Under the pieces are notes generated by a model that saw nothing but the letters and a program-made list of their open reading frames with translations, was not told the DNA's origin and did no database searches. From NCBI RefSeq assembly GCF_002727185.1, contig NZ_NIZW01000023.1, positions 1-64,000 of the forward strand: 64,000 nucleotides of DNA. The letters are read 5' to 3'. The DNA is from Rhodopirellula bahusiensis (lineage in GTDB: Bacteria > Planctomycetota > Planctomycetia > Pirellulales > Pirellulaceae). The position numbers and the translations under genes were made by a program. This document shows positions 1-64,000 of this stretch, in pieces (position 1 is the stretch's first letter; each line of letters starts with the position of its first letter).

Positions 1-38
1 GTTGCGTTTGAGTTGGTTGTGGTTAACCGTTAAACGCA

Positions 39-296
39 GTGGTTCACGCGATGGTTTCTCTATTCAACAAGTTCTTGGTGAATAATGCGGGCTATTGCCT
101 GGGACTCTTAATCCTTGGCGAAACGGAGTTCGGCCTCGATGCACTCCACGCTGCTCAAACGGTCTTCGAGCAAAACGGCGAAAGAGGCGCCTTGTTGCAG
201 TCGCTGGAAAATGAACTCCGTCTTTTGGAGCATGAGGGTCGTGGCATTGAAGCCAATCAAGTGAGGCAAAAGATCCAGCTCATCGAACAAGCATGA
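39..296 (+). CDS. small hypothetical protein, possible gene remnant
   Basis: An 85-codon frame opens with GTG at 39; an ATG lies at 51. In-frame stops just upstream show it is not the tail of a gene cut by the window edge. The C-terminal 55 residues are charged and helical (ENELRLLEHEGRGIEANQ), like the last repeat of a TPR or coiled-coil protein, while the N-terminus is short and hydrophobic. I recognise no family. It could be a real small gene or the surviving 3' end of a decayed larger one. No convincing ribosome binding site is visible. Confidence 0.35.
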   Translation: MVHAMVSLFNKFLVNNAGYCLGLLILGETEFGLDALHAAQTVFEQNGERGALLQSLENELRLLEHEGRGIEANQVRQKIQLIEQA

Positions 297-740
297 ATCC
301 GGGTATGACGTGAACGTCAGTGAAGTGATGTCATTCTGACTCGGACACCACTTTGCTGCACAAATGTTCTGAGGTGAGTCCGAGACTCATCGAAACGTCA
401 ACTATTTTGCGTCTGTCGGACGGCACGGCATAACGCTCTGCCATTCAGGTTTTTCTGACATGCATTATTGCGTGTTTTTAGTGAATTTCCTTCTTTCGGG
501 ATTTCGCGAATCAAACTCCCGCCTCACCCGGGAGATGGACGTTGTCTATACGGTTGCGTCATGCACATACCAAAAGGCGACGGATGTGGCAGCATGTTCT
601 TCGCCAAGGATTATGTGATTTTGCCTGAGCAGTGATCTCAATGACCATTGACGTCAGCATGTATTGGGGATAGGCGGGTAAACTGAAGTGCTTCAGGCGT
701 CCATTTGATTTGCTGAAAAAACAAGTGGATTTGCCAGGCC
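297..740. other. intergenic region before the sulfatase gene
   Basis: No gene is supported in this stretch. A 14-base palindrome (6-base arms TGACGT/ACGTCA, 2-base centre) lies at 306-319, ten bases after the small ORF stop. A GC-rich hairpin with CTCCCG/CGGGAG arms lies near 517-535. Either could end the upstream transcript. I see no convincing promoter hexamers for the sulfatase. Confidence 0.4.
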
Positions 741-800
741 ATGAATTTTTCTTTCGAACCGTGTTTCGCACTCCGCCCCTTCTGGTTAGGAACCGTCCCA

Positions 801-2351
801 ATGAAGTCCAACGCTCTTCTCCTTCAGTTTTGTCTTTTGACCGTGGGGCTATGCCTCTCGGCTGAAGCTCAAGACAAGCCGAATGTCCTCGTTATCTGGG
901 GCGATGATATCGGCACTGAAAACATCAGCCACTACAACCGTGGGATGATGGGCTACAAGACACCCAACATCGATCGTGTCGCGAAGGAAGGAATCTTCTT
1001 TACCGACTACTACGGCCAGCAATCATGTACCGCTGGTCGAGCCGCTTTTATCAGCGGCAGCGTTCCGGTCCGCAGCGGGATGACCAAGGTTGGACTGCCC
1101 GGTGCAAAAGAAGGTTGGCAGAAGACTGATGTCACCATGGCGACTGTCATGAAGAGTCTCGGATATTCAACCGGCCAATTCGGCAAGAACCACCAAGGCG
1201 ACCGCGACGAACACTTGCCGACTCAACATGGTTTCGATGAATTCCTCGGCAATCTATATCACCTCAACGCCGAAGAAGAACCAGAGAACGAAGACTACCC
1301 GGCTGACATGAAGATGGCAGACGGACGGACGTTCATCCAAGCGTTCGGCCCTCGCGGCGTGATCAAAGCCACGGCTGATGGCAAAATCGAAGACACCGGG
1401 CCTCTCACGAAGAAGCGAATGGAAACGATCGACGAAGAAACGATCGCTGCGGCGAAGGATTTCATCACTCGTCAACACAAGGCTGACAAGCCATTCTTTT
1501 GCTGGTGGAATGGAACGCGAATGCACTTCCGCACACACGTCAAGGAAGAACATCGTCACAAAGGGAATGACGAATACACCGACGGAATGATCGAGCACGA
1601 CATGCAAGTCGGCGAGTTGCTTGACTTGTTGGATGAGCTCGGAATTGCTGACAACACGATCGTTCAGTACTCGACCGACAATGGTCCTCACTACAACACT
1701 TGGCCCGATGCTGGCACGACTCCGTTCCGCAACGAAAAGAATTCGAATTGGGAAGGTGCTTACCGTGTGCCTTGTTACGTTCGTTGGCCCGGCAAGTTCA
1801 AACCCGGAACTGTTCTGAACGGTGTCCTCGCACACGAAGATTGGTTGCCAACCTTCGCCGCTGCCGCTGGTTCAACCGACATCAAGGAGCAACTGCTCAA
1901 GGGGGTCGAGCTAAACGGTCGCAGCTACAAGAACCATATCGATGGTTACAACCAGCTGGACTACTTGACCGGGAAGACCGACGAGTCGCCTCGTAAAGAG
2001 TTCATGTACGTGAACGACGACGGACAGATCGTTGCAATCCGCTACGAAGACTGGAAAGCCGTCTTCCTTGAAAATCGCGGAATGGCCTTTGAAGTTTGGC
2101 GTGAGCCTTTCACCGAACTTCGTGTTCCGTTGTTGTTCAACTTGCGTCGCGATCCCTTTGAAAAGGCACAGCACAACGCAACGATGTACAACGATTGGTT
2201 CTTGTCGCGAGTGTTTGTGTTGGCTCCGATGCAGCAGTTTGCAGGGAAGTTCCTGATGACAATGAAGGAGTTCCCGCCGAGCCAAACACCTGGTTCGTTC
2301 AATCTGGAGAAGATCCAAAAACAGATTGAATCCAGCATGGGTGGTCGCTGA
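801..2351 (+). CDS. secreted sulfatase (arylsulfatase family)
   Basis: Type I sulfatases hydrolyse sulfate esters using a formylglycine made from a Cys or Ser in the motif C/S-x-P/A-x-R. From the ATG at 801 the protein has 516 residues and begins with a signal peptide (MKSNALLLQF... to SAEAQ). An upstream in-frame ATG at 741 would add 20 residues and bury the signal peptide, so 801 is preferred. Metal ligands appear as GDD (34-36). The active-site motif is CTAGR at 76-80, with Ala where Pro is usual. STDNGPHYNTW further on matches the second metal-binding region of the family. It probably acts outside the cytoplasm on sulfated polysaccharides, which planctomycetes commonly degrade; the exact substrate cannot be read from the sequence. 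A hairpin terminator follows. Confidence 0.9.
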   Translation: MKSNALLLQFCLLTVGLCLSAEAQDKPNVLVIWGDDIGTENISHYNRGMMGYKTPNIDRVAKEGIFFTDYYGQQSCTAGRAAFISGSVPVRSGMTKVGLPGAKEGWQKTDVTMATVMKSLGYSTGQFGKNHQGDRDEHLPTQHGFDEFLGNLYHLNAEEEPENEDYPADMKMADGRTFIQAFGPRGVIKATADGKIEDTGPLTKKRMETIDEETIAAAKDFITRQHKADKPFFCWWNGTRMHFRTHVKEEHRHKGNDEYTDGMIEHDMQVGELLDLLDELGIADNTIVQYSTDNGPHYNTWPDAGTTPFRNEKNSNWEGAYRVPCYVRWPGKFKPGTVLNGVLAHEDWLPTFAAAAGSTDIKEQLLKGVELNGRSYKNHIDGYNQLDYLTGKTDESPRKEFMYVNDDGQIVAIRYEDWKAVFLENRGMAFEVWREPFTELRVPLLFNLRRDPFEKAQHNATMYNDWFLSRVFVLAPMQQFAGKFLMTMKEFPPSQTPGSFNLEKIQKQIESSMGGR

Positions 2352-2364
2352 TCCAGTTTGCTCG

Positions 2365-2396
2365 AACGCTCGCGTCGCCCGTTCGGCGCGAGCGTT
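2365..2396 (+). terminator. hairpin terminator after the sulfatase gene
   Basis: Ten-base perfect arms AACGCTCGCG (2365-2374) and CGCGAGCGTT (2387-2396) enclose a 12-base loop and are followed by TGTTTCC. The stem begins 14 bases after the sulfatase stop. The U tract is short, so termination may be inefficient. Confidence 0.6.
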
Positions 2397-2702
2397 TGTT
2401 TCCATCAAGTTCAATGACATTCCAAAGCTGATAAACTTTGGGGCGAATTTGTCTGCTCCTAATCACCATGCCGTTTCAGCGGCGGCATTGAGTGGCTTCA
2501 GTTGAGCCCTCGCGTTCTGAGCGAGTGATAACGGTACGATGCCTGGTCGTGAACGTTTGCGTCGCGCTCCCTTTGAAATGCGACGCCCCCCTTTCACTTC
2601 GCTGGCCTTTTGCCAAACTGCAATCGACCTGATTGGATTTGGCGGTTGCAGGTCGTTCATGCGAGACCAGGACGCGGTCTTGCTATCCAGTACGACATCA
2701 CG
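2397..2702. other. intergenic region between sulfatase and peptidase genes
   Basis: No gene is supported. A GCGTCGC/GCGACGC stem (2559-2565 with 2580-2586) is the only structure noted. The reading frame of the downstream peptidase stays open from 2610, but that extension looks non-coding (rich in Trp and Arg, no signal sequence). Confidence 0.4.
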
Positions 2703-4826
2703 ATGAGAACACATATGATGCGCCGCTTCCATGTTTCCGCCTTTTTCCTCCTCGCCGCGACTTTGGTTGCACTCGGTACAAACAAAGGTTTTACCCAGTC
2801 GGTTTCCACCGCTGATTTGCTAGAGAGGTCTCGTCCTCGACTCGAGGCGATCTATGAGAGAGGCGAGATGCGTGCCAAGCCCTTCCGAGCGGAATGGTTG
2901 TTGGACAGTTCGGGCTATCTAGTACGCGAATTGGATGAGGAAACGGGAAAGGCGATTCGAGTTGTCTACGATGCCGCCTCAGGCAAGCAACGCATCGCCG
3001 ACGGAAATGAACAAGTCGGCGTTTCCAATCATCTACTGTCACCGGATGGTACAAAGCGCTTGCAAAAAGACGGCCGAAGTTGGAATGTGCTCGACCTGCA
3101 GTCCGGCGAGAAGCGAAAACTGACTGCAGAGTCCATGCAACCTGATGTGTCATACCAGGACATCAGTTGGAGTCCTGACGGACAGCGAGTTTTGTTCGTC
3201 GAATCGGACTCGAGTGAGGTTCGCTTGCGGAACGTGCTGGTTCCCGATGACCCCTCGTATCCCAGCGTGCAGCAGAATCAATTCGCTCGCGTGGGGACAA
3301 AGATCCCGAAGCTGCGAGTGGGGGTGGTCGATGTGATCGGTGATGACGCCGGTTCCATCACTTGGCTGGCAATCGAATTCCCTGAGGACGGTGGCTACCT
3401 CGGCGAAGTCTCCTGGCCGGAGAATTCGGCCGAAGTCTTGGTGGAACGACTCAGTCGCTTTCGTGACAAACGCGAGGTTTTGCTGGCGAAGGTTGGCGGA
3501 CCCGTGTTTCCCATTTTCGAAGAAACAAATGAGGCTTGGGCTGTCGGAAGTCACGGGATCAATTCGGGGATCCAATGGCTCGATGGAGGCAAGCGGTTTC
3601 TCTTCTTGAGCGAAAAGGATGGATGGCGTCAGGCTTTCACGATCACAGGTGATGGAAAGATGATTCAGCTCCTGACACCTGGCGAATACGACATCATCGA
3701 TCGTGCGGCACCGGGCGATGTCGTCGATGAAGCAAACGGTTGGTACTACTTCTATGCGTCGCCTGAAAACGGCACGCAACGGTATCTGCACCGCGTTCCT
3801 CTGGATGGATCAGGAACTCTGGAACGAATCACTCCGGGTGACCAACCCGGTTGGCATGAGTATCAGTTTTCTCCTGACCGGAAGTGGGCGTTTCACACAT
3901 ATTCGACGTTGAACACGCCGCCGGTTGTGGATTTGGTCACCATACCGGAACACCGCTCGATTCGGACGCTGGAGGAAAACAGCGAACTGCGGGCAAGGGC
4001 TGATGAGGTCATTGCCCGTCCGGCGGAGTTCATTCAACTACAAATTACAAAAGACGTGACCGTCGACGCGAGCATGATCAAACCTCGCGACTTTGATGAG
4101 ACGAAACGCTACCCCGTGTTCGTTTACGTCTATGGGGAACCCTACTTGCAGACGGTGCTCGATCGTTGGGGTGCCGCTCAAGTTGACTTTCATCGCACGA
4201 TCGCTGACCTGGGATACATTGTCGTGTCGATCGACAACCGTGGCACACCCTCGCCCAAGGGTGCCGCCTGGCGAAGAAGCATCTTCGGCAGCCTCGGTCC
4301 TTTGTCGACTGAGGAGCAGGCGGCCGCCATACAAGAACTGGCACGCACTCGTTCCTACGTGGATCTTTCGCGCGTTGGAATTTGGGGTTGGAGCGGTGGT
4401 GGATCAAATACGCTCAACGCGTTGTTTCGCAAACCCGATGTGTATCAGCTCGGGATTGCGGTTGTTCCCAAGCCGCAACCGCATCTCTACAACGCTTGGT
4501 TCCAAGAGATCTACATGCGTACTCCGGAGGTGAATGCTGACGGATACGCTCGTTCTGCTCCACTGGGATTTGCAGACGGGCTGAAAGGCAAGCTGTTGAT
4601 TGTCACCGGATCAGGCGAAACCAACACGCACATTCAAATCATCGAAGGTTTGGTCGATCGGTTGATCGAACTGGGCAAGCCTTTCGACTACATGGTGTAC
4701 CCAAACCGCGACCACGGACTTCGCGAAGGAAAAGGCACGGAGGTGCACGTTCGAATGCTCATCACCCGCTACCTGCTAGAGAATCTTCCGCCGGGGCCGA
4801 TGCCAACGTCATCGAGTCCGCAATAG
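2703..4826 (+). CDS. exported S9 family peptidase (dipeptidyl peptidase IV-like)
   Basis: S9 serine peptidases cleave short peptides, often after proline, with an N-terminal beta-propeller gating a C-terminal alpha/beta hydrolase. From the ATG at 2703 the protein has 707 residues; ATGs at 2715 and 2718 are equally possible. All give a signal peptide (MMRRFHVSAFFLLAATLVAL). Propeller strands with SPDG motifs occupy roughly residues 60-440. The nucleophile elbow is GWSGGG with Ser near 564, and the catalytic His is in NRDHGL near the C-terminus. At the acid position, usually HGTADDN in DPP IV, the sequence is TGSGETN, so Glu seems to replace Asp. The gene stands alone. Family is secure; cleavage specificity is not. 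Confidence 0.88.
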   Translation: MRTHMMRRFHVSAFFLLAATLVALGTNKGFTQSVSTADLLERSRPRLEAIYERGEMRAKPFRAEWLLDSSGYLVRELDEETGKAIRVVYDAASGKQRIADGNEQVGVSNHLLSPDGTKRLQKDGRSWNVLDLQSGEKRKLTAESMQPDVSYQDISWSPDGQRVLFVESDSSEVRLRNVLVPDDPSYPSVQQNQFARVGTKIPKLRVGVVDVIGDDAGSITWLAIEFPEDGGYLGEVSWPENSAEVLVERLSRFRDKREVLLAKVGGPVFPIFEETNEAWAVGSHGINSGIQWLDGGKRFLFLSEKDGWRQAFTITGDGKMIQLLTPGEYDIIDRAAPGDVVDEANGWYYFYASPENGTQRYLHRVPLDGSGTLERITPGDQPGWHEYQFSPDRKWAFHTYSTLNTPPVVDLVTIPEHRSIRTLEENSELRARADEVIARPAEFIQLQITKDVTVDASMIKPRDFDETKRYPVFVYVYGEPYLQTVLDRWGAAQVDFHRTIADLGYIVVSIDNRGTPSPKGAAWRRSIFGSLGPLSTEEQAAAIQELARTRSYVDLSRVGIWGWSGGGSNTLNALFRKPDVYQLGIAVVPKPQPHLYNAWFQEIYMRTPEVNADGYARSAPLGFADGLKGKLLIVTGSGETNTHIQIIEGLVDRLIELGKPFDYMVYPNRDHGLREGKGTEVHVRMLITRYLLENLPPGPMPTSSSPQ

Positions 4827-5038
4827 CTGGCTCGTCCGGCTGTGTCGAGAGTTCGCCGTCGACAAGTGTCTTCATTGAAGGGCGGAGACGGCGTATCGCT
4901 TCCAAGACTTGCGACCCATCAACAAAATAGTTTTCTTTGATGATCCACGGAGCGTGATAGCGACTGTGAAGCTTGATGCATGGCTTGCGATCTGTGGAAC
5001 ACCATTCCACTGAATCGAGTTCGACAAACGCCACAGAG

Positions 5039-5545
5039 TTAGTTTGCATCGCCTTGGTACGCGCCAGCCGAGTAGGTCAGTTCGTAGCTGTGCGAGTAGA
5101 TTTCGATGATGTTGCCGAAGGGGTCTTCACAGTAGACCATCCGGTAGGGTTTCTCGCCCGGGAAATATTCACGGACAGGCATCCTTTGCTTGCCACCATT
5201 GGCAACGATGCGTTTGGCGAGTCCCTCCACATCCGGGTCTTGGACGCAGAAGTGAAAGACGCCCGTCTTCCAATATTCGAAATTGTCTTTGGGCTTCTCG
5301 GCATTCTTGAACTCGAAGATCTCAACGCCGATCTTGTCACCGGTGGACAGGTGAGCGATTCGGAACCGTTCCCATCCTTCGCCGAAGACGTCGTTGCACA
5401 TCACCCCAATCGCAGACTCATCCGCAACGATTTCGGTCGGTGGCATGATGACGTACCAACCCAGTGTCTCGGTATAAAACTTAACGGCTGCATCCAAGTC
5501 AGTCACCGAAAGACCGATGTGGGAAAATGTGCGGGGATAGGTCAT
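5039..5545 (-). CDS. VOC-superfamily (glyoxalase/dioxygenase fold) protein
   Basis: A 168-residue single-gene member of the vicinal oxygen chelate fold. The start MTYPRTFSHIGLSV (ATG at 5545) gives a typical first strand; the frame is open to 5623 but that extension is Ser-rich and unlike the family. Candidate metal ligands are His in FSHIGLSV, His in VFHFCVQD and Glu in NIIEIYSH, with the family hallmark EDPFGN before the last. Members include lactoylglutathione lyase, fosfomycin resistance proteins and extradiol dioxygenases, and the sequence does not choose among them. It is convergent with the peptidase gene and no pathway partner is adjacent. Confidence 0.8.
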   Translation of the reverse strand: MTYPRTFSHIGLSVTDLDAAVKFYTETLGWYVIMPPTEIVADESAIGVMCNDVFGEGWERFRIAHLSTGDKIGVEIFEFKNAEKPKDNFEYWKTGVFHFCVQDPDVEGLAKRIVANGGKQRMPVREYFPGEKPYRMVYCEDPFGNIIEIYSHSYELTYSAGAYQGDAN

Positions 5546-5900
5546 GGTTGATCTCGACGAAGAAAGGGAGCAACATCGATCAACTGACAGACCGATCGTG
5601 AAGTGATTGTCTTCGAGTTCCAAAATCCGCCAACGATGCTCTCTGAACCATTCAGAAAGCGATGACGCTCATCAGTTTATAAGCCCAGCTACCTTCGACG
5701 AAGCGTTTTGACCGCGACATGCCGCAAACGATTCTGTCGTCGAAGGGTTTATGACCGCGGTTGTTGCATTTGGTTTGGGGCCGCGCAGAAAGACAGGCCG
5801 AGTCGGGTTGACTCGGCCTGTTCGCATTTCATGTTGGTTTGGCGGGTTTCACCAAACCATGAACGGTTGACCGAGAAGCCGACCGTTGTTCTTTGGAGGA
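5546..5900. other. intergenic region between VOC and pyruvate dehydrogenase E2 genes
   Basis: No gene is supported. It contains the upstream region of the VOC gene and, near its right end, the hairpin terminator for the pyruvate dehydrogenase genes listed separately. Confidence 0.5.
5793..5821 (-). terminator. hairpin terminator downstream of the E2 gene
   Basis: Twelve-base perfect arms ACAGGCCGAGTC (5793-5804) and GACTCGGCCTGT (5810-5821) enclose a 5-base loop, 80 bases beyond the stop of the minus-strand E2 gene. On the minus strand the stem is followed by CTTTCTGCG, a weak U tract. It most likely ends the pyruvate dehydrogenase transcript. Confidence 0.6.
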
Positions 5901-7301
5901 TTAGAGAGCCAACAGCAAGCGACTTGGGGCTTGCAGGTATCCGATCACATCGTTGAGGAAGCGAGCCGCGGTTCCGCCGTCGACCAAGCGGTGGTCGTAC
6001 GAGAGGCTGAGCGGCATCATCAGGCGAGGTTGGATCGAATCGTCGGGCATGACAACGGGCAACTTTCGTGAACGGCCGACCAACAGAATCGCGACTTCGG
6101 GAACGTTAACGATTGGCGTGCTGTATTGGCCACCGATTGCACCGAGGTTGCTGATCGTGAACGAACCTCCACGCAGGTCGTTGACGCCGAACTTGCCGCC
6201 ACGAACTTTACCTGCCATTTCGGCGATGTTGCGAGCCGTGTCGGGGATGCCCATTTGATCAGCGTTGTGCATCACGGGAACGACCAGGCCGTTGTCCGTG
6301 TCCACTGCGATACCGACGTTGACGTAATCCTTGTAGATCACTTGTTGGTTTTCGGAATCGATCACCGCGTTGAGCGATGGGTGATGACGAAGCGCGGTCG
6401 CGACGGCTTTGACTAGGAACGGCATGGTGGTCAGTTTCAAGCCTTGAGCGGCGTAATCCTCTTTGCTGCTCTGGCGAAGTCGTTCGAGGTCCGTGATGTC
6501 CGCATCGTCGAAGTTGGTCACGCGTGGAACGGTGGACCAAGACAAATGCATTTGAGCCGAGATCGTTTTTCGGATCTTGCTCATTCGCTCGACACGAATC
6601 GGACCGTAGTCGTCTGAGTCGGGGGTTCCAGGCAAATCGCCGGAGGTGACGTTGGTTCGAGGTGCGGCTTTGCCGGCAGCGGGAGCTGCTTTGGCGGCCG
6701 GAGCGGCTGCTTTTTGACTGGCCGAACGAACAACGGCCAACACGTCATCACGGGTGATGCGACCGCCAGCACCGGTTCCGGTGACGCTGGCCAAGTTCAC
6801 ACCCGTTTCGCGAGCGAAACGACGAATGGCTGGACCCGCGGGAATCGATCCGCCCGCATCAGCAGGTGCATCGGGTTCGTCCGCGACGGCCGGAGTCTGA
6901 GCAGCTGGTGTTGCGGCAGGTTGAGCGACCGGTGGTGCAGCTGGCGCGGCTGGCTTCGGAGCTGGTGGTTCCGGGGTCGGTGCAGCGGCAGCCGGTTCCG
7001 GTGTTGGCTCAGGCTTCTTTTCGGGCTCAGCGGGAGCGGCCGGGGCGGGAGCCGATTCAGCTCCTGCGGCAGCTTCGACTTCGATCAACACACCGCCAAT
7101 TGGAACGGTGTCACCTTCGCCGACCGAGATCTTGGTGACTTTGCCACCCACATCGCTGGCCACGGGAACGGTCGCTTTGTCCGTTTCCATTTCCACGATG
7201 TCCTGGCCTTCGGTGATCACGTCACCGACGGCAACAAAAATTTCAAGGACATCGCCAGATTCGATGCCATCGCCGAGTTCGGGAAGTTTGACTTCAGTCA
7301 T
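5901..7301 (-). CDS. aceF: pyruvate dehydrogenase complex E2, dihydrolipoamide acetyltransferase
   Basis: E2 transfers the acetyl group from E1 to CoA and forms the core of the pyruvate dehydrogenase complex. The 466-residue protein has one N-terminal lipoyl domain with the lipoylated lysine at K42 in METDKATVP. Then comes a long Pro/Ala-rich flexible linker (about 80-150), a peripheral-subunit-binding domain (PAIRRFARETG...GRITRDDV) and the CoA acyltransferase domain ending in YDHRLVDGG, whose His437 and Asp441 are catalytic. Only one lipoyl domain is present, against up to three in enterobacteria. It lies 137 bases downstream of aceE in the same direction, so co-transcription is likely. No E3 (lpd) gene is in the window. 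Confidence 0.93.
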   Translation of the reverse strand: MTEVKLPELGDGIESGDVLEIFVAVGDVITEGQDIVEMETDKATVPVASDVGGKVTKISVGEGDTVPIGGVLIEVEAAAGAESAPAPAAPAEPEKKPEPTPEPAAAAPTPEPPAPKPAAPAAPPVAQPAATPAAQTPAVADEPDAPADAGGSIPAGPAIRRFARETGVNLASVTGTGAGGRITRDDVLAVVRSASQKAAAPAAKAAPAAGKAAPRTNVTSGDLPGTPDSDDYGPIRVERMSKIRKTISAQMHLSWSTVPRVTNFDDADITDLERLRQSSKEDYAAQGLKLTTMPFLVKAVATALRHHPSLNAVIDSENQQVIYKDYVNVGIAVDTDNGLVVPVMHNADQMGIPDTARNIAEMAGKVRGGKFGVNDLRGGSFTISNLGAIGGQYSTPIVNVPEVAILLVGRSRKLPVVMPDDSIQPRLMMPLSLSYDHRLVDGGTAARFLNDVIGYLQAPSRLLLAL

Positions 7302-7438
7302 GGGAAAGATATGTCAGGAGTGTGATTTGAGAAGTTTGAGACGCTCGGTCGTTCGCTGGCGGCGATGTTCCCGGCAACCGGGAACGATTGAATTCAATGC
7401 CGCTCGAAGCAAACGACGCTCGCGTTTGTCCGGCAAGA

Positions 7439-10171
<2,733 letters not shown>

Positions 10172-10522
10172 AGAGAGTAGAGAACTCCGGGCTCGCGGAC
10201 GTTTGGATCAGATAGGTCGAGTTTTTGAGTCAGACCACGTAGTTTAGCGGTTCTTGCCTGTTTTCAGCAAGGTTAGGAAGCGAACCGGAATTGCCTGTTC
10301 CTCCTTCACTGGACAGTTGGTCGAGTTGACCCCCGTTGGCCCGTCCGAAAGTTTTTTTTCGCGGCCATTGTCACTGAACGCACCCCTCTGCACGGTGGAT
10401 TGCGATGGCCGGTTGAGCAGCTTCTTCTGACCGGGATTGCCTAAAAGCTGGCCCAATCAACGCAAATCAATCGCGGCAGCGACATTTGGTCGCGTCTTGC
10501 GATTCAGCTTTGCCGCCAAACT
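10172..10522. other. intergenic region between aceE and the dCTP deaminase gene
   Basis: No gene is supported. A 70-codon minus-strand frame at 10244-10456 has no family features. The region should hold the aceE promoter, but no clear hexamers stand out. A small GCGAC/GTCGC hairpin near 10479-10493 could end the deaminase transcript. Confidence 0.4.
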
Positions 10523-11101
10523 TCACGGTTGGCTTCGAATGGTTTCATCAAAACCTAATTCGAGCTGCGTGTCGCGATCGTCGAACCCTAGTTCCCGATG
10601 CATCAGCGACGGCTGAATGTCGTTGCTGTTTTGATATTTTTCGCTGGCTTCTTCCGGGCTGTCTCCGCTGACTTCCCAGTACGTGATCTGGCAGATTTGA
10701 ATGTGAGGGTAGATCCGGACGGGTTGGACGCAATGCAGTTCCAATGTCCAGGTCCCGCGGTATCCGGCGTGGCCTAGGCTTCCACCTGGATTCAGAAACA
10801 GCCCCAATCGTCCAAGCGACGAACGACCTTGAATGATTGGGACCAGGCCATGCGTTTCGGTGTGTTCCGCGGTTCTGCCTAAATAAAGTGTGCCGGGTTG
10901 CAGGGTCAGGCCTTCCTCGGGAATGGTCAGGCGTCGATATCGGTTCGGCGACGCGGCGTCCAAGACGACTTCTTCGTAGACCAACAACTCGTTGTGAAGC
11001 GTGAGGTTGTAGCTGTTAGGTGACAACCGCGACGGATCAAACGGATCAATCAAAATGTCGTTGCCCTGCCGCTGTTGGATGTCTTGACCGGAAAGGATCA
11101 T
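10523..11101 (-). CDS. dcd: dCTP deaminase
   Basis: dCTP deaminase converts dCTP to dUTP for thymidylate synthesis; some relatives also hydrolyse dUTP to dUMP. The protein has 192 residues. The ATG at 11101 (MILSGQDI, a standard family start) is preferred over an ATG at 11119 because an AAGGAA ribosome binding site lies between them. The conserved binding loop is QGRSSLGRLGL and the catalytic Glu is in GTWTLELHC. SPNSYNLTL and AGYRGTWTLEL are further family signatures. The C-terminal tail is longer than usual. I cannot tell deaminase from the bifunctional form by eye. The gene is not clearly in an operon. Confidence 0.87.
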   Translation of the reverse strand: MILSGQDIQQRQGNDILIDPFDPSRLSPNSYNLTLHNELLVYEEVVLDAASPNRYRRLTIPEEGLTLQPGTLYLGRTAEHTETHGLVPIIQGRSSLGRLGLFLNPGGSLGHAGYRGTWTLELHCVQPVRIYPHIQICQITYWEVSGDSPEEASEKYQNSNDIQPSLMHRELGFDDRDTQLELGFDETIRSQP

Positions 11102-11452
11102 GATCTGTGTTTCCTTCACGGAACGTGTCGAGGTGCGGAATGGGCCGAGAATCAGGCGATCAACTCGAACGAAGTGGTTCCCCGGGAACGCTGTGACGGC
11201 GATCGGGGGGAGGTGCGAGGGTTGCGTTGGAATAAGCGGTTTGTTGAGTGGGCCGCTTCTGGCAATTTAACCACATCCGGCTTGCGGTTGATCCCCGTGA
11301 ACTCGCATTGGGGTATATTTCTGGAAAGCCGAATGTTCATCGCGAGCAACAACCGATTTGCTCCGTAGAACCGGTTTGAACCGCACAAATTGTCTGACAG
11401 GCGTTTTTGCCTCCAACTATGAATCCGCTTTTCAACTGAAACGAGCGACCTC
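11102..11452. other. divergent intergenic region, dcd and BI-1 genes
   Basis: No gene is supported. It must carry divergent promoters for dcd (minus) and the BI-1/LON pair (plus). A TATATT at about 11313-11318 is a possible -10 for the plus-strand genes, but no well-spaced -35 was found. Confidence 0.35.
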
Positions 11453-12199
11453 ATGAGCAACATGAATCCTTACTCCTCCGGAGTTGACGGTGTCACTTAT
11501 GGCAACGCAGCGATCTACGCTGACGAAACGGACCGTCTAGCGTTCATTCGCCGAACCTACACGCACCTGTCCGGAGCCGTCTTCGCGTTCCTGGCCCTGG
11601 AAGTCGTGCTGTTCACGATGGTGCCCGCGGCGACGATGGACGCTTTGGTCCAGCGGATGATGGGTGGCTACGGGTGGCTTCTGGTTCTCGGTGCCTTCAT
11701 GGCCGTGAGCTGGATGGCTCGATCGTGGGCCAGCAGTGGACAATCTCGCGGCCTGCAGTATGCGGGGCTGGGGCTGTATGTCGTTGCCGAAGCGGTGATC
11801 ATGCTGCCGATGATGTACCTCGCCATTCGGGTGATGGGGCAACCGCAGATTCCAATCTTGGCCGGGATCATCACGACGCTTACGTTTGCGGGATTGACCG
11901 GATTTGTGATGTTCACGCGAGTCGATTTGGCATCGTGGGGCACGTATCTGTTCGTGGGCGGTTTGATCGCGATGGGGATCGTCGTTTGCGGCGTGTTGTT
12001 TGGATTCTCGCTGGGATTGTTCTTCAGCGCGGCGATGGTGGCCTTGGCATGTGGCTATATCTTGTATGACACCTCCAACGTCTTGCATCACTACGACACG
12101 CGTCAGCACGTCGCCGCTTCTTTGGCGTTGTTCGCTTCCGTCGCGTTGCTGTTCTACTACGTGCTGCGAATCCTGATTGCCTTCTCCAGCAACGACTGA
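11453..12199 (+). CDS. Bax inhibitor-1 family membrane protein
   Basis: This 248-residue inner-membrane protein belongs to the BI-1/YccA/YbhL (TMBIM) family, whose characterised members are pH-sensitive calcium leak channels or modulators of membrane proteases. After a short polar N-terminus ending in RTYTHLSGAVFAFL (family signature), about seven hydrophobic helices follow. The YDTSNVLHH segment near the C-terminus corresponds to the conserved polar region holding the Asp pair. It is three bases upstream of the LON-domain gene, so the two are almost certainly co-transcribed. A link to membrane protein quality control is an inference from that pairing. Confidence 0.87.
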   Translation: MSNMNPYSSGVDGVTYGNAAIYADETDRLAFIRRTYTHLSGAVFAFLALEVVLFTMVPAATMDALVQRMMGGYGWLLVLGAFMAVSWMARSWASSGQSRGLQYAGLGLYVVAEAVIMLPMMYLAIRVMGQPQIPILAGIITTLTFAGLTGFVMFTRVDLASWGTYLFVGGLIAMGIVVCGVLFGFSLGLFFSAAMVALACGYILYDTSNVLHHYDTRQHVAASLALFASVALLFYYVLRILIAFSSND

Positions 12200-12202
12200 T
12201 TC

Positions 12203-12985
12203 ATGAGTTTCGATTCGATCACAGGAGTGACCAGTCTGCCGGATGATTTCGACGGACTGGTCCGGTTGTTTCCGCTTCCGGGAATGGTCTTGTTCCCTCA
12301 CGCGATGCAACCCTTGCACGTGTTCGAACCTCGCTACGTCGACATGTTGCAAGAAGCATTGTCGACCGATCATCTGATCACGATGGCGACGCTGACCAAT
12401 CAGCAGGGAAACGTCGCCATCGATGAAGTGACGAAGCTGAAGGTGCCGCTGAACATGTTGCCGCCCATCTCGCCAACCGTCTGTGTTGGCAAGATCATCT
12501 CGCACGCGGAACTAGAAGGCGATCGTCACAACATTCTGATCGTTGGGACTCGCCGCGCAACGGTGCGGCACGAACTGGAAACCGGGCGATCGTTCCGAAC
12601 CGCTCGCGTCGATTTGATTGACGACTTTTACTTGCCTGCGGGAACGAAGAAGCGAGCGGATCTGAAGAAACGCCTGCTTGAGGCGTTCGGGAAGATCATT
12701 CCTGTCAGCGAAGGATCTCAGAAGTCCTTGCACGATCTAATGGCGGGGCAGATGGGAGTCGGTCCGATCACCGACATCATCGCTTACACGTTGCCGTTTG
12801 ATCCGGAAGACAAGATCAGATTGCTGGCGATGTCGGACGTCGACGAACGAGCCGAGGCTTTGATTCGTCTGATCCAAAAAGGTGGCTTGGATTTGCAATC
12901 GGTCAGTGTGGAAGAAGGCAACGTTGATCTGGCTGAATCGTCGCGTTCACGGAAAGACTTTCCGCCTCCGTTCAGCGTGAACTGA
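12203..12985 (+). CDS. LON substrate-binding domain protein (stand-alone)
   Basis: The 260-residue protein carries the N-terminal substrate-recognition domain of Lon protease (LON, PUA-like fold) without the AAA+ ATPase or the protease. The hallmark is VRLFPLPGMVLFPHAMQPLHVFEPRY (residues about 20-45). The C-terminal half is helical and ends in a polar tail. Stand-alone LON proteins are common in bacteria and mostly uncharacterised; roles in substrate recognition or sensing are proposed. The start codon is three bases after the BI-1 stop. It has no obvious signal peptide, so it should be cytoplasmic. Confidence 0.83.
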   Translation: MSFDSITGVTSLPDDFDGLVRLFPLPGMVLFPHAMQPLHVFEPRYVDMLQEALSTDHLITMATLTNQQGNVAIDEVTKLKVPLNMLPPISPTVCVGKIISHAELEGDRHNILIVGTRRATVRHELETGRSFRTARVDLIDDFYLPAGTKKRADLKKRLLEAFGKIIPVSEGSQKSLHDLMAGQMGVGPITDIIAYTLPFDPEDKIRLLAMSDVDERAEALIRLIQKGGLDLQSVSVEEGNVDLAESSRSRKDFPPPFSVN

Positions 12986-13041
12986 TCCATCAGATTGCAC
13001 GCCACTCAATTGCAGCGGGCATTCATTGCCGAGTACGCATG

Positions 13042-13087
13042 AAAAAACCCGTCTGCTGAGACCAAGGTAACCATCTCAGCAAACGGG
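13042..13087 (-). terminator. strong intrinsic terminator on the minus strand
   Basis: On the minus strand, arm 13087-13074 pairs with 13061-13048 over 14 bases including one U-G wobble, around a 12-base loop. It is followed at once by six T (13047-13042). No protein-coding gene on the minus strand lies upstream of it, so it implies a short non-coding or peptide-coding transcript. On the plus strand the stem has a mismatch and no U tract, so it is a poor terminator for the LON gene. Confidence 0.75.
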
Positions 13088-13200
13088 CGATGCTCGCGTT
13101 CTAGAAAGTGATCGCGAGTGGGGTGGCTGACCCTGGCGTCAGCCCGCCGACTTTCGTCAAGGGTTTCCACCCCGTTGGCTAGTACAGCAATAATCCACTT

Positions 13201-13213
13201 GATCACCTCCTTT
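13201..13213 (-). promoter_or_regulatory. perfect 13-base Shine-Dalgarno-like sequence
   Basis: On the minus strand the sequence AAAGGAGGTGATC is fully complementary to the usual 3' end of bacterial 16S rRNA (GATCACCTCCTTT). A GTG follows two bases later at 13198, opening a 13-codon frame (GTG to TGA, 13198-13157) that encodes MDYCCTSQRGGNP. Most genes in this window have only weak ribosome binding sites, so a perfect one in front of a tiny frame is exceptional. It could drive a leader peptide or let the RNA bind 16S directly. Confidence 0.55.
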
Positions 13214-13394
13214 GAAAATTTGGTTCGACGCCACTTGCCCAGGTGCCAACCAGAACAGACAAGCGAACGTGCGGAAGTTTCGTTGCGACGCGGAATCGCA
13301 ACCCGTTGACGACATGATCGTCGGTAGTCAAGACGCATGCAACTGAAATCAGGTTCGCGGCCGCGAAACGAAAACCGAGTGGAATTCTGAGCCC

Positions 13395-13745
13395 ATGACT
13401 TCGAAGCCCCAAAAATCTTCCGATTGGACCGCCAGAGAATCGGAATCCGATCCGATGCGAGCCGCGTTTGTTCGCACGATCGAGAACCTGCGTCCGGGCG
13501 AAGTGGTCAGCTATGGTGACGTCGCCGCGCGAGCCGGCTACCCACGTCGGCACCGAGCGGTGGGGCAATTGCTCGGTGCATCGTTCGATGCGTTGCCCTG
13601 GTGGCGTGTGGTCTACAACGATGGGCGATTGCCGCCAGTGAACCCTTCGCTGCAAGAGCAACGACTGCTCGAGGAAGGCGTGGCGATGAAACGCATGCGA
13701 GTCGTGGAATCACCTCTGGGAAGGTTTGCATCCTCGTCGAAATGA
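13395..13745 (+). CDS. alkyltransferase-like protein (ATL)
   Basis: The 116-residue protein is the DNA-binding domain of the O6-alkylguanine-DNA alkyltransferase family without a catalytic cysteine. GEVVSYGDVAARAG (34-48) holds the conserved Tyr and helix-turn-helix, and RHRAVGQLL (52-60) holds the arginine finger. The active-site PCHRV appears as PWWRV (68-72), with Trp in place of both Cys and His. Characterised ATL proteins bind O6-alkylguanine, flip it out and flag it for nucleotide excision repair without removing the alkyl group. The same role is likely here. It stands alone, divergent from the candidate RNA. Confidence 0.85.
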   Translation: MTSKPQKSSDWTARESESDPMRAAFVRTIENLRPGEVVSYGDVAARAGYPRRHRAVGQLLGASFDALPWWRVVYNDGRLPPVNPSLQEQRLLEEGVAMKRMRVVESPLGRFASSSK

Positions 13746-13810
13746 GATGGATGCATCGGCCGCAAACGCGTGAGGCTGACTTCATTTGAATCGCTCGCAC
13801 GCATTGGATT

Positions 13811-14113
13811 TCAATCAGCCGACTGCGTCGCGAGCAGGTGTTGCAGGGCTTTCGCGTTTTGCGGAGCCAGCATCTCGACGGTTCGCAATGATTGCTTGGC
13901 GTCCGATGGATTGCCTGCCACCAAATTCGCTAGCGCAGCCAGGGACGCGACCGCCTCGCTGCGCCGCAGTGTGTTGATGGACGACAAGTCGGCTCGGCAG
14001 CGTCGACATTGGTCCGAGACAACCTGTTTGGCACGGCAAACGGGGCAGGTCAATGACAACGGGGTTGGGCTTGTTGGGAGTTCGCCGGCGGCGGTGTCGC
14101 TGAGATCAGGCAT
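13811..14113 (-). CDS. small zinc-ribbon protein in the Hsp70 operon
   Basis: The 100-residue protein starts at the ATG at 14113, inside the end of the Hsp70 gene (8-base overlap), which suggests translational coupling. A zinc ribbon CPVC-x8-CRRC (residues about 25-40) is followed by a helical domain (LRRSEAVASLAALANLV, then SLRTVEMLAPQNAKALQHLL) resembling one or two TPR-type helices. I do not recognise a named family. Its position at the 3' end of a J/GrpE/Hsp70 operon suggests a co-chaperone or substrate adaptor, which is inference from context alone. Confidence 0.65.
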   Translation of the reverse strand: MPDLSDTAAGELPTSPTPLSLTCPVCRAKQVVSDQCRRCRADLSSINTLRRSEAVASLAALANLVAGNPSDAKQSLRTVEMLAPQNAKALQHLLATQSAD

Positions 14114-15914
14114 CGTTGAGATAGAAAAGGAGGTCTTCGAGCGCTTCGACTTTTTCGGCAAACGCTTCGGAATTGTTGCTGATAGCGGCGACTTTCAACT
14201 GATCCACCAAGTCATCGATCTCCTCTGCATCTTGTTCGTCAGCGTTCTGGCGGGTCGCGTGGATCGATGGCATCAATTCATCGAGTCGCCGCGTCAGAGT
14301 GTTGCTGGGTTTGGATTCAGCTTCCAGTGCCTCGTCGGTTTGAGACGACTGGGCCTCGTCTATTTGAGACGGTTGGCCTGCAGGGACGCGTCCGAGCATC
14401 TCTGAGATCTCGTCCGCCGAAACCGAACCGAACTCGGTTTGTGATCCCGCCTGTTTCGATGATTCGTTCAAACGCTTGATCTCAGCGGAAGCCTCTTTGC
14501 CCGTTCGTCGGTCGACAGCGCGGACCTCCAGCATCCCGTTCAGATTCATCGTGAATGTCACCGAGATGGGACTGTCAGCGGGCGAGTCGGGATCCAGGTC
14601 GGCCAGTTCGACTTCCCCAACAAAGATGTTTTCGGTCACGACCGCGGCTTCTCCTTGGAAGACCTCCGTCGAAACCTCTGTCTGACCTGGGACCATGGTG
14701 TAGAAGGTTTGCGATCGTTTACAGGGAAGAGCGCTACCGCGGGGAATGATGGGCGCGAAAGCATTCGCGGGCCCCAGCGGATCGCGAGTCTCGGCACAGC
14801 GAACCCCAAGCGTGTGAGGCGTGATTTCGATCAAGACTCGGTCGACGTCTTGTCCCGACAACAGAGCACCCTGCACGGCCGCGCCCAAAGCCACGCAAAG
14901 ATCGGGATCAATTTCTGCCGATGGTCGGTGCCCCAGTTTCTGAGTCAATAGTTGTTCGACCAGAGGTGTCCGGGTGCTGCCGCCAACGAGGATCACTTTG
15001 TCGAGTTGTCCGGCATGCAAACCAGCATCTTTGAGAGCGGAATCGACACACGAGATCGTTCGATCCAAAAGTGGCTCGATGGACTGTTCGTAGTCATTCC
15101 GTTCCAGCGTCGTTTCCAGGTGGCTGGAGGGATTCCCGGGCAGCAAGAACTCTTCCGCGACCTCGGTGAATGTGTCGAAGCTCAGGCGTCGCTTGGCCGC
15201 TTCGGCTGACAAGGACAAACGTGCCATCGCACCGACATCAGCAAGTACGGATTCCTGCAAATCCCCCGTTGCGTTCACCAATTGGTTGCACAGGAGAGCG
15301 TCAAAGTCGTCCCCGCCGAGGTGCGTGTCGCCAAACGTGGCCAGGACTTCGACGACGCCGGATTCGATGGCAACGATCGAAACATCAAACGTGCCACCGC
15401 CCAAGTCATAAACGAGCACCTTGTGCGGATCGTGACTTTGCGAATCGTAAACCAAGGCGGCAGCGGTCGGTTCGTTCACAATCCTCAACACTTCCAAACC
15501 CGCCAGTTCGCCGGCGTGGCGGGTGGCTTCCCGTTGGCCATCATCGAAGTAGGCGGGCACGGTGATCACGGCGCGGTTGACTTCGCATCCGAGGTCTTGT
15601 TCCGCCCACTGACGAAGGCGTCCCAGGATCACGGCGGAAACTTCAGGCGGCGAAAGTTGTTTTTCACCGAGAGTGAGTTGGACATGCTCACCCATCTTTC
15701 GCTTGACGCTGCGAATCGTCGATTCAGGGAACAAGGCGGCTTGATTGAGTGCAGGTTGACCAACCAACATATTGCCGGACGGATCCAGCCCAACGACACT
15801 GGGAAGGACAGCCTCACCCGTTTCCGGGTTCTTGATCACTCGGGGAGTGCCGTTTTCAACGACAGCGACCACGCTGTTGGTCGTCCCTAAATCGATCCCG
15901 ATCGTCGGTTGCAT
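14106..15914 (-). CDS. Hsp70 family chaperone (DnaK paralogue)
   Basis: Hsp70 proteins bind and release unfolded polypeptides under control of ATP hydrolysis. The 602-residue protein has the full ATPase domain: phosphate loop 1 IGIDLGTTNSVVAVVENG, the NEPTAAALVYD and DLGGGTFDVSI loops, and VILVGGSTRTPLV. The beta-sandwich substrate domain follows (about 385-500), then a short, poorly conserved helical lid rich in acidic residues. The C-terminal EEVD-like or DnaK tail is absent. It is slightly shorter than standard DnaK (about 640) and shares its operon with a divergent GrpE and a degenerate J protein, so it is better seen as a specialised paralogue than as the main housekeeping DnaK. Confidence 0.9.
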   Translation of the reverse strand: MQPTIGIDLGTTNSVVAVVENGTPRVIKNPETGEAVLPSVVGLDPSGNMLVGQPALNQAALFPESTIRSVKRKMGEHVQLTLGEKQLSPPEVSAVILGRLRQWAEQDLGCEVNRAVITVPAYFDDGQREATRHAGELAGLEVLRIVNEPTAAALVYDSQSHDPHKVLVYDLGGGTFDVSIVAIESGVVEVLATFGDTHLGGDDFDALLCNQLVNATGDLQESVLADVGAMARLSLSAEAAKRRLSFDTFTEVAEEFLLPGNPSSHLETTLERNDYEQSIEPLLDRTISCVDSALKDAGLHAGQLDKVILVGGSTRTPLVEQLLTQKLGHRPSAEIDPDLCVALGAAVQGALLSGQDVDRVLIEITPHTLGVRCAETRDPLGPANAFAPIIPRGSALPCKRSQTFYTMVPGQTEVSTEVFQGEAAVVTENIFVGEVELADLDPDSPADSPISVTFTMNLNGMLEVRAVDRRTGKEASAEIKRLNESSKQAGSQTEFGSVSADEISEMLGRVPAGQPSQIDEAQSSQTDEALEAESKPSNTLTRRLDELMPSIHATRQNADEQDAEEIDDLVDQLKVAAISNNSEAFAEKVEALEDLLFYLNDA

Positions 15915-15985
15915 TCTGTTTCCTTGAATGGATGGTCAGTCGTTGAAGGGTGACGCGTGGAACGCATCGATTGGAAGAGTTCGGT

Positions 15986-16870
15986 TCAAGAATTTGTGGT
16001 GACGGCCTGGGCCGTGACGACTTGTGCGGGACGAATCAACCATGTTGCTTGTTGATACCCGGTTCGCAGAACCCGCAGAACAGTGCCAACGGGATGTTCC
16101 GAAGAGGGTTGGACTTCCAACACCTGCATCGTTTGCGGATCAAAGGCGTCCCCGGCGGCTCCCACACGTTGGATATTCAGTGATGCCAATTGTTGACTCA
16201 TTCGTTGCGTGGTCAATCTCAGGCCTTCCGCCAGCCCGTTGAGGGATTGATTTCTGGATTGCCAAGCGGTTTGCCAGAGTTGTTCGTGCTGTTCGAGTTT
16301 GCGACGACCAAACCATCCGGTGGCCGCCGTGGTGGGCGGCTCCGGGCAATCTCGCACCGCGGCTTCGAAAGCTTGTGTGAGCCGCGAGAGCGCTTCGTCG
16401 ACTTCTACGATGGCGGTGATCGCTGAACGAGTCGTTTCCGACATCGACGCATCTGCGGGTGACACTTGTTGCCCCGTGGGCGATTGGCCGGCTGTTGTCC
16501 GAGTCGAGTTTTCGCGGAGTTGTTCCAGCAACGCGTCGCTGGCAGCAACGATTCGTTCCGCGTCACTGGCGAGCGTATCGGAAAGTGACCGGTTTTGTTT
16601 CGTGTTGAGCTTCAGTTCATGCCGCAGTGCGGTCAGGTCGCGAGTGATTTGCCCCAGGCCATGAAGCGAGGCTGCGGCGGGTGCATTCGGAAGGGCAGCG
16701 TGTGGCGGGGCAGGCTCATCGGAATTCTCTTGATGGTCCAGTTCCGCCAGCATCCTGGCCAGTTGTTGTCGCCCGTGGTCGGTTTCGCCTGCGGTGTCAA
16801 TCCATTCGAGCAACCTGTCTTTGATTGCCGCTCGCGTTTGGGGCCAGTCGTCTTCTTCGGGAATGTTCAC
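15986..16870 (-). CDS. GrpE-like nucleotide exchange factor, divergent
   Basis: GrpE promotes ADP release from Hsp70. Only the C-terminal 70 residues match clearly: LNIQRVGAAGDAFDPQTMQV followed by GTVLRVLRTGYQ and IRPAQVVTA, corresponding to the conserved beta domain. The first 220 residues form long predicted helices, including a heptad-like stretch around 95-150, in place of the usual paired helix. At 294 residues it is longer than the usual 180-210. I chose GTG at 16870 because it overlaps the J-gene stop (GTGA); the frame also opens at a TTG at 16912. It sits between the J protein and Hsp70 genes, as expected for a dedicated exchange factor. Confidence 0.75.
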   Translation of the reverse strand: MNIPEEDDWPQTRAAIKDRLLEWIDTAGETDHGRQQLARMLAELDHQENSDEPAPPHAALPNAPAAASLHGLGQITRDLTALRHELKLNTKQNRSLSDTLASDAERIVAASDALLEQLRENSTRTTAGQSPTGQQVSPADASMSETTRSAITAIVEVDEALSRLTQAFEAAVRDCPEPPTTAATGWFGRRKLEQHEQLWQTAWQSRNQSLNGLAEGLRLTTQRMSQQLASLNIQRVGAAGDAFDPQTMQVLEVQPSSEHPVGTVLRVLRTGYQQATWLIRPAQVVTAQAVTTNS

Positions 16871-17190
16871 TTCGCTGGTCCACGGCTGGATTGATGGAGT
16901 CGTTGAGCACAACGAAGCAACGCATCGGTGGGCAAGCGTTGAGGTTGAAATTGAAACTGGTCAATTACGTCACTGAAATGGGGGAGTTCAGGGGCGAACA
17001 GTCGGCTGGACCAAACTCGAATTGGATCTCCAACGGCTGTGTACGCATCGTGAATTTCAGCAAACCGATCGGCGTCACGTTCGGGTGGATGTTGACGCAC
17101 CAGTTCCAAGTACCGGGCGCGAATCTCAGCGGTCGTTGCCTTCGCGTCCAGGCCAAGGACTTCGAAGGGATCTTGATTCGAGGGGCTCAT
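16867..17190 (-). CDS. J-domain-like protein with degenerate HPD motif
   Basis: The 107-residue protein resembles a bare J domain: DPFEVLGLDAKATTAEIRARY (helices I-II) and RFAEIHDAYTAVGDP (helix III). The tripeptide HPD, which stimulates Hsp70 ATPase, reads HPP (34-36) and is followed by Glu. Loss of the Asp normally abolishes activity, so it may be a regulatory or inhibitory J-like protein, or Glu37 may compensate. The ATG at 17190 is used rather than an upstream TTG. It overlaps the GrpE-like gene by 4 bases, so the two are translationally coupled. Confidence 0.7.
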   Translation of the reverse strand: MSPSNQDPFEVLGLDAKATTAEIRARYLELVRQHPPERDADRFAEIHDAYTAVGDPIRVWSSRLFAPELPHFSDVIDQFQFQPQRLPTDALLRCAQRLHQSSRGPAK

Positions 17191-17272
17191 GACGATGTTC
17201 TTGTCTGTCAAACAGTGAATTGATTTTTAAGCGAGAGAGGTCGAGAAGACGGTAGGAAGCGTTGGAGTGGAA

Positions 17273-19744
17273 TCAACCTCGCACACGCCGCGCGAGCACC
17301 TCGAGCAAAGCGTCAGCAAGTTTGCCCGGCATCATCTGTTTCATCTGCGCTTCCATCGCCTCCGGGTCCTGCATATACGCCAACAGCATCTCGGGCGGGA
17401 TCGAATTCATAACGTCATCCGGGATGTCGTCAACGTCTAGAAATTCGAAGTCCATGTCGTCGTCATCCGAGTACATGCCTTCGTTGTAATGCTCCTCGCT
17501 GGCTTCATAGAGTCGCAGGGCAATTGGACGCAGTTCAGCGGGCAGGCTGTTGGAGGCATCGGGATCCGCGTACACCACATCGGAAAGGATGGACGAAGCG
17601 AGCTCCAAATCGACTCCTAACGCTCGGACCAAGCTGACGATGTGCCAATCGATGTGGTGACGGGTGGCTTGCAAAAATCGTCGGCACAGAACGTCATCTT
17701 GGGCGAGAACGACAAAGACGCCGATGGTGTTCGCCGTTTCGATGTCGTAGGCATCGATTTTCGATTGGGTCAACGCTCGTTTGGTTACGGTGATCAGCTC
17801 CTTCTTCATGCCTGCACGGCCAGGGAAGTCAAGCTTTTCGTTCACCAACATACGACCCACCCTGTCACAGGCGGACGAAACTGCTTGCAACGATGGTGAT
17901 TTCGAAAGCGGCTTGCGCGCGTCGCGAAGTCTTTTGCGGGTTTTGGCAGGCAACCCACACCTGGCGGAGATCGCCTCCAACAGAAGCAACGATGCAAAGC
18001 GAGGCACCTTCAACTCATCGTTTTTAACGAGACAAGTTTCCACATCGGTGTCGGGGTCTTGCGCCAACTGGCAGATGGCACGGTACAGTTCCAGCAAACC
18101 GTCCGGCTGATCGGAAGGCACGTTTGAGCTGAGCAACTCGAGGTGCTGTTCAGCTTCATCCGTGTTCCCATTTTGGATCGCGGCGATGAAGGACAGTGTG
18201 CTCAGATTCCATGCGAGACGGATCGTGCGCTGGTCACGCGGTGCGATCTGAATCAACTGCTGCACCAGGGGACGAGTGCGTTGCAGGTCGGTTTGGATAT
18301 AGGATTCGGCGGCGGAAAAGAGGACTCCGAGATCGTCCCCCCGAGCTTTCAAACGGGTTTCGTGTATCTCGCAGATCAATTCTTGGGGAAGCAGAATGGG
18401 ATCGATGCCCGCAAAGGGGGCGTGCTCAAGCGGCGCGTCCCATTGCGGGCACGCTTGGACGGCATTCAACAATCGCTCCAGATATCGTCGTCCAATGACT
18501 TGGATGGTTTTCAGGGAATTCGAGTCCCCCTCGGCATCAGGCAGAACTTCATCATGGAAGCGTTTCACCAACATGCCGAGGAAGAATGCGATGTTGGCGT
18601 TCACCACGGCTTTGATCGCGGTCCGATCGGAATCCGATAGGTTCGGATTGCTTTGAGTCGACTCGACGAACCGGTCAATCTGGGCATCAGTATGAGGGTC
18701 GGCCGGATCGCTGGAAAAGAACTGTCCGATTGCCTTGGGCAATGCCAGCTTGGGGTCCCAAGCCGGTGGGCGAAGTTTGGCGTAGATCGCACCGGCCTGA
18801 TCGGGAGTGCTCACGATCAACAATTGGGTGTAGATGGCGTCGTGCAGAGCATTGCGAGTGGCCGGTGAGATCCACCCTTCTTTCTCCCAAGTTTTGATCT
18901 TCTGAAAGATTTCGTGGAACAGTGCTACCTCGAACAATTCTTGCAAGTCGTTTCGGACGTCCCGCAAATCGGGCTGCTTGTTCTTTGTCAGACCTGCCAA
19001 ATTTCGTTTGTCGACCTTGGCCTGACCCGGCAACGCAACATTCACGGTTCCTAGAATCGCACGAGCCATGGCATGGGGCAAACGGTCCGCGGGCAACCGT
19101 TTCCACGCTTCCAACGCTTCGTCCCTTCGGTCCCCGTAGAAGTGAACCATGCCGCGAATGAGGAGACGCCAGGGCGCCATCACCGAGCGGAATCCGATCG
19201 GTTTGAGGACGGACAACGCTTCTTCATCCCGGCCCGCCTCGACGTGTTCGAGAGCTTCCACGACAAGCCGTGTTTCTTCGGCCAGTTCGTTTGGCAACCG
19301 TTCTCTGAGTTCGGGCTTGGCGATCGCTTGATCCGCCATCACGCTTAGCAGATCGGGATCCGCAATCGCTTCCCCACCGAAGATGTTCCGCAAACGTTTG
19401 GCTGATTCGTGAATGGCATCGACGCGATCCGATTCGCCGGTTGTGAACGAATCGTTGATCTTCAGACGTTCAAGGATTGAGTCGATCCTGGCCAACAGTG
19501 CATCTGGATCTTTGGGAACGAAGACAAACGATTCGGCCGCTTTGGATCCAAGCGTGAACACGTCGGCGGCAAGTGCCAGATGAGTCGCTCCCGCTTCCGA
19601 ACCGAGAAGTTGGTCCAATCTGATGAACGCGGCGTCATGCAGATGTTGCGTCATCGCTTGTCGCACGTCGATGACTCGGGTGGGGCCGTTGGAAGCCTTC
19701 AAGCCTCGCTGGCCCTTCTTTTTCTTCTTGGATTTCGAGGCCAC
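17273..19744 (-). CDS. large helical TPR-like protein, unknown function
   Basis: The 823-residue protein has no recognised family. GTG at 19744 is the likely start: AAGG lies 8 bases upstream and it gives MASKSKKKKKGQRG, a strongly basic N-terminus; the frame is open further to 19807. The body is almost wholly helical, with TPR-like pairs around 170-240 (EALEHVEAGRDEEALSVL and MVHFYGDRRDEALEAW). The end is unusual: a very acidic stretch (SDDDDMDFEFLDVDD) then a Met-rich helix (MLLAYMQDPEAMEAQMKQMM). No signal peptide or membrane segment is seen. It is 82 bases upstream of the J-like gene and probably heads the same operon, so a scaffold or client-recruiting role is possible but unproven. Confidence 0.7.
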   Translation of the reverse strand: MASKSKKKKKGQRGLKASNGPTRVIDVRQAMTQHLHDAAFIRLDQLLGSEAGATHLALAADVFTLGSKAAESFVFVPKDPDALLARIDSILERLKINDSFTTGESDRVDAIHESAKRLRNIFGGEAIADPDLLSVMADQAIAKPELRERLPNELAEETRLVVEALEHVEAGRDEEALSVLKPIGFRSVMAPWRLLIRGMVHFYGDRRDEALEAWKRLPADRLPHAMARAILGTVNVALPGQAKVDKRNLAGLTKNKQPDLRDVRNDLQELFEVALFHEIFQKIKTWEKEGWISPATRNALHDAIYTQLLIVSTPDQAGAIYAKLRPPAWDPKLALPKAIGQFFSSDPADPHTDAQIDRFVESTQSNPNLSDSDRTAIKAVVNANIAFFLGMLVKRFHDEVLPDAEGDSNSLKTIQVIGRRYLERLLNAVQACPQWDAPLEHAPFAGIDPILLPQELICEIHETRLKARGDDLGVLFSAAESYIQTDLQRTRPLVQQLIQIAPRDQRTIRLAWNLSTLSFIAAIQNGNTDEAEQHLELLSSNVPSDQPDGLLELYRAICQLAQDPDTDVETCLVKNDELKVPRFASLLLLEAISARCGLPAKTRKRLRDARKPLSKSPSLQAVSSACDRVGRMLVNEKLDFPGRAGMKKELITVTKRALTQSKIDAYDIETANTIGVFVVLAQDDVLCRRFLQATRHHIDWHIVSLVRALGVDLELASSILSDVVYADPDASNSLPAELRPIALRLYEASEEHYNEGMYSDDDDMDFEFLDVDDIPDDVMNSIPPEMLLAYMQDPEAMEAQMKQMMPGKLADALLEVLARRVRG

Positions 19745-19818
19745 CGCGAGAACCTTGCTTGTTGAACGTGGACTGAACAGGAAAGCAGTGGTGCCGGATC
19801 CAAACACGCCCTGCCTTG

Positions 19819-19974
19819 CTATGGTTTTGCGTGATTGTCACTCGTTCCGCCATGAACTGACAACCCGTGAACGAATCCGCTGGCAAAGTCGACTTCGTTC
19901 GCGACGCTCGTTCGATCCAGCAACAGCATGGCTACTGCTGCCGCGGAGAAGAATCGCAGTAGAGAGGTTTGCAT
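19819..19974 (-). pseudogene. possible remnant of a PSCyt1 gene start
   Basis: A 51-codon frame from ATG at 19974 begins with a good signal peptide (MQTSLLRFFSAAAVAMLLL) and then reads ANEVDFASG and VHGGTSDNH. The order (signal peptide, EVDF, then a CHG-like tract followed by acidic residues and NH) resembles the start of planctomycete PSCyt1 proteins such as the intact one at 20658, which reads ADEVDF and CYSCHGEE. The heme Cys residues are missing. It may be a decayed copy on the opposite strand, or chance. Confidence 0.25.
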
Positions 19975-20078
19975 CGGACGTCCAAGATGACCTGCGTCGC
20001 GTCGGATCGCCTGATCACACAAGCCACCGCGGCAGTCCGCAAGGACTCCGCAGGCCGAACTGTTCATTAAGAGACCTG

Positions 20079-20309
20079 CTACGCCCAATCAATTGGAATG
20101 AGCATCATCAACAGAATGACGAGGGGCGCCGGCAGGCACATCCAAGTCGTAATGCATCGTGGTCGACGCAGAGGTTGGACGCGGGACCAAGCCCAGATCG
20201 AACCGCATCGTTTGATGCTCGGGTAGTCACCAATGATCTTCGCAAGGCGATCACAATACGGAATCATCTCGACTGGATAGATCGCTGCCAGATTCAGATT
20301 GCGACCCAT
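20079..20309 (-). CDS. small hypothetical protein with one membrane segment
   Basis: A 76-codon frame (ATG at 20309, another at 20267) ends in a hydrophobic stretch (LPAPLVILLMMLIPIDW) preceded by basic residues (LRRPRC). No family is recognised and no ribosome binding site is convincing. It may be a real small membrane protein or a fragment. Confidence 0.25.
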   Translation of the reverse strand: MGRNLNLAAIYPVEMIPYCDRLAKIIGDYPSIKRCGSIWAWSRVQPLRRPRCITTWMCLPAPLVILLMMLIPIDWA

Positions 20310-20657
20310 GCCGCGAAAGTAAAGTTTGACGGTGCGATTGCAAGCGTTCGATCTGCGTTTGCTGCTTTCCGACAGCAAAAATATGAACCTCGGGTAAAGC
20401 AACTTCCAACCGAAGAGAAGGAGACGCCGCTATCACGCCAAGGTCGAACCGAAGTGCCCGTTCGGTCTAGCGGGGACTCCATGGAGGAGCAACTGCGACA
20501 TAGAAGATCAGCTACACTTGACGGTCCCACCCAACGACCCTCCCCAACCAGACCGCACTTGTTTCACCTCCGATTCTGCTTACGTGACGAATTGATTGGA
20601 GTTTGAGAAACACCACGCCGGTTGTCGTCCCCGCGATGAGTGTCCTGTAGGAATTCC

Positions 20658-23600
20658 ATGCCCCGCCTCTCACGCCTGTTCGTCCTGCCTCTTCTCGTTC
20701 TCGCGATCGGAAGTGTGACTCCTCGTCTGTTATCAGCTGACGAAGTGGATTTCGTTCGCGACGTGCGGCCGATTTTGCAACAGCATTGCTACTCTTGTCA
20801 CGGCGAGGAAAAGCAGCAGAGCGGTTTGCGAGTGGACATCAAGTCCGAAGCGTTCAAGGGCGGCGATGGATGGGGGCCGTTGGTGATCGAAGGCCAGCCC
20901 GATGAAAGCCCGTTGATTGAGCTGGTGACGAGCGACGACGAAGATTCGCGAATGCCACCGGAGGGCGCCCCATTGTCGTCGGCGGAGATTCAGACACTGA
21001 CAAGCTGGATCAAGCAGGGAGCCGATTGGCCGGAAGGAGTTGATTTGGCGGTCTTGGAAGACCGGATGGATCACTGGTCGTTCAAACCAGTTGTGACGCC
21101 CAACATCCCGCAAGTCTCGAATGAAGGCTGGCCCCGCGGTCCAGTCGATCGTTTTGTGCTTTCGCGGTTGGAACAAGAAGGAATGACACCTTCGCCGCCG
21201 GCCGATCCGGTGATCTGGTTACGCCGGGTGACATTTGATTTGACGGGATTGCCACCGACTCCGCATGAGGTCGATGACTTTCTAAGACGTGTCGAATTCG
21301 GCGAAGAAGCGTACAGCGAGGTTGTTGAGCGACTTCTGAATTCCCCTCGGTACGGTGAACGCTGGGCCCAGCACTGGCTGGATGTCGTTCGCTACGCAGA
21401 CACGCACGGCTTTGAGGTCAACACGGAACGCCCCAATGCTTGGCCGTATCGTGACTACGTCATTGAATCAATGAACCGAGACACGCCATACGATCGATTC
21501 ATCAAAGAACAAATTGTGGGCGATGCGATGGGGCGAGATCGGGCAACCGGTTTCCTGGTCACCGCCTCAGTTTTGTTGCCCGGACAAATCGGCGCCGACG
21601 AGCCTTCCAAACGGTTGGCCCGCCAGGATTCGCTGGATGAAATTGTCAACAACGTGTCGCAAACGTTCCTCGGTTTGAGCGTCGGATGCGCCCGGTGTCA
21701 CGACCACAAGTTTGATCCGATCTCGGCGAAGGATTACTACAGCATGCAAGCGTTTGTGGCGGGAGTCGAGTACAAGGATCGCGAATTGAAGACGCCCGAA
21801 TCCGAAGCACGCAAACTGCAGGCGAAGAATTGGAGGAAACGCGTTGCTGAGATCGATGGCACACTCTCTCGGTTCGTTCCGCTCGCTAGACCGAGGCTGA
21901 GCGAGGATGCTCCGGTACGCAGCACAAATGCTAAGGAAAACACCGAATCGTTTGAACCGTTGCAGGCTAAGTTTGTTCGGTTCACCATCCACCATTCCAA
22001 TCTGCATCCCAAGCTTGGGTTGATTGCTCCTTGCATCGATGAGTTTGAAATCTTCACCGACGAAGCGGAACCGCGAAACGTCGCATTGGCTTCGCTGGGA
22101 ACTCAAGTCACAGCTTCGGGCAGCTCGGAATCAGGCAAGCACAAACTAGAGCACATCAACGATGGTGAGTACGGGAACGCTCGCAGTTGGATGTCCAACA
22201 CCAAGGGCACCGGTTGGGTGATGTTTGAATTGCCCGAAGCAATGCGGATCGGAAAAGTGGTTTGGAGCCGCGATCGCGAACAAGAGTTCACGGATCGTCT
22301 TGCGACCTCCTACACCTTGGAAGCGGGTGTCTCGAAGGACCACCTCACGACACTAACGCACCTCCCGCCGCCACGCAAAACGGTTCAAGCGACCGTCAAC
22401 ACTGATCGCATTGCACCAGTGCGTGCGAAGCGGCTACGTTTCACTGTCTTGGCGACCAATCGGTTGGAACCATGCCTCGATGAGTTGGAAGTCTTCAACG
22501 TAGAGGGCCAGAATGTCGCTTTGGCGAGCGTGGGAACCACAGTGAAAACATCCGGCGACAGCCTCGTCGCGAATCGGCACGATCCGAGTTTCATCAATGA
22601 CGGCCGCTACGGCAACTCGAGTTCTTGGATGTCCAACGAAGACGGGAAGGGTTGGGTGGAACTGGAATTCGCGACCGAGCAGAAAATCGAACGGGTCATT
22701 TGGGGCCGCGATCGAAACGGAAAGTTTGATGATCGCTTACCGATCGAATACATCATCGAAGCAGCAACGGACCAAGGCTGGCGAAGACTCGCTGACTCCA
22801 CGGATCGCGATGCATGGGACGCGGACACCGAGCCTTCAACTGAATTCCGACTCGCTGGACTGACGCCGGATGAGATGCGTGTGGCGAGTCCGCTCCAGGA
22901 TGAGAAACTTAAACTCGAACGGAAGATCCGACAAAGCCAAAATGGGCCGAAGGTGTTCGCTGGAGTTTTTCGCGAACCCGATGACATCCATCTTTTGAAT
23001 CGAGGTGATCCCGAGCAGCCCAAGGAACAGGTGGTTCCCGCCGTGCTGCGATCACTGGGCAATGTCCAGCTTTCCATCGACACGCCTGAACAAGAACGCC
23101 GACAAGCCTTGGCCAATTGGATCGCGAATCCTGACAACCCACTGACGGCCCGGGTGATGGCGAATCGCATCTGGCAATGGCACTTTGGTGTAGGTTTCGT
23201 CGACACCCCCAATGACTTTGGCCGCAATGGTTCTCTACCGACGCATCCCGAACTGTTGGATTGGTTGGCATTGGAGTTGATTCGAGGTGAGTGGTCGATC
23301 AAACACTTGCACCGCGTGATCGTTTTGTCATCGACCTATCGTCAGTCCACGCAGCAGAACGAAACATTCGCGGCGCGAGACGCGGACGTGCGGTTGTTTT
23401 GGCGTTACCCATCGCGACGCTTGGACGGCGAGGCAATTCGCGATTCGATTTTGGCTGTCAATGGTCGGCTGAACTTGAAGATGGGTGGACGTGGTTTCAG
23501 TCAGTTCAACAAGCGAGGTGGTTTGTCTGGGTTTGTTCCGGTGGAATCATTCAAAGATGACGGCCTGAGGCGAATGATCTATGCACACAAAGTACGGCGG

Positions 23601-23927
23601 GAACGCGACGCGGTGTTCGGTGCGTTTGACTGCCCCGACGGAGGACAGAGTGCGGCGCGTCGGATCGAATCCACAACGCCGATCCAGGCTCTCAACTTGT
23701 TCAACAGTCCCTTCGTCATCGAACAAGCAAAGGCGTTCGCCGATGCCCTGCACGAGCGGGCTGGGTACGATGTTGACGAACAGGTTGAGCAAGCCTACTG
23801 GTTGGGACTGAACCGCGAGCCAACCAGTGAAGAATTGACGGACGCGGTCAGCGTCGTGGAAGAATTCGGGCTCGAGACGTTCTGTCGAGCCTTGTTCAAC
23901 TGCAACGAGTTCTTGTTCGTTCCTTGA
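20658..23927 (+). CDS. PSCyt1-DUF1549-DUF1553 protein with duplicated discoidin-like domains
   Basis: A planctomycete-type exported protein of 1089 residues. ATG at 20658 has AGGA 6 bases upstream and gives a signal peptide; a GTG at 20640 is less likely. A c-type heme motif CYSCH (44-48) marks the PSCyt1 domain and KQGADWP its end. DUF1549 (PSCyt2) spans about 155-370 ([34 protein letters not shown], a second CxxCH). Residues about 430-715 hold two related beta-rich units, each with RFT, ...NVALAS.GT, a WMSN block and a [SG]RDR segment, like discoidin/F5-8C domains. DUF1553 (PSD1) follows to the C-terminus ([26 protein letters not shown]). Function is unproven; the heme sites and carbohydrate-binding-like inserts suggest surface redox chemistry linked to polysaccharides. 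Confidence 0.88.
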
Positions 23928-23985
23928 AGTTCGACACTTCCATCCCTCGTCGTTCATCCTGCCCTTTCTCAAAAGCCTTTCCTCG

Positions 23986-25446
23986 ATGTCCACTCCCAAC
24001 CTTTCCACGAGCGGTCGGCACTTCTTGAATCGTCGCGGGTTCCTTGGAAACGCGGCGACAGGTTTGGGATCCATCGCACTGTTGGACTTGCTGTCGAAAG
24101 ATTGCCTTTTGGCTGATCAGCCACAGATCGATCCAGCCCGTCCTTTCGCGACGCGGACCAGTCACCTCCCTGCAAAGGCCAAGAATGTTCTTGTGATCTT
24201 CTGCGCGGGCGGTGTCAGCCAGTTGGAAACATGGGAATACAAACCCAAACTGATCGAACTTGACGGACGCCCATTGGAAGGAGGCCCCGCGGTCACCTTT
24301 CAAGGACCGGCGGGCGACTTGGCACGTCCGCAATACAAATTTCGCCAACGCGGACAAACTGGAAAATGGGTCAGTGACATGATTCCGCACCTGGCGGAGT
24401 TGACGGATGACATCGCGTTCATTCATTCGCTAACCAGCATCACCAACACCCACGGACCAGCCGAAAACTTTTTGTCGACGGGCAGCCAACTGGATGGTTT
24501 CCCGAGCCTGGGTGCATGGACCAGCTATGCATTGGGAACGGAGAACCAGAACCTGCCCGCTTATGTGGCAATTCCGGATCCGCGAGGTGTGCCGCAGAAC
24601 GGTTCCAATAACTGGGGACCTGGCTTTCTGCCCGCTGCGTTTCAAGGGACAACCGTCAGTTCCAAATCACCGATCCGGCACCTCCAGGCCCCAGGTATCT
24701 CCGACGCGGCGGACGAAGCGAGCCGATCGTTGCTCCAACGAATGAATGAACGCCATCTGGATCAACATCCCGGTGACAGCAAACTGGCGGCTCGAATCGC
24801 GAGCTATGAGTTGGCCGCGCGGATGCAGTTGAGTGTCCCCGAGATCACGGACTTGAGCTCCGAACCCGCACATGTGCTGAAGAGTTATGGGGCGGATGAC
24901 GAGTCCAATCCAAACCGTGCCGCTTACGCGAAAAACTGCATTCTGGCTCGACGCTTGATTGAAAGCGGCGTGCGATTTGTCCAGTTGTTCAATGGAGCCT
25001 ACGCCAGCGGTGGGGCTCTGAACTGGGACGGGCACGGCAAGTTGAAGGAACAGTACGACACACACGCTGAGATTTTGGACCAGCCCACCGCGGCGATGAT
25101 CAAAGACATGAAAGCCCGTGGGCTCTTGGACGACACGCTGATCGTATGGTGCACCGAGTTCGGACGGATGCCGTTCTTTCAAAAAGGTGCCAAAGGTCGT
25201 GATCACAACCCGGATGGATTCACGTGTTGGATGACGGGGGCCGGGGTGAAGCCAGGTGTCAGTCACGGGATGACGGACGAACTAGGTCAGAAAGCGGTCG
25301 AGGACATTCACCCGCTCTATGATTTGAACGCCACGATTCTGCACCTGTTGGGGCTCGACCACGAGCGTTTGACTTTCGAACACAACGGCATCGAGCGACG
25401 CTTGACGAACGTCGAAGGCCATCTGATTCGCGAAGTTTTGGCGTAG
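23986..25446 (+). CDS. DUF1501 protein, Tat-exported
   Basis: DUF1501 proteins are alkaline-phosphatase/sulfatase-fold proteins that almost always sit next to DUF1549/DUF1553 genes in planctomycetes. The 486-residue protein starts with a Tat-type signal ([22 protein letters not shown]). Family motifs are [18 protein letters not shown], the His-containing [25 protein letters not shown] and [12 protein letters not shown]. It is 58 bases after the PSCyt gene, so they are probably co-transcribed. Activity is unknown; these residues resemble metal ligands but no substrate has been established for the family to my knowledge. Confidence 0.88.
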
Positions 25447-25547
25447 CAAACTCGCGGTTTCATAGTCGGGATGTGGTTGAGGATCAGCGTGCCGGATGGT
25501 CGGATGTCGCCACCCACCATCCGGTGACCATGGGCTCGTGTTCGCTG

Positions 25548-26468
25548 CTACTTCGATCGCTTGCGAAGGATGCGTCTGCCCACGGCAACGCTCACCAGAA
25601 TCGGAACGGCGAACACGAACAACCACGGCAGGACCGCGATTGCGGCGATGGCTATGTTTTCACCGGTCTGCTTCATCGCGTTGATGGATTCCGACCATGA
25701 CATTTGGATCCGTGAGCTGAATGTTGGTGACGCCGGAGGAACGTACTCCTTTTCTTCGCGGCACTTGATCGTGATGGTCGCCAAAGAAGAACGATCCGCT
25801 AGTACTCGCAAGCGTCCTTCCATGCGTTCGACTTCTTCGCGAACACGTGATAGTTCACGTTCGATCTCCAAGACATCGGAAAGCTTTCCGGTTCGTTCCT
25901 CGAGCATGGTGATGATGCGTTCTTCCAGCTTCTTGTTGTTTCGGATTCTCGCCTCAACGTCGACGAACTCCGCAGTGACATCTTGAGCGTCTTCGGTGCG
26001 AGATTCGGCGAATCCCAATCCGGTGACGCCTTGAAGGAAGTCCACGTAGTTTGCGACTGGTATCCGAGCAACCCACAGTCCAGACTGTCGATTGTTGTAG
26101 CGGCGATTCGTTTCGCTATTGGAAATGAAACCCCCATGCTGATCGACAAGGTCCGGCAATTCTGATTCGAAGATCGCGTATTCTTTCACGACCAGAGAAA
26201 GATGCGTGTTGTAGACGATTCGGCGATTTGATTTTGCAACCTTGCTTGTTTGATCGTCTTCCAATGCCCCAGAGTCAGCCTCATCAATCTCCGAACTTCG
26301 GTTCGGAGTTTGAGCAACTGAGAAAGCTGCTGCCGTTCGTTCCTGAACGGCTTGCTCGCTCACCAAGTCAAGCTTGGTAGAGAATTGACTGGACTGCTGA
26401 CCGCATCCTGCGATGGAAAGCAAGATAAGAAGAAGACCGTTGCGAAAATGTTCCATGTTGATCGTCAT
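25548..26468 (-). CDS. DUF4349 lipoprotein
   Basis: The 306-residue protein begins with a lipoprotein signal peptide and lipobox LSIAGC. A polar linker leads to the DUF4349 domain (about 85-240), which contains a coiled coil (ERIITMLEERTGKLSDVLEIERELSR in part) and the family ending RSSLATITIKCRE. One transmembrane helix (AIAAIAVLPWLFVFAVPILV) precedes a basic tail RRILRKRSK. The protein would therefore be anchored in the membrane at its C-terminus, possibly at both ends. The family is widespread and uncharacterised. ATG codons at 26468 and 26456 are both possible starts. Confidence 0.8.
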   Translation of the reverse strand: MTINMEHFRNGLLLILLSIAGCGQQSSQFSTKLDLVSEQAVQERTAAAFSVAQTPNRSSEIDEADSGALEDDQTSKVAKSNRRIVYNTHLSLVVKEYAIFESELPDLVDQHGGFISNSETNRRYNNRQSGLWVARIPVANYVDFLQGVTGLGFAESRTEDAQDVTAEFVDVEARIRNNKKLEERIITMLEERTGKLSDVLEIERELSRVREEVERMEGRLRVLADRSSLATITIKCREEKEYVPPASPTFSSRIQMSWSESINAMKQTGENIAIAAIAVLPWLFVFAVPILVSVAVGRRILRKRSK

Positions 26469-26660
26469 TGGTCATGTTTTGGTTGGACGGGTATCGACGG
26501 ATCACTGATCGGTGCAAAGCACGATGTGAAACGAACGGGCATTCCTCACCGAACTAACGCTTCTCACCGGCCAATTATTAGGTAGCAAGTGCATCCGCCT
26601 CGCAAAATGATGGGAGTTGGTTGGCGGTGTGTCGAACCGGCACTTGTTTCATGCTCATTG

Positions 26661-27992
26661 CTAAGGTGTAGGAATGTCGTTGAGGATGAAGTCGACGGCA
26701 TCTTGGGCAACGGACGTCGGTGATTCGTAGATCAATTTGGATCCCGGTGGCGGTGATCCAGCGGCACCAAAGTCGAACAGGTATCCGATGCCGACGCCTG
26801 AGTCGGTTTGACGAAACACTTCGTATCCCAAGTGATCCAGTCGCGTTTCGTCTTCCAACAAGACATAGGCTTCATTCTCAAAGATCCATTGTCGATGGCT
26901 TTCAAGCGATCGGCCAGCGGAGTCAAGTTCAACACCGACGCGAATTTCGCGAAGCGGATCAGCATCGCGGACGGCCTCGATGGAAACCGTCATTTGGTCT
27001 TCGGTATGGGACGCGGCGGTCTCATTCAAATCCAACGCGAACTCTTCCCGTCGACCGGGGATCATCGCAGTGAGAGTTCCGGACAGGCGATCGATTCGTT
27101 CGGCCGGAAGGTTTGGAAGTTGCAACGGCAGGAAGAATTCGCTCTGGGCCATCTCGCTGTTCGTCGCGATGTCGATGGTCTCGCCGCTTGTTTGAGGAAC
27201 CAATGCTTCGCCCGAATCGAGTTTTCCATTGACGGCGCTGATTGGCAGTGACAGGCCAATGGGAGTTCGGTTGGGTTGCCACTCGATGGATAAATTCAAG
27301 TTCAACCCACTCAGTTCTGGCGAACGCAAAACACGTCGGGCGGTTACCACCGTGGGTTCAAGTCGGTAGATCCCGATGTACGCGGCCGACTCGACACGAG
27401 ACGGGCGGTTTTCCTTCCGCGGGATCAGCATCAACTTCGTTCGATCGCCGCCGTAGAAATTGATGTCCAAGTTGGCTTGATCGAGCACATGATCGACCGC
27501 GTGCCAAAAGTTCAACGGCGAACGCGGAGCTTGAATCGATTGATTGGGATCCACTCCCGGGCCGGCGGATTCGAGATCGAATTCAACTTCACTGACGGTT
27601 GAGATCGCTTCCAAAGCTTCACCGAGCGTTTTGGCGTTTTGCATCCGAATCAGTTGAGCTTCGACATGCGTCTCCGCTTTCCGTTTCGCCCATTCCGCAC
27701 GGACTCGATTGAGGCGTTCGCGAGCTTCAATGGACAGGTCATCAAGGATCGCGGGGAGATAGTCGGAAGCATTCGGACCCGCTTTGATCAGCTTCTGCTC
27801 GGCAGCTCTTCGCGTCTGCGCTTCGTCAGCATCCAATTCCGCGATCCAAAGTGGAACCTCCAGTTCCAGGTCCGTCGCATCGGAAGCGTCCTGTGCAAGC
27901 ACAACGGATCCAACGGAGGCGGGCAGCAAGAGTGCCAGGAAGGTCACCGCAATCGGAACAAGCCGTTGGAACGCGATGTAAAAACGGTGCAT
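26661..27992 (-). CDS. secreted hypothetical protein
   Basis: The 443-residue protein has a clear signal peptide (MHRFYIAFQRLVPIAVTFLA to VLAQ). Residues about 45-125 are helical and highly charged (ELDADEAQTRRAAEQKLIKAG, a HEAT-like helix). The remainder is predicted beta-rich, with no catalytic motif I can recognise. Similar secreted proteins with a HEAT-like N-terminus are common in planctomycetes, but I cannot name a family. It is convergent with nothing and has its own upstream region. Confidence 0.65.
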   Translation of the reverse strand: MHRFYIAFQRLVPIAVTFLALLLPASVGSVVLAQDASDATDLELEVPLWIAELDADEAQTRRAAEQKLIKAGPNASDYLPAILDDLSIEARERLNRVRAEWAKRKAETHVEAQLIRMQNAKTLGEALEAISTVSEVEFDLESAGPGVDPNQSIQAPRSPLNFWHAVDHVLDQANLDINFYGGDRTKLMLIPRKENRPSRVESAAYIGIYRLEPTVVTARRVLRSPELSGLNLNLSIEWQPNRTPIGLSLPISAVNGKLDSGEALVPQTSGETIDIATNSEMAQSEFFLPLQLPNLPAERIDRLSGTLTAMIPGRREEFALDLNETAASHTEDQMTVSIEAVRDADPLREIRVGVELDSAGRSLESHRQWIFENEAYVLLEDETRLDHLGYEVFRQTDSGVGIGYLFDFGAAGSPPPGSKLIYESPTSVAQDAVDFILNDIPTP

Positions 27993-28197
27993 GTCAAGCT
28001 TTCGAGATAAGTTTTGAACTGAATATCAAACAGTCGGCGTTACAACCGCGAGGGTATGAGGAACCTTCCGTTCAAAAAGGTTGACCGTCCGCCCGCTCCT
28101 TCAATCTTAACCTAGGCTTGAGTAGATCGCGTGGGTGTTGCGGGGCATCAACGGTTCGGTTGTATTCCTGCGTTGTTCCTCGCCGTTGATTTCCATC

Positions 28198-29445
28198 ATG
28201 TCGATGACTTTCACCACCGTCGCGAAAATGTTGAGTATCGGGCCCTCTGGCACCCAACATCGATGCCTCACGCCTTTCACTGGGGTTCGTTCGTCTCAGA
28301 AGCGAGCGGTCGCGTTGATTGCTGCCATCGTTTTGGGCGGAATGTCAGCCGGCGACGCCATTGGTGAACCCGTCGCACCGGCTTCGCCTGAACCTGCCAA
28401 GCACTTGGTGTCATCGAAATCGGTGACTCCTTCCATTCGGCCCGGGTTGGTTGAGTTTCGAGTTGGAAACAGCTGGCAAAGCGGTCTGCATCTGATCGAG
28501 TCGCAGACCGAGTCACTGGTCATTGGTCGAGACGGATGGCTGCACACGATCAGTCGAGCGGACAAGTCGCAGGCGATGCGGTCGATTGGCGGGCAATTTC
28601 ACCCCACATCCTCGGTCGAGCTCCGCAATCGATTGCGAGCTGAATTTGGTCGAGAGTTTGAAGTCATCGCCACACAGAATTTCTTGGTGGTGCAACCCAA
28701 AGGCCGCGGAAACCGTTGGCCCAAAATGTTCGAGCAATGCCATCGATCGTTTGTCACGTACATGGAACGTCGCGGCGTGAAAGTCCGCCAAGGCCGATTC
28801 CCGATGGTCGCGGTTGTTTTGCCGGACGCGAGAGCGATGTATGACGAGATCGCTCGTTTGGGAATCGATGTTTCTCGTGTCGCGGGACTGTACGCAAATA
28901 AGTGCAATCGAGTGATGACCCATGACGGCGGGGCGATCAGCATGATTGCCGCCACCGTTCGTCACGAAGCCGCCCATCAATCCGCATTCAATTGCGGTGT
29001 GCACAGCCGCGTGAACGACACGCCGAGCTGGGTGACCGAAGGCATCGGGCAAATGTTTGAACCCGATGCGATGAGTTCCGGGCGATCCGGAACCCGATTG
29101 GTCGAACGAGTGAACACAGATTCCGTCCGGCAACTTCGCGACACAATCGACATGGACGACCCCAACGAGGTGGCTCGATGGGTCGATCGCATGATTCGGA
29201 GCGACGATCTGTTTCGCAATCCAACGACCATTCACACCGCGTACGCGTTGGCATGGTCGATGATGTTCTACTTGGCCGAACGAGACACCGAAGCTTTCGC
29301 GGATGTCCTGAACTTCACGGCCACGCGTCCACCATTTGAAACCTATCGATCCGGTCAACGAATGATCGATTTCGAACGAGTGGTTGGGACCGACGTGCGA
29401 GACTTCAGCAACCGGCTGACCCGGTTTGTCGCGAGTCTTCCGTAG
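28198..29445 (+). CDS. DUF1570 protein, putative zinc metallopeptidase
   Basis: The 415-residue protein (ATG at 28198; the frame is open from a GTG at 28135) has a hydrophobic export segment at about 38-58 (RAVALIAAIVLGGMSAGDA), preceded by an unusually long N-terminus. The DUF1570 region contains TVRHEAAHQ, an HExxH-like zinc motif, followed by the family-conserved PSWVTEGIGQMFE, which supplies a downstream Glu. DUF1570 proteins are found mostly in planctomycetes and are predicted metallopeptidases. The HEAAH motif fits, but no activity is proven. A hairpin terminator shared with the convergent oxidoreductase gene follows. Confidence 0.8.
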   Translation: MSMTFTTVAKMLSIGPSGTQHRCLTPFTGVRSSQKRAVALIAAIVLGGMSAGDAIGEPVAPASPEPAKHLVSSKSVTPSIRPGLVEFRVGNSWQSGLHLIESQTESLVIGRDGWLHTISRADKSQAMRSIGGQFHPTSSVELRNRLRAEFGREFEVIATQNFLVVQPKGRGNRWPKMFEQCHRSFVTYMERRGVKVRQGRFPMVAVVLPDARAMYDEIARLGIDVSRVAGLYANKCNRVMTHDGGAISMIAATVRHEAAHQSAFNCGVHSRVNDTPSWVTEGIGQMFEPDAMSSGRSGTRLVERVNTDSVRQLRDTIDMDDPNEVARWVDRMIRSDDLFRNPTTIHTAYALAWSMMFYLAERDTEAFADVLNFTATRPPFETYRSGQRMIDFERVVGTDVRDFSNRLTRFVASLP

Positions 29446-29504
29446 AAGACATTGCCCATAGAGACGTGGGCCAGCGTCATCAGGCCGATGACTTCCAACA
29501 AAAT

Positions 29505-29526
29505 CGCACCGATTCGGATCGGTGCG
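29505..29526. terminator. bidirectional hairpin between convergent genes
   Basis: Nine-base perfect arms CGCACCGAT (29505-29513) and ATCGGTGCG (29518-29526) enclose a TCGG tetraloop. It sits between the stops of the DUF1570 gene (plus) and the Gfo/Idh/MocA gene (minus), with TCTTCT on one side and an ATTTTGTT stretch on the other. It probably serves both genes. Confidence 0.65.
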
Positions 29527-29530
29527 TCTT

Positions 29531-30955
29531 CTAAATGACTTTGGTTTGGCCTGGGATTGCAACTTCATAGTTGCCATTGGGGAGTGGCTGAACCGGAGCG
29601 ATGTCTCGCAGGGAATGCATCGCGTCCACATCGGCCAGCCATTGCTCGCTCTGCAGGGCCTCGTTCCAACGCACGATCTTGCCCGAGTAGCTCGCCATTC
29701 GCCCCATGATCGCGGTCATGGTGCTGGTTGCTCCGTAGTCGCCTTCGTTGGGAATCTCGCCATTTCGAAGTGACGCGAATAAATCGTTCTGAGCTTGTTG
29801 GCAACCTTTGTCCTTGGAGTTCTTTTGCGAACTCTGCCAGACGATCTTTCCGGTCGTGTCGCGAATGATCGCGGCACTGACGTCACAACTGCCCTTTGTG
29901 CCATGGACGTGTTCGCTGACACTGTTCCAACATCCTCGAACGTGCCGGCACTGGCTGAGCAGCCGAACGTCATTGGAGTAAGTGAACTCGACCATGTGGT
30001 GATCGAACGTTTCACCAAGCGTCTGGTCAGATCGCGTGTCACGCCCACCTTGGCCTTGAGCCGTTGCGGGGTGCTCGCCCAGCAACCAGTTGATCACGTC
30101 CAAATTGTGAACGTGTTGTTCCGCGATGTGGTCTCCGCCGATCCAATTGAAGTGTTGCCACTGACGCAGCTGATATTCCAGCTCGGAAACGTTGTTTGGA
30201 CGCGGGCGAAGTTTGGATCCGGCACCGTTCCAGTAGGCACGTGCGAAGATCGGGTCGCCGATCGCTCCTTCATGCAGTTGTTCAATGCATTCGCGATAGC
30301 GAGCTTCGTGATGACGCTGCAAACCAACGGCGACTGCCAAACCCTTTTGCTGAGCGATTTCGTTGGCGGCGAGCACACGGCGTACTCCGGGGGCGTCCGT
30401 CGCGACTGGCTTTTCCATGAAGACGTGCTTGCCAGCTTCGACAGCCTTTTCGAAGTGCAATGGGCGAAAGCCAGGAGGAGTCGTCAGGAAAACGATGTCG
30501 GCATCGCTTTGCAGCACGTGCTTCCAGCCGTCCAGGCCGATGAATCGAGCTCCCTCGACATCGACGCGTTGGCCATGCGAATCACTCTTTCCGTGCTTGC
30601 TTTTGATGGCTCGGTAGGAAGACTGAACGTTGCTTTCGAAGACGTCCGCCATCGCGACCAAGCGAGTTGCGCCGTCGGTGTTCATCGCCTGGATCACCGC
30701 ATTCGTACCGCGACTGCCGCAGCCGATCAGACCGATTTTTAGCGTATCGTCACCGTAAGCATGGGCACCGCGGGCGACGCTGAGATTGGTCCCCAGGACG
30801 CTGCCGCCGGCGAGCATGATGCCGCCACTTTGGATAAAAGTTCGACGACTTGCACGCTGGTTCATCACAACCGACTGTTCGGAAACGGCATCTTGGCCGC
30901 CGTCCGTCTGGCTTGATGGCGCGTTCTCATTGCGAGCAGAGGTGCGTTTGGGCAT
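29531..30955 (-). CDS. Gfo/Idh/MocA family oxidoreductase, Tat-exported
   Basis: NAD(P)-dependent oxidoreductase of 474 residues. A twin-arginine signal (SRRTFIQSGGIMLAGGSVLG) lies at about 36-55, so the enzyme is probably exported with its cofactor bound; the first 35 residues are polar and the ATG at about 30865 (MNQRAS) may be the true start. The Rossmann motif is IGLIGCGSRG and the family lysine is in HVFMEKPVATD. EQHVHNLDVINW holds the usual catalytic-region His. Planctomycetes carry many such paralogues acting on sugars or sugar derivatives; the substrate cannot be inferred here. Confidence 0.87.
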   Translation of the reverse strand: MPKRTSARNENAPSSQTDGGQDAVSEQSVVMNQRASRRTFIQSGGIMLAGGSVLGTNLSVARGAHAYGDDTLKIGLIGCGSRGTNAVIQAMNTDGATRLVAMADVFESNVQSSYRAIKSKHGKSDSHGQRVDVEGARFIGLDGWKHVLQSDADIVFLTTPPGFRPLHFEKAVEAGKHVFMEKPVATDAPGVRRVLAANEIAQQKGLAVAVGLQRHHEARYRECIEQLHEGAIGDPIFARAYWNGAGSKLRPRPNNVSELEYQLRQWQHFNWIGGDHIAEQHVHNLDVINWLLGEHPATAQGQGGRDTRSDQTLGETFDHHMVEFTYSNDVRLLSQCRHVRGCWNSVSEHVHGTKGSCDVSAAIIRDTTGKIVWQSSQKNSKDKGCQQAQNDLFASLRNGEIPNEGDYGATSTMTAIMGRMASYSGKIVRWNEALQSEQWLADVDAMHSLRDIAPVQPLPNGNYEVAIPGQTKVI

Positions 30956-31097
30956 GAAGTGTTCGCGAGGGTGGGATGTCGTCGAGGTGGGAACGGGGCC
31001 GTCTGTTGCCGCCGTTTGGTGCGTCCAGTCTAACCCCGTTGCAAAGAACGGACCAACAATTGGTGGTCTGCGAGTCGCGAAACTGGCAAAAGTGAGG

Positions 31098-32504
31098 TCA
31101 TTCCGCCGGTTTTTTCAGCTTGATCAGGCCCGCTTCTTCGGCCTTCTTCAGTTCAGCTTGGACGTCGACGTAGTTCGGTTCGGGCAATTCCGGTCCTTTG
31201 CGAACGATTTCTGCGGAGATGATCGCATCGGGTGGCAGCTGAAGCTTCTTCTCATCGGACTCCGACGGGTCCTTTCGCCGCATCGCACTGACGCGATCCA
31301 TTCCGTCGATCACACGTCCAAAAATCGTTTGCTGACTGGATGCTCCCGCGACGGGTAGAAAGAAGATCGCAAATTGTGAGCTGGCGGAGTTTTCGATGAA
31401 CCGGCCTTCGCCCATTGGAATCTTTGCCATCACCACGGATCCGCGAAGGGCGTGATGCGATTTCTCTTGGTCATGTTCGTCCATCAGGAACTTGCCGCTG
31501 TTGCCGCGTCCGTCACCGGTCGAATCTCCCGACAAGGCGAGCATGTTGGAAACGACTTGCGAAAAGTCCAGTCCATCGTAGAAGCCTTCTTCGACCAACT
31601 TCAAGAAGTTGGCAACCGTTGATGGTGCTTCGCCGGGATAGAGTTCCATCAACACATCGCCGCGGGTGGTTTTGAATCGAACTTGGGGCAAGGCGTCCCG
31701 ATCGATCGTTTCCATCAGCTCCATTTCTTCTTTGTATTGCCGCTCCAGCTCATCCAAGAAGTGCTTGTTCGCCATGTCGACCTTTTCCAACTCGTCCGGC
31801 TTGAGCGTCTCGTAGACCTTGCGAGCTGTGGCGAACTCACCGTTGGAGATCCCGGCGCGAGCGGCGGTGAGGAAGAGATAGCGATAGTTCTGGCCGATGT
31901 CGATCAATCTGGCCGCGGCTTCGTAGGACGTGGCGCTGTAGATGTCATTGTCGAAGTGATGCTGAACCATCGTGACCATGTAGCTGGCCGCTTCGGGACT
32001 GGGAAGCAATCGGAAAACCTTGACCGAGTTCTCCATTTGTTCCTGCATCAGATCCCATGTCTCGTGCTGCTGCGCCCGGAAGGCTTTCGCGGCTTCGCGG
32101 CTGCGGTCGATGTCGTTGTTGAATCGAATGTGCAACTGGCGAAGTTGCAGCATCGACTCGAGCAGCTTTTCATGAGTCGCTTTGAACTTCGCGTAGGTCT
32201 CCTCCGCTTCTTTGCGAACGTCTTCTGGCATCTCCGCCAAAGTTTCCGCAATCATTTTGGGATCATCTTTGACCCGTCCGCCATCGACGTTCTGGCTGGG
32301 GGGCTGCGCCGCTTCGGCGGCCGGGGCACCCGTTCCAGCGTCCGCCCCCGATGCATCAACGGCATCGGTCCCAGGTGGCTGCGCCGAGACTTGTGCATTC
32401 GGGCCGGCGAAGTTCAATCCAGCTACCAGCATTGCCGCTGTCAAAGCAGGCACGGCAGCGAGGCGGCGCGACCGTCGAAAATGTAGGTTCGAGAAAGCGA
32501 GCAT
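31098..32504 (-). CDS. exported cyclophilin-type peptidyl-prolyl isomerase
   Basis: From ATG at 32504 the protein has 468 residues and begins with a basic then hydrophobic export sequence (FRRSRRLAAVPALTAAMLVAG). The frame is open to 32660 but that extension has no family features. Residues about 85-270 form a helical region with coiled-coil character (EETYAKFKATHEKLLESMLQLR). The cyclophilin domain follows at about 285-450: VRFKTTRGDVLMELYPGEAP, then NFLKLVEEGFYDGLDF and SQFAIFFLPV. Several residues of canonical cyclophilin A (for example the FHR and QGGD motifs) are replaced by FSQVV and LALSGD, so isomerase activity may be reduced. It may act as a periplasmic folding factor. Confidence 0.82.
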   Translation of the reverse strand: MLAFSNLHFRRSRRLAAVPALTAAMLVAGLNFAGPNAQVSAQPPGTDAVDASGADAGTGAPAAEAAQPPSQNVDGGRVKDDPKMIAETLAEMPEDVRKEAEETYAKFKATHEKLLESMLQLRQLHIRFNNDIDRSREAAKAFRAQQHETWDLMQEQMENSVKVFRLLPSPEAASYMVTMVQHHFDNDIYSATSYEAAARLIDIGQNYRYLFLTAARAGISNGEFATARKVYETLKPDELEKVDMANKHFLDELERQYKEEMELMETIDRDALPQVRFKTTRGDVLMELYPGEAPSTVANFLKLVEEGFYDGLDFSQVVSNMLALSGDSTGDGRGNSGKFLMDEHDQEKSHHALRGSVVMAKIPMGEGRFIENSASSQFAIFFLPVAGASSQQTIFGRVIDGMDRVSAMRRKDPSESDEKKLQLPPDAIISAEIVRKGPELPEPNYVDVQAELKKAEEAGLIKLKKPAE

Positions 32505-32865
32505 TCGAAAAGCCGAGGAGAGAAAACGTGCGGAGGAGCGAGAAAGCACACCAAATTGGAAGCGATCGCGAAAGGGCGGGGCCCCATCCGAAAGTTGGTC
32601 CAGGAGGTTCCTTGTCCGGCACGTACGCAAGAAACCGGGGGATGGTTTGTTCTGGTCCAAACATTACGTTGATTGCCGTCGAACGGCTTGTTGACTTTGT
32701 TGTAGTTTGGCCATTCTTGGCCGACATCCATGACTCTGACGGGCCAGCGTGCCCATCCAACATGCCGAAAAGGTCTTTGACGACAAAATCGACAAGCTGC
32801 GAAAGCTGCAAGCTGGCTGATTCAGCGTCAATTCACTCGATCCTGACTCTTTGACGGTTCCATCG
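32505..32865. other. divergent intergenic region, cyclophilin and ispF genes
   Basis: No gene is supported. Several 60-150 codon frames overlap here on both strands with no family features or signal sequences. The region must contain the promoters of both flanking genes, but I see no clear hexamers. Confidence 0.4.
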
Positions 32866-33363
32866 ATGACCACTTCTCAACCGCTCCTTTTTCGAATTGG
32901 ACTGGGTTACGACTCGCATCGACTGGGCGAAGGCGGGCCGCTGCGAGTTGGCGGCGTGGACATTCCCGGTGAATTTCACGCGATCGGTCACAGCGACGCG
33001 GACGTTTTGTTGCACGCGGTCACGGATGCTCTGATGGGCGCGATCGCGGGACCTGACATTGGGCGATTGTTCCCGGACGATGCCGAAGTCAATCGCGACC
33101 GGGATAGTCGCGACTTTGTCGTCGAAGCTCTTCGCCGCGTGCAGGAAGCTGGTTACGAGATCAACAATCTCGATGCGGTGATTCTGGCTCAAAAGCCGAA
33201 GATGGCGTCGCACATCGACACGATGCGAGAGGTGGTCGCTGAGATGCTGCAAACCGATGTTGGTCAAATCGGTTTGAAAGCGAAGACCGGCGAAGGAGTC
33301 GACGCGGTCGGGCGTAGCGAAGCAATCGCTGCGCGGGTAGTTGTGATGCTGACTCGTCGCTAG
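32866..33363 (+). CDS. ispF: 2-C-methyl-D-erythritol 2,4-cyclodiphosphate synthase
   Basis: IspF forms the cyclic diphosphate intermediate of the non-mevalonate isoprenoid pathway. The 165-residue protein (ATG at 32866; a TTG at 32851 is an alternative) is full length. The zinc ligands are visible as GYDSHRL (Asp and His) and the His of AIGHSDADVLLHAV. The DADVLLHAVTDALMGA and LKAKTGEGVDAVGR blocks are family signatures. No ispD is adjacent, whereas the two are fused or neighbouring in many bacteria. Confidence 0.93.
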   Translation: MTTSQPLLFRIGLGYDSHRLGEGGPLRVGGVDIPGEFHAIGHSDADVLLHAVTDALMGAIAGPDIGRLFPDDAEVNRDRDSRDFVVEALRRVQEAGYEINNLDAVILAQKPKMASHIDTMREVVAEMLQTDVGQIGLKAKTGEGVDAVGRSEAIAARVVVMLTRR

Positions 33364-33381
33364 AACGCGACGAAGCGTGGA

Positions 33382-35763
33382 TCACTCGGAACCAACCGGT
33401 CCGATGTATTCAATCGCGCCGATGGACGAAGTGTTCGCCTGGATTTTGGCGATGGCTTGTTCCATGTCGTAGTACTGCTTCAGCAGTCGTTCTCGCTGAG
33501 ACTCCAACAGATCATTCATCGAATCGACGCGATCGTCGTTGCGTTCGATGTGGGCACTCAGAGTTTGCGTCTTGCGAATCAACATGCCGCCGTCAGCACC
33601 GGCGTATGTGTCGGCCAGTTGCTTCAGTTGCCCAACCATTCCGATGTTTTCGTCATCGTCATTGGTCTTGTTGAAGAACTCTTCCACGGCAGCGGAGTCG
33701 GTCGCAAGAGCGGACTTCAGCTTCGTTTCGTCGACCTGCAATTCACCGTTCTCATCCATTCGGACGCCGATTTGGCTGAGTGAACGAATCGAGTCGCCGC
33801 TGCTCAACGGAAGCGTCCCAGTCAAAAGTCGCGAATATCCGTTTTGGATTCGCAACGTCTCGGTTGATCCGAACAACAATCCGACTTCATTCGCTTCGGC
33901 GTCGAAGAACGTGACCTCTTCGATGTTGTCGATCAATTTGTTGTATTGATCCGCAAAACGTTTGATCGCGGAAACGATCGTGTCTGGATCGTCTTCGACG
34001 TTGACGGTGATCGGTTCATCCGACACTTCTTTGATGGTCAGGTTCAGCCCACTGATCTCATCCTCAAAGACACCGTCGGTCGATGTGAGGAAACGTTCTG
34101 TGCCTCCATCAGTCGCGATCGAAATCAGTGCGTCCTGGCCTTTCGAATTGGTCCGAAGATTCAAGTCGACGCCTTCCAAATTCACCGAGATACGTCCGGC
34201 TTCTCCGCCCTTTTTGCTGCGGATCTGCAGTCCAAAGGTACCGTCGGAGTTCGCAACAATCGAAGCGTCCGCGTAGCGATCTGCTTCGTTGATCTTTTCG
34301 ACGATCGATTCCAGGGTGTCGTCTTCGGTGATATCGATCGTCAGCGATTCACTACCAGTAAGACTGGATCCGGCATCCGCTGTTCCGGCCAGTCCCAAGT
34401 TCGCAGCCACCGTGCCTTCGCCGGTGTCGGTGATCTTTAGAGAAGTTGCTCCACCAGCATTGTCGGTGATGACAACACCGTCGCCGCTCTCGTTGAGCGC
34501 TGCTTCGACGCCAATGTCGAGTCCATTGATTTGGTCGATCAAGTCGCCGACGGTTTCAATCTCATCAACGGTCAGGTTGATAGCGCCCACGGCACCATTG
34601 CTGTCACGGATCGTGAAGCTGCCTGTGCCGACCCCATCACCCGAATTGAGCTCGGAGAGTTTGGTTTCCAGCGTCACCGATTGCAAATTTAGATCTTCGC
34701 CGACCACGATATCGTCGGTCGTTGAGGCTGCGATACCAAGGCTGTCAGCGGTGTCGTCGGCTGAGCTGATCTCGAACGTGCCGGGACCTCCGGATACATC
34801 GCGAATTCGAAGGCCATTTCCGGCGTCGTTGATTCGTGCGATGACGTCGAGGCCACTGCCGTTGATCGCGTCGATGACTTCATTGAGCGATGTCGCACCG
34901 GATACGTCGATGCTAGCGGACGTGCCGTCTCCGGTTTCGATGTCGAGCGACGTCAGTGTGCCGAGACCATTCCCGCCGCCCAATTGCGAGAGGCTGGCTC
35001 CGTTCAAAGAATCCACGCCATCGGGCAACGGAATGTCGTTCCCATCAACGCTGTTTGCCGCGACATCGATGCCGTGCAAACCAAGATCGGCCGCCGTTTC
35101 CGCGGTGCCAAGTTGTTCGACTTTTAGATTGCTGAAGGTTTGGCCGGTTTGATCGATCAGTTTGATCTTCCCGCCCGATGTCGTTGCCTGAATGCCAACA
35201 TCGGCGTCGTTGATCGCTTGCAAGACATCGTCGACCGTTCGCGCTTGTGACAAGTCCACTTCGGCGGAGTTCCCGCTGCGGTCGGTCAGCCGGATAGAAC
35301 CGCCTTCCACACCCAATCCGTTGTTGAGTTGCGACAGGCTGACTTTGGTGTCGACGAAGCCGCTGGGTTTCAGCGTCAACGATCCCGCCAGGCTCAATGC
35401 CTCGTCGGTCGAGCTGAATGTTTGTGCCGATGAAACGCTGTGCGTGGCCGCGGTGCGAAGCGTACGAACGAGGTGGCTGCCGTTGGTGACTTCGTCGCGA
35501 GTCGAGACCGACAGCGCGTCTTCATTCGACGAGCTTGCGTTCTTGCTGCTGAACAACGCCGACGAACCGAGCGCATCGCCAGCCAACTGCACACCGATCA
35601 CGGATGCGGTCAGCGAAGCAATTTGGTTTTGTTGCCCGAGCAGTTCCTCGGTTTTGGCGAGAATCCGGTCGCGGGGTTGCGCGCTGATCGCCATCAATTG
35701 GTCGACAGTCCCGACGATGTCGGTTCCGGTGACTAATCCGATCGATGATTGCAAGCGAGCCAT
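33382..35763 (-). CDS. fliD: flagellar filament cap protein FliD (hook-associated protein 2)
   Basis: FliD caps the flagellar filament and helps flagellin assemble. The N-terminus (MARLQSSIGLVTGTDIVGTVDQLMAI) and C-terminus (ETLRIQNGYSRLLTG, then a coiled coil with SLRERLLKQYYDMEQAIAKI-like residues) match FliD_N and FliD_C. At 793 residues it is long for the family (about 450-650). The excess lies in a central block of repeated units with D.AL..IN....V.A..N (flagellin hook IN-type motifs), at about 180-530. No other flagellar gene is in the window, in keeping with scattered motility genes. A sigma-28-like -10 lies upstream. Confidence 0.88.
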   Translation of the reverse strand: MARLQSSIGLVTGTDIVGTVDQLMAISAQPRDRILAKTEELLGQQNQIASLTASVIGVQLAGDALGSSALFSSKNASSSNEDALSVSTRDEVTNGSHLVRTLRTAATHSVSSAQTFSSTDEALSLAGSLTLKPSGFVDTKVSLSQLNNGLGVEGGSIRLTDRSGNSAEVDLSQARTVDDVLQAINDADVGIQATTSGGKIKLIDQTGQTFSNLKVEQLGTAETAADLGLHGIDVAANSVDGNDIPLPDGVDSLNGASLSQLGGGNGLGTLTSLDIETGDGTSASIDVSGATSLNEVIDAINGSGLDVIARINDAGNGLRIRDVSGGPGTFEISSADDTADSLGIAASTTDDIVVGEDLNLQSVTLETKLSELNSGDGVGTGSFTIRDSNGAVGAINLTVDEIETVGDLIDQINGLDIGVEAALNESGDGVVITDNAGGATSLKITDTGEGTVAANLGLAGTADAGSSLTGSESLTIDITEDDTLESIVEKINEADRYADASIVANSDGTFGLQIRSKKGGEAGRISVNLEGVDLNLRTNSKGQDALISIATDGGTERFLTSTDGVFEDEISGLNLTIKEVSDEPITVNVEDDPDTIVSAIKRFADQYNKLIDNIEEVTFFDAEANEVGLLFGSTETLRIQNGYSRLLTGTLPLSSGDSIRSLSQIGVRMDENGELQVDETKLKSALATDSAAVEEFFNKTNDDDENIGMVGQLKQLADTYAGADGGMLIRKTQTLSAHIERNDDRVDSMNDLLESQRERLLKQYYDMEQAIAKIQANTSSIGAIEYIGPVGSE

Positions 35764-35828
35764 GACGCACCAAAGAAGATTTGATTTGTGAGACGGAAAA
35801 ATGCTTTCGTCTCAATCCAGCAAGCTTC

Positions 35829-35836
35829 TTATCGGC
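35829..35836 (-). promoter_or_regulatory. sigma-28-like -10 element upstream of fliD
   Basis: On the minus strand GCCGATAA, identical to the -10 consensus for the flagellar sigma factor FliA, lies about 66 bases before the fliD start. The -35 region at the usual 11-base spacing (GACCGAAC) does not resemble TAAAGTTT, so the promoter is half-supported. A flagellar gene directly downstream raises the likelihood. Confidence 0.5.
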
Positions 35837-36206
35837 AAAGTCGGCCTGTTCGGTCCACTTTTCGATGCTCGGACTGTGTCTCAAATGAACAGACGTTCCA
35901 AAGGCTGAAAACGTGCGTTGAGTTCATTTTGATTCTGGCTGAGTTGCCGGTCGTTTGCGCAATCGCTGGATTGTGACCCTGAAACTTAGGTCGCTGAATC
36001 GGACCGAGCCGGCTCGTCGGTGAACAACCGTCCGGTGAGGGCCAAAAGACACGCGGACGACGGGGAATGGAGCGATTGTTCCGGATTCAGCGGCAGAGTT
36101 CGGATCCGCTGTTTGTGTGAAGCGGCAATCCGGCGAGTTCGAATCCCAATCGCAATCGAGTTCCACGCCGCAAGCATGAAGCAGAAAGTTCATAGAGCCC
36201 GCGCAC

Positions 36207-36274
36207 AAAAAAACGAGACGGTGTCTCCGCCAAACCACCCCCGGACGAGGCGGCTCGGCGGGAACACCGTCCCG
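36207..36274 (-). terminator. long-stem terminator after the 126-residue secreted protein gene
   Basis: Arms at 36214-36231 and 36257-36274 pair over about 18 bases with three non-Watson-Crick positions. On the minus strand the stem is followed by seven T (36213-36207). It lies about 115 bases beyond the stop of the gene at 36389-36769 and is oriented to end its transcript. Confidence 0.65.
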
Positions 36275-36388
36275 AAATGTCGTCATGTTTTGTTACGGAT
36301 TCGACCGAGGTCATCCGTTTGCCGGTCATTCGCACACGAGAACGCGTTCGAATGACTCAGTGAGTTTTCGTCGACACCCGGTGATTGT

Positions 36389-36769
36389 TCACCAGGGGCC
36401 TCGGACGTAGTACACGCCGAATTGGTCGGTGTGGCTCGGCCAGTTCGGTGTCGCTTGGAAGCGACCGGGAGCGGCTGCTCCTGGCGAGCTCGCGTTGCGA
36501 CCGTATTGGTGGTAGATCGGGTGATTCGTGTTCTGGCTGACGCCCCACGAATATGTTTGACGCAGGTGAGCGGTTGGCGGAACGACCAGTGCGGTTGGCT
36601 GACCGTACGGGGCGTAGTAGTAGTTGCCGTGCCACGCTCGTGTTTGAGCGAAGTTGTGGTTCCAAACTTGGGTCACCGCGTACGGATCAGCTGCTTGGGC
36701 TTCTTCGGACGAACCGGCCAAGCCGCTGAAAGCGGCCAAGGCGGCGAGACAAAGGACGATGCGTTTCAT
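36389..36769 (-). CDS. small tyrosine-rich secreted protein
   Basis: The 126-residue protein begins with a signal peptide (MKRIVLCLAALAAFSGLAG to AQA). The mature part is rich in Tyr, His, Asn, Pro and Gly (HGNYYYAPYGQPTALVVPP, then LRQTYSWGVSQN and FGVYYVRGPW) and has no Cys. I recognise no named family. The composition and the VPP...QTY order resemble the second small secreted protein just upstream (36875-37423), so the two may be distant paralogues. A structural or cell-envelope role is plausible but unproven. Confidence 0.7.
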   Translation of the reverse strand: MKRIVLCLAALAAFSGLAGSSEEAQAADPYAVTQVWNHNFAQTRAWHGNYYYAPYGQPTALVVPPTAHLRQTYSWGVSQNTNHPIYHQYGRNASSPGAAAPGRFQATPNWPSHTDQFGVYYVRGPW

Positions 36770-36874
36770 AGCTCGGGGATCCTCGAGGTCGGTGGATTTG
36801 GCAACAACATTCCGCTGTGAACAACGGACGGGGGGAGTCAGTTTCGCGAAATGATCACGTCGCCGTGGGCTGGA

Positions 36875-37423
36875 TCAGCGAGGCAAACGCAGCGTGTTCC
36901 AGTAGAAATTGCTGGCCGCTTGGCGAACTGGCGGGCTGTAATAGATTGCTCGCGTGCGGTTCATACCACGACCATTGTCATAATAGTTGTGGTAGCGGTC
37001 TTTGTGCCAATAAAGCATTTCGTGCGGGTACAAAGGCTGATATGTCAGGTAGGTCTGCCCGACATTGGGAGGAACCGGCACAGGCGACACGTACATTTGT
37101 GCGTTCGCTGCGTTGGCTGGGCCTTGCGTGTAGTAGTTGTAGAACAGATCAGGCTGTCCATACTCGCGGCCTTGAACGCCCACCGCACCGGATGCTCCGC
37201 CGCAGTCACCACTGGCACATCCGCCGGATTCGCTGGAGCCGACGACCGTGTCGCTGATGACTTGCGAGCTGACGATGTGTTCGCCTTGAGCCATTGCGGC
37301 GGGTGCTAGCAAAGCGACGCTGGCGGTACCGATGGCAATCGCAGCCATGGTGCGTGAGCGGCGGGTGATTTGAGTGGTGATTGATCGGGCCATCGCCACG
37401 GTTGCTTTCAAATTTCGCTTCAT
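36875..37423 (-). CDS. tyrosine-rich secreted protein with Cys-Gly patch
   Basis: The 182-residue protein starts at the ATG at 37423, preceded by one of the strongest ribosome binding sites in the window (GAGGAGGAA). A long twin-basic N-terminus (MKRNLKATVAMARSITTQ, then TRRSRTMAAIAIG) leads to cleavage near PAAMAQ. A short SGGCASGDCGG patch follows, then a Tyr/Pro-rich body (DLFYNYYTQG, VPVPPNVGQTYLTYQPLYP, HEMLYWHKDRYHNYYDN). The two cysteines could form a disulfide. It lies 105 bases upstream of its shorter look-alike in the same direction. No family is recognised. Confidence 0.75.
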   Translation of the reverse strand: MKRNLKATVAMARSITTQITRRSRTMAAIAIGTASVALLAPAAMAQGEHIVSSQVISDTVVGSSESGGCASGDCGGASGAVGVQGREYGQPDLFYNYYTQGPANAANAQMYVSPVPVPPNVGQTYLTYQPLYPHEMLYWHKDRYHNYYDNGRGMNRTRAIYYSPPVRQAASNFYWNTLRLPR

Positions 37424-37771
37424 CTCGCGTTCCTCCTCGAACGACGACGGACCAGTTGTCTGGCATTTGGTTTCGACGGGAATCGGAAGGAAAATCAGCC
37501 GATACAGTTGCGGCGTGATGATCGCGAAAGACGGGGAAGTCGGCCCAGCAGGCACGATTCGCCCAACTCGGACGAGCCTTTCCAACCCAAATCGGCGACC
37601 GATGTGAATCAAACGCAGCAATCCGCGGTTTCGCTAACAACCCCGCGGTCGCTATAACCCCCAAACTCGCAAAATGATCAGCGAGTCCACTTTTTCGTTC
37701 CGATCTGTTCACTGCTCGACACAGCTCTCCTCTTCACAACGAACGTCCCCAACGATTTAGGTTGATTCCGC
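37424..37771. other. divergent intergenic region before the topoisomerase genes
   Basis: No gene is supported. A hairpin ACTCGC/GCGAGT (37665-37670 with 37681-37686) is followed three bases later by five T, about 75 bases before the topoisomerase A start, and could act as an attenuator. Two partial copies of a CCGCGGT-CGCTA sequence lie just upstream of it (about 37623-37655). Confidence 0.4.
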
Positions 37772-40249
37772 GTGGCGAAACGTCGCAAAACCTCCAGTTC
37801 CGCATCCAGTCGCTCCAAACGGGGCAAAGTCGATCCGTTTGACGAATCGCTTTTGGCGGAGATTCAAAACATCCCGCTGCGATTCGCGGCCCAAGATCGC
37901 TACCTGAACTACTCGTTGTCGGTCATCACCAGCCGAGCGTTGCCCGATGTCCGGGATGGATTGAAACCGGTTCAGAGGCGGATTCTCTACACGATGTCGC
38001 AGCAGCGGCTCGACGCGACGGCCAAGCACCGGAAGTGTGCGAAGGTCGTTGGTGACGTGATGGGTAACTACCACCCCCACGGTGACAGTTCGATCTACGA
38101 AGCGCTCGTGCGGATGAGCCAGTCGTTCTCGTTGCGGGCGCCGATGATCGACGGCAGCGGCAACTTCGGCAGCATCGACGGCGACAATGCCGCTGCGATG
38201 CGATACACCGAATGCCGGATGACGCCGATCGCATCAGAGGTCTTGGCGGATCTCGCCAGCCGCACGGTTGCGTTCAAACCCAACTACGACGGCACGCGAG
38301 AAGAACCCGTCGTGTTGCCATCGCGCGTTCCCAGTTTGCTGGTTAACGGAGCCACCGGCATCGCGGTCGGTATGGCCACGAACATCCCGCCTCACAATTT
38401 GAAGGAAGTTTGCAACGCGCTGCTGAAGTTGCTGGGCAATCCAGAAATCAAGGACTACCAATTGGTCGCCGGTGATGCGATCCAAGGTCCTGACTTCCCG
38501 ACCGGCGGGCATATCACCAACACAAAGGAAGAGCTACGCGAGATCTACGCGACGGGCACCGGCACGATCAAGCTGCGTGGCGTCGCCGAAGTCGCGGAGA
38601 AGTCTCGAACCGGCGACACGCTTCGGATCACGGAGATCCCGTTTGGTGTCAACAAAGCTGCGATGGTCGAACGCATCGCGGAATTGGTTTACAGCAGCAA
38701 GCTGCCTCTCGTGCAAGAAGTTCGCGACTTGTCGACCGAAGACATTCGCGTGGACTTGCTCCTAAAGAAGAACGCTGACGCCGACAAGGTGCTCGCGTAT
38801 CTCTACAAGCACACGCCGTTGCAAACCAACTTCAACGTCAACCTGACTTGTTTGACGCCCACCGAAAACCCGGAAGTCGGCGCGCCCAAACGGCTCGGGT
38901 TGAAAGAGATCCTGTGGTACTTCCTGCACTTCCGTTTGGATGTGCTGACCGCACGACTGACGAACGAACTTCGAGCCCTTGAGAAGCGGATTCACATCCT
39001 CGAAGGCTTCGCGTTGATCTTCGATGCTCTCGACGAGATCATCAAAATCATCCGCAGCAGCGAAGGCAAAGCCGACGCCGCGGAAAAGATCATGAAGCGG
39101 TTCCCAGTCAAGGAACTCACGCCGGCCCAATCTCGTCGCAAAGTAAAAGCCTCGAATGGATTGGACGCGGAGCAAACCGATGCGATCTTGGAATTGAAGC
39201 TGTATCGTTTGGCACGCTTGGAAATCAACGTCGTGCTGGACGAGCTGAAGAAGAAACGCAAACGCGTCGACGAGATCAACAAACTCTTGGCCGATGACCG
39301 CGACGATTACACATCGTCCGGCCGTTGGGCGATCATCAAAGAAGAGCTGCAGTCACTGATTTCGGACTACGGAAACACTCCCGCTGGACGACGACGAAGC
39401 ACCATCGTCGTGCCAACCGAAGAAGTCGAGTACACCGAAGAGGACTTCATCGTCGCGGAAGATTGCCACGTCATGGTCACGGTGGATGGCTGGGTCAAAC
39501 GGCAAAAACAGATCGCTGATCCCTCGAAAAGCCGCCTGCGACAGGGCGATGCCGTGCTGGCGTGCGTGTCAGGCAACACGCGATCCACGATTGCTTTGTT
39601 TAGCAGCCTCGGCGTTTGCTACACCGCGCGGATGATCGACATCCCGGCGTCAACGGGCTTTGGCGAACCGATTCAAAAGCTATTCAAGTTCAAAGACGGC
39701 GAAAGGATCATTGCGGCGCTTTCGATGGACCCGCGAATTTTGGGTGACATCAGCGAAGATCCGAAGGGCACCTACTACCCCGCGACGCACGCTCTCGCCG
39801 CGTCGACGGACGGGTATGCGTTGCGGTTTGGTTTGCAGCCATTCGCTGAACCAACGACGCGCGCTGGTCGTAAGTTCGCTCGGGTCAAACCCGGTGCCAG
39901 CATCGTGGATGTCGTTCCAATCACCGGAACGGAAACCGTGCTCGCTGTATCGGCGGACGCAAGAGCGATGGTGTGTCCTGCCGATGAAATCAACTACTTG
40001 TCCGGTGCCGGTAAAGGCGTGCTGCTGTTGAAATTGGCGGCGAGCGACAAACTGCTCGGGTTCAAACCTTCGACTGGAGACCGCGATCTGTTGAACGTGG
40101 TGACCAACCGAGGTGCCAAGAAAACGGTGTCGACTGCGAAGTACCGAACGACATCGCGTGGCGGACGTGGCATCGAATTGCAGAAGAACGGCAAGATCGC
40201 CGAAATCGTTCGCGACCCGATCGAACCGCCACCCGTCTTCGAAGACTAG
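37772..40249 (+). CDS. gyrA: type II topoisomerase subunit A (GyrA/ParC family)
   Basis: Subunit A cuts and rejoins DNA in gyrase or topoisomerase IV. The 825-residue protein (GTG start, basic N-terminal tail) has the winged-helix core with the catalytic Tyr in [10 protein letters not shown]. The quinolone-determining segment is [15 protein letters not shown], with the sensitive-type Ser. A coiled-coil gate and a C-terminal beta-pinwheel (about 510-825) follow. The GyrA box, which gyrase needs for negative supercoiling, is not at its usual first-blade position; the closest match, SRGGRG, is at about 795-800. It is therefore not certain whether this is gyrase or topoisomerase IV. The B subunit gene follows 89 bases downstream. 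Confidence 0.85.
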
Positions 40250-40338
40250 CCCCGCGATCGCGCAAGTGAACGCCGCTTGGGCAAATCGCACGAACGCACT
40301 CATCCAATTCATCCTTCGACTTCCAACGTCTTCTCTCC

Positions 40339-42252
40339 ATGTCCGTTGCACCGAAAGAATACAACGCCAAAAACATCACCGCGCTGGAAGGCCTCGAGCC
40401 TGTCCGCAAGCGTCCCGGCATGTACATCGGTGGTGTTGGCTCCGCCGGTTTGCATCACTTGATTTGGGAAATTGTCGACAACTCAGTCGACGAGGCGATG
40501 AACGGTCATGCGTCCGAGATCACGGTCACGTTGCACAAGGACGGTGAAACGGTCTCGGTCAGCGACAATGGTCGTGGCATTCCCGTCGACAAGCATCCCA
40601 AGACGAAAAAGTCTGCATTGGAGATGGTGCTGACGGTGCTGCACGCCGGCGGCAAATTTGAAGGTGACAACTACAAAACGTCCGGCGGTTTGCACGGTGT
40701 CGGTGCGTCGGTCGTCAACGCACTCAGCAAAGAACTCGTCGCCGTTGTCAAACGCAACGGGGCCCAATATCGAATGGCGTTCAGCCGTGGTCATGCAACT
40801 TCAAAGTTGCAAAAACTTCGCGGCACCGTTCGCGGAACTGGCACCGCGATCACGTTCACGCCTGATCCAACGATCTTTCCACGCACGACGTTCAACGGCG
40901 AAACGATCAAGCAGCGTTTGGAAACGGCCAGCTTCTTGCATCGCGGTGTGAAGGTCACCTACGTCGATGAAGTCGCGAAAACCCGCGACACGTTTTTGCA
41001 TGAGAACGGGATCGTTGACTACCTCGGAAAAGTCGTCAAGGAACGCGAAGCTCGCACGATTCACGAGTCGCCGTTCACCTACCGAGTCGATGATGAGGAC
41101 CGCGTGGAGGTTACGCTCCAGTGGACCGAATCGACCGATGAACACGTCCGCAGCTACGTCAACGGGATTCCAACGGGCAGCGGCGGCACACACGAAAATG
41201 GGTTCCGAGGCGGTGTGGTCAAAGCCGTTCGAAACCACATCGACACTCACAGCCTGACGCCTCGCGGGGTCAAAATCACTCACGAGGATATTCGCGAAGG
41301 ATTGATCGCGATCGTTTCGATCTTTGTCGCCGAACCTCAGTTTCAGGGTCAAACGAAAGATCGGCTGAACAACTCCGAAGCTCACGGGTTGGTCGAGTCG
41401 GGCGTTCGGAGTGCGATGGAGCAGTGGCTGAACAACAATCCCTCGGTTGCCGATGCGGTGATCGCGAGAATTGTCGCCGCCGCGCGAGCTCGCGCCGCAT
41501 CGCGTGCCGCCAGCGAAGCCGTTTCGCGAAAAGGTGGCTCGAAGCGCACGTTGCTGCCCGGCAAGTTGTCGGATTGCGTGTCCGGTGGCAAAGGCAAGTC
41601 GGAACTGTTCATCGTCGAAGGTGACTCGGCCGGCGGGAGTGCCAAGCAAGGACGCGATCGAAATTGCCAAGCGATCCTTCCTCTGCGCGGAAAGGTTCTG
41701 AACACCGAATCCGCCACGCTGAAGAAGATTCTCGACAACAAAGAAATCCAGGACATGATCGCGTCGCTGGGCTGCGGCATTGGACCGTCAATCAACTTGG
41801 CGAATTTGCGTTACGACCGGATCATCTTGTTGGCCGATGCGGACAGCGATGGTCACCACATCACCACGCTTCTGCTGACGTTTTTTTACCGGCATATGCC
41901 AGCGCTGATTGCGGATGGGCGGTTGTTCATCGCCGTACCGCCGCTGTACCGGATCGACATCGGCAAAGAAACGTTCTGGGCAGCGGACGAAGAAGATCGC
42001 GAACGGATCTTGGCGAAGCACACTGGGCGTGCGAACCCTGAGATCACCCGCTTCAAAGGTTTGGGCGAGATGATGCCTAAGGTGCTTTGGAACACGACGC
42101 TCGATCCAACCAATCGGACGCTGCTGAAGGTTGAGATCGATGACCACTTGGAAACCGATCGCACCATCAGCGATTTGATGGGCCGCGACGCATCGGCTCG
42201 TTTCCGATTCATCATGGACCGCGCCGAAGACGCCAGCGAAATCGACGTCTAG
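40339..42252 (+). CDS. gyrB: type II topoisomerase subunit B (GyrB/ParE family)
   Basis: Subunit B supplies ATP hydrolysis. The 637-residue protein has the GHKL ATPase (EIVDNSVDEAMNG, DNGRGIPVD, TSGGLHGVGASVVNALS), the transducer domain, and the TOPRIM domain with EGDSAGGSAKQGRDR and the metal site ADADSDG, where Ser replaces the usual Val of DADVDG. FKGLGEMMPKVLW is the conserved C-terminal block. Its length suits either a short GyrB or a ParE. It is in the same direction as the A subunit and ends in a 25-base inverted repeat shared with the convergent aroK. Confidence 0.88.
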   Translation: MSVAPKEYNAKNITALEGLEPVRKRPGMYIGGVGSAGLHHLIWEIVDNSVDEAMNGHASEITVTLHKDGETVSVSDNGRGIPVDKHPKTKKSALEMVLTVLHAGGKFEGDNYKTSGGLHGVGASVVNALSKELVAVVKRNGAQYRMAFSRGHATSKLQKLRGTVRGTGTAITFTPDPTIFPRTTFNGETIKQRLETASFLHRGVKVTYVDEVAKTRDTFLHENGIVDYLGKVVKEREARTIHESPFTYRVDDEDRVEVTLQWTESTDEHVRSYVNGIPTGSGGTHENGFRGGVVKAVRNHIDTHSLTPRGVKITHEDIREGLIAIVSIFVAEPQFQGQTKDRLNNSEAHGLVESGVRSAMEQWLNNNPSVADAVIARIVAAARARAASRAASEAVSRKGGSKRTLLPGKLSDCVSGGKGKSELFIVEGDSAGGSAKQGRDRNCQAILPLRGKVLNTESATLKKILDNKEIQDMIASLGCGIGPSINLANLRYDRIILLADADSDGHHITTLLLTFFYRHMPALIADGRLFIAVPPLYRIDIGKETFWAADEEDRERILAKHTGRANPEITRFKGLGEMMPKVLWNTTLDPTNRTLLKVEIDDHLETDRTISDLMGRDASARFRFIMDRAEDASEIDV

Positions 42253-42294
42253 ACCGTAGGATGGGTTCCCAAACCCGTCGAATCCACGCTCCAG

Positions 42295-42355
42295 CGACGG
42301 TCTTGGAAGACCATCGTACAAGCCCGCCTCGTACGATGGTCTTCCAAGACCGTCG
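42295..42355. repeat. 25-base perfect inverted repeat between convergent genes
   Basis: Arms 42295-42319 and 42331-42355 are perfect reverse complements, with an 11-base loop. Each arm is itself nearly palindromic around GGTCTT-cc-AAGACC. It lies between the stops of gyrB (42252) and aroK (42364), so it can serve as a two-way terminator, yet it lacks a U tract. The structure is typical of a mobile REP-like or miniature repeat, and other copies are likely in the genome. Confidence 0.75.
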
Positions 42356-42363
42356 ATCTGGGT

Positions 42364-42924
42364 CTAGTTCGGGGCTCGTCCGATGCTCGGCGGGCACGCC
42401 TTCAAGACTTCCTCGACGATCTCGTCCATGGTGCGGTGACTCGTGTCGACACGCAGATCGGATGAGGCACGATAGAGCGGTTCGCGTTTACTCATCACCG
42501 TTTTGACTTCATCGAAAACCGATTGATCCGTCAGCGAAGGCCTTCGATCGGCGGTGGTCTCATCGCCGGCCAATCGCGCGACCAAGACATCTGGTTCCGC
42601 ATCCAACCAAACGCACCATCCGGATTCAGCGATCCGATTGCGATTCGATTCTCGAAGGATCGCGCCTCCACCGAGTGCGATCACATGCGTTGGTCGCTTG
42701 GAGACTTCCACCAAAGCCGATTCTTCTCGGTCGCGAAAACCGGATTCGGATTCGTCTGCGAAGATCTCGGTGATTGATTTTCCTGCGGTCGATTCGATCA
42801 CATCGTCCAAGTCGACGACTGGCAGCGACAGCCTTTGCGCTAAAAGTTTCGCAAGCGTACTTTTGCCGCACCCGCGGTAGCCGGTCAAATAGAGGTGCTG
42901 AGGTTTCACTTCGTCGTTGTTCAT
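42364..42924 (-). CDS. aroK: shikimate kinase
   Basis: Shikimate kinase phosphorylates shikimate in aromatic amino acid synthesis. The 186-residue protein (ATG at 42924, MNNDEVKPQHLYLTG) has the Walker A loop GYRGCGKST, the shikimate-binding DLDDVIE with FRDREESAL, and the GGGA (ALGGGAILRESN) element. The lid region is ETTADRRPS, with the expected Arg. The frame is open to 42993 but that stretch overlaps the divergent membrane protein gene. The rest of the aro pathway is not in the window. Confidence 0.88.
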   Translation of the reverse strand: MNNDEVKPQHLYLTGYRGCGKSTLAKLLAQRLSLPVVDLDDVIESTAGKSITEIFADESESGFRDREESALVEVSKRPTHVIALGGGAILRESNRNRIAESGWCVWLDAEPDVLVARLAGDETTADRRPSLTDQSVFDEVKTVMSKREPLYRASSDLRVDTSHRTMDEIVEEVLKACPPSIGRAPN

Positions 42925-42977
42925 GATGCGAAACGCTACCAGCCCACGGTTTGATTGAGAAGTCCGAAGGGAATGAG

Positions 42978-44288
42978 ATGAATTGGATTGCAAAGACGAC
43001 TCTGGCCATGGTGCTGTTCATGGGGCTGGCAGTCCAAGCGACCGGCCAAGGGAATCTGCCCGCCGAGCCAACCGGTGGATCCACGCAATCGAATCCGGAG
43101 ACAGCGTCGCCCGTTCGAACTCAGTCGGCCGTGAGTCCAGACGATGTTCCCGACGCTCTCGAAGGCGACTTCGACACGCGAGACATCGCGGCAGCGACGG
43201 CTTGGGCGGACCAATTGAACCTGGCGGACTGGATGGGACCGCTTGCTCCTTTGGCTTTGTCGCCCTTCTTCGGCGTCGCTTGTCTGTCGGGACTTTCCTT
43301 GTGGGGACCGGATTGGATCACCGACAACGCATTGCTTGGATCATCAGGCCCGCTAAGAAGCGTTCCTCTGTTTGCGATCTTTGCCGTGCTGGCCGTTCTG
43401 ACCAGCGTCCCCAGGTTGTCAAAGGTCAGCAAACCGTTTGCCCAGGCGATGGATCAGCTGGAGGCGTATTCGGTGATCGTGATTCTGCTGGCGATCAAGA
43501 TCACCGCTTCGATGACGGCGGATTCGGTTGGCACCGACGAGGCTCAGTTGGCAGCGGAAGCGGTGCCGGTGTACACGGCGGGGATCTTCAGCTTCACCGC
43601 CAACACGCTGTTGCTGATAGCGATGGCGGTCAACATGTTGGTGATCAACAGCGTCAAATTCTTCTTCGAGTTTCTCGTTTGGTTGACACCGTTTCCGACG
43701 GTCGACGCAATCTTTGAGGTTTGCAACAAATCACTTTGTGCGGCTTTGATGGCCGTGTATGCCTTCAGTCCAACGCTTGCGACGGTCTTCAATTTCGCGA
43801 TTCTGTTTGTTGCTGCATTGATTTTTCGCTGGGCTGGTCGCCGGGTCAAGTTCTACCGAACGATGTTGCTCGATCCCGTTTTGGCTCGCCTTTGGCCTGG
43901 TTTCGCGACACCCGATCCACGCGGTGTGATCGTGTTCGCTCAAAACGCCGTGGGTCCCTTTCCCGCCAAGAGTTGCTTGCGTTTACGGCGTGGCGACGAT
44001 GGTTGGTTGCTGACGCCTGCCACGCCTTGGTCGCCGCTGTCTTGGGGATTGAGCGGAGATGGGCACGTGTTGCAATGTGGTTCGTCACCAAAGCTGGTTC
44101 GAGGTTGGTTGACTCATTCGATTCACGCTGAGTCGGACGACGATGCGGTCGTGTTGTTGAAGGTCAGCCGCCGTCACGACGCTCATATGACGATCGTGTT
44201 GAAACAGTGTGGTTTGATTGAACACAGTGAATCGGCTGAGGCGACTCAAGGCGACGCAGCACGCGACTCGGCGATTGAATTCGCGTAG
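42978..44288 (+). CDS. multi-pass membrane protein, unknown function
   Basis: From ATG at 42978 (AAGG 9 bases before it) the protein has 436 residues. A signal-like segment (AKTTLAMVLFMGLAVQATGQ) is followed by a polar region and four or five hydrophobic helices between about 90 and 285 (for example SVPLFAIFAVLAVLTSV, AYSVIVILLAIKI, ANTLLLIAMAVNMLVI, AILFVAALIFRW). The last 140 residues are soluble, with a beta-rich, PH-like region (AKSCLRLRRGDDGWLLTP). No family is recognised. It is divergent from aroK and its neighbours give no functional clue. Confidence 0.7.
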   Translation: MNWIAKTTLAMVLFMGLAVQATGQGNLPAEPTGGSTQSNPETASPVRTQSAVSPDDVPDALEGDFDTRDIAAATAWADQLNLADWMGPLAPLALSPFFGVACLSGLSLWGPDWITDNALLGSSGPLRSVPLFAIFAVLAVLTSVPRLSKVSKPFAQAMDQLEAYSVIVILLAIKITASMTADSVGTDEAQLAAEAVPVYTAGIFSFTANTLLLIAMAVNMLVINSVKFFFEFLVWLTPFPTVDAIFEVCNKSLCAALMAVYAFSPTLATVFNFAILFVAALIFRWAGRRVKFYRTMLLDPVLARLWPGFATPDPRGVIVFAQNAVGPFPAKSCLRLRRGDDGWLLTPATPWSPLSWGLSGDGHVLQCGSSPKLVRGWLTHSIHAESDDDAVVLLKVSRRHDAHMTIVLKQCGLIEHSESAEATQGDAARDSAIEFA

Positions 44289-44463
44289 CAGCATCGCTGA
44301 ATGCACCTTTGGTCCACGAGCAAAAATGTTGCAAAAGTCGGGCTAAAACGGGCCTCAAGGGGTCCCGGTCCTCTTTGGATGAAGACACGGTTGGACTAAA
44401 GTAGGGAAGCAATGATCGTTCCCCCTGGTCGACCATATTGAATCCGGAGCTGCTTAAGACTCG

Positions 44464-45411
44464 ATGGCCACGCAACGTTTGACCAAACAGAATGCCGCCA
44501 TGATTTCGGCTGCTGTTGCGCTTCGAGCCGACCGGAATGCTGACGCGTTGCTACTGTTGCTCGATGGCAGCACCGATTGGAAGCGAATTTCAGAGCTGAC
44601 CGAATCCAACGACAACGTGGTCATCGTCGCCGTCGACACGATCGAGGATTTGGACGGTGCCGCCGAGGCGGGTTTGAAACCGCTGGCATTGAACAAAGAG
44701 AAAGCTCCACTGCTGGAACGATTGCAGGAAGCTTTGTTGGAAGCCGCCGCAGATGAACTGATCAAGACGAACGGCGAAGTGGTTGCGGTCTACAGTGGCT
44801 TTCAACAAGGGCGTCTGGATTCGATCAGTCACCTGCAGCTAGACGAGCGGATGCGAAGATTCACCGTTCGCGACCTGCAGACGCTCGAGAGCAGCGTGCC
44901 CCTGAAAACGATCAAAGCGGTCGTCGATTTGGCATCGCAGATCGGTCGAGAAGGCCGTGAGGGTAAAGCTGTCGGAACGATGTTCGTCGTCGGTGACACA
45001 CGTCGGGTCCTCGATCACGCCAGCGACAGCGGTGCGGACCCGTTTCGCGGGTACAACAAAAAACACCGCAACATCTTGGATCCCAAGGTTCAAGAAGATG
45101 CGAAGGAAATCGCCCAGCTCGACGGAGCGTTTGTGGTCACCTCGGAAGGCATCATCGAACGCAGTCGCCAGATGCTGGAGGTTTCGCACGAAGACCTCAA
45201 GATGACCAAGGGTCTCGGTTCGCGACACTGGGCCGCCGCCGCGATCACTCGAAAGACCAAAGCGGTCTCGGTTGTGGTCAGCCAGTCCACCGGAACGGTG
45301 CGGCTGTACCAAAATGGGTTCTTGATTCTGCAGATTGTCCCGATGGACAAAGCGATCAAGTGGCAAGAGTTCGCATTCGAACCGCCATCACAAACAGCGG
45401 ACGAGAACTAG
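44464..45411 (+). CDS. diadenylate cyclase (DAC domain, DacZ-like)
   Basis: DAC-domain proteins condense two ATP into the second messenger c-di-AMP. The 315-residue protein has an N-terminal alpha/beta domain (about 1-140) like that of archaeal DacZ, and a C-terminal DAC domain with DGAFVVTSEG (from 220) and LGSRHWAAAAITRKTKAVSVVVSQ. The catalytic RHR motif reads RHW (254-256). No membrane segments are present, unlike CdaA, and there is no DisA DNA-binding C-terminus. It probably makes c-di-AMP in the cytoplasm; effector genes are not adjacent. Confidence 0.82.
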   Translation: MATQRLTKQNAAMISAAVALRADRNADALLLLLDGSTDWKRISELTESNDNVVIVAVDTIEDLDGAAEAGLKPLALNKEKAPLLERLQEALLEAAADELIKTNGEVVAVYSGFQQGRLDSISHLQLDERMRRFTVRDLQTLESSVPLKTIKAVVDLASQIGREGREGKAVGTMFVVGDTRRVLDHASDSGADPFRGYNKKHRNILDPKVQEDAKEIAQLDGAFVVTSEGIIERSRQMLEVSHEDLKMTKGLGSRHWAAAAITRKTKAVSVVVSQSTGTVRLYQNGFLILQIVPMDKAIKWQEFAFEPPSQTADEN

Positions 45412-45540
45412 CCTCGGTCTGCGCGCGGAAGCCGAAACTCGCAACGATTCGTTGAGAGTCCGCGTGACTGCCGATGCGGTCTGAATCAATCGCTCAAGCG
45501 CCGATCGCTTGCGAGCCAACCGCTCGGAAACACCAATCTC

Positions 45541-46338
45541 TTAGAACTGGTGTCCCTTTTGAGGACCGTCCTGGGTCTTCGTGAGAATCTCCGGGCCAGT
45601 CTCTGTCATGAGGATTGAGTGTTCGAATTGAGCCGACGGACGTCCGTCGCGTGTGCGGACTGTCCATCCGTCAGCCTTGTCGCACTGGGCGTAACGTGAG
45701 CCCGCGTTGATCATGGGCTCGATCGTGAAACACATGCCCGGGAACAGACGATCGATCCGGCTCTGGCGATTCGGGAAGTGAGGGATCGATGGGTCCAAGT
45801 GGAACTGTTTCCCAAGCCCGTGCCCAACGTATTCACGAACGACCGAGAATCCGCGGCCTTCCGCTTCCGGAACAACGGCCTCACCGATCGTCGCGACGCG
45901 GCAACCGGGAGTCAAAGCGTCGATGGCCAAGTGCATGCAGTCGAACGCACACTGCGTGACCGCTCGTTTCTCTTCGCTGACTTCGCCCAGGAGGAACGTT
46001 TCGCTTTGATCGCCGTGCCATCCATCGACCACCGTGGTGATGTCGACGTTGATGATGTCACCATCTTGTAGCTCGTAGTCATCCGGAATGCCGTGGCAGA
46101 TGACTTCGTTGACGCTCGTGCAACAACTCTTGGGATACTTTTGATATCCAAGCGTCGCGGCGCGATAACCGTGACCATAGGTCCAGTCATGGATCATCTG
46201 GTCGATTTTCCCCGTCGTGATCCCCGGTTTCACATGCGGCCGAATGTAGTCCAAGAGCGTCGCGTTTGCCTGGCCAGCGGCCCGCATCATGTCGCGTTGG
46301 AATTCGGAAAGGATCAGTTTCTTTTGCTTGGTCAGCAT
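45541..46338 (-). CDS. map: methionine aminopeptidase
   Basis: This enzyme removes the initiator methionine from nascent proteins. The 265-residue protein (ATG at 46338, MLTKQKKLILSEFQ) is of the short type I class. All five metal ligands are visible: Asp in INVDITTVVDGW, Asp in GDQSETF, His in YVGHGLGKQFH, Glu in CFTIEPM and Glu in AQFEHSIL. The frame is open to 46446 but that stretch shows no export signal and is probably untranslated. It stands alone and is divergent from the secretion operon. Confidence 0.92.
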   Translation of the reverse strand: MLTKQKKLILSEFQRDMMRAAGQANATLLDYIRPHVKPGITTGKIDQMIHDWTYGHGYRAATLGYQKYPKSCCTSVNEVICHGIPDDYELQDGDIINVDITTVVDGWHGDQSETFLLGEVSEEKRAVTQCAFDCMHLAIDALTPGCRVATIGEAVVPEAEGRGFSVVREYVGHGLGKQFHLDPSIPHFPNRQSRIDRLFPGMCFTIEPMINAGSRYAQCDKADGWTVRTRDGRPSAQFEHSILMTETGPEILTKTQDGPQKGHQF

Positions 46339-46660
46339 GCTGCTAGATGGTGTCAGTTCGGATGGATTGGGGCCACAAAAGGCAGGCTGCCAGCATAGCA
46401 GGTTTGTGATCTTGGCAAACCCAAACTGCCCCTGGTTCCCGGCCAAGTGAGGGATCCGAGCCGGAATGATTGGGACAATCAGCTGATTCGGTCAATCAGG
46501 AACGCTCCCAGTCGGAACTTTTGTGGCCAGGAAGGGTTAGTTCGATACGGAACGAGACCATTTGCTCGTCCGATCGCTTTTCTGGCAACTATCCTGGCCT
46601 CCGAGTCCAGGCAAACGATTTTCACTTCGCCCAGCTCGGTCCCACATCTTATCTATCGAA
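46339..46660. other. divergent intergenic region before the secretion operon
   Basis: No gene is supported in these 322 bases. The frame of the downstream gene is open from 46562, but the preferred ATG is at 46661. Both promoters should lie here; none is clear by eye. Confidence 0.4.
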
Positions 46661-49630
46661 ATGAATCGAACTGTCTCCAACGCGATGCAAGCCGCGAACG
46701 CTTCGTCAAATCAAGGGTGCAACCCCGTTCAGGCGGAGGATTTCCATCTTCCCAACGATCGAGGCAGAGCTCGACGCGCCAGAATGGCGTTTTGTGGTGC
46801 CGCGTTTGCCGGATTGATGGTCCTGACGGCCGGATCGCAATACGCCGCGGCCCAGGATGCGCCATCGCCTGAAAACGCGGCATCGAGTGAGCCCGCCGAG
46901 TCCACAACGGTCCCGAACGTCGACAAAGAACTGCGATTCAATTTCTCGGGCGCCCCCTGGGGCGACGTTCTTCGTTGGTTCTCCGAACAGGCTGACTTGT
47001 CCTTGCAAATGGACGCCTCTCCGGCCGGAACGGTGAACTTCAGCGACCCGACTCAAACGTATTCGATCGGCGAAGGTTTGGATCTGATCAACCGCTTGCT
47101 GCTCGATCGTGGTTGGGCGGTGGTTCGTCGCGGACGGATGCTCTTGCTCGTCGACTTGGAAGCTGAAAACGCCGAAAAACTGATCAGCGAGATGGCTGAG
47201 TTGGTCACGCCGGACACATTCGACCAACGCGGCAACAGCGACATTGTTCGCTGTGTCTTCCCATTGGGCGGACTTTCACCCGATGAAGCTCGCGAAGAAT
47301 TGGCACAAATCATTGGGCCTTGGGGGCGTATCAATGTCTTGGCGGGAGCTCGCCAAGTCGTCGTGACCGAGACCGTTGGCAAGCTGCGAACAATTGAGAC
47401 GGTTTTGTCCGCCGCCGAAGAAGCTCAATCGAGCGTCGTTGAGATTTCGCTGGTTCACCGCGCCGCCGAAGAGATCCTCGAAGTCGCTCGTCCGTTGGTC
47501 GGTCTAGAACCGGGCGTGAACCTCGGCGACGATCTACGCATTTCGGTCTCGTTCTACGGTGACCGAGTTTTCGCGACTGGATCCCCCGCCAAGTTGTCGT
47601 TGCTGAAGAGCATCTTCACCAAAGCCGACAAGGCGATGCCCGGCAGCGAAGACGCGGAAGAAGTCGAGATCATCACACCCGTTTTGAAGACCCACTCGGT
47701 TGCTTCGGCGAACATGCAAACTGCGTTCGATGTTCTGCAAACCATGTTGGCCGGAACACCGGAAACGAGAATCGCCCTGGATACCAAGCGGGGCGTCATC
47801 GTCGCTTCGGCTCGTCCAGAGACACAGCAAATGATCGCTGAAACGATCGCTGAGCTGGAAGGCGATGGCGACAATTTCGCGATCATTAACCTTCGACGCT
47901 TGGAACCCGCCAATGCGTTGTTGACGATCAACAAGTTCTTTGGTGTGACCGAGGACGGTGGCCAAGGTCCGACCGTCGATGGTGATCCTGAAACCGGTCG
48001 CTTGTGGGTTCGAGGGACGTCGGCCCAAATCGAAACGGTCAAACGACTGATCGACGAACTCGAGAACGATCCCTTGGCAGGTGGCTTGGGCGAGAACGTT
48101 CGCGTGCTACCAATGACAGGATCTTCCGCTGATCAAACGCTTCGGCAACTGGAAAGCTTGTGGCCGATGACCGGTCGTGAAAATCGATTGCGAGTGATCG
48201 TGCCAACCTCGAATGAGGACGATCAATTGCAGGAGGATGGACGCGGTGCGCAGCCGATTCGTCAGCCTTTCCGACGGGACTTGGATCAAGAAGCCTCATT
48301 CAATCAACGCGATTCCAACGCGGACGGCGAATATCTCGTTCGTGCCTTCGATGAGACGGACGTCAACGACTCGGCTGAATCCGAAACGTCATCCGATGAT
48401 TCGGAAGTCGAGACCGCTGGACCAAAGTTGCTGCAGGACGGTTCCGCGAATCCGCACGCTGGTGCTGAAATCGTCGTCCAGATGACTCCCGCGGGTCTGG
48501 TGATCGCGTCGAAAGACAGCGAAGCACTCGATGCGTTTGAGCAATTGCTCAGTTCCATCAGCACTTCCTCGGGGATGGCGAACGATTTGCCGACCATCTT
48601 TCGTTTGAAATACATCAAAGCCGATGTGGCGTCCGAATTGATCGCAAGCGTGCTCGGTGGTTCAGAATCATCGTCGGGGTCGCTGACTGAATCCGTGATG
48701 GGCGGACTCGGTGGCGGAATGCTCGGCGGCCTGCTTGGTATGGGCGGCGGAGGCGGCGAGGAAGTCTCCAGCAGTCGTTCCATTCTGACCAGTCGCGGCA
48801 GTGTCAACATCGTTGCCGATGGCCACTTGAACTCGTTGATCATTCAGGCCAGCCCCGCGGATCTCGAATTCATCCGGTTGGTGATTCGCGAAATCGATCA
48901 AGAAGAAAGTCCGGAACTGGTTCGCACCGTGCCTCAACCCAGGTTGATCCCGGTGATCTATCAGGAAGCATCGGACGTTTCCGCGATCGTCAAAGCTGTC
49001 TTCGCAGAAAAAATGTTCCAAGAGCAAAGCAGCGGAGGTGGAGGCGGTGGTCGCCAACCTTCCCCCGAAGACATCATCAACGCGTTTCGGGGCGGTGGCC
49101 GAGGTGGACGTGGAGGTGGTGGCGGAGGAGCAGAAACGCCTAAAAGTGAGCCGACAAAGATCATTGTTGCGGTTGATGAACGCAGCAACGCGTTGGTCGT
49201 GACGGCCACTCCGCAAGATTTCCAACAGGTCGAAGAACTGGTCGCCATCCTGGATCAACAGGGAATGGAACAAGAGGAACAGACCGTCGTCATGCCGATC
49301 GCAGGCGGCGTCCGCGCAGAAGTGTTACAACAGGCGCTCGAGTCGATGCTTGGTGTGAAAGCCACCACGGCGACTTCCACCTCGGGTGGTTCCAGCACTG
49401 GATCATCGAGTTCCGCACCAACGGGCTCATCCGCTGAAGATGTTCAGCGACGAATTGAGTTCTTCCGTTCGCGATTCGGCGGCGGTGGCGGAGCCCCAGG
49501 TGGCTTTGGCGGACGTGGAGGCGGAGGCGACACAGGCCGCGGTGGCGGTGGAACTGGTCGCGGTGGAGGAGATACCGGTCGCGGTGGTCGCGGCGGACAA
49601 GCAGGCGGAGGCGGAGGAAGAGGTCGATGA
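46661..49630 (+). CDS. secretin N-domain repeat protein lacking the secretin channel (GspD-like)
   Basis: The 989-residue exported protein has a signal segment at about 42-65. The rest consists of an N0/STN-like domain (FSGAPWGDVLRWFSEQADLSL) and at least six repeats of the secretin N-domain type, each running hydrophobic strand, helix, then RGVIVASA- or NALVVTAT-like strand with Q..V..LI..LD. Gly-rich linkers interrupt it (about 680-710 and 780-830), and it ends in a 45-residue Gly/Arg tail. The C-terminal beta-barrel domain of secretins (GxPxL and VPLLG-type motifs) is absent. Its stop overlaps the ATPase start (ATGA), so it belongs to the secretion operon. It may line a periplasmic ring or cap a separate channel. 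Confidence 0.75.
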   Translation: MNRTVSNAMQAANASSNQGCNPVQAEDFHLPNDRGRARRARMAFCGAAFAGLMVLTAGSQYAAAQDAPSPENAASSEPAESTTVPNVDKELRFNFSGAPWGDVLRWFSEQADLSLQMDASPAGTVNFSDPTQTYSIGEGLDLINRLLLDRGWAVVRRGRMLLLVDLEAENAEKLISEMAELVTPDTFDQRGNSDIVRCVFPLGGLSPDEAREELAQIIGPWGRINVLAGARQVVVTETVGKLRTIETVLSAAEEAQSSVVEISLVHRAAEEILEVARPLVGLEPGVNLGDDLRISVSFYGDRVFATGSPAKLSLLKSIFTKADKAMPGSEDAEEVEIITPVLKTHSVASANMQTAFDVLQTMLAGTPETRIALDTKRGVIVASARPETQQMIAETIAELEGDGDNFAIINLRRLEPANALLTINKFFGVTEDGGQGPTVDGDPETGRLWVRGTSAQIETVKRLIDELENDPLAGGLGENVRVLPMTGSSADQTLRQLESLWPMTGRENRLRVIVPTSNEDDQLQEDGRGAQPIRQPFRRDLDQEASFNQRDSNADGEYLVRAFDETDVNDSAESETSSDDSEVETAGPKLLQDGSANPHAGAEIVVQMTPAGLVIASKDSEALDAFEQLLSSISTSSGMANDLPTIFRLKYIKADVASELIASVLGGSESSSGSLTESVMGGLGGGMLGGLLGMGGGGGEEVSSSRSILTSRGSVNIVADGHLNSLIIQASPADLEFIRLVIREIDQEESPELVRTVPQPRLIPVIYQEASDVSAIVKAVFAEKMFQEQSSGGGGGGRQPSPEDIINAFRGGGRGGRGGGGGGAETPKSEPTKIIVAVDERSNALVVTATPQDFQQVEELVAILDQQGMEQEEQTVVMPIAGGVRAEVLQQALESMLGVKATTATSTSGGSSTGSSSSAPTGSSAEDVQRRIEFFRSRFGGGGGAPGGFGGRGGGGDTGRGGGGTGRGGGDTGRGGRGGQAGGGGGRGR

Positions 49631-51318
49631 TTATGCATGCTGGTGAAATTCTGCAACGACGCGGATTGCTGACGTCCCAACAATTGGAACAAAGCCGCAA
49701 CGGCGACCCTCAATCGGTCGTCGACAACGCGGTCACGTTGGGATACGTCTCCGCGCGAGATGCCTTGTCAGCGATCGCCGATGAGGTTGGGCTGGAATTT
49801 CGCGACCTTCGCACGTCCGAGATTGATCTGTCGGCACTCGAAGGGTTCCCGCAAAAGCTGATCTATCGCCATTCCATGTTCCCCATCGGTTGGGATGACG
49901 GCGCGTTGCTGGTTGCGACCGCGGACCCGTTTGATCTGTACCCGCTCGACGAAGCGTGCGCAACAACGGGAAAAACCGTTGTGCCGGTCGTCGCCGAGCG
50001 TGCCGAAATCAGTCGCTTGGTAAAGAAGCACCTCGGCGTCGGCAGTGAAACCGTCGAAGGATTGGTCGCGGCTGCGGGTGACGAAGAAGTCGAACTGCTC
50101 GACGGCATCGAGACCGATGGCAGCGAATTGTCCGAGATGGCTCAAGAAGCCTCGGTCGTTCGGCTGGTCAATGAAATCTTGATCGAAGCCGTTGATTCGC
50201 GTGCCAGTGACATTCACATCGAATCGCAATCCGACGGTCTGGTGATTCGGTATCGGATCGACGGGATTTTGCACCCGCAACCGGTGCCGCCTGAAATCAA
50301 CCGTTTTCAAGCGGCCATCATCAGCCGTCTGAAAATTATGGCTCGGCTGAACATCGCTGAGAAGCGATTGCCGCAGGACGGTCGGATCAAACTCCGCGTG
50401 CACGGTCGCGAAGTTGACATTCGTCTCAGCGTGATCCCCATGATCCACGGCGAAGGCCTGGTCATGCGTGTCCTCGACAAATCGTCGATGGTGTTCGATC
50501 TGCAGGGACTCGGCATGTCCAAGGAGATCTACGATCGATTCAGTCAACTGATCAAGTTGCCGCACGGAATTGTGCTGGTCACCGGTCCGACCGGTAGTGG
50601 TAAAACGACGACGCTGTACAGCAGTCTGTTGGAAATCCGCAGCCCGGAAAACAAGATCATCACAACCGAAGATCCGGTCGAGTATCAGCTCGATGGGATC
50701 AACCAAATTCAGGTCCACTCGAAGATTGGTCTGACCTTCGCTGCATCGCTTCGAAGTATCTTGCGTCACGACCCAGACATCGTGCTGGTCGGGGAAATTC
50801 GTGACTTGGAAACCGCCGAGAATGCGACGCAAGCTTCGTTGACCGGTCACATGGTTTTCAGCACTTTGCACACCAACGATGCTGCCGGAGCTTTCACGCG
50901 GATGGTCGACATGGGCGTGGAACCGTTCTTGGTCGCCGGCACGGTGGAAGCCGTCATGGCTCAGCGTCTGCTTCGCCGTTTGTGCCAACATTGCAAGGAA
51001 TCGTTCATTCCTGAGCAAGACGATCTGCCGAAGGATTTCCCTTGGGAAGAGATCGCCGGTCGCGAAATCTATCGTAGCGTCGGCTGTCGCGAATGCCGCA
51101 ACGTTGGCTACTCGGGGCGATTGGGTATCTACGAGCTTCTCGTCAGCAGCGAACAAATTCGCGAGATGGCTCAAAACCGCGCCAGCAGTTGGGACATTCG
51201 TCGCCAAGCGGTCAAGGAAGGCATGAGAACACTTCGAATGGATGCCTGGGACAAAGTTGTCGCTGGCGTGACCAGCGTCGATGAAGTCCTTCGCGTCACC
51301 AAGGGCGAAGCTCTTTAA
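49627..51318 (+). CDS. type II secretion/type IV pilus assembly ATPase (GspE/PilB)
   Basis: The 563-residue cytoplasmic ATPase powers pseudopilus or pilus extension. The N-terminal MshEN-type domain starts HAGEILQRRGLLTSQQLEQS. The ATPase domain has Walker A GPTGSGKTTT, an Asp box (ITTEDPVEYQ), Walker B region ILVGEIRD-like (IVLVGEIRDLETA) and the His box LTGHMVFSTLHTNDA. A zinc-binding Cys set CQHC and CREC follows. It starts within the stop of the GspD-like gene and is followed by the GspF gene. Confidence 0.92.
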   Translation: MIMHAGEILQRRGLLTSQQLEQSRNGDPQSVVDNAVTLGYVSARDALSAIADEVGLEFRDLRTSEIDLSALEGFPQKLIYRHSMFPIGWDDGALLVATADPFDLYPLDEACATTGKTVVPVVAERAEISRLVKKHLGVGSETVEGLVAAAGDEEVELLDGIETDGSELSEMAQEASVVRLVNEILIEAVDSRASDIHIESQSDGLVIRYRIDGILHPQPVPPEINRFQAAIISRLKIMARLNIAEKRLPQDGRIKLRVHGREVDIRLSVIPMIHGEGLVMRVLDKSSMVFDLQGLGMSKEIYDRFSQLIKLPHGIVLVTGPTGSGKTTTLYSSLLEIRSPENKIITTEDPVEYQLDGINQIQVHSKIGLTFAASLRSILRHDPDIVLVGEIRDLETAENATQASLTGHMVFSTLHTNDAAGAFTRMVDMGVEPFLVAGTVEAVMAQRLLRRLCQHCKESFIPEQDDLPKDFPWEEIAGREIYRSVGCRECRNVGYSGRLGIYELLVSSEQIREMAQNRASSWDIRRQAVKEGMRTLRMDAWDKVVAGVTSVDEVLRVTKGEAL

Positions 51319-51401
51319 CGCGTCGTTCTTCGAGTCCAACCTAAGAAACGCTCCCAGCGCCCTCCCCATCAAGCCCGCCTGCTTCCCGCCGTTCGACAAC
51401 C

Positions 51402-52616
51402 ATGCCAACGTTTCAATACACCGCCCGAGACATGACCGGAAAGAGCGTTCAAGGATCGCTCGAAGCGGCGTCGCAGCGTGAAGCCACGTCGTTGCTCACC
51501 GGGCGAGACTTGTTCCCAACCAAAATTGCGGAACAAGCATCCGGAGCAGGTTTGTCGATCTTTGGCAAGAAACGCAAGAAGGTGAAAGGCCAGGTCATGG
51601 CCACCTTCTACGGCCAACTCGCTTCGTTGCTTCGCAGTGGCGTGCCGATGATCCGTTCGTTGACCATTCTCGGCGAACAATCCAGCACGCCCGTGCTCGG
51701 TGAAGTTCTCGCCGAAATTCGCGGTCGAGTCGAAGACGGTGAACCAATCGGCGACACGATGGGACGCTATCCCGGTGTTTTCAGTGACATGGCGGTGAAC
51801 ATGGTTCGCGCCGGTACCGAAGGTGGGTTCCTGGAAGACGCTTTGGACCGAGTCGGTGTGTTCACCGAATTACAAGAAGATTTGAAGGGACGCACCGTCA
51901 GCGCGATGGCTTACCCGGTCTTTCTGTTCACGATCGGCAGCGTTGTCATCTCCGCATTGTTGGTGTTCTTCGTTCCCAAATTCGACATGCTGTTTGATCG
52001 GCTGCGTCAAAAGGGCGAAATGCCTGCGATGACGGAAGCCTTGCTCGGTTTCAGCAACTTCCTGCAAGGTTACGGATGGATCCTGATTGTTCTGGCCATC
52101 GGTCTGATCATCTTCTTCCGCCAACAGTTGCAAACCGATAAAGGGCAAGACCTCTTCGACAAGATCAAGCTGAAGGTGCCGGTGCTCGGCGACATTTTGA
52201 TGAACCTTTCCGTTGCGCGGTTCTGCCGCGTGCTTGGAACGCTGCTTGCCAACGGTGTACCCATTCTAAAATCGCTGGACATCAGCCGGACCGCAACCGG
52301 CAATCGATTGCTCAGCCAATCCATCGCGGACGCCAGCGAAAACATCCGCAGTGGTGAAAGCCTCGCGAAACCGCTTCGTCAGTCGGGCTATTTCCCCATC
52401 TCCGTGGTGGAAATGATCAGCGTCGGCGAAGAAAGCAACTCGCTCGACCGAGTGCTTCCCGAAATCGCTGATTCGTTGGAAAAACGAACGTTCCGGCGAT
52501 TGGATTTGTTCGTGCGATTGCTCGAGCCGATCATGTTGCTCGTGATGGCGATTTTGGTTCTCGCCGTCGTGATGGCGTTGCTCGTGCCCGTCCTCAAAAG
52601 CAGCACCAGTCTCTAA
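51402..52616 (+). CDS. type II secretion inner membrane protein GspF/PilC
   Basis: The 404-residue inner membrane platform protein has the typical N-terminal PTFQYTARDMTGKSVQGSLEA, then two T2SSF domains (ATFYGQLASLLRSGVPMIRSL and FCRVLGTLLANGVPILKSLDI). Three hydrophobic segments are visible (about 175-195, 225-245 and 370-395). It is 83 bases after the ATPase gene. The operon has no pseudopilin or prepilin peptidase in the window, so those must be encoded elsewhere. Type II secretion and type IV pilus systems cannot be told apart from these three genes. Confidence 0.9.
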   Translation: MPTFQYTARDMTGKSVQGSLEAASQREATSLLTGRDLFPTKIAEQASGAGLSIFGKKRKKVKGQVMATFYGQLASLLRSGVPMIRSLTILGEQSSTPVLGEVLAEIRGRVEDGEPIGDTMGRYPGVFSDMAVNMVRAGTEGGFLEDALDRVGVFTELQEDLKGRTVSAMAYPVFLFTIGSVVISALLVFFVPKFDMLFDRLRQKGEMPAMTEALLGFSNFLQGYGWILIVLAIGLIIFFRQQLQTDKGQDLFDKIKLKVPVLGDILMNLSVARFCRVLGTLLANGVPILKSLDISRTATGNRLLSQSIADASENIRSGESLAKPLRQSGYFPISVVEMISVGEESNSLDRVLPEIADSLEKRTFRRLDLFVRLLEPIMLLVMAILVLAVVMALLVPVLKSSTSL

Positions 52617-52635
52617 CGAGACAGTGAATTCAAGA

Positions 52636-52718
52636 ACTAGCCGCTTGGCGTTAGCCACGGTTTCTGTTCTTAGCCACGGTTTTGTTCAAGGAATCGTGGC
52701 CAACTCCAAACGGCTAGT
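52636..52718. repeat. imperfect 27-base inverted repeat with internal direct repeat
   Basis: Arms 52636-52662 and 52692-52718 are reverse complements at about 23 of 27 positions. Between and within them a short direct repeat, TTAGCCACGGTTT, occurs twice (about 52651-52663 and 52670-52682). It lies just after the GspF stop and before the AraC gene end. The layout suggests a dispersed intergenic repeat element rather than a simple terminator. Confidence 0.6.
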
Positions 52719-52757
52719 GCACTGGCCGAATGGTTGTCGCCACGCGAAGTCTCCGCG

Positions 52758-53627
52758 TCATCGATTGTTGAGACGGCATTCCTTTCGGAAACCGCGAGGT
52801 GTCATGCTGGTGACTTCTTTGAATGCGCGATTGAACCGACTCAGCGAATCAAAGCCGGCAGCGAATGCGATGTCGATGATTTGGTCGTTGCTCGAGATCA
52901 GCAATCGTTGAGCTTCGGCGACGCGATGACGTGTGATCAATCCATTCAGCGTCAATCCAAATGTCTTTCGAAACAGAGTCGATGCGTAGTCGGGATGAAG
53001 GTCAACGCATTCGGCGATGTCCTTGATTTGCAATCGGGATTTGAAATTGCGAGCGATGTGACACGCCATCAATTCGGCTTTGGCAAGGTTCGGTGACGAG
53101 TTTTTTAGGCTCGCGTCTCGTGCGTCCGACGAGAGCACGGGATTCTTGCTGTACGATCGAGCCAAACGCAGCAGCCTGGCTTTGAGTTCGAGCAACACGA
53201 ATTCACGCGTGTTCTCCGCATCGTTCGATACGTCCGAATGCCACTGTTGAAACAGGAACTTGTCGCGAGTCGCTGTGGTTGAATCACAGTCGCCTGACAA
53301 CACGTTTCCCAAAATCAGTTGCGTTTGAAGGCTCTCGGGCAATCCCCATTGCAGGAACCATCCGAATGGAATCGTGATGACGTAGTAGTGCGTCACATCG
53401 CGAAACTCGACGATTTGATGCGGAACCGCGGCCCAGAACAGCGTGAGAGTGTGCGCGTCCACCGTGATCCGATTGCCACCAATCAAATACGTCAGTGACC
53501 CAGAGTCGAGAAAGTTGATCTCGATCTCGTCGTGACGGTCCGGACGCGGCATCGGTACCGGTTCCCACAGTTCACAGGTGAAACCGTAGGGGGCGAACTC
53601 AGGTCTTTGTGTGTCAAAATGTTGCAT
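52758..53627 (-). CDS. AraC family transcriptional regulator
   Basis: The 289-residue protein has an N-terminal cupin-like sensor (about 20-120: HDEIEINFLDSGSLTYLIGG, TLFWAAVPHQ) and a C-terminal double helix-turn-helix (about 190-285). The latter reads LQIKDIAECVDLHPDYASTLFRKTFG and IIDIAFAAGFDSLSRFNRAF, ending in the family TPRGFRKE. It is divergent from the ribose operon over 213 bases, so it is the likely regulator of that operon and may respond to ribose or a derivative. Confidence 0.87.
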   Translation of the reverse strand: MQHFDTQRPEFAPYGFTCELWEPVPMPRPDRHDEIEINFLDSGSLTYLIGGNRITVDAHTLTLFWAAVPHQIVEFRDVTHYYVITIPFGWFLQWGLPESLQTQLILGNVLSGDCDSTTATRDKFLFQQWHSDVSNDAENTREFVLLELKARLLRLARSYSKNPVLSSDARDASLKNSSPNLAKAELMACHIARNFKSRLQIKDIAECVDLHPDYASTLFRKTFGLTLNGLITRHRVAEAQRLLISSNDQIIDIAFAAGFDSLSRFNRAFKEVTSMTPRGFRKECRLNNR

Positions 53628-53840
53628 AGTCTAAGGATAGTGCAAGTCTGGCGAGCTTTCGAGGGAGAATGTGCGAATTCCTGGTGTATTGTTAATCCTG
53701 AAATTGATTTGCAACGAGAGCCCATTTTCGCTTTTCAGCTATTCGACTTCATGATCGTCGATCATCCGACCTGCTGGCGGAATCGATCGGCGCGCCCCCG
53801 ATAAAGTACTCCTCTTCAGATATCAGTTAGGACCTCATTG

Positions 53841-55010
53841 ATGAGCGTAGTGAAACCCGAGTCCGTGCGTGCCGTTGCGATGACAGCGCCTGGTGCCACC
53901 GAAATGCGGACCTATCCCTATCCCACGGTGGATCACGACTCGGCCATCTTGAAAGTCGACATGTCCGGAATCTGCGGGACGGATCGGCACATCTTCAAAG
54001 GCGAAGCATCCGAGATTCGCGGAAAGTCGATCTTTCCATACGTTGGTGGTCACGAAGTGATCGGCACGATCGTCGAGATCGGCGACAACGCCGCGAAGGT
54101 TTTGGACTACGACAAGCAAGTTTTGCAGGTCGGTGACCGCGTCGCGATCGCCGTCGAGGTCAATTGCGGGCATTGCTACTACTGCCGCAAACACTACAAC
54201 AACACAACGTGCCTGAACCAAATTCAAGCCTACGGGTTGCATCCCAACGCGGACACGCTTCCTTACTTGCGAGGTGGGTTTGCGGAGTACATCTTCATTC
54301 GGCCTGGCACACACCTGTTCAAAGTCCCCGACGAAATGTCGACTGACGTTGCCGTATTCGTGGAAGAGATGGCCGTCGCGTATCACAGTTTGGCAAGAGC
54401 CGCCGGCCCGTTTGCTCCGGTCAACGAAGGCTTTGGTCCTGGTTGCTCCGTCGCGGTGCTCGGCAACGGTCCACTCGGAATCCTTCACGGGATCATGGCG
54501 AGCATTCACGGTGCCGGTTTGCGAATCGCGACTGACTTGTCTGATTTGCGTTTGGAGAAAGCCAAGAACCTTTACGCAGACGTGACGATCAACGCATCAA
54601 AGGTTTCGACTGACGAACGGATCGCTCAGGTCCAAGAGATGACGGAAGGCGTCGGCCCCGACTTGGTGATTGAATCGGCGGGCGAACCCGAAGCGTTCAT
54701 TGAAGCACTTCGAATGGTTCGAAAGGGCGGCACAGTCATCGAAGTCGGCAACTGGGTCGACCTCGGCAAGCCAGTCGCTTTGGATGTCATGCGCCATATC
54801 AGTTCCAAGAACTTGCACATTCATTCCGTGTTCCACTGCGGAACCGATTGGCGGCCCGTGCTGAACATTTTGCATCAGCAATCAAATCGTTACGACTTTG
54901 CATCCTTGATCACGCATCGCTTCAGTCTGGACGAACTCGTCGACAAGTTTGGAACGGTCACTGACTTTGATGAATGCTGTAAAATCGAAGTGATTCCGCA
55001 CAAAAGCTGA
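53841..55010 (+). CDS. zinc-dependent medium-chain alcohol dehydrogenase
   Basis: The 389-residue protein (ATG at 53841 with AGGA 8 bases upstream) is a Zn-dependent MDR oxidoreductase. Catalytic zinc ligands are in GICGTDRHIF and GGHEVIG. The structural zinc set is CGHCYYCRKHYNNTTC. The Rossmann loop is VLGNGPLGILHG and the NAD-selecting Asp is in TDLSDLRLEKA. It leads the ribose operon, so it probably oxidises or reduces a sugar or polyol entering the same pathway; the substrate is not deducible. Confidence 0.85.
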   Translation: MSVVKPESVRAVAMTAPGATEMRTYPYPTVDHDSAILKVDMSGICGTDRHIFKGEASEIRGKSIFPYVGGHEVIGTIVEIGDNAAKVLDYDKQVLQVGDRVAIAVEVNCGHCYYCRKHYNNTTCLNQIQAYGLHPNADTLPYLRGGFAEYIFIRPGTHLFKVPDEMSTDVAVFVEEMAVAYHSLARAAGPFAPVNEGFGPGCSVAVLGNGPLGILHGIMASIHGAGLRIATDLSDLRLEKAKNLYADVTINASKVSTDERIAQVQEMTEGVGPDLVIESAGEPEAFIEALRMVRKGGTVIEVGNWVDLGKPVALDVMRHISSKNLHIHSVFHCGTDWRPVLNILHQQSNRYDFASLITHRFSLDELVDKFGTVTDFDECCKIEVIPHKS

Positions 55011-55164
55011 GGTCACTTCGCGAATCCTCGCCGGCTGAATCAAACCTTTGTCGTTGCTTTCTTGCGAAGTTCGCGACGAGATTCGTCGTGTGGTTTCGCA
55101 TCGCTGCAATGCGTTTGTTGCATCATCTCCACCTTTCAAACCCACTCCATCTTTCGCGAACTTC

Positions 55165-55572
55165 ATGAAACGCACCCGATTACTCAACAGCGAGCTGTGC
55201 TATGAAATCAGCCGGCTCGGGCATACTGCATCGATCACGCTTTGCGATGCTGGTTTGCCGATCCCTTCGGGTGTGAAGCGGATTGATTTAGCAATCGAGG
55301 ACGGCTATCCGACCTTCCTGCGAACGTTGGATGCAATCTTGAGCGAGCTGAAGGTGGAGGAGATCGTGATTGCTAGTGAGATGCATGACCGCAACCAATT
55401 GTTGTTTGAGCAGATGATGAAACTCTTCGAAGCTCATCTCATGGCACCGAAGATCACCGAGGTTTCTCATGTCGAATTCAAGCAACGAACAGAGGACAGT
55501 GAGGCGGTTGTTCGCACAGGAGAATGCACGCCCTATGCGAACGTGATCCTGAAATCCGGCGTTGTGTTTTGA
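55165..55572 (+). CDS. rbsD: D-ribose pyranase
   Basis: RbsD interconverts the pyranose and furanose forms of D-ribose so that ribokinase receives the furanose. The 135-residue protein (ATG at 55165) matches throughout: MKRTRLLNSE, the catalytic His in RLGHTASITLCDAGLPIP, and the C-terminal RTGECTPYANVILKSGVVF. The frame is open from 55048, but that part is unlike the family. It is 154 bases after the dehydrogenase gene and 42 bases before rbsB. Confidence 0.93.
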   Translation: MKRTRLLNSELCYEISRLGHTASITLCDAGLPIPSGVKRIDLAIEDGYPTFLRTLDAILSELKVEEIVIASEMHDRNQLLFEQMMKLFEAHLMAPKITEVSHVEFKQRTEDSEAVVRTGECTPYANVILKSGVVF

Positions 55573-55614
55573 CACCGCAATCATTCCCATCAACCTTCCA
55601 GTGAGACTTCATCG

Positions 55615-56604
55615 ATGAGCCCAGGCAAGCAACCCAACCGATTCGCGAAATGTTTATTGTGCGTGTTCGCACTGCTGATCGGTGGATGTCGCAATGAAAC
55701 GAAAAACGCTGATGGTTCGGCTGACTCCGATGCTCCCAAGAGGGTTGCGGTGATTGTCTCGACGCTAAACAACCCGTGGTTTGTTGTGCTCGCTGAGTCA
55801 GCCCGCGACAGTGCGATTGAGTTGGGATATGACGCGGTGGTGTTTGACTCGCAGAACGACCCCGCGAAAGAGACGGCCCATTTCGACAACGTGATCGCTT
55901 CGGGCTATTCCGCTGTCCTTTTCAATCCAACCGACGCGGACGGTTCGGTCGCGAATGTGCGTCGAGCGAAAGAGGCTGGCGTTCCGGTCTTTTGCATGGA
56001 CCGAGAAATCAACGCGACGGACGTTGCGGCTTCGCAAATTCTGTCGGACAACTATTCCGGTTGCGTCGCGATTGGACAGCACTTCGTCAAAGAGGTCGGT
56101 GAGTCCGGCGAATATGCAGAATTGCTCGGTTTGGTGGGGGACAACAACACGAGGAATCGCTCCGACGGTTTCCACAGTGTGGTCGATCGCTATCCCGATC
56201 TGAAAATGGTTGCCCAACAAAGTGCAGACTTTGATCGCGCTAAGGCGCTGGAAGTCATGGAAGCCATTTTGCAAGCGAACCCAGACATCAAGGCTGTCTT
56301 TTGCGGGAACGACGCAATGGCGATGGGGGCCTATCAAGCGTTGCTAGCCGCCAACAAAGCAGAGCAAGTCAAAATCTTTGGTTTTGACGGTGCCGATGAT
56401 GTGGTCGCCATGATTCACGAAGGAAAGATCACCGCAACGGGGATGCAGTTTCCAAAGCTGATGGCGAAAACCGCGGCGGAGTACGCCGATCGATATCTCA
56501 AGGGAGACCACGACCTTTTGCAAAAGGTACCGGTTGCCGTTGAGTTGGTTCACCAAGGGAATGCATCAAAGTTTGGTGACTTTGACGAAGAAGGTTCCGA
56601 GTGA
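55615..56604 (+). CDS. rbsB: ribose ABC transporter substrate-binding lipoprotein
   Basis: The 329-residue protein has a lipoprotein signal ([12 protein letters not shown]). The mature part has the sugar-binding periplasmic fold: [63 protein letters not shown] and [13 protein letters not shown]. These match ribose-binding proteins of the RbsB type. Its stop overlaps the start of the DUF2291 gene (GTGA). Ribose is the natural inference from rbsD and rbsK in the operon. Confidence 0.9.
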
Positions 56605-57257
56605 TTTCCCGTCAAAAAATATGGATCTCCCGCTTCGCAGTCGCAATTGGAATCTTGGTGCTCTTGTACCTGTTCCCACTATTTCGCGTCGTTTCCCTGG
56701 ATGATGCGAACGAGGCGTCTGCGAAAGCATCGGCGGCGAAGTTCGATCCGATCGTGTTCGTCGATCAGTTCTGGAACGACAAATTGCTGGCGTCGAAAGC
56801 AAACGCGGTCGATGCGTTGGAGTTGGTCAATGAAATACAAGCCAACCCCGGCAAAGTCCGTCAAGCACGCGGCCGGCAGGTGGGTTTGAGTCAATCGTAT
56901 TTTTTGACTGTCACCGGTGTCGGGCGAGTTGTCTCGGTCGAAAAGAACTCTGTCGGGCTTGCAATCACTGATCAATCAGATGAAGCGGAGGTGGTTTTGG
57001 AATCGGGTATTCTGTTCGGCAACACGGTCCGAGACGGGACGGGTTTGTTGGATGTCAATGAATTCCAAAACACACAAGACTTCAATTCGATTTCAACGGA
57101 ATTGAATCGGCGGATCGAAGCGGATGTGCTGCCAACGTTGCGAGACATTGCCACGTCAGGCACCGAAATCGAATTCTCCGGTTGCGCGCAAGTCAGCGAT
57201 GAAGCCACGGATCTGAATCCTCTGCGAGTGGTCCCATTCTTCGTGGAGGCAAAATGA
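56601..57257 (+). CDS. DUF2291 membrane-anchored periplasmic protein
   Basis: The 218-residue protein starts with GTG inside the rbsB stop and ends inside the rbsA start (ATGA). One N-terminal membrane anchor ([17 protein letters not shown]) is followed by a soluble domain with [20 protein letters not shown] and GRVVSV. DUF2291 genes are known to sit in sugar ABC transporter operons and are uncharacterised. The tight overlaps suggest it is made in fixed ratio with the transporter and probably works with the binding protein or permease. Confidence 0.8.
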
Positions 57258-58789
57258 CTGTCTCCGGTGATTTGGTTCTCGAAGCCAAGAAGATTTCCAA
57301 GCTTTTTCCGGGCGTGAAAGCCTTGGATGGAGTTGACTTGAATTTGAGGTCAGGACGTTTGACCGCGCTGCTCGGCGAAAATGGTGCGGGCAAGTCGACG
57401 CTGATGAAAATCTTGGCGGGAGTTCAACCGCCCGATGAAGGAGAATTGTTGGTGGATCGCGAGCCGGTCCAATTCACCGGTCCGCGGCATGCTCACGATC
57501 ACGGAATCGCGATGATCCACCAAGAGTTGAGCTTGGTGCCGGACTTGAGTGTTGCTGAAAACATCTTTCTCGGACGCGAACCACTTCGATTCGAAACGCT
57601 GATTGACTATTCGGAACTCAATCGGCAAGCCTCGCAGTGGCTGAAACGGTTGGAACTGGATGTCTCACCAACGACGCCCGTACGCCGACTTCGCGTTGGA
57701 CAACAACAACTGGTGGAGATCGCCCGAGCGTTGGCGGGGAATGTTCGCATCCTGATCATGGACGAACCCACGTCTGCGATCACTGATCGCGAAACGGAAG
57801 TCTTGTTTCGCTGCATCGCTGACCTGAAGAAGCAAGGCGTTGCGATTGTCTACATCACACATCGTTTGGAAGAGCTCGAGCAGATCGCCGACGACATCGT
57901 TGTGATGCGTGATGGTTGTTTGATCGGAACAGCTGAGTTCGGCGAGTTGAGTCACGACGAAATGGTCCGCATGATGGTCGGCCGAGAGGTGAAGGTTCTT
58001 TCCAAAGAATCATCCACCAACAAATACCCGGTACTGAGCGCGGGCAACATTTCGCTGAAGCACCCGACACGCCCTGGGGACTTCTTGGTCAATGAAGTTG
58101 ACTTGCACGTTTGCAAAGGGGAAGTGCTCGGCATCTTTGGATTGATGGGTGCCGGTCGAACCGAATTGCTGGAGTGTCTGTTCGGTTTGCATCCGAAGAC
58201 TTCGAGCGGAAACGTGAGCATTCACGACGAATGCGTTCGCCTGAAATGTCCCGCCGATGCGATTGCACATGGTTTGGCTCTGGTCCCAGAGGATCGCAAG
58301 CACGACGGATTGGTACTGTCGATGAGCGTCGCTGAAAACGCGAGTCTTGCAAGTCTGAAACAGGCGGAGAAGTTTGGCTTCATCGACCGAGCGAAAGAAC
58401 GCGAGCACACTCGGCGCTTCGTCGAACGTTTTCGCGTGAAAACGCCATCGTTACGAGAGAAAATTGTCAACTTGAGTGGCGGGAATCAGCAGAAGGTCAT
58501 CTTGGCGAAATGGTTGGCGACCGGACCCGCCGTGTTGATGTTGGACGAGCCCACACGAGGAATCGATATCCATGCGAAGAACGAGATTTACACTTTGATT
58601 GATGAACTGACGACGGACGGATTGGCTGTGATCATGGTTTCGTCGGAGCTGCCCGAAGTGATGGCGGTTTCGGACCGGATTTTGGTGATGTGCGAAGGAC
58701 GTGCGACACAAGAATTCGATCGGGCGGAGGCCACCGAGGAGGCCATCCTGCAAGCCGCTCTGCCGAAAAGGACGTCGATTCCATGTTAG
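57254..58789 (+). CDS. rbsA: ribose ABC transporter ATP-binding protein
   Basis: The 511-residue protein contains two ABC domains in tandem, as in all RbsA/MglA/XylG transporters. The first has Walker A GENGAGKST, signature LRVGQQQLVEIARAL and Walker B LIMDEPTSA. The second has the usual degenerate Walker A GLMGAGRTELL, signature LSGGNQQKVILAKWL and Walker B LMLDEPTRGID. It overlaps the DUF2291 gene by 4 bases and rbsC by 7 (ATGTTAG). Confidence 0.93.
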   Translation: MTVSGDLVLEAKKISKLFPGVKALDGVDLNLRSGRLTALLGENGAGKSTLMKILAGVQPPDEGELLVDREPVQFTGPRHAHDHGIAMIHQELSLVPDLSVAENIFLGREPLRFETLIDYSELNRQASQWLKRLELDVSPTTPVRRLRVGQQQLVEIARALAGNVRILIMDEPTSAITDRETEVLFRCIADLKKQGVAIVYITHRLEELEQIADDIVVMRDGCLIGTAEFGELSHDEMVRMMVGREVKVLSKESSTNKYPVLSAGNISLKHPTRPGDFLVNEVDLHVCKGEVLGIFGLMGAGRTELLECLFGLHPKTSSGNVSIHDECVRLKCPADAIAHGLALVPEDRKHDGLVLSMSVAENASLASLKQAEKFGFIDRAKEREHTRRFVERFRVKTPSLREKIVNLSGGNQQKVILAKWLATGPAVLMLDEPTRGIDIHAKNEIYTLIDELTTDGLAVIMVSSELPEVMAVSDRILVMCEGRATQEFDRAEATEEAILQAALPKRTSIPC

Positions 58790-59754
58790 AGAACAAACGA
58801 GAACACCTCGCGAAATTTCAGTCGCTGATCGCATTGGCCGTGATGCTGATCGCGATGAGTTTGTTATCCGATAGCTTCTTCACGCCCGACAACGGGCTGA
58901 ATATCCTGCGGCAAATTTCAGTCAACCTGAGTCTTTCCATTGGGATGACTTTGATCATCTTGACCGGCGGAATCGACTTGTCCGTCGGAGCGATCCTGGC
59001 TTTGTCCGGTGCCGTCGCCGCTGGGTTGCTGAAGAACGGTATCGTGATTGAACCGCTCGGCGTGAAGCTGCAGTTCACCGTTATAGGTTCGATCGTGTCC
59101 GGGCTATTGGTTGGATCCGCAGCGGGATTGTTCAACGGAGTCGCGGTGACGCGATTCAAGCTGCCGCCGTTTGTGGCGACTCTGGGCATGTTCAGCATCG
59201 CTCGCGGATTGACCATGCTGTGGACCGGGGGATTTCCGGTCACAGGGCTTGGTTCATCGTTCGGTTACATCGGTACGGGAGTGCTTCTTGGAATCCCGGT
59301 GCCCGTCTGGATCACCGGCGGATTGGTCGGCGTGTTTGTGGCTCTGACACGGACAACTCGCTTTGGACGCCATGTGTACGCCGTGGGTGGCAACGAAAGG
59401 GCGTCTTTGTTGACTGGTTTGCCCGTCGATCGGATCAAAATTGCTGTGTACACGCTCGGAGGCTTGCTGGCCGGCGTGGCAGGACTGATCGTCACGGCTC
59501 GCTTGGATTCGGCACAACCCAACGCTGGATTGGGGTACGAACTCGATTCCATCGCCGCCGTCGTAATCGGTGGAACATCGCTGTCGGGCGGCCGAGGCAG
59601 CGTGATGGGCACGGTTCTTGGTTGTCTGATCATCGGTGTGTTGAACAACGGTTTGTTTCTGCTAAACGTTTCCCCTTTTTGGCAACAAGTGGTCAAGGGC
59701 TTTGTGATCCTTGCCGCCGTTGCCGTCGACCGCATGAGTCAAAGGGATCGCTAG
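58783..59754 (+). CDS. rbsC: ribose ABC transporter permease
   Basis: The 323-residue integral membrane permease begins MLENKREHLAKFQSLIALAV at the ATG at 58783 and has about eight to ten hydrophobic helices. Family motifs are MTLIILTGGIDLSVGAILALSGA and VGGNERASLLTGLPVDRIK, followed by the EAA-like loop and VVIGGTSLSGGRGSVMGT. It overlaps rbsA by 7 bases and is one base before rbsK. Confidence 0.93.
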   Translation: MLENKREHLAKFQSLIALAVMLIAMSLLSDSFFTPDNGLNILRQISVNLSLSIGMTLIILTGGIDLSVGAILALSGAVAAGLLKNGIVIEPLGVKLQFTVIGSIVSGLLVGSAAGLFNGVAVTRFKLPPFVATLGMFSIARGLTMLWTGGFPVTGLGSSFGYIGTGVLLGIPVPVWITGGLVGVFVALTRTTRFGRHVYAVGGNERASLLTGLPVDRIKIAVYTLGGLLAGVAGLIVTARLDSAQPNAGLGYELDSIAAVVIGGTSLSGGRGSVMGTVLGCLIIGVLNNGLFLLNVSPFWQQVVKGFVILAAVAVDRMSQRDR

Positions 59755-59755
59755 C

Positions 59756-60703
59756 ATGAACAACGCCCAAACCACTCGACCGAAAATCACCGTCGTCGGA
59801 TCCGCCAACGTCGATCTCACTTTCCGCACGCCACGGCTTCCCGTTCCTGGTGAAACGTTCGCGGGACATTCGTTGCATCAAGGAATGGGTGGCAAAGGTG
59901 CCAACCAAGCTGTCGTTGCAGCGCGACTCGGTGCGGACGTTTCATTTGTCGCTCGAGTTGGGAACGATGGTTTCGCAACTCAGGCCATTGATGCGTACAA
60001 GAACGACGGTATCAACACCAAGTTCATTCGTCACTCCAAAGACCAACCGACTGGCACGGCTGCCATTCTTGTAGATGATGAGGCAGAGAATTGCATCATC
60101 GTGGTCGCGGGCGCCAACGCGGAGTTGTGCGCGGATGACGTCCGCTCCGCCAAGACAGCGATCGAAGCAGCCGACGTTGTGATCTGTCAGTTGGAGACGC
60201 CGGTGGAGGCTGCGATCGAAGCGTTCAAGATCGCTCGTGCGGCCAACGTGCTGACGATGCTTACACCGGCACCAGCCAAGCTTGTCACAGATGAATTGCT
60301 CGCGTTGAGTGATGCATGCGTTCCCAACAAAACGGAGATTGCCGCAATCACGGGCAAAGCGGTCGAGACAGAAGCTGATTGTGTTTTGGCCGCCCAAACA
60401 CTGATGCAGCGAGGCGTTCGGCAGGTTGCACTGACGATGGGCGGCGAGGGCGTTCTGACTCTCGACCATTCTGGGATGTCTCGAATTCCGGCGACGCAGG
60501 TCAAAGCGGTCGACACGACCGGCGCAGGCGATGCCTTCACCGGTGCATTGGCAGTCTCGCTCGCCGAAGGTTTGCCTTTGTCCGACGCTGCCAGCCGCGC
60601 GGCAATCGTTGCTGCCATCTCGGTGACACGCATCGGGACGCAAACATCCTTTCCGTCGCTCGATGAAGTCAATGGTTGGAATCAACCCGAGGAGACCAAA
60701 TGA
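59756..60703 (+). CDS. rbsK: ribokinase
   Basis: Ribokinase phosphorylates D-ribose to ribose 5-phosphate. The 315-residue PfkB-family protein has the substrate-binding ITVVGSANVDLTFRTPRLP and HQGMGGKGANQAVVAARLG. The catalytic and anion-hole motif is DTTGAGDAFTGALA, with the base Asp. The ATP site lies around TPAPAKLVTDELL and PNKTEIAAITG. It overlaps the following DUF1593 gene by 4 bases. Confidence 0.93.
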   Translation: MNNAQTTRPKITVVGSANVDLTFRTPRLPVPGETFAGHSLHQGMGGKGANQAVVAARLGADVSFVARVGNDGFATQAIDAYKNDGINTKFIRHSKDQPTGTAAILVDDEAENCIIVVAGANAELCADDVRSAKTAIEAADVVICQLETPVEAAIEAFKIARAANVLTMLTPAPAKLVTDELLALSDACVPNKTEIAAITGKAVETEADCVLAAQTLMQRGVRQVALTMGGEGVLTLDHSGMSRIPATQVKAVDTTGAGDAFTGALAVSLAEGLPLSDAASRAAIVAAISVTRIGTQTSFPSLDEVNGWNQPEETK

Positions 60704-62151
60704 ACATCGCTTTGAGAATCCTCCTTACCGCCGCCTTTGCATTGCCGTGTGCCTTTGCCGGTGCGGAATCGCCGCCGAAAGCGCGAATGGTCGTGTTGAC
60801 CGACATCGAAGCCGATCCCGATGACACTCAGTCGCTCGTCCGTCTGCTGTTGTACTCAAACTTGATCGATATCGAAGCGATCGTTGCCACGACTTCCGTC
60901 CACCAGAAAGATCGCATCGCGCCAGAGTCCATTCGGCGCGTCATCGAAGCTTACGCCAACATCCAACTCAACCTGTTGAAGCACGAGGCCGACTTCCCCA
61001 CAGCCCATTCGTTGCTCGACCTGGTTACCGAAGGGTTACCACTTTACGGAATGAAGGGCGTCGGCGACGACAAGGATTCGCCTGGGTCGAGCCGCATCAT
61101 CGAACTGCTGGATAAAGATGACGATCGACCGCTATGGATCTCCGTTTGGGGCGGCCCGAATACGCTGGCTCAGGCATTGTTCCGAATTCGCGAAACACGT
61201 TCGCCGGAGCAAACTGTCCGGCTGGTGAAGAAGTTGCGTGTGTACACGATTTCCGATCAAGACGATTCGGGCATCTGGTTGCGGAACGAATTTCCCAATC
61301 TGCAATACATCGTCAGCCCTGGGCGTTACGAGCGTTCGACTTGGGGAGCAATCAATCAAGTCATTGACGGGATCGACAATACAACGATTAGCAACGAATG
61401 GTTCGCCACCAATATCCAGCAATCTCACGGTCCCCTCGGAGCCGCCTACCCTGACGTCGCTTGGGGAGTCGAAGGCGATACGCCAGCCTATCTCGGCCTG
61501 ATTCCCAACGGACTGAATGTTCCCGAGCGGCCGGATTGGGGCGGGTGGGGCGGACGGTATGAACTGTCCCAACCAACCGATGAAGAAATCCAAGTCGGCC
61601 GCGAAGTTCAGGGCGGCGTTCCGATCAATCCAGAAACACGAACGATTTGGACGAACGCCGACGATACGTATCGACCTCGCGTTTTTCGCGAGTACGGGCG
61701 TGGCGAACGTCCCGACGACGAGGCTCACACGGGCAATCGGGTCACCTTGTGGCGATGGCGCGACGATTTCCAGAACGATTTCGCGGCTCGCATGGATTGG
61801 TGTCTATCAAGCTACGAAGACGCCAACCATCCGCCCGTCCCTGCGCTCTCTCATCCAGAAACATTCACCGTTGATTCCGGCGAAGCATTCAGGCTCGACG
61901 CCGGCGGAACGACGGACCCGGACGGTGACAGCTTGAGCTTCACCTGGATGCAGTACCCCGAAGCGGGTTCGTCGTCCGACATCAAAGTCGACTTTGGAAT
62001 CTTTCCCGAGAACGTCTACCAAGTGAACCGTGTTGCTCCAGAGGTGAGCGATACAGAAACGATGCACTTCATCTTAAAAGTCACTGACAAAGGATTGCCG
62101 CCGTTGACTCGTTACAAGCGAGTCATCGTGACCGTTCAGCCATCGAAGTAG
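60700..62151 (+). CDS. exported DUF1593 nucleoside-hydrolase-like protein
   Basis: The 483-residue protein (ATG at 60700, overlapping the rbsK stop) has a signal peptide (MNIALRILLTAAFALPCAFA). The N-terminal domain is nucleoside-hydrolase-like: VVLTDIEADPDDTQSLVRLL resembles the Asp cluster that binds calcium and ribose in the family (DTDxGxDD). LWISVWGGPNTLAQAL and DTPAYLGLIPNGL are DUF1593 features. A C-terminal Ig/cadherin-like domain (TTDPDGDSLSFTWMQY) follows. Its place in a ribose operon suggests it releases ribose from a nucleoside or related glycoside outside the cytoplasm. Confidence 0.85.
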   Translation: MNIALRILLTAAFALPCAFAGAESPPKARMVVLTDIEADPDDTQSLVRLLLYSNLIDIEAIVATTSVHQKDRIAPESIRRVIEAYANIQLNLLKHEADFPTAHSLLDLVTEGLPLYGMKGVGDDKDSPGSSRIIELLDKDDDRPLWISVWGGPNTLAQALFRIRETRSPEQTVRLVKKLRVYTISDQDDSGIWLRNEFPNLQYIVSPGRYERSTWGAINQVIDGIDNTTISNEWFATNIQQSHGPLGAAYPDVAWGVEGDTPAYLGLIPNGLNVPERPDWGGWGGRYELSQPTDEEIQVGREVQGGVPINPETRTIWTNADDTYRPRVFREYGRGERPDDEAHTGNRVTLWRWRDDFQNDFAARMDWCLSSYEDANHPPVPALSHPETFTVDSGEAFRLDAGGTTDPDGDSLSFTWMQYPEAGSSSDIKVDFGIFPENVYQVNRVAPEVSDTETMHFILKVTDKGLPPLTRYKRVIVTVQPSK

Positions 62152-62184
62152 TTTTCCCACTTTCCCCACACAGTGAAAACACAC

Positions 62185-64000
62185 ATGAACCAGTCCACAC
62201 TTTCTCGAGTGTTTGCGATTCTTCTGGTCTTCGGACTCAGTTCCCAAACGCAAGCCGAACAACTCAAGCCACGCATGCTTGTCCTCACGGACGTGTCCAC
62301 GTGGGAGACCGACGACCACGAGTCACTGAATCGCCTGATGGCACACGCGGATCTTTTCGAAATCGAAGGGATCGTTATCTCGACCGGTTACAGCGTCAAA
62401 ACGCTGAACAAGTCACCTGAGAACGGCTTCATCGACATCGCACGTGGCGTCGTTGATGCCTACGAAAAGGACTTGCCCAATCTGATGAAGCGTTCCGGTC
62501 AAACCGGCCACGAGCACGACGGCGGAAAACAGGCGATCGGATACTGGCCAAGTGCGCAGTACCTTCGCGAACGCATCATGTTGGGCAGCATGAATCGCGG
62601 AAAGAAGTTCATCGGCGATGACAACGGTTCACCCGGAAGTGAGTTGCTGATCGCGCAAGCCGACGAAGAGGACGATCGTCCATTGTGGATCGGAATTTGG
62701 GGCGGGGGAAACACCCTGGCCCAATCGATCTATCAAGTCCAAAAAAATCGGTCAGCAGAAGAGGCCAAAACGTTCCTGAACAAACTGCGTGCGTACGCGA
62801 TCACGGATCAAGATCGCAACTACAAAGGCGAAGGGCTCGAGGTGAGTTCACACGGTTGGATCTACGAACAAACCGGTGATGACTTGCTGTTCATCTGGGA
62901 CGAAGCCGCTTGGAAGGGACACAACTCAATCGGAAAGAGCAATTGGGGCGAGTACGCGAAACACATTCAGGGTCACGGCAACCTTGGCAGTCAGTACCCG
63001 AAATACAAGTTCGGAGTCGAAGGCGACACGCCCGCGTTCCTGTATCTCATGCCCAACGGGCTCAATGATCCTGAAGATTCAACGCAATCGAGTTGGGGCG
63101 GGAACTTTGTGAAGAAGGACGGCGGGCTGTGGCGTGAAGCGAGCACTTGTGCGTCGAACTTCGAGCAAACGTATCCGGCGGCATTCAATAACTTCGCCGC
63201 ACGGATGGACTGGGCAAAGGAAGGCAAAGGCAACCGCAATCCAAATCTCGTTCTCGATGGAGATGCCGGGCTGAACGTCCTAAGAAAGACGCCTGGTCCA
63301 GGCTCCTCAGTAACGCTCGACGCCTCAAAAACCACGGATCCCGACGGAGACAACTTGCAATTCAAATGGTGGGTTCAAAGCGACGCGGGAACCTACGAGG
63401 GCGAAATCGAAATCGCCGACAGTACGTCAAGCGCGGCAACAATCCAGATTCCCGCCGACGCTGCCGGACGCAGCTTTCATGTCATCTGCGAAGTCACCGA
63501 CGATGGGACTCACAACCTGAGTAGCTATCGACGCGTCGTCTTCCAACCGACGGGCGACATGGTTGCGACCACCAACCAGAAAAACACTTCGCTTGCCGAC
63601 TGGCTGAGAACCTACATCCCTGACGCTTACCCGGGCACGGACATCGTTGCCCACGGTGGTGGAGCGTGGTTCCAGGCAAAGATCGATGAGCCGAAATTGA
63701 TCGTCAGCTGGGCGAACTGGAAAGAAGAAGTCCTTTCTTTGAAGGACGTGGAAGCACACAGCCTGACCGAAGGCGAGTCCATCTTTGTTGACAAGACAGA
63801 GGCGTCCGATTGGGCAGACCATGCCAACGTGACTTTCTACGATGGAGTGGGCTACTACATCGATGGCTACGAAGCCTCAGCCATGTCCGGATGGGACGTC
63901 GCTAAGAGCACGATCATTCAGTTCACAGGCGACTCGGACACGTTTGTCGCAGAGATGGCGGAAGCGAAAGCAGAAGGATCGTTTACTGCACCGGTTCCAA
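62185..64000 (+). CDS. exported DUF1593 protein, second copy, truncated by window end
   Basis: From ATG at 62185, 33 bases after the first DUF1593 gene, the frame stays open to the end of the window, giving 605 residues so far. A signal peptide (MNQSTLSRVFAILLVFGLSS) leads to RMLVLTDVSTWETDDHESL, where the Asp cluster is only partly kept compared with the first copy. LWIGIWGGGNTLAQS, DTPAFLYLMPNGL and a C-terminal Ig-like domain (TTDPDGDNLQFKWW) mark it as a paralogue. After that domain a further region begins (about residue 470 on), absent from the first copy. The 3' end is outside the window. Confidence 0.82.
   Translation, partial: MNQSTLSRVFAILLVFGLSSQTQAEQLKPRMLVLTDVSTWETDDHESLNRLMAHADLFEIEGIVISTGYSVKTLNKSPENGFIDIARGVVDAYEKDLPNLMKRSGQTGHEHDGGKQAIGYWPSAQYLRERIMLGSMNRGKKFIGDDNGSPGSELLIAQADEEDDRPLWIGIWGGGNTLAQSIYQVQKNRSAEEAKTFLNKLRAYAITDQDRNYKGEGLEVSSHGWIYEQTGDDLLFIWDEAAWKGHNSIGKSNWGEYAKHIQGHGNLGSQYPKYKFGVEGDTPAFLYLMPNGLNDPEDSTQSSWGGNFVKKDGGLWREASTCASNFEQTYPAAFNNFAARMDWAKEGKGNRNPNLVLDGDAGLNVLRKTPGPGSSVTLDASKTTDPDGDNLQFKWWVQSDAGTYEGEIEIADSTSSAATIQIPADAAGRSFHVICEVTDDGTHNLSSYRRVVFQPTGDMVATTNQKNTSLADWLRTYIPDAYPGTDIVAHGGGAWFQAKIDEPKLIVSWANWKEEVLSLKDVEAHSLTEGESIFVDKTEASDWADHANVTFYDGVGYYIDGYEASAMSGWDVAKSTIIQFTGDSDTFVAEMAEAKAEGSFTAPVP

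Follow-up and report, generated by a model that had tools for sequence, protein, structure and literature searches.

A conserved structured RNA gene of planctomycetes with a mini-ORF behind an extended Shine-Dalgarno sequence

The minus strand of a 64,000-nucleotide stretch of the Rhodopirellula bahusiensis genome (contig NZ_NIZW01000023.1; hereafter the window) almost certainly carries a conserved, separate gene for a structured RNA of about 270 bases (~266 nt, 13307 to 13042). Judged from its sequence and from the absence of an Rfam match at threshold, this RNA is probably the type of a family new in planctomycetes. The RNA combines covarying helices with a short reading frame whose Shine-Dalgarno (SD) sequence is complementary both to the 16S rRNA tail and to a segment further 3' in the same molecule. 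We tentatively favor a translation-operated, dual-function regulatory RNA, in which a ribosome-driven switch would be joined to action in trans, a reading drawn from sequence and folding models.

Regulatory RNAs on record for these lineages are few; for the PVC group as a whole, one review lists eight distinct annotated sRNAs (PMC9029176). The RNA is almost always single-copy, occurs in two large families and beyond, and keeps a mini-ORF with a near-maximal SD, all of which recommends it strongly as a candidate core regulator of translation in planctomycetes. It also offers a clean test of whether a free-standing RNA can carry an ORF that serves through the translation of a few codons and not through its product.

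Extent, layout and distribution of the RNA gene

The RNA gene occupies a gap between two plus-strand genes and points away from the upstream one and toward the downstream one (Table 1). The gap is otherwise free, in keeping with the initial annotation, which had noted the lack of a minus-strand gene upstream. That annotation covered 13042..13213 (-), the 3' two-thirds of the gene; the unit continues ~95 nt in the 5' direction and takes in H1, H2 and a promoter-like site. We place the RNA at ~13307 to 13042 because this promoter-like site lies upstream and a terminator downstream, an arrangement that points to transcription as a unit of its own. The protein encoded upstream (116 aa) contains only the O6-methylguanine methyltransferase DNA-binding domain (PF01035), and we take it to be possibly an alkyltransferase-like protein. 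A 602-aa HSP70 protein is encoded at 14106-15914 (-) in the window.

Table 1. Features of the RNA gene and its flanks, in window positions
Feature	Position	Strand	Description
Lon-substrate-binding-domain protein	12203-12985	+	downstream of the RNA, convergent
Whole RNA gene	13042..13307	-	promoter-like site, H1, terminator; probable 5' start ~7 nt past the -10, 3' end in the U run
Intrinsic terminator	13042..13087	-	hairpin 13087-13048, then U6; from sequence and fold
P4 hairpin	13093..13118	-	CUCGCG...CGCGAG; thermodynamic prediction
GAUCACUUUCU in P4	13103..13113	-	can pair with the SD over 11 bp, G-U included; resembles the 16S tail
P1b 3' arm	13122..13126	-	CCACC; pairs with GGUGG
P3 hairpin	13127..13142	-	CUGA...UCAG; 90.1% of cells paired, double changes in 3/4 pairs
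Mini-ORF	13157..13198	-	GUG start, 13 codons MDYCCTSQRGGNP, UGA stop
P1b 5' arm	13167..13171	-	GGUGG; codons 10-11 of the mini-ORF
Extended SD	13201..13213	-	AAAGGAGGUGAUC; fully complementary to the 16S tail (...GGCTGGATCACCTCCTTTCTAAGG) over 13 nt
H2, second 5' stem-loop	13232..13265	-	arms CGCUUGUC...GGCAAGUG; RNAalifold
H1, 5' hairpin	13282..13302	-	loop (A)CGC in most homologues
Promoter-like site	13314..13342	-	-35 TTGCAT (13342-13337), 17 nt, -10 GATCAT (13319-13314)
MGMT-domain protein	13395-13745	+	upstream of the RNA, divergent

Upstream alignments revealed a -35/-10-like pair ending ~10 nt 5' of H1. TTG-type matches form a main cluster 36-45 nt ahead of H1 and a lesser one at 21-30 nt, in a count where overlapping patterns can be scored twice. 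The paired arrangement is present in 62 of 102 homologues (a sample of the 107 distinct ones) versus 2.4% of shuffled segments; a general sigma-70 score separates less well (8.25 vs 7.66 in shuffles), and a consensus scanner for sigma-70 promoters and terminators found neither at the window locus. Downstream, a terminator-like hairpin followed by a T run is found in 85 of 106 homologues.

The neighborhood bears on whether the RNA is a leader, a reading that the initial annotation had allowed; a cis leader would control the next gene as an attenuator or as a riboswitch. The mini-ORF, alternative stems and terminator do recall amino-acid attenuators; the next gene in the window, however, is convergent. 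The window's neighbors lie within 1.5 kb in just 6 of 23 loci, the window's own among the six, and in 13 loci of other genomes the flanking sequences, inspected by eye, differ except among close relatives. Because its neighbors vary between loci, the RNA is almost certainly a gene of its own, and the leader reading is very improbable.

A BLAST search with 190 nt of the RNA matched 23 of 60 relatives, the source genome included: 13/13 in the genus, 10/24 among other family members and 0/23 in other families of the order. A search of plasmids with the RNA gave no BLAST matches. Broader searches used R1, a covariance model of the RNA core built from 18 sequences with 114 model positions; they ran with strict filters, which lose weak matches. 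R1 matched 192 of 241 genomes in the window's family, once each except in G124 and G217, and 115 of 170 in a second family of the same class (f21). A phylum-wide sample gave 35 of 392 genomes, all within these two families, and a class sample gave 169 of 397 at E 0.01, spread over twelve families, the matches in f22 and f118 being weak. The gene is almost always present as one copy per genome.

At the gathering threshold, Rfam 15 returned no match in the window and, across 10 homologous loci, only a tRNA; within the one open-access literature collection consulted, no description of the RNA was found. The initial annotation's proposal of a small, structured RNA that has a terminator of its own and possibly belongs to a new family is thus supported by covariation, a wide and almost always single-copy spread and the lack of an Rfam match at threshold. 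Its "noncoding" label is not supported, as an ORF with an extended SD is kept in 107 of 107 distinct homologues. A purely noncoding RNA is rejected, since the reading frame is kept.

For the alignments, rows L024-L027 were dropped, being second pieces of loci already counted plus a 23-nt chance hit, and L245 was left out (anchor not located). The resulting 137 sequences were reduced to 107 distinct ones, of which 76 form the core alignment after removal of 24 near-duplicates and of seven rows whose 3' parts diverge (L219, L236, L237, L239, L271, L273 and L274).

Conserved helices

The initial annotation had assigned a set of stems and a terminator to the minus strand; they are present there, terminator hairpin and six U included, and the minus strand folds better. 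For 13225-13036 (190 nt), the minus strand reaches -81.9 kcal/mol (z -6.6) and the plus strand -70.0 kcal/mol (z -3.9), with 0 of 200 shuffles as good in either case. Extending the fold to 269 nt gives a z of -4.1. When 15 homologues were compared with shuffles in a cruder way, as pieces of 250 nt, the mean z was -2.6, and only -1.2 at the window's own locus, so fold energy by itself is modest evidence; covariation is strong evidence.

The 5' hairpin H1 covaries in 7 of 7 pairs, with 97.2% of cells paired across 72 sequences, a percentage that is somewhat flattering because rows without a clean H1 (L198, L218, L270) were excluded from the 75. It holds 115 double-change cells versus 31.2 ± 4.2 in shuffles, and slid versions of the helix drop to 10-52% paired; the starts of L192 and L248 were set by hand. 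For H2, RNAalifold on 23 sequences gives five pairs; each pair shows a double change in 2-12 of the sequences and is broken or gapped in 1-6.

Further 3', in the core, P1b joins a segment inside the mini-ORF to a segment beyond its stop codon. The GGUGG:CCACC pairing is kept in 97.9% of cells across 76 sequences, with double changes in 4 of 5 pairs and compensatory replacements by GGAAG:CUUCC, GGUAG:CUACC and GGUGA:UCACC. Together, the 18 pairs of the tested core structure contain 52 double-change cells in the 76 sequences versus 19.7 ± 3.3 when shuffled; this structure was derived from the window's sequence, which favors it over slid versions. Homologues in 23 of 60 relatives and the covariation of H1, P1b and P3 bear out the proposal of a structured RNA and lead us to reject an isolated chance structure.

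The first folded domain past CCACC has at least seven pairs in 75 of 76 homologues, a count from predicted folds without shuffle control or covariation count. The MAFFT alignment of P4 is too ragged for pair counts, and its differing arms are known from predicted folds only. A possible outer CGRG:CUCG extension of P1b, whose CUCG is common to P4, pairs in 85.3% of cells, and 2 of its 3 pairs show double changes, but in just three and two sequences. In part of the genus (L007-L013), P4 is ~25-45 nt larger between its arms, and several of these loci carry an extra predicted hairpin.

A GAAA-tetraloop hairpin at 13160-13147, prominent in the initial annotation, did not hold up as a functional element: of 76 homologues, 5 have its sequence, and the pairing is kept no better than in shuffled controls. 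The argument that the initial annotation drew from a GNRA loop therefore fails. The segment contains the stop codon of the mini-ORF.

Past this stop codon, GGCGGGCUG (13148-13140 (-)) is among the most conserved segments of the RNA and is exact in 48 of 76 sequences. No single stem accounts for its conservation, and it may be a protein- or RNA-binding site.

The mini-ORF and its Shine-Dalgarno sequence

The extended SD, AAAGGAGGUGAUC, is followed by a GUG start codon 7 nt past its GGAGG. The genomes of six relatives were searched for the matching 16S tail, and three of them gave it as GGCTGGATCACCTCCTTTCTAAGG; the Rfam SSU model gave no match in the source genome, where the 16S gene must therefore be missing or masked. 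The 13-mer itself occurs at two sites in that genome, the second of which does not precede a start codon.

A start codon, sought at five spacings from the SD, and a nearby stop are kept in 107 of 107 distinct homologues. The start is GTG in 100, TTG in 6 and ATG in 1; the stop is TAG in 55, TAA in 31 and TGA in 21. The ORF has 13 codons in 86 of the 107 and ranges from 12 to 18. In all 76 sequences of the core alignment, the start and GGUGG are spaced by 24, 27, 30, 33 or 36 nt, and the 11 that depart from 27 nt each do so by a multiple of three, representing fewer than 11 independent indel events, since the rows are related. Two loci, L257 and L263, have a 1-nt deletion past GGUGG that moves the stop to codon 14 rather than 13.

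Within the 86 ORFs of 13 codons, constraint reaches below the amino acid level. At codon 5 the wobble position is frozen (TGT 80, TGC 0), and at codon 7 every Ser is encoded by AGC (76). At codon 11, Gly is replaced by Ser in nine and by Asp in six sequences, with a compensating change in the other P1b arm. The frame looks selected because the start, the short length and the stop are kept and indels come in threes; the RNA looks selected too because wobbles are frozen and codon 11 follows its stem partner. The opposite case raised by the initial annotation, a protein reading frame preserved instead of the stems, does not apply, frame and stems both being kept.

Codons 4-8, CUGUANNNGCCA (13187-13176 (-)), are conserved across codon boundaries, wobbles included. 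A pairing partner for this segment, looked for by eye, was not found.

The peptide has a consensus of about MxxxCTSQRGGxx, in which C5, S7, Q8, R9 and G10 are common. A micropeptide gene whose structured mRNA controls its own translation would account for the retention of start, stop, length and several residues. Such a gene would need neither H1 nor H2, however, and it would leave the frozen wobbles at codons 5 and 7 and the tracking of the stem by codon 11 to be explained, while residues 2-4 and 12-13 vary; we consider it unlikely. Conservation seems instead to act on the RNA, with the frame kept open and the peptide secondary.

The mini-ORF is very probably translated. Because its SD matches the 16S tail perfectly, reading by the ribosome may well be part of how the RNA works. 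This bears on a further alternative, an sRNA that acts in trans by base pairing and whose ORF affects nothing but the stability or turnover of the RNA. That alternative fits the stand-alone layout with its promoter-like site and terminator, as well as conserved segments that lack an established partner, GGCGGGCUG among them; the SD, start and stop are nevertheless too strong and too persistent for incidental translation, which renders it improbable.

Alternative pairing, a possible ribosome-driven switch and known systems

The initial annotation had suggested that P1 and P3 may compete as alternative conformations. Such competition is plausible in another form, between pairing of the SD with its complement and formation of hairpin P4. 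P4 often carries a piece of the 16S tail that is complementary to the SD: the motif GATCAC stands at this site in 30 of 76 homologues versus 1.0 in shuffles, and GATCACC in 21 versus 0.26, these rows being related rather than independent. The best SD complement in P4 averages 7.9 bp versus 6.1 in shuffled P4; it is 5 bp or shorter in 7 of 76, so SD:P4 pairing is not universal. The SD:P4 pairs hold in 86.5% of cells, and a sixth pair holds in only 45.9%. Double changes occur in 2 of the 5 pairs; since the ribosome fixes the SD, there is little variation among them.

In energy the two forms are close. For the window's RNA, the closed form, with the SD paired to P4, is predicted at -48.6 kcal/mol versus -45.8 for the open form, a difference of 2.8 in favor of closing. 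The calculation covered 61 of the 76 sequences, the other 15 having either a long P4 domain or less than 6 bp of SD match; the closed form is better in 25 and the open form in 36, with the open form favored by 1.2 kcal/mol on average over all 61.

These observations suggest the following mechanism. In the closed form, the SD would be paired with GAUCAC of P4. A 30S subunit would bind the 13-nt SD through the 16S tail and initiate at GUG, and the ribosome would read ~13 codons and stop directly 5' of a conserved CGGCGGG segment. On the ORF it would melt P1b, since GGUGG sits inside the reading frame, and a loaded ribosome would hold the SD apart from its P4 complement. In this ribosome-loaded form, the 3' part, composed of CCACC, P3 and P4 with its mimic of the 16S tail, would be free for action in trans, most simply by pairing with the SD regions of other mRNAs. 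We prefer this dual-function reading, tentatively, because the SD/P4 alternatives are close in energy and a ribosome would free CCACC, P3 and P4. Two marks of dual-function RNAs, an apparently selected ORF and conserved RNA structure, are both found here.

A more specific version, a class-wide ribosome-state switch, is possible but doubtful: the signal would lie in the act of reading a minimal ORF and not in its peptide. Besides its perfect anti-16S sequence, the RNA has a 16S-tail mimic in many lineages, and the supply of free 30S subunits would set how far this mimic is exposed to other mRNAs. The CC2171-type RNAs discussed below would then form a second family built alike, either independent or very old.

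The perfect SD also invites a reading as a ribosome-binding decoy or sensor, which would capture 30S subunits, use the ORF as a turnstile, and damp or report initiation capacity without mRNA targets. A 13-nt SD match ahead of a 13-codon ORF that holds few ribosomes fits this idea, as does a peptide apparently subordinate to the RNA, and for S. aureus SprF1 a published table gives ribosomes as a target, under "translation attenuation" (PMC9266662). A decoy would have no need of the conserved H1, H2 and P3, however, and a single-copy gene would need very strong expression to serve as one, which makes this reading unlikely.

The nearest Rfam family is CC2171 (RF01867) of Alphaproteobacteria, which Rfam files as an sRNA. 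The window matches its model weakly (21.7 bits, E 0.014; gathering threshold 75), and the match is sharp only over the first 35-40 nt, which hold the SD and start. A scan of genome contigs with an SD-start pattern returned at least 120 stretches, of which 80 were examined. Among these 80 matches listed, one is from a planctomycete (TBK1r, CP036432.1, L090) and the rest are from Proteobacteria, nearly all Alphaproteobacteria by title. Among the matches listed (L041-L120 except L090), 77 of 79 are readable to a stop, with 75 ORFs of 21-26 codons and 75 starting with VSHC, letters that the search pattern itself favors. Most of 14 alphaproteobacterial-type loci inspected by eye look like stand-alone units with a terminator-like hairpin. 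From their shared consensus start, these pattern-found loci are probably CC2171 RNAs.

Like the window's RNA, the CC2171-type RNAs carry AAAGGAGGUGAUC-N-A-GUG and a mini-ORF, which among the matches listed is mostly 21-26 codons long with a VSHC start rather than 13 codons long. Beyond the SD, R1 found no clear common body: run on 37 of 79 alphaproteobacterial-type loci, it gave a best E of 0.03, and the eight best matches span 42-71 nt of RNA versus the 114 model positions. With a score far below the gathering threshold and an ORF that differs in length and residues, membership of the window's RNA in CC2171 is highly unlikely. The two appear to share a design, not demonstrable descent. The similar design in RNAs filed as sRNAs suggests that mini-ORFs have been overlooked in some "noncoding" RNAs.

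Leader-peptide attenuators and arrest peptides likewise place a short ORF inside alternative stems. Attenuators, however, need a conserved co-directional downstream gene, which the loci compared above lack. The Rhodopirellula-1 motif has been catalogued as a cis-regulatory element of Proteobacteria and Planctomycetes, with no Rfam number (Weinberg et al. 2010, PMC2864571); it may be identical with the RNA described here.

RNAIII and SprF1 of S. aureus are, by analogy, the nearest functional counterparts. The 3' loops of RNAIII pair with the SDs of its targets, and RNAIII, like the RNA proposed here, is a structured RNA that is both regulator and mRNA; it differs in being twice as long, in having a known peptide product and in belonging to another phylum. 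It is listed with 514 nt, the Hld ORF and translation inhibition of its targets (PMC9266662). SprF1 is listed in the same source with 138 nt, no ORF, and targets that include sprG1 and ribosomes; unlike the window's RNA, it is shorter, lacks a reading frame and has sprG1 as a target.
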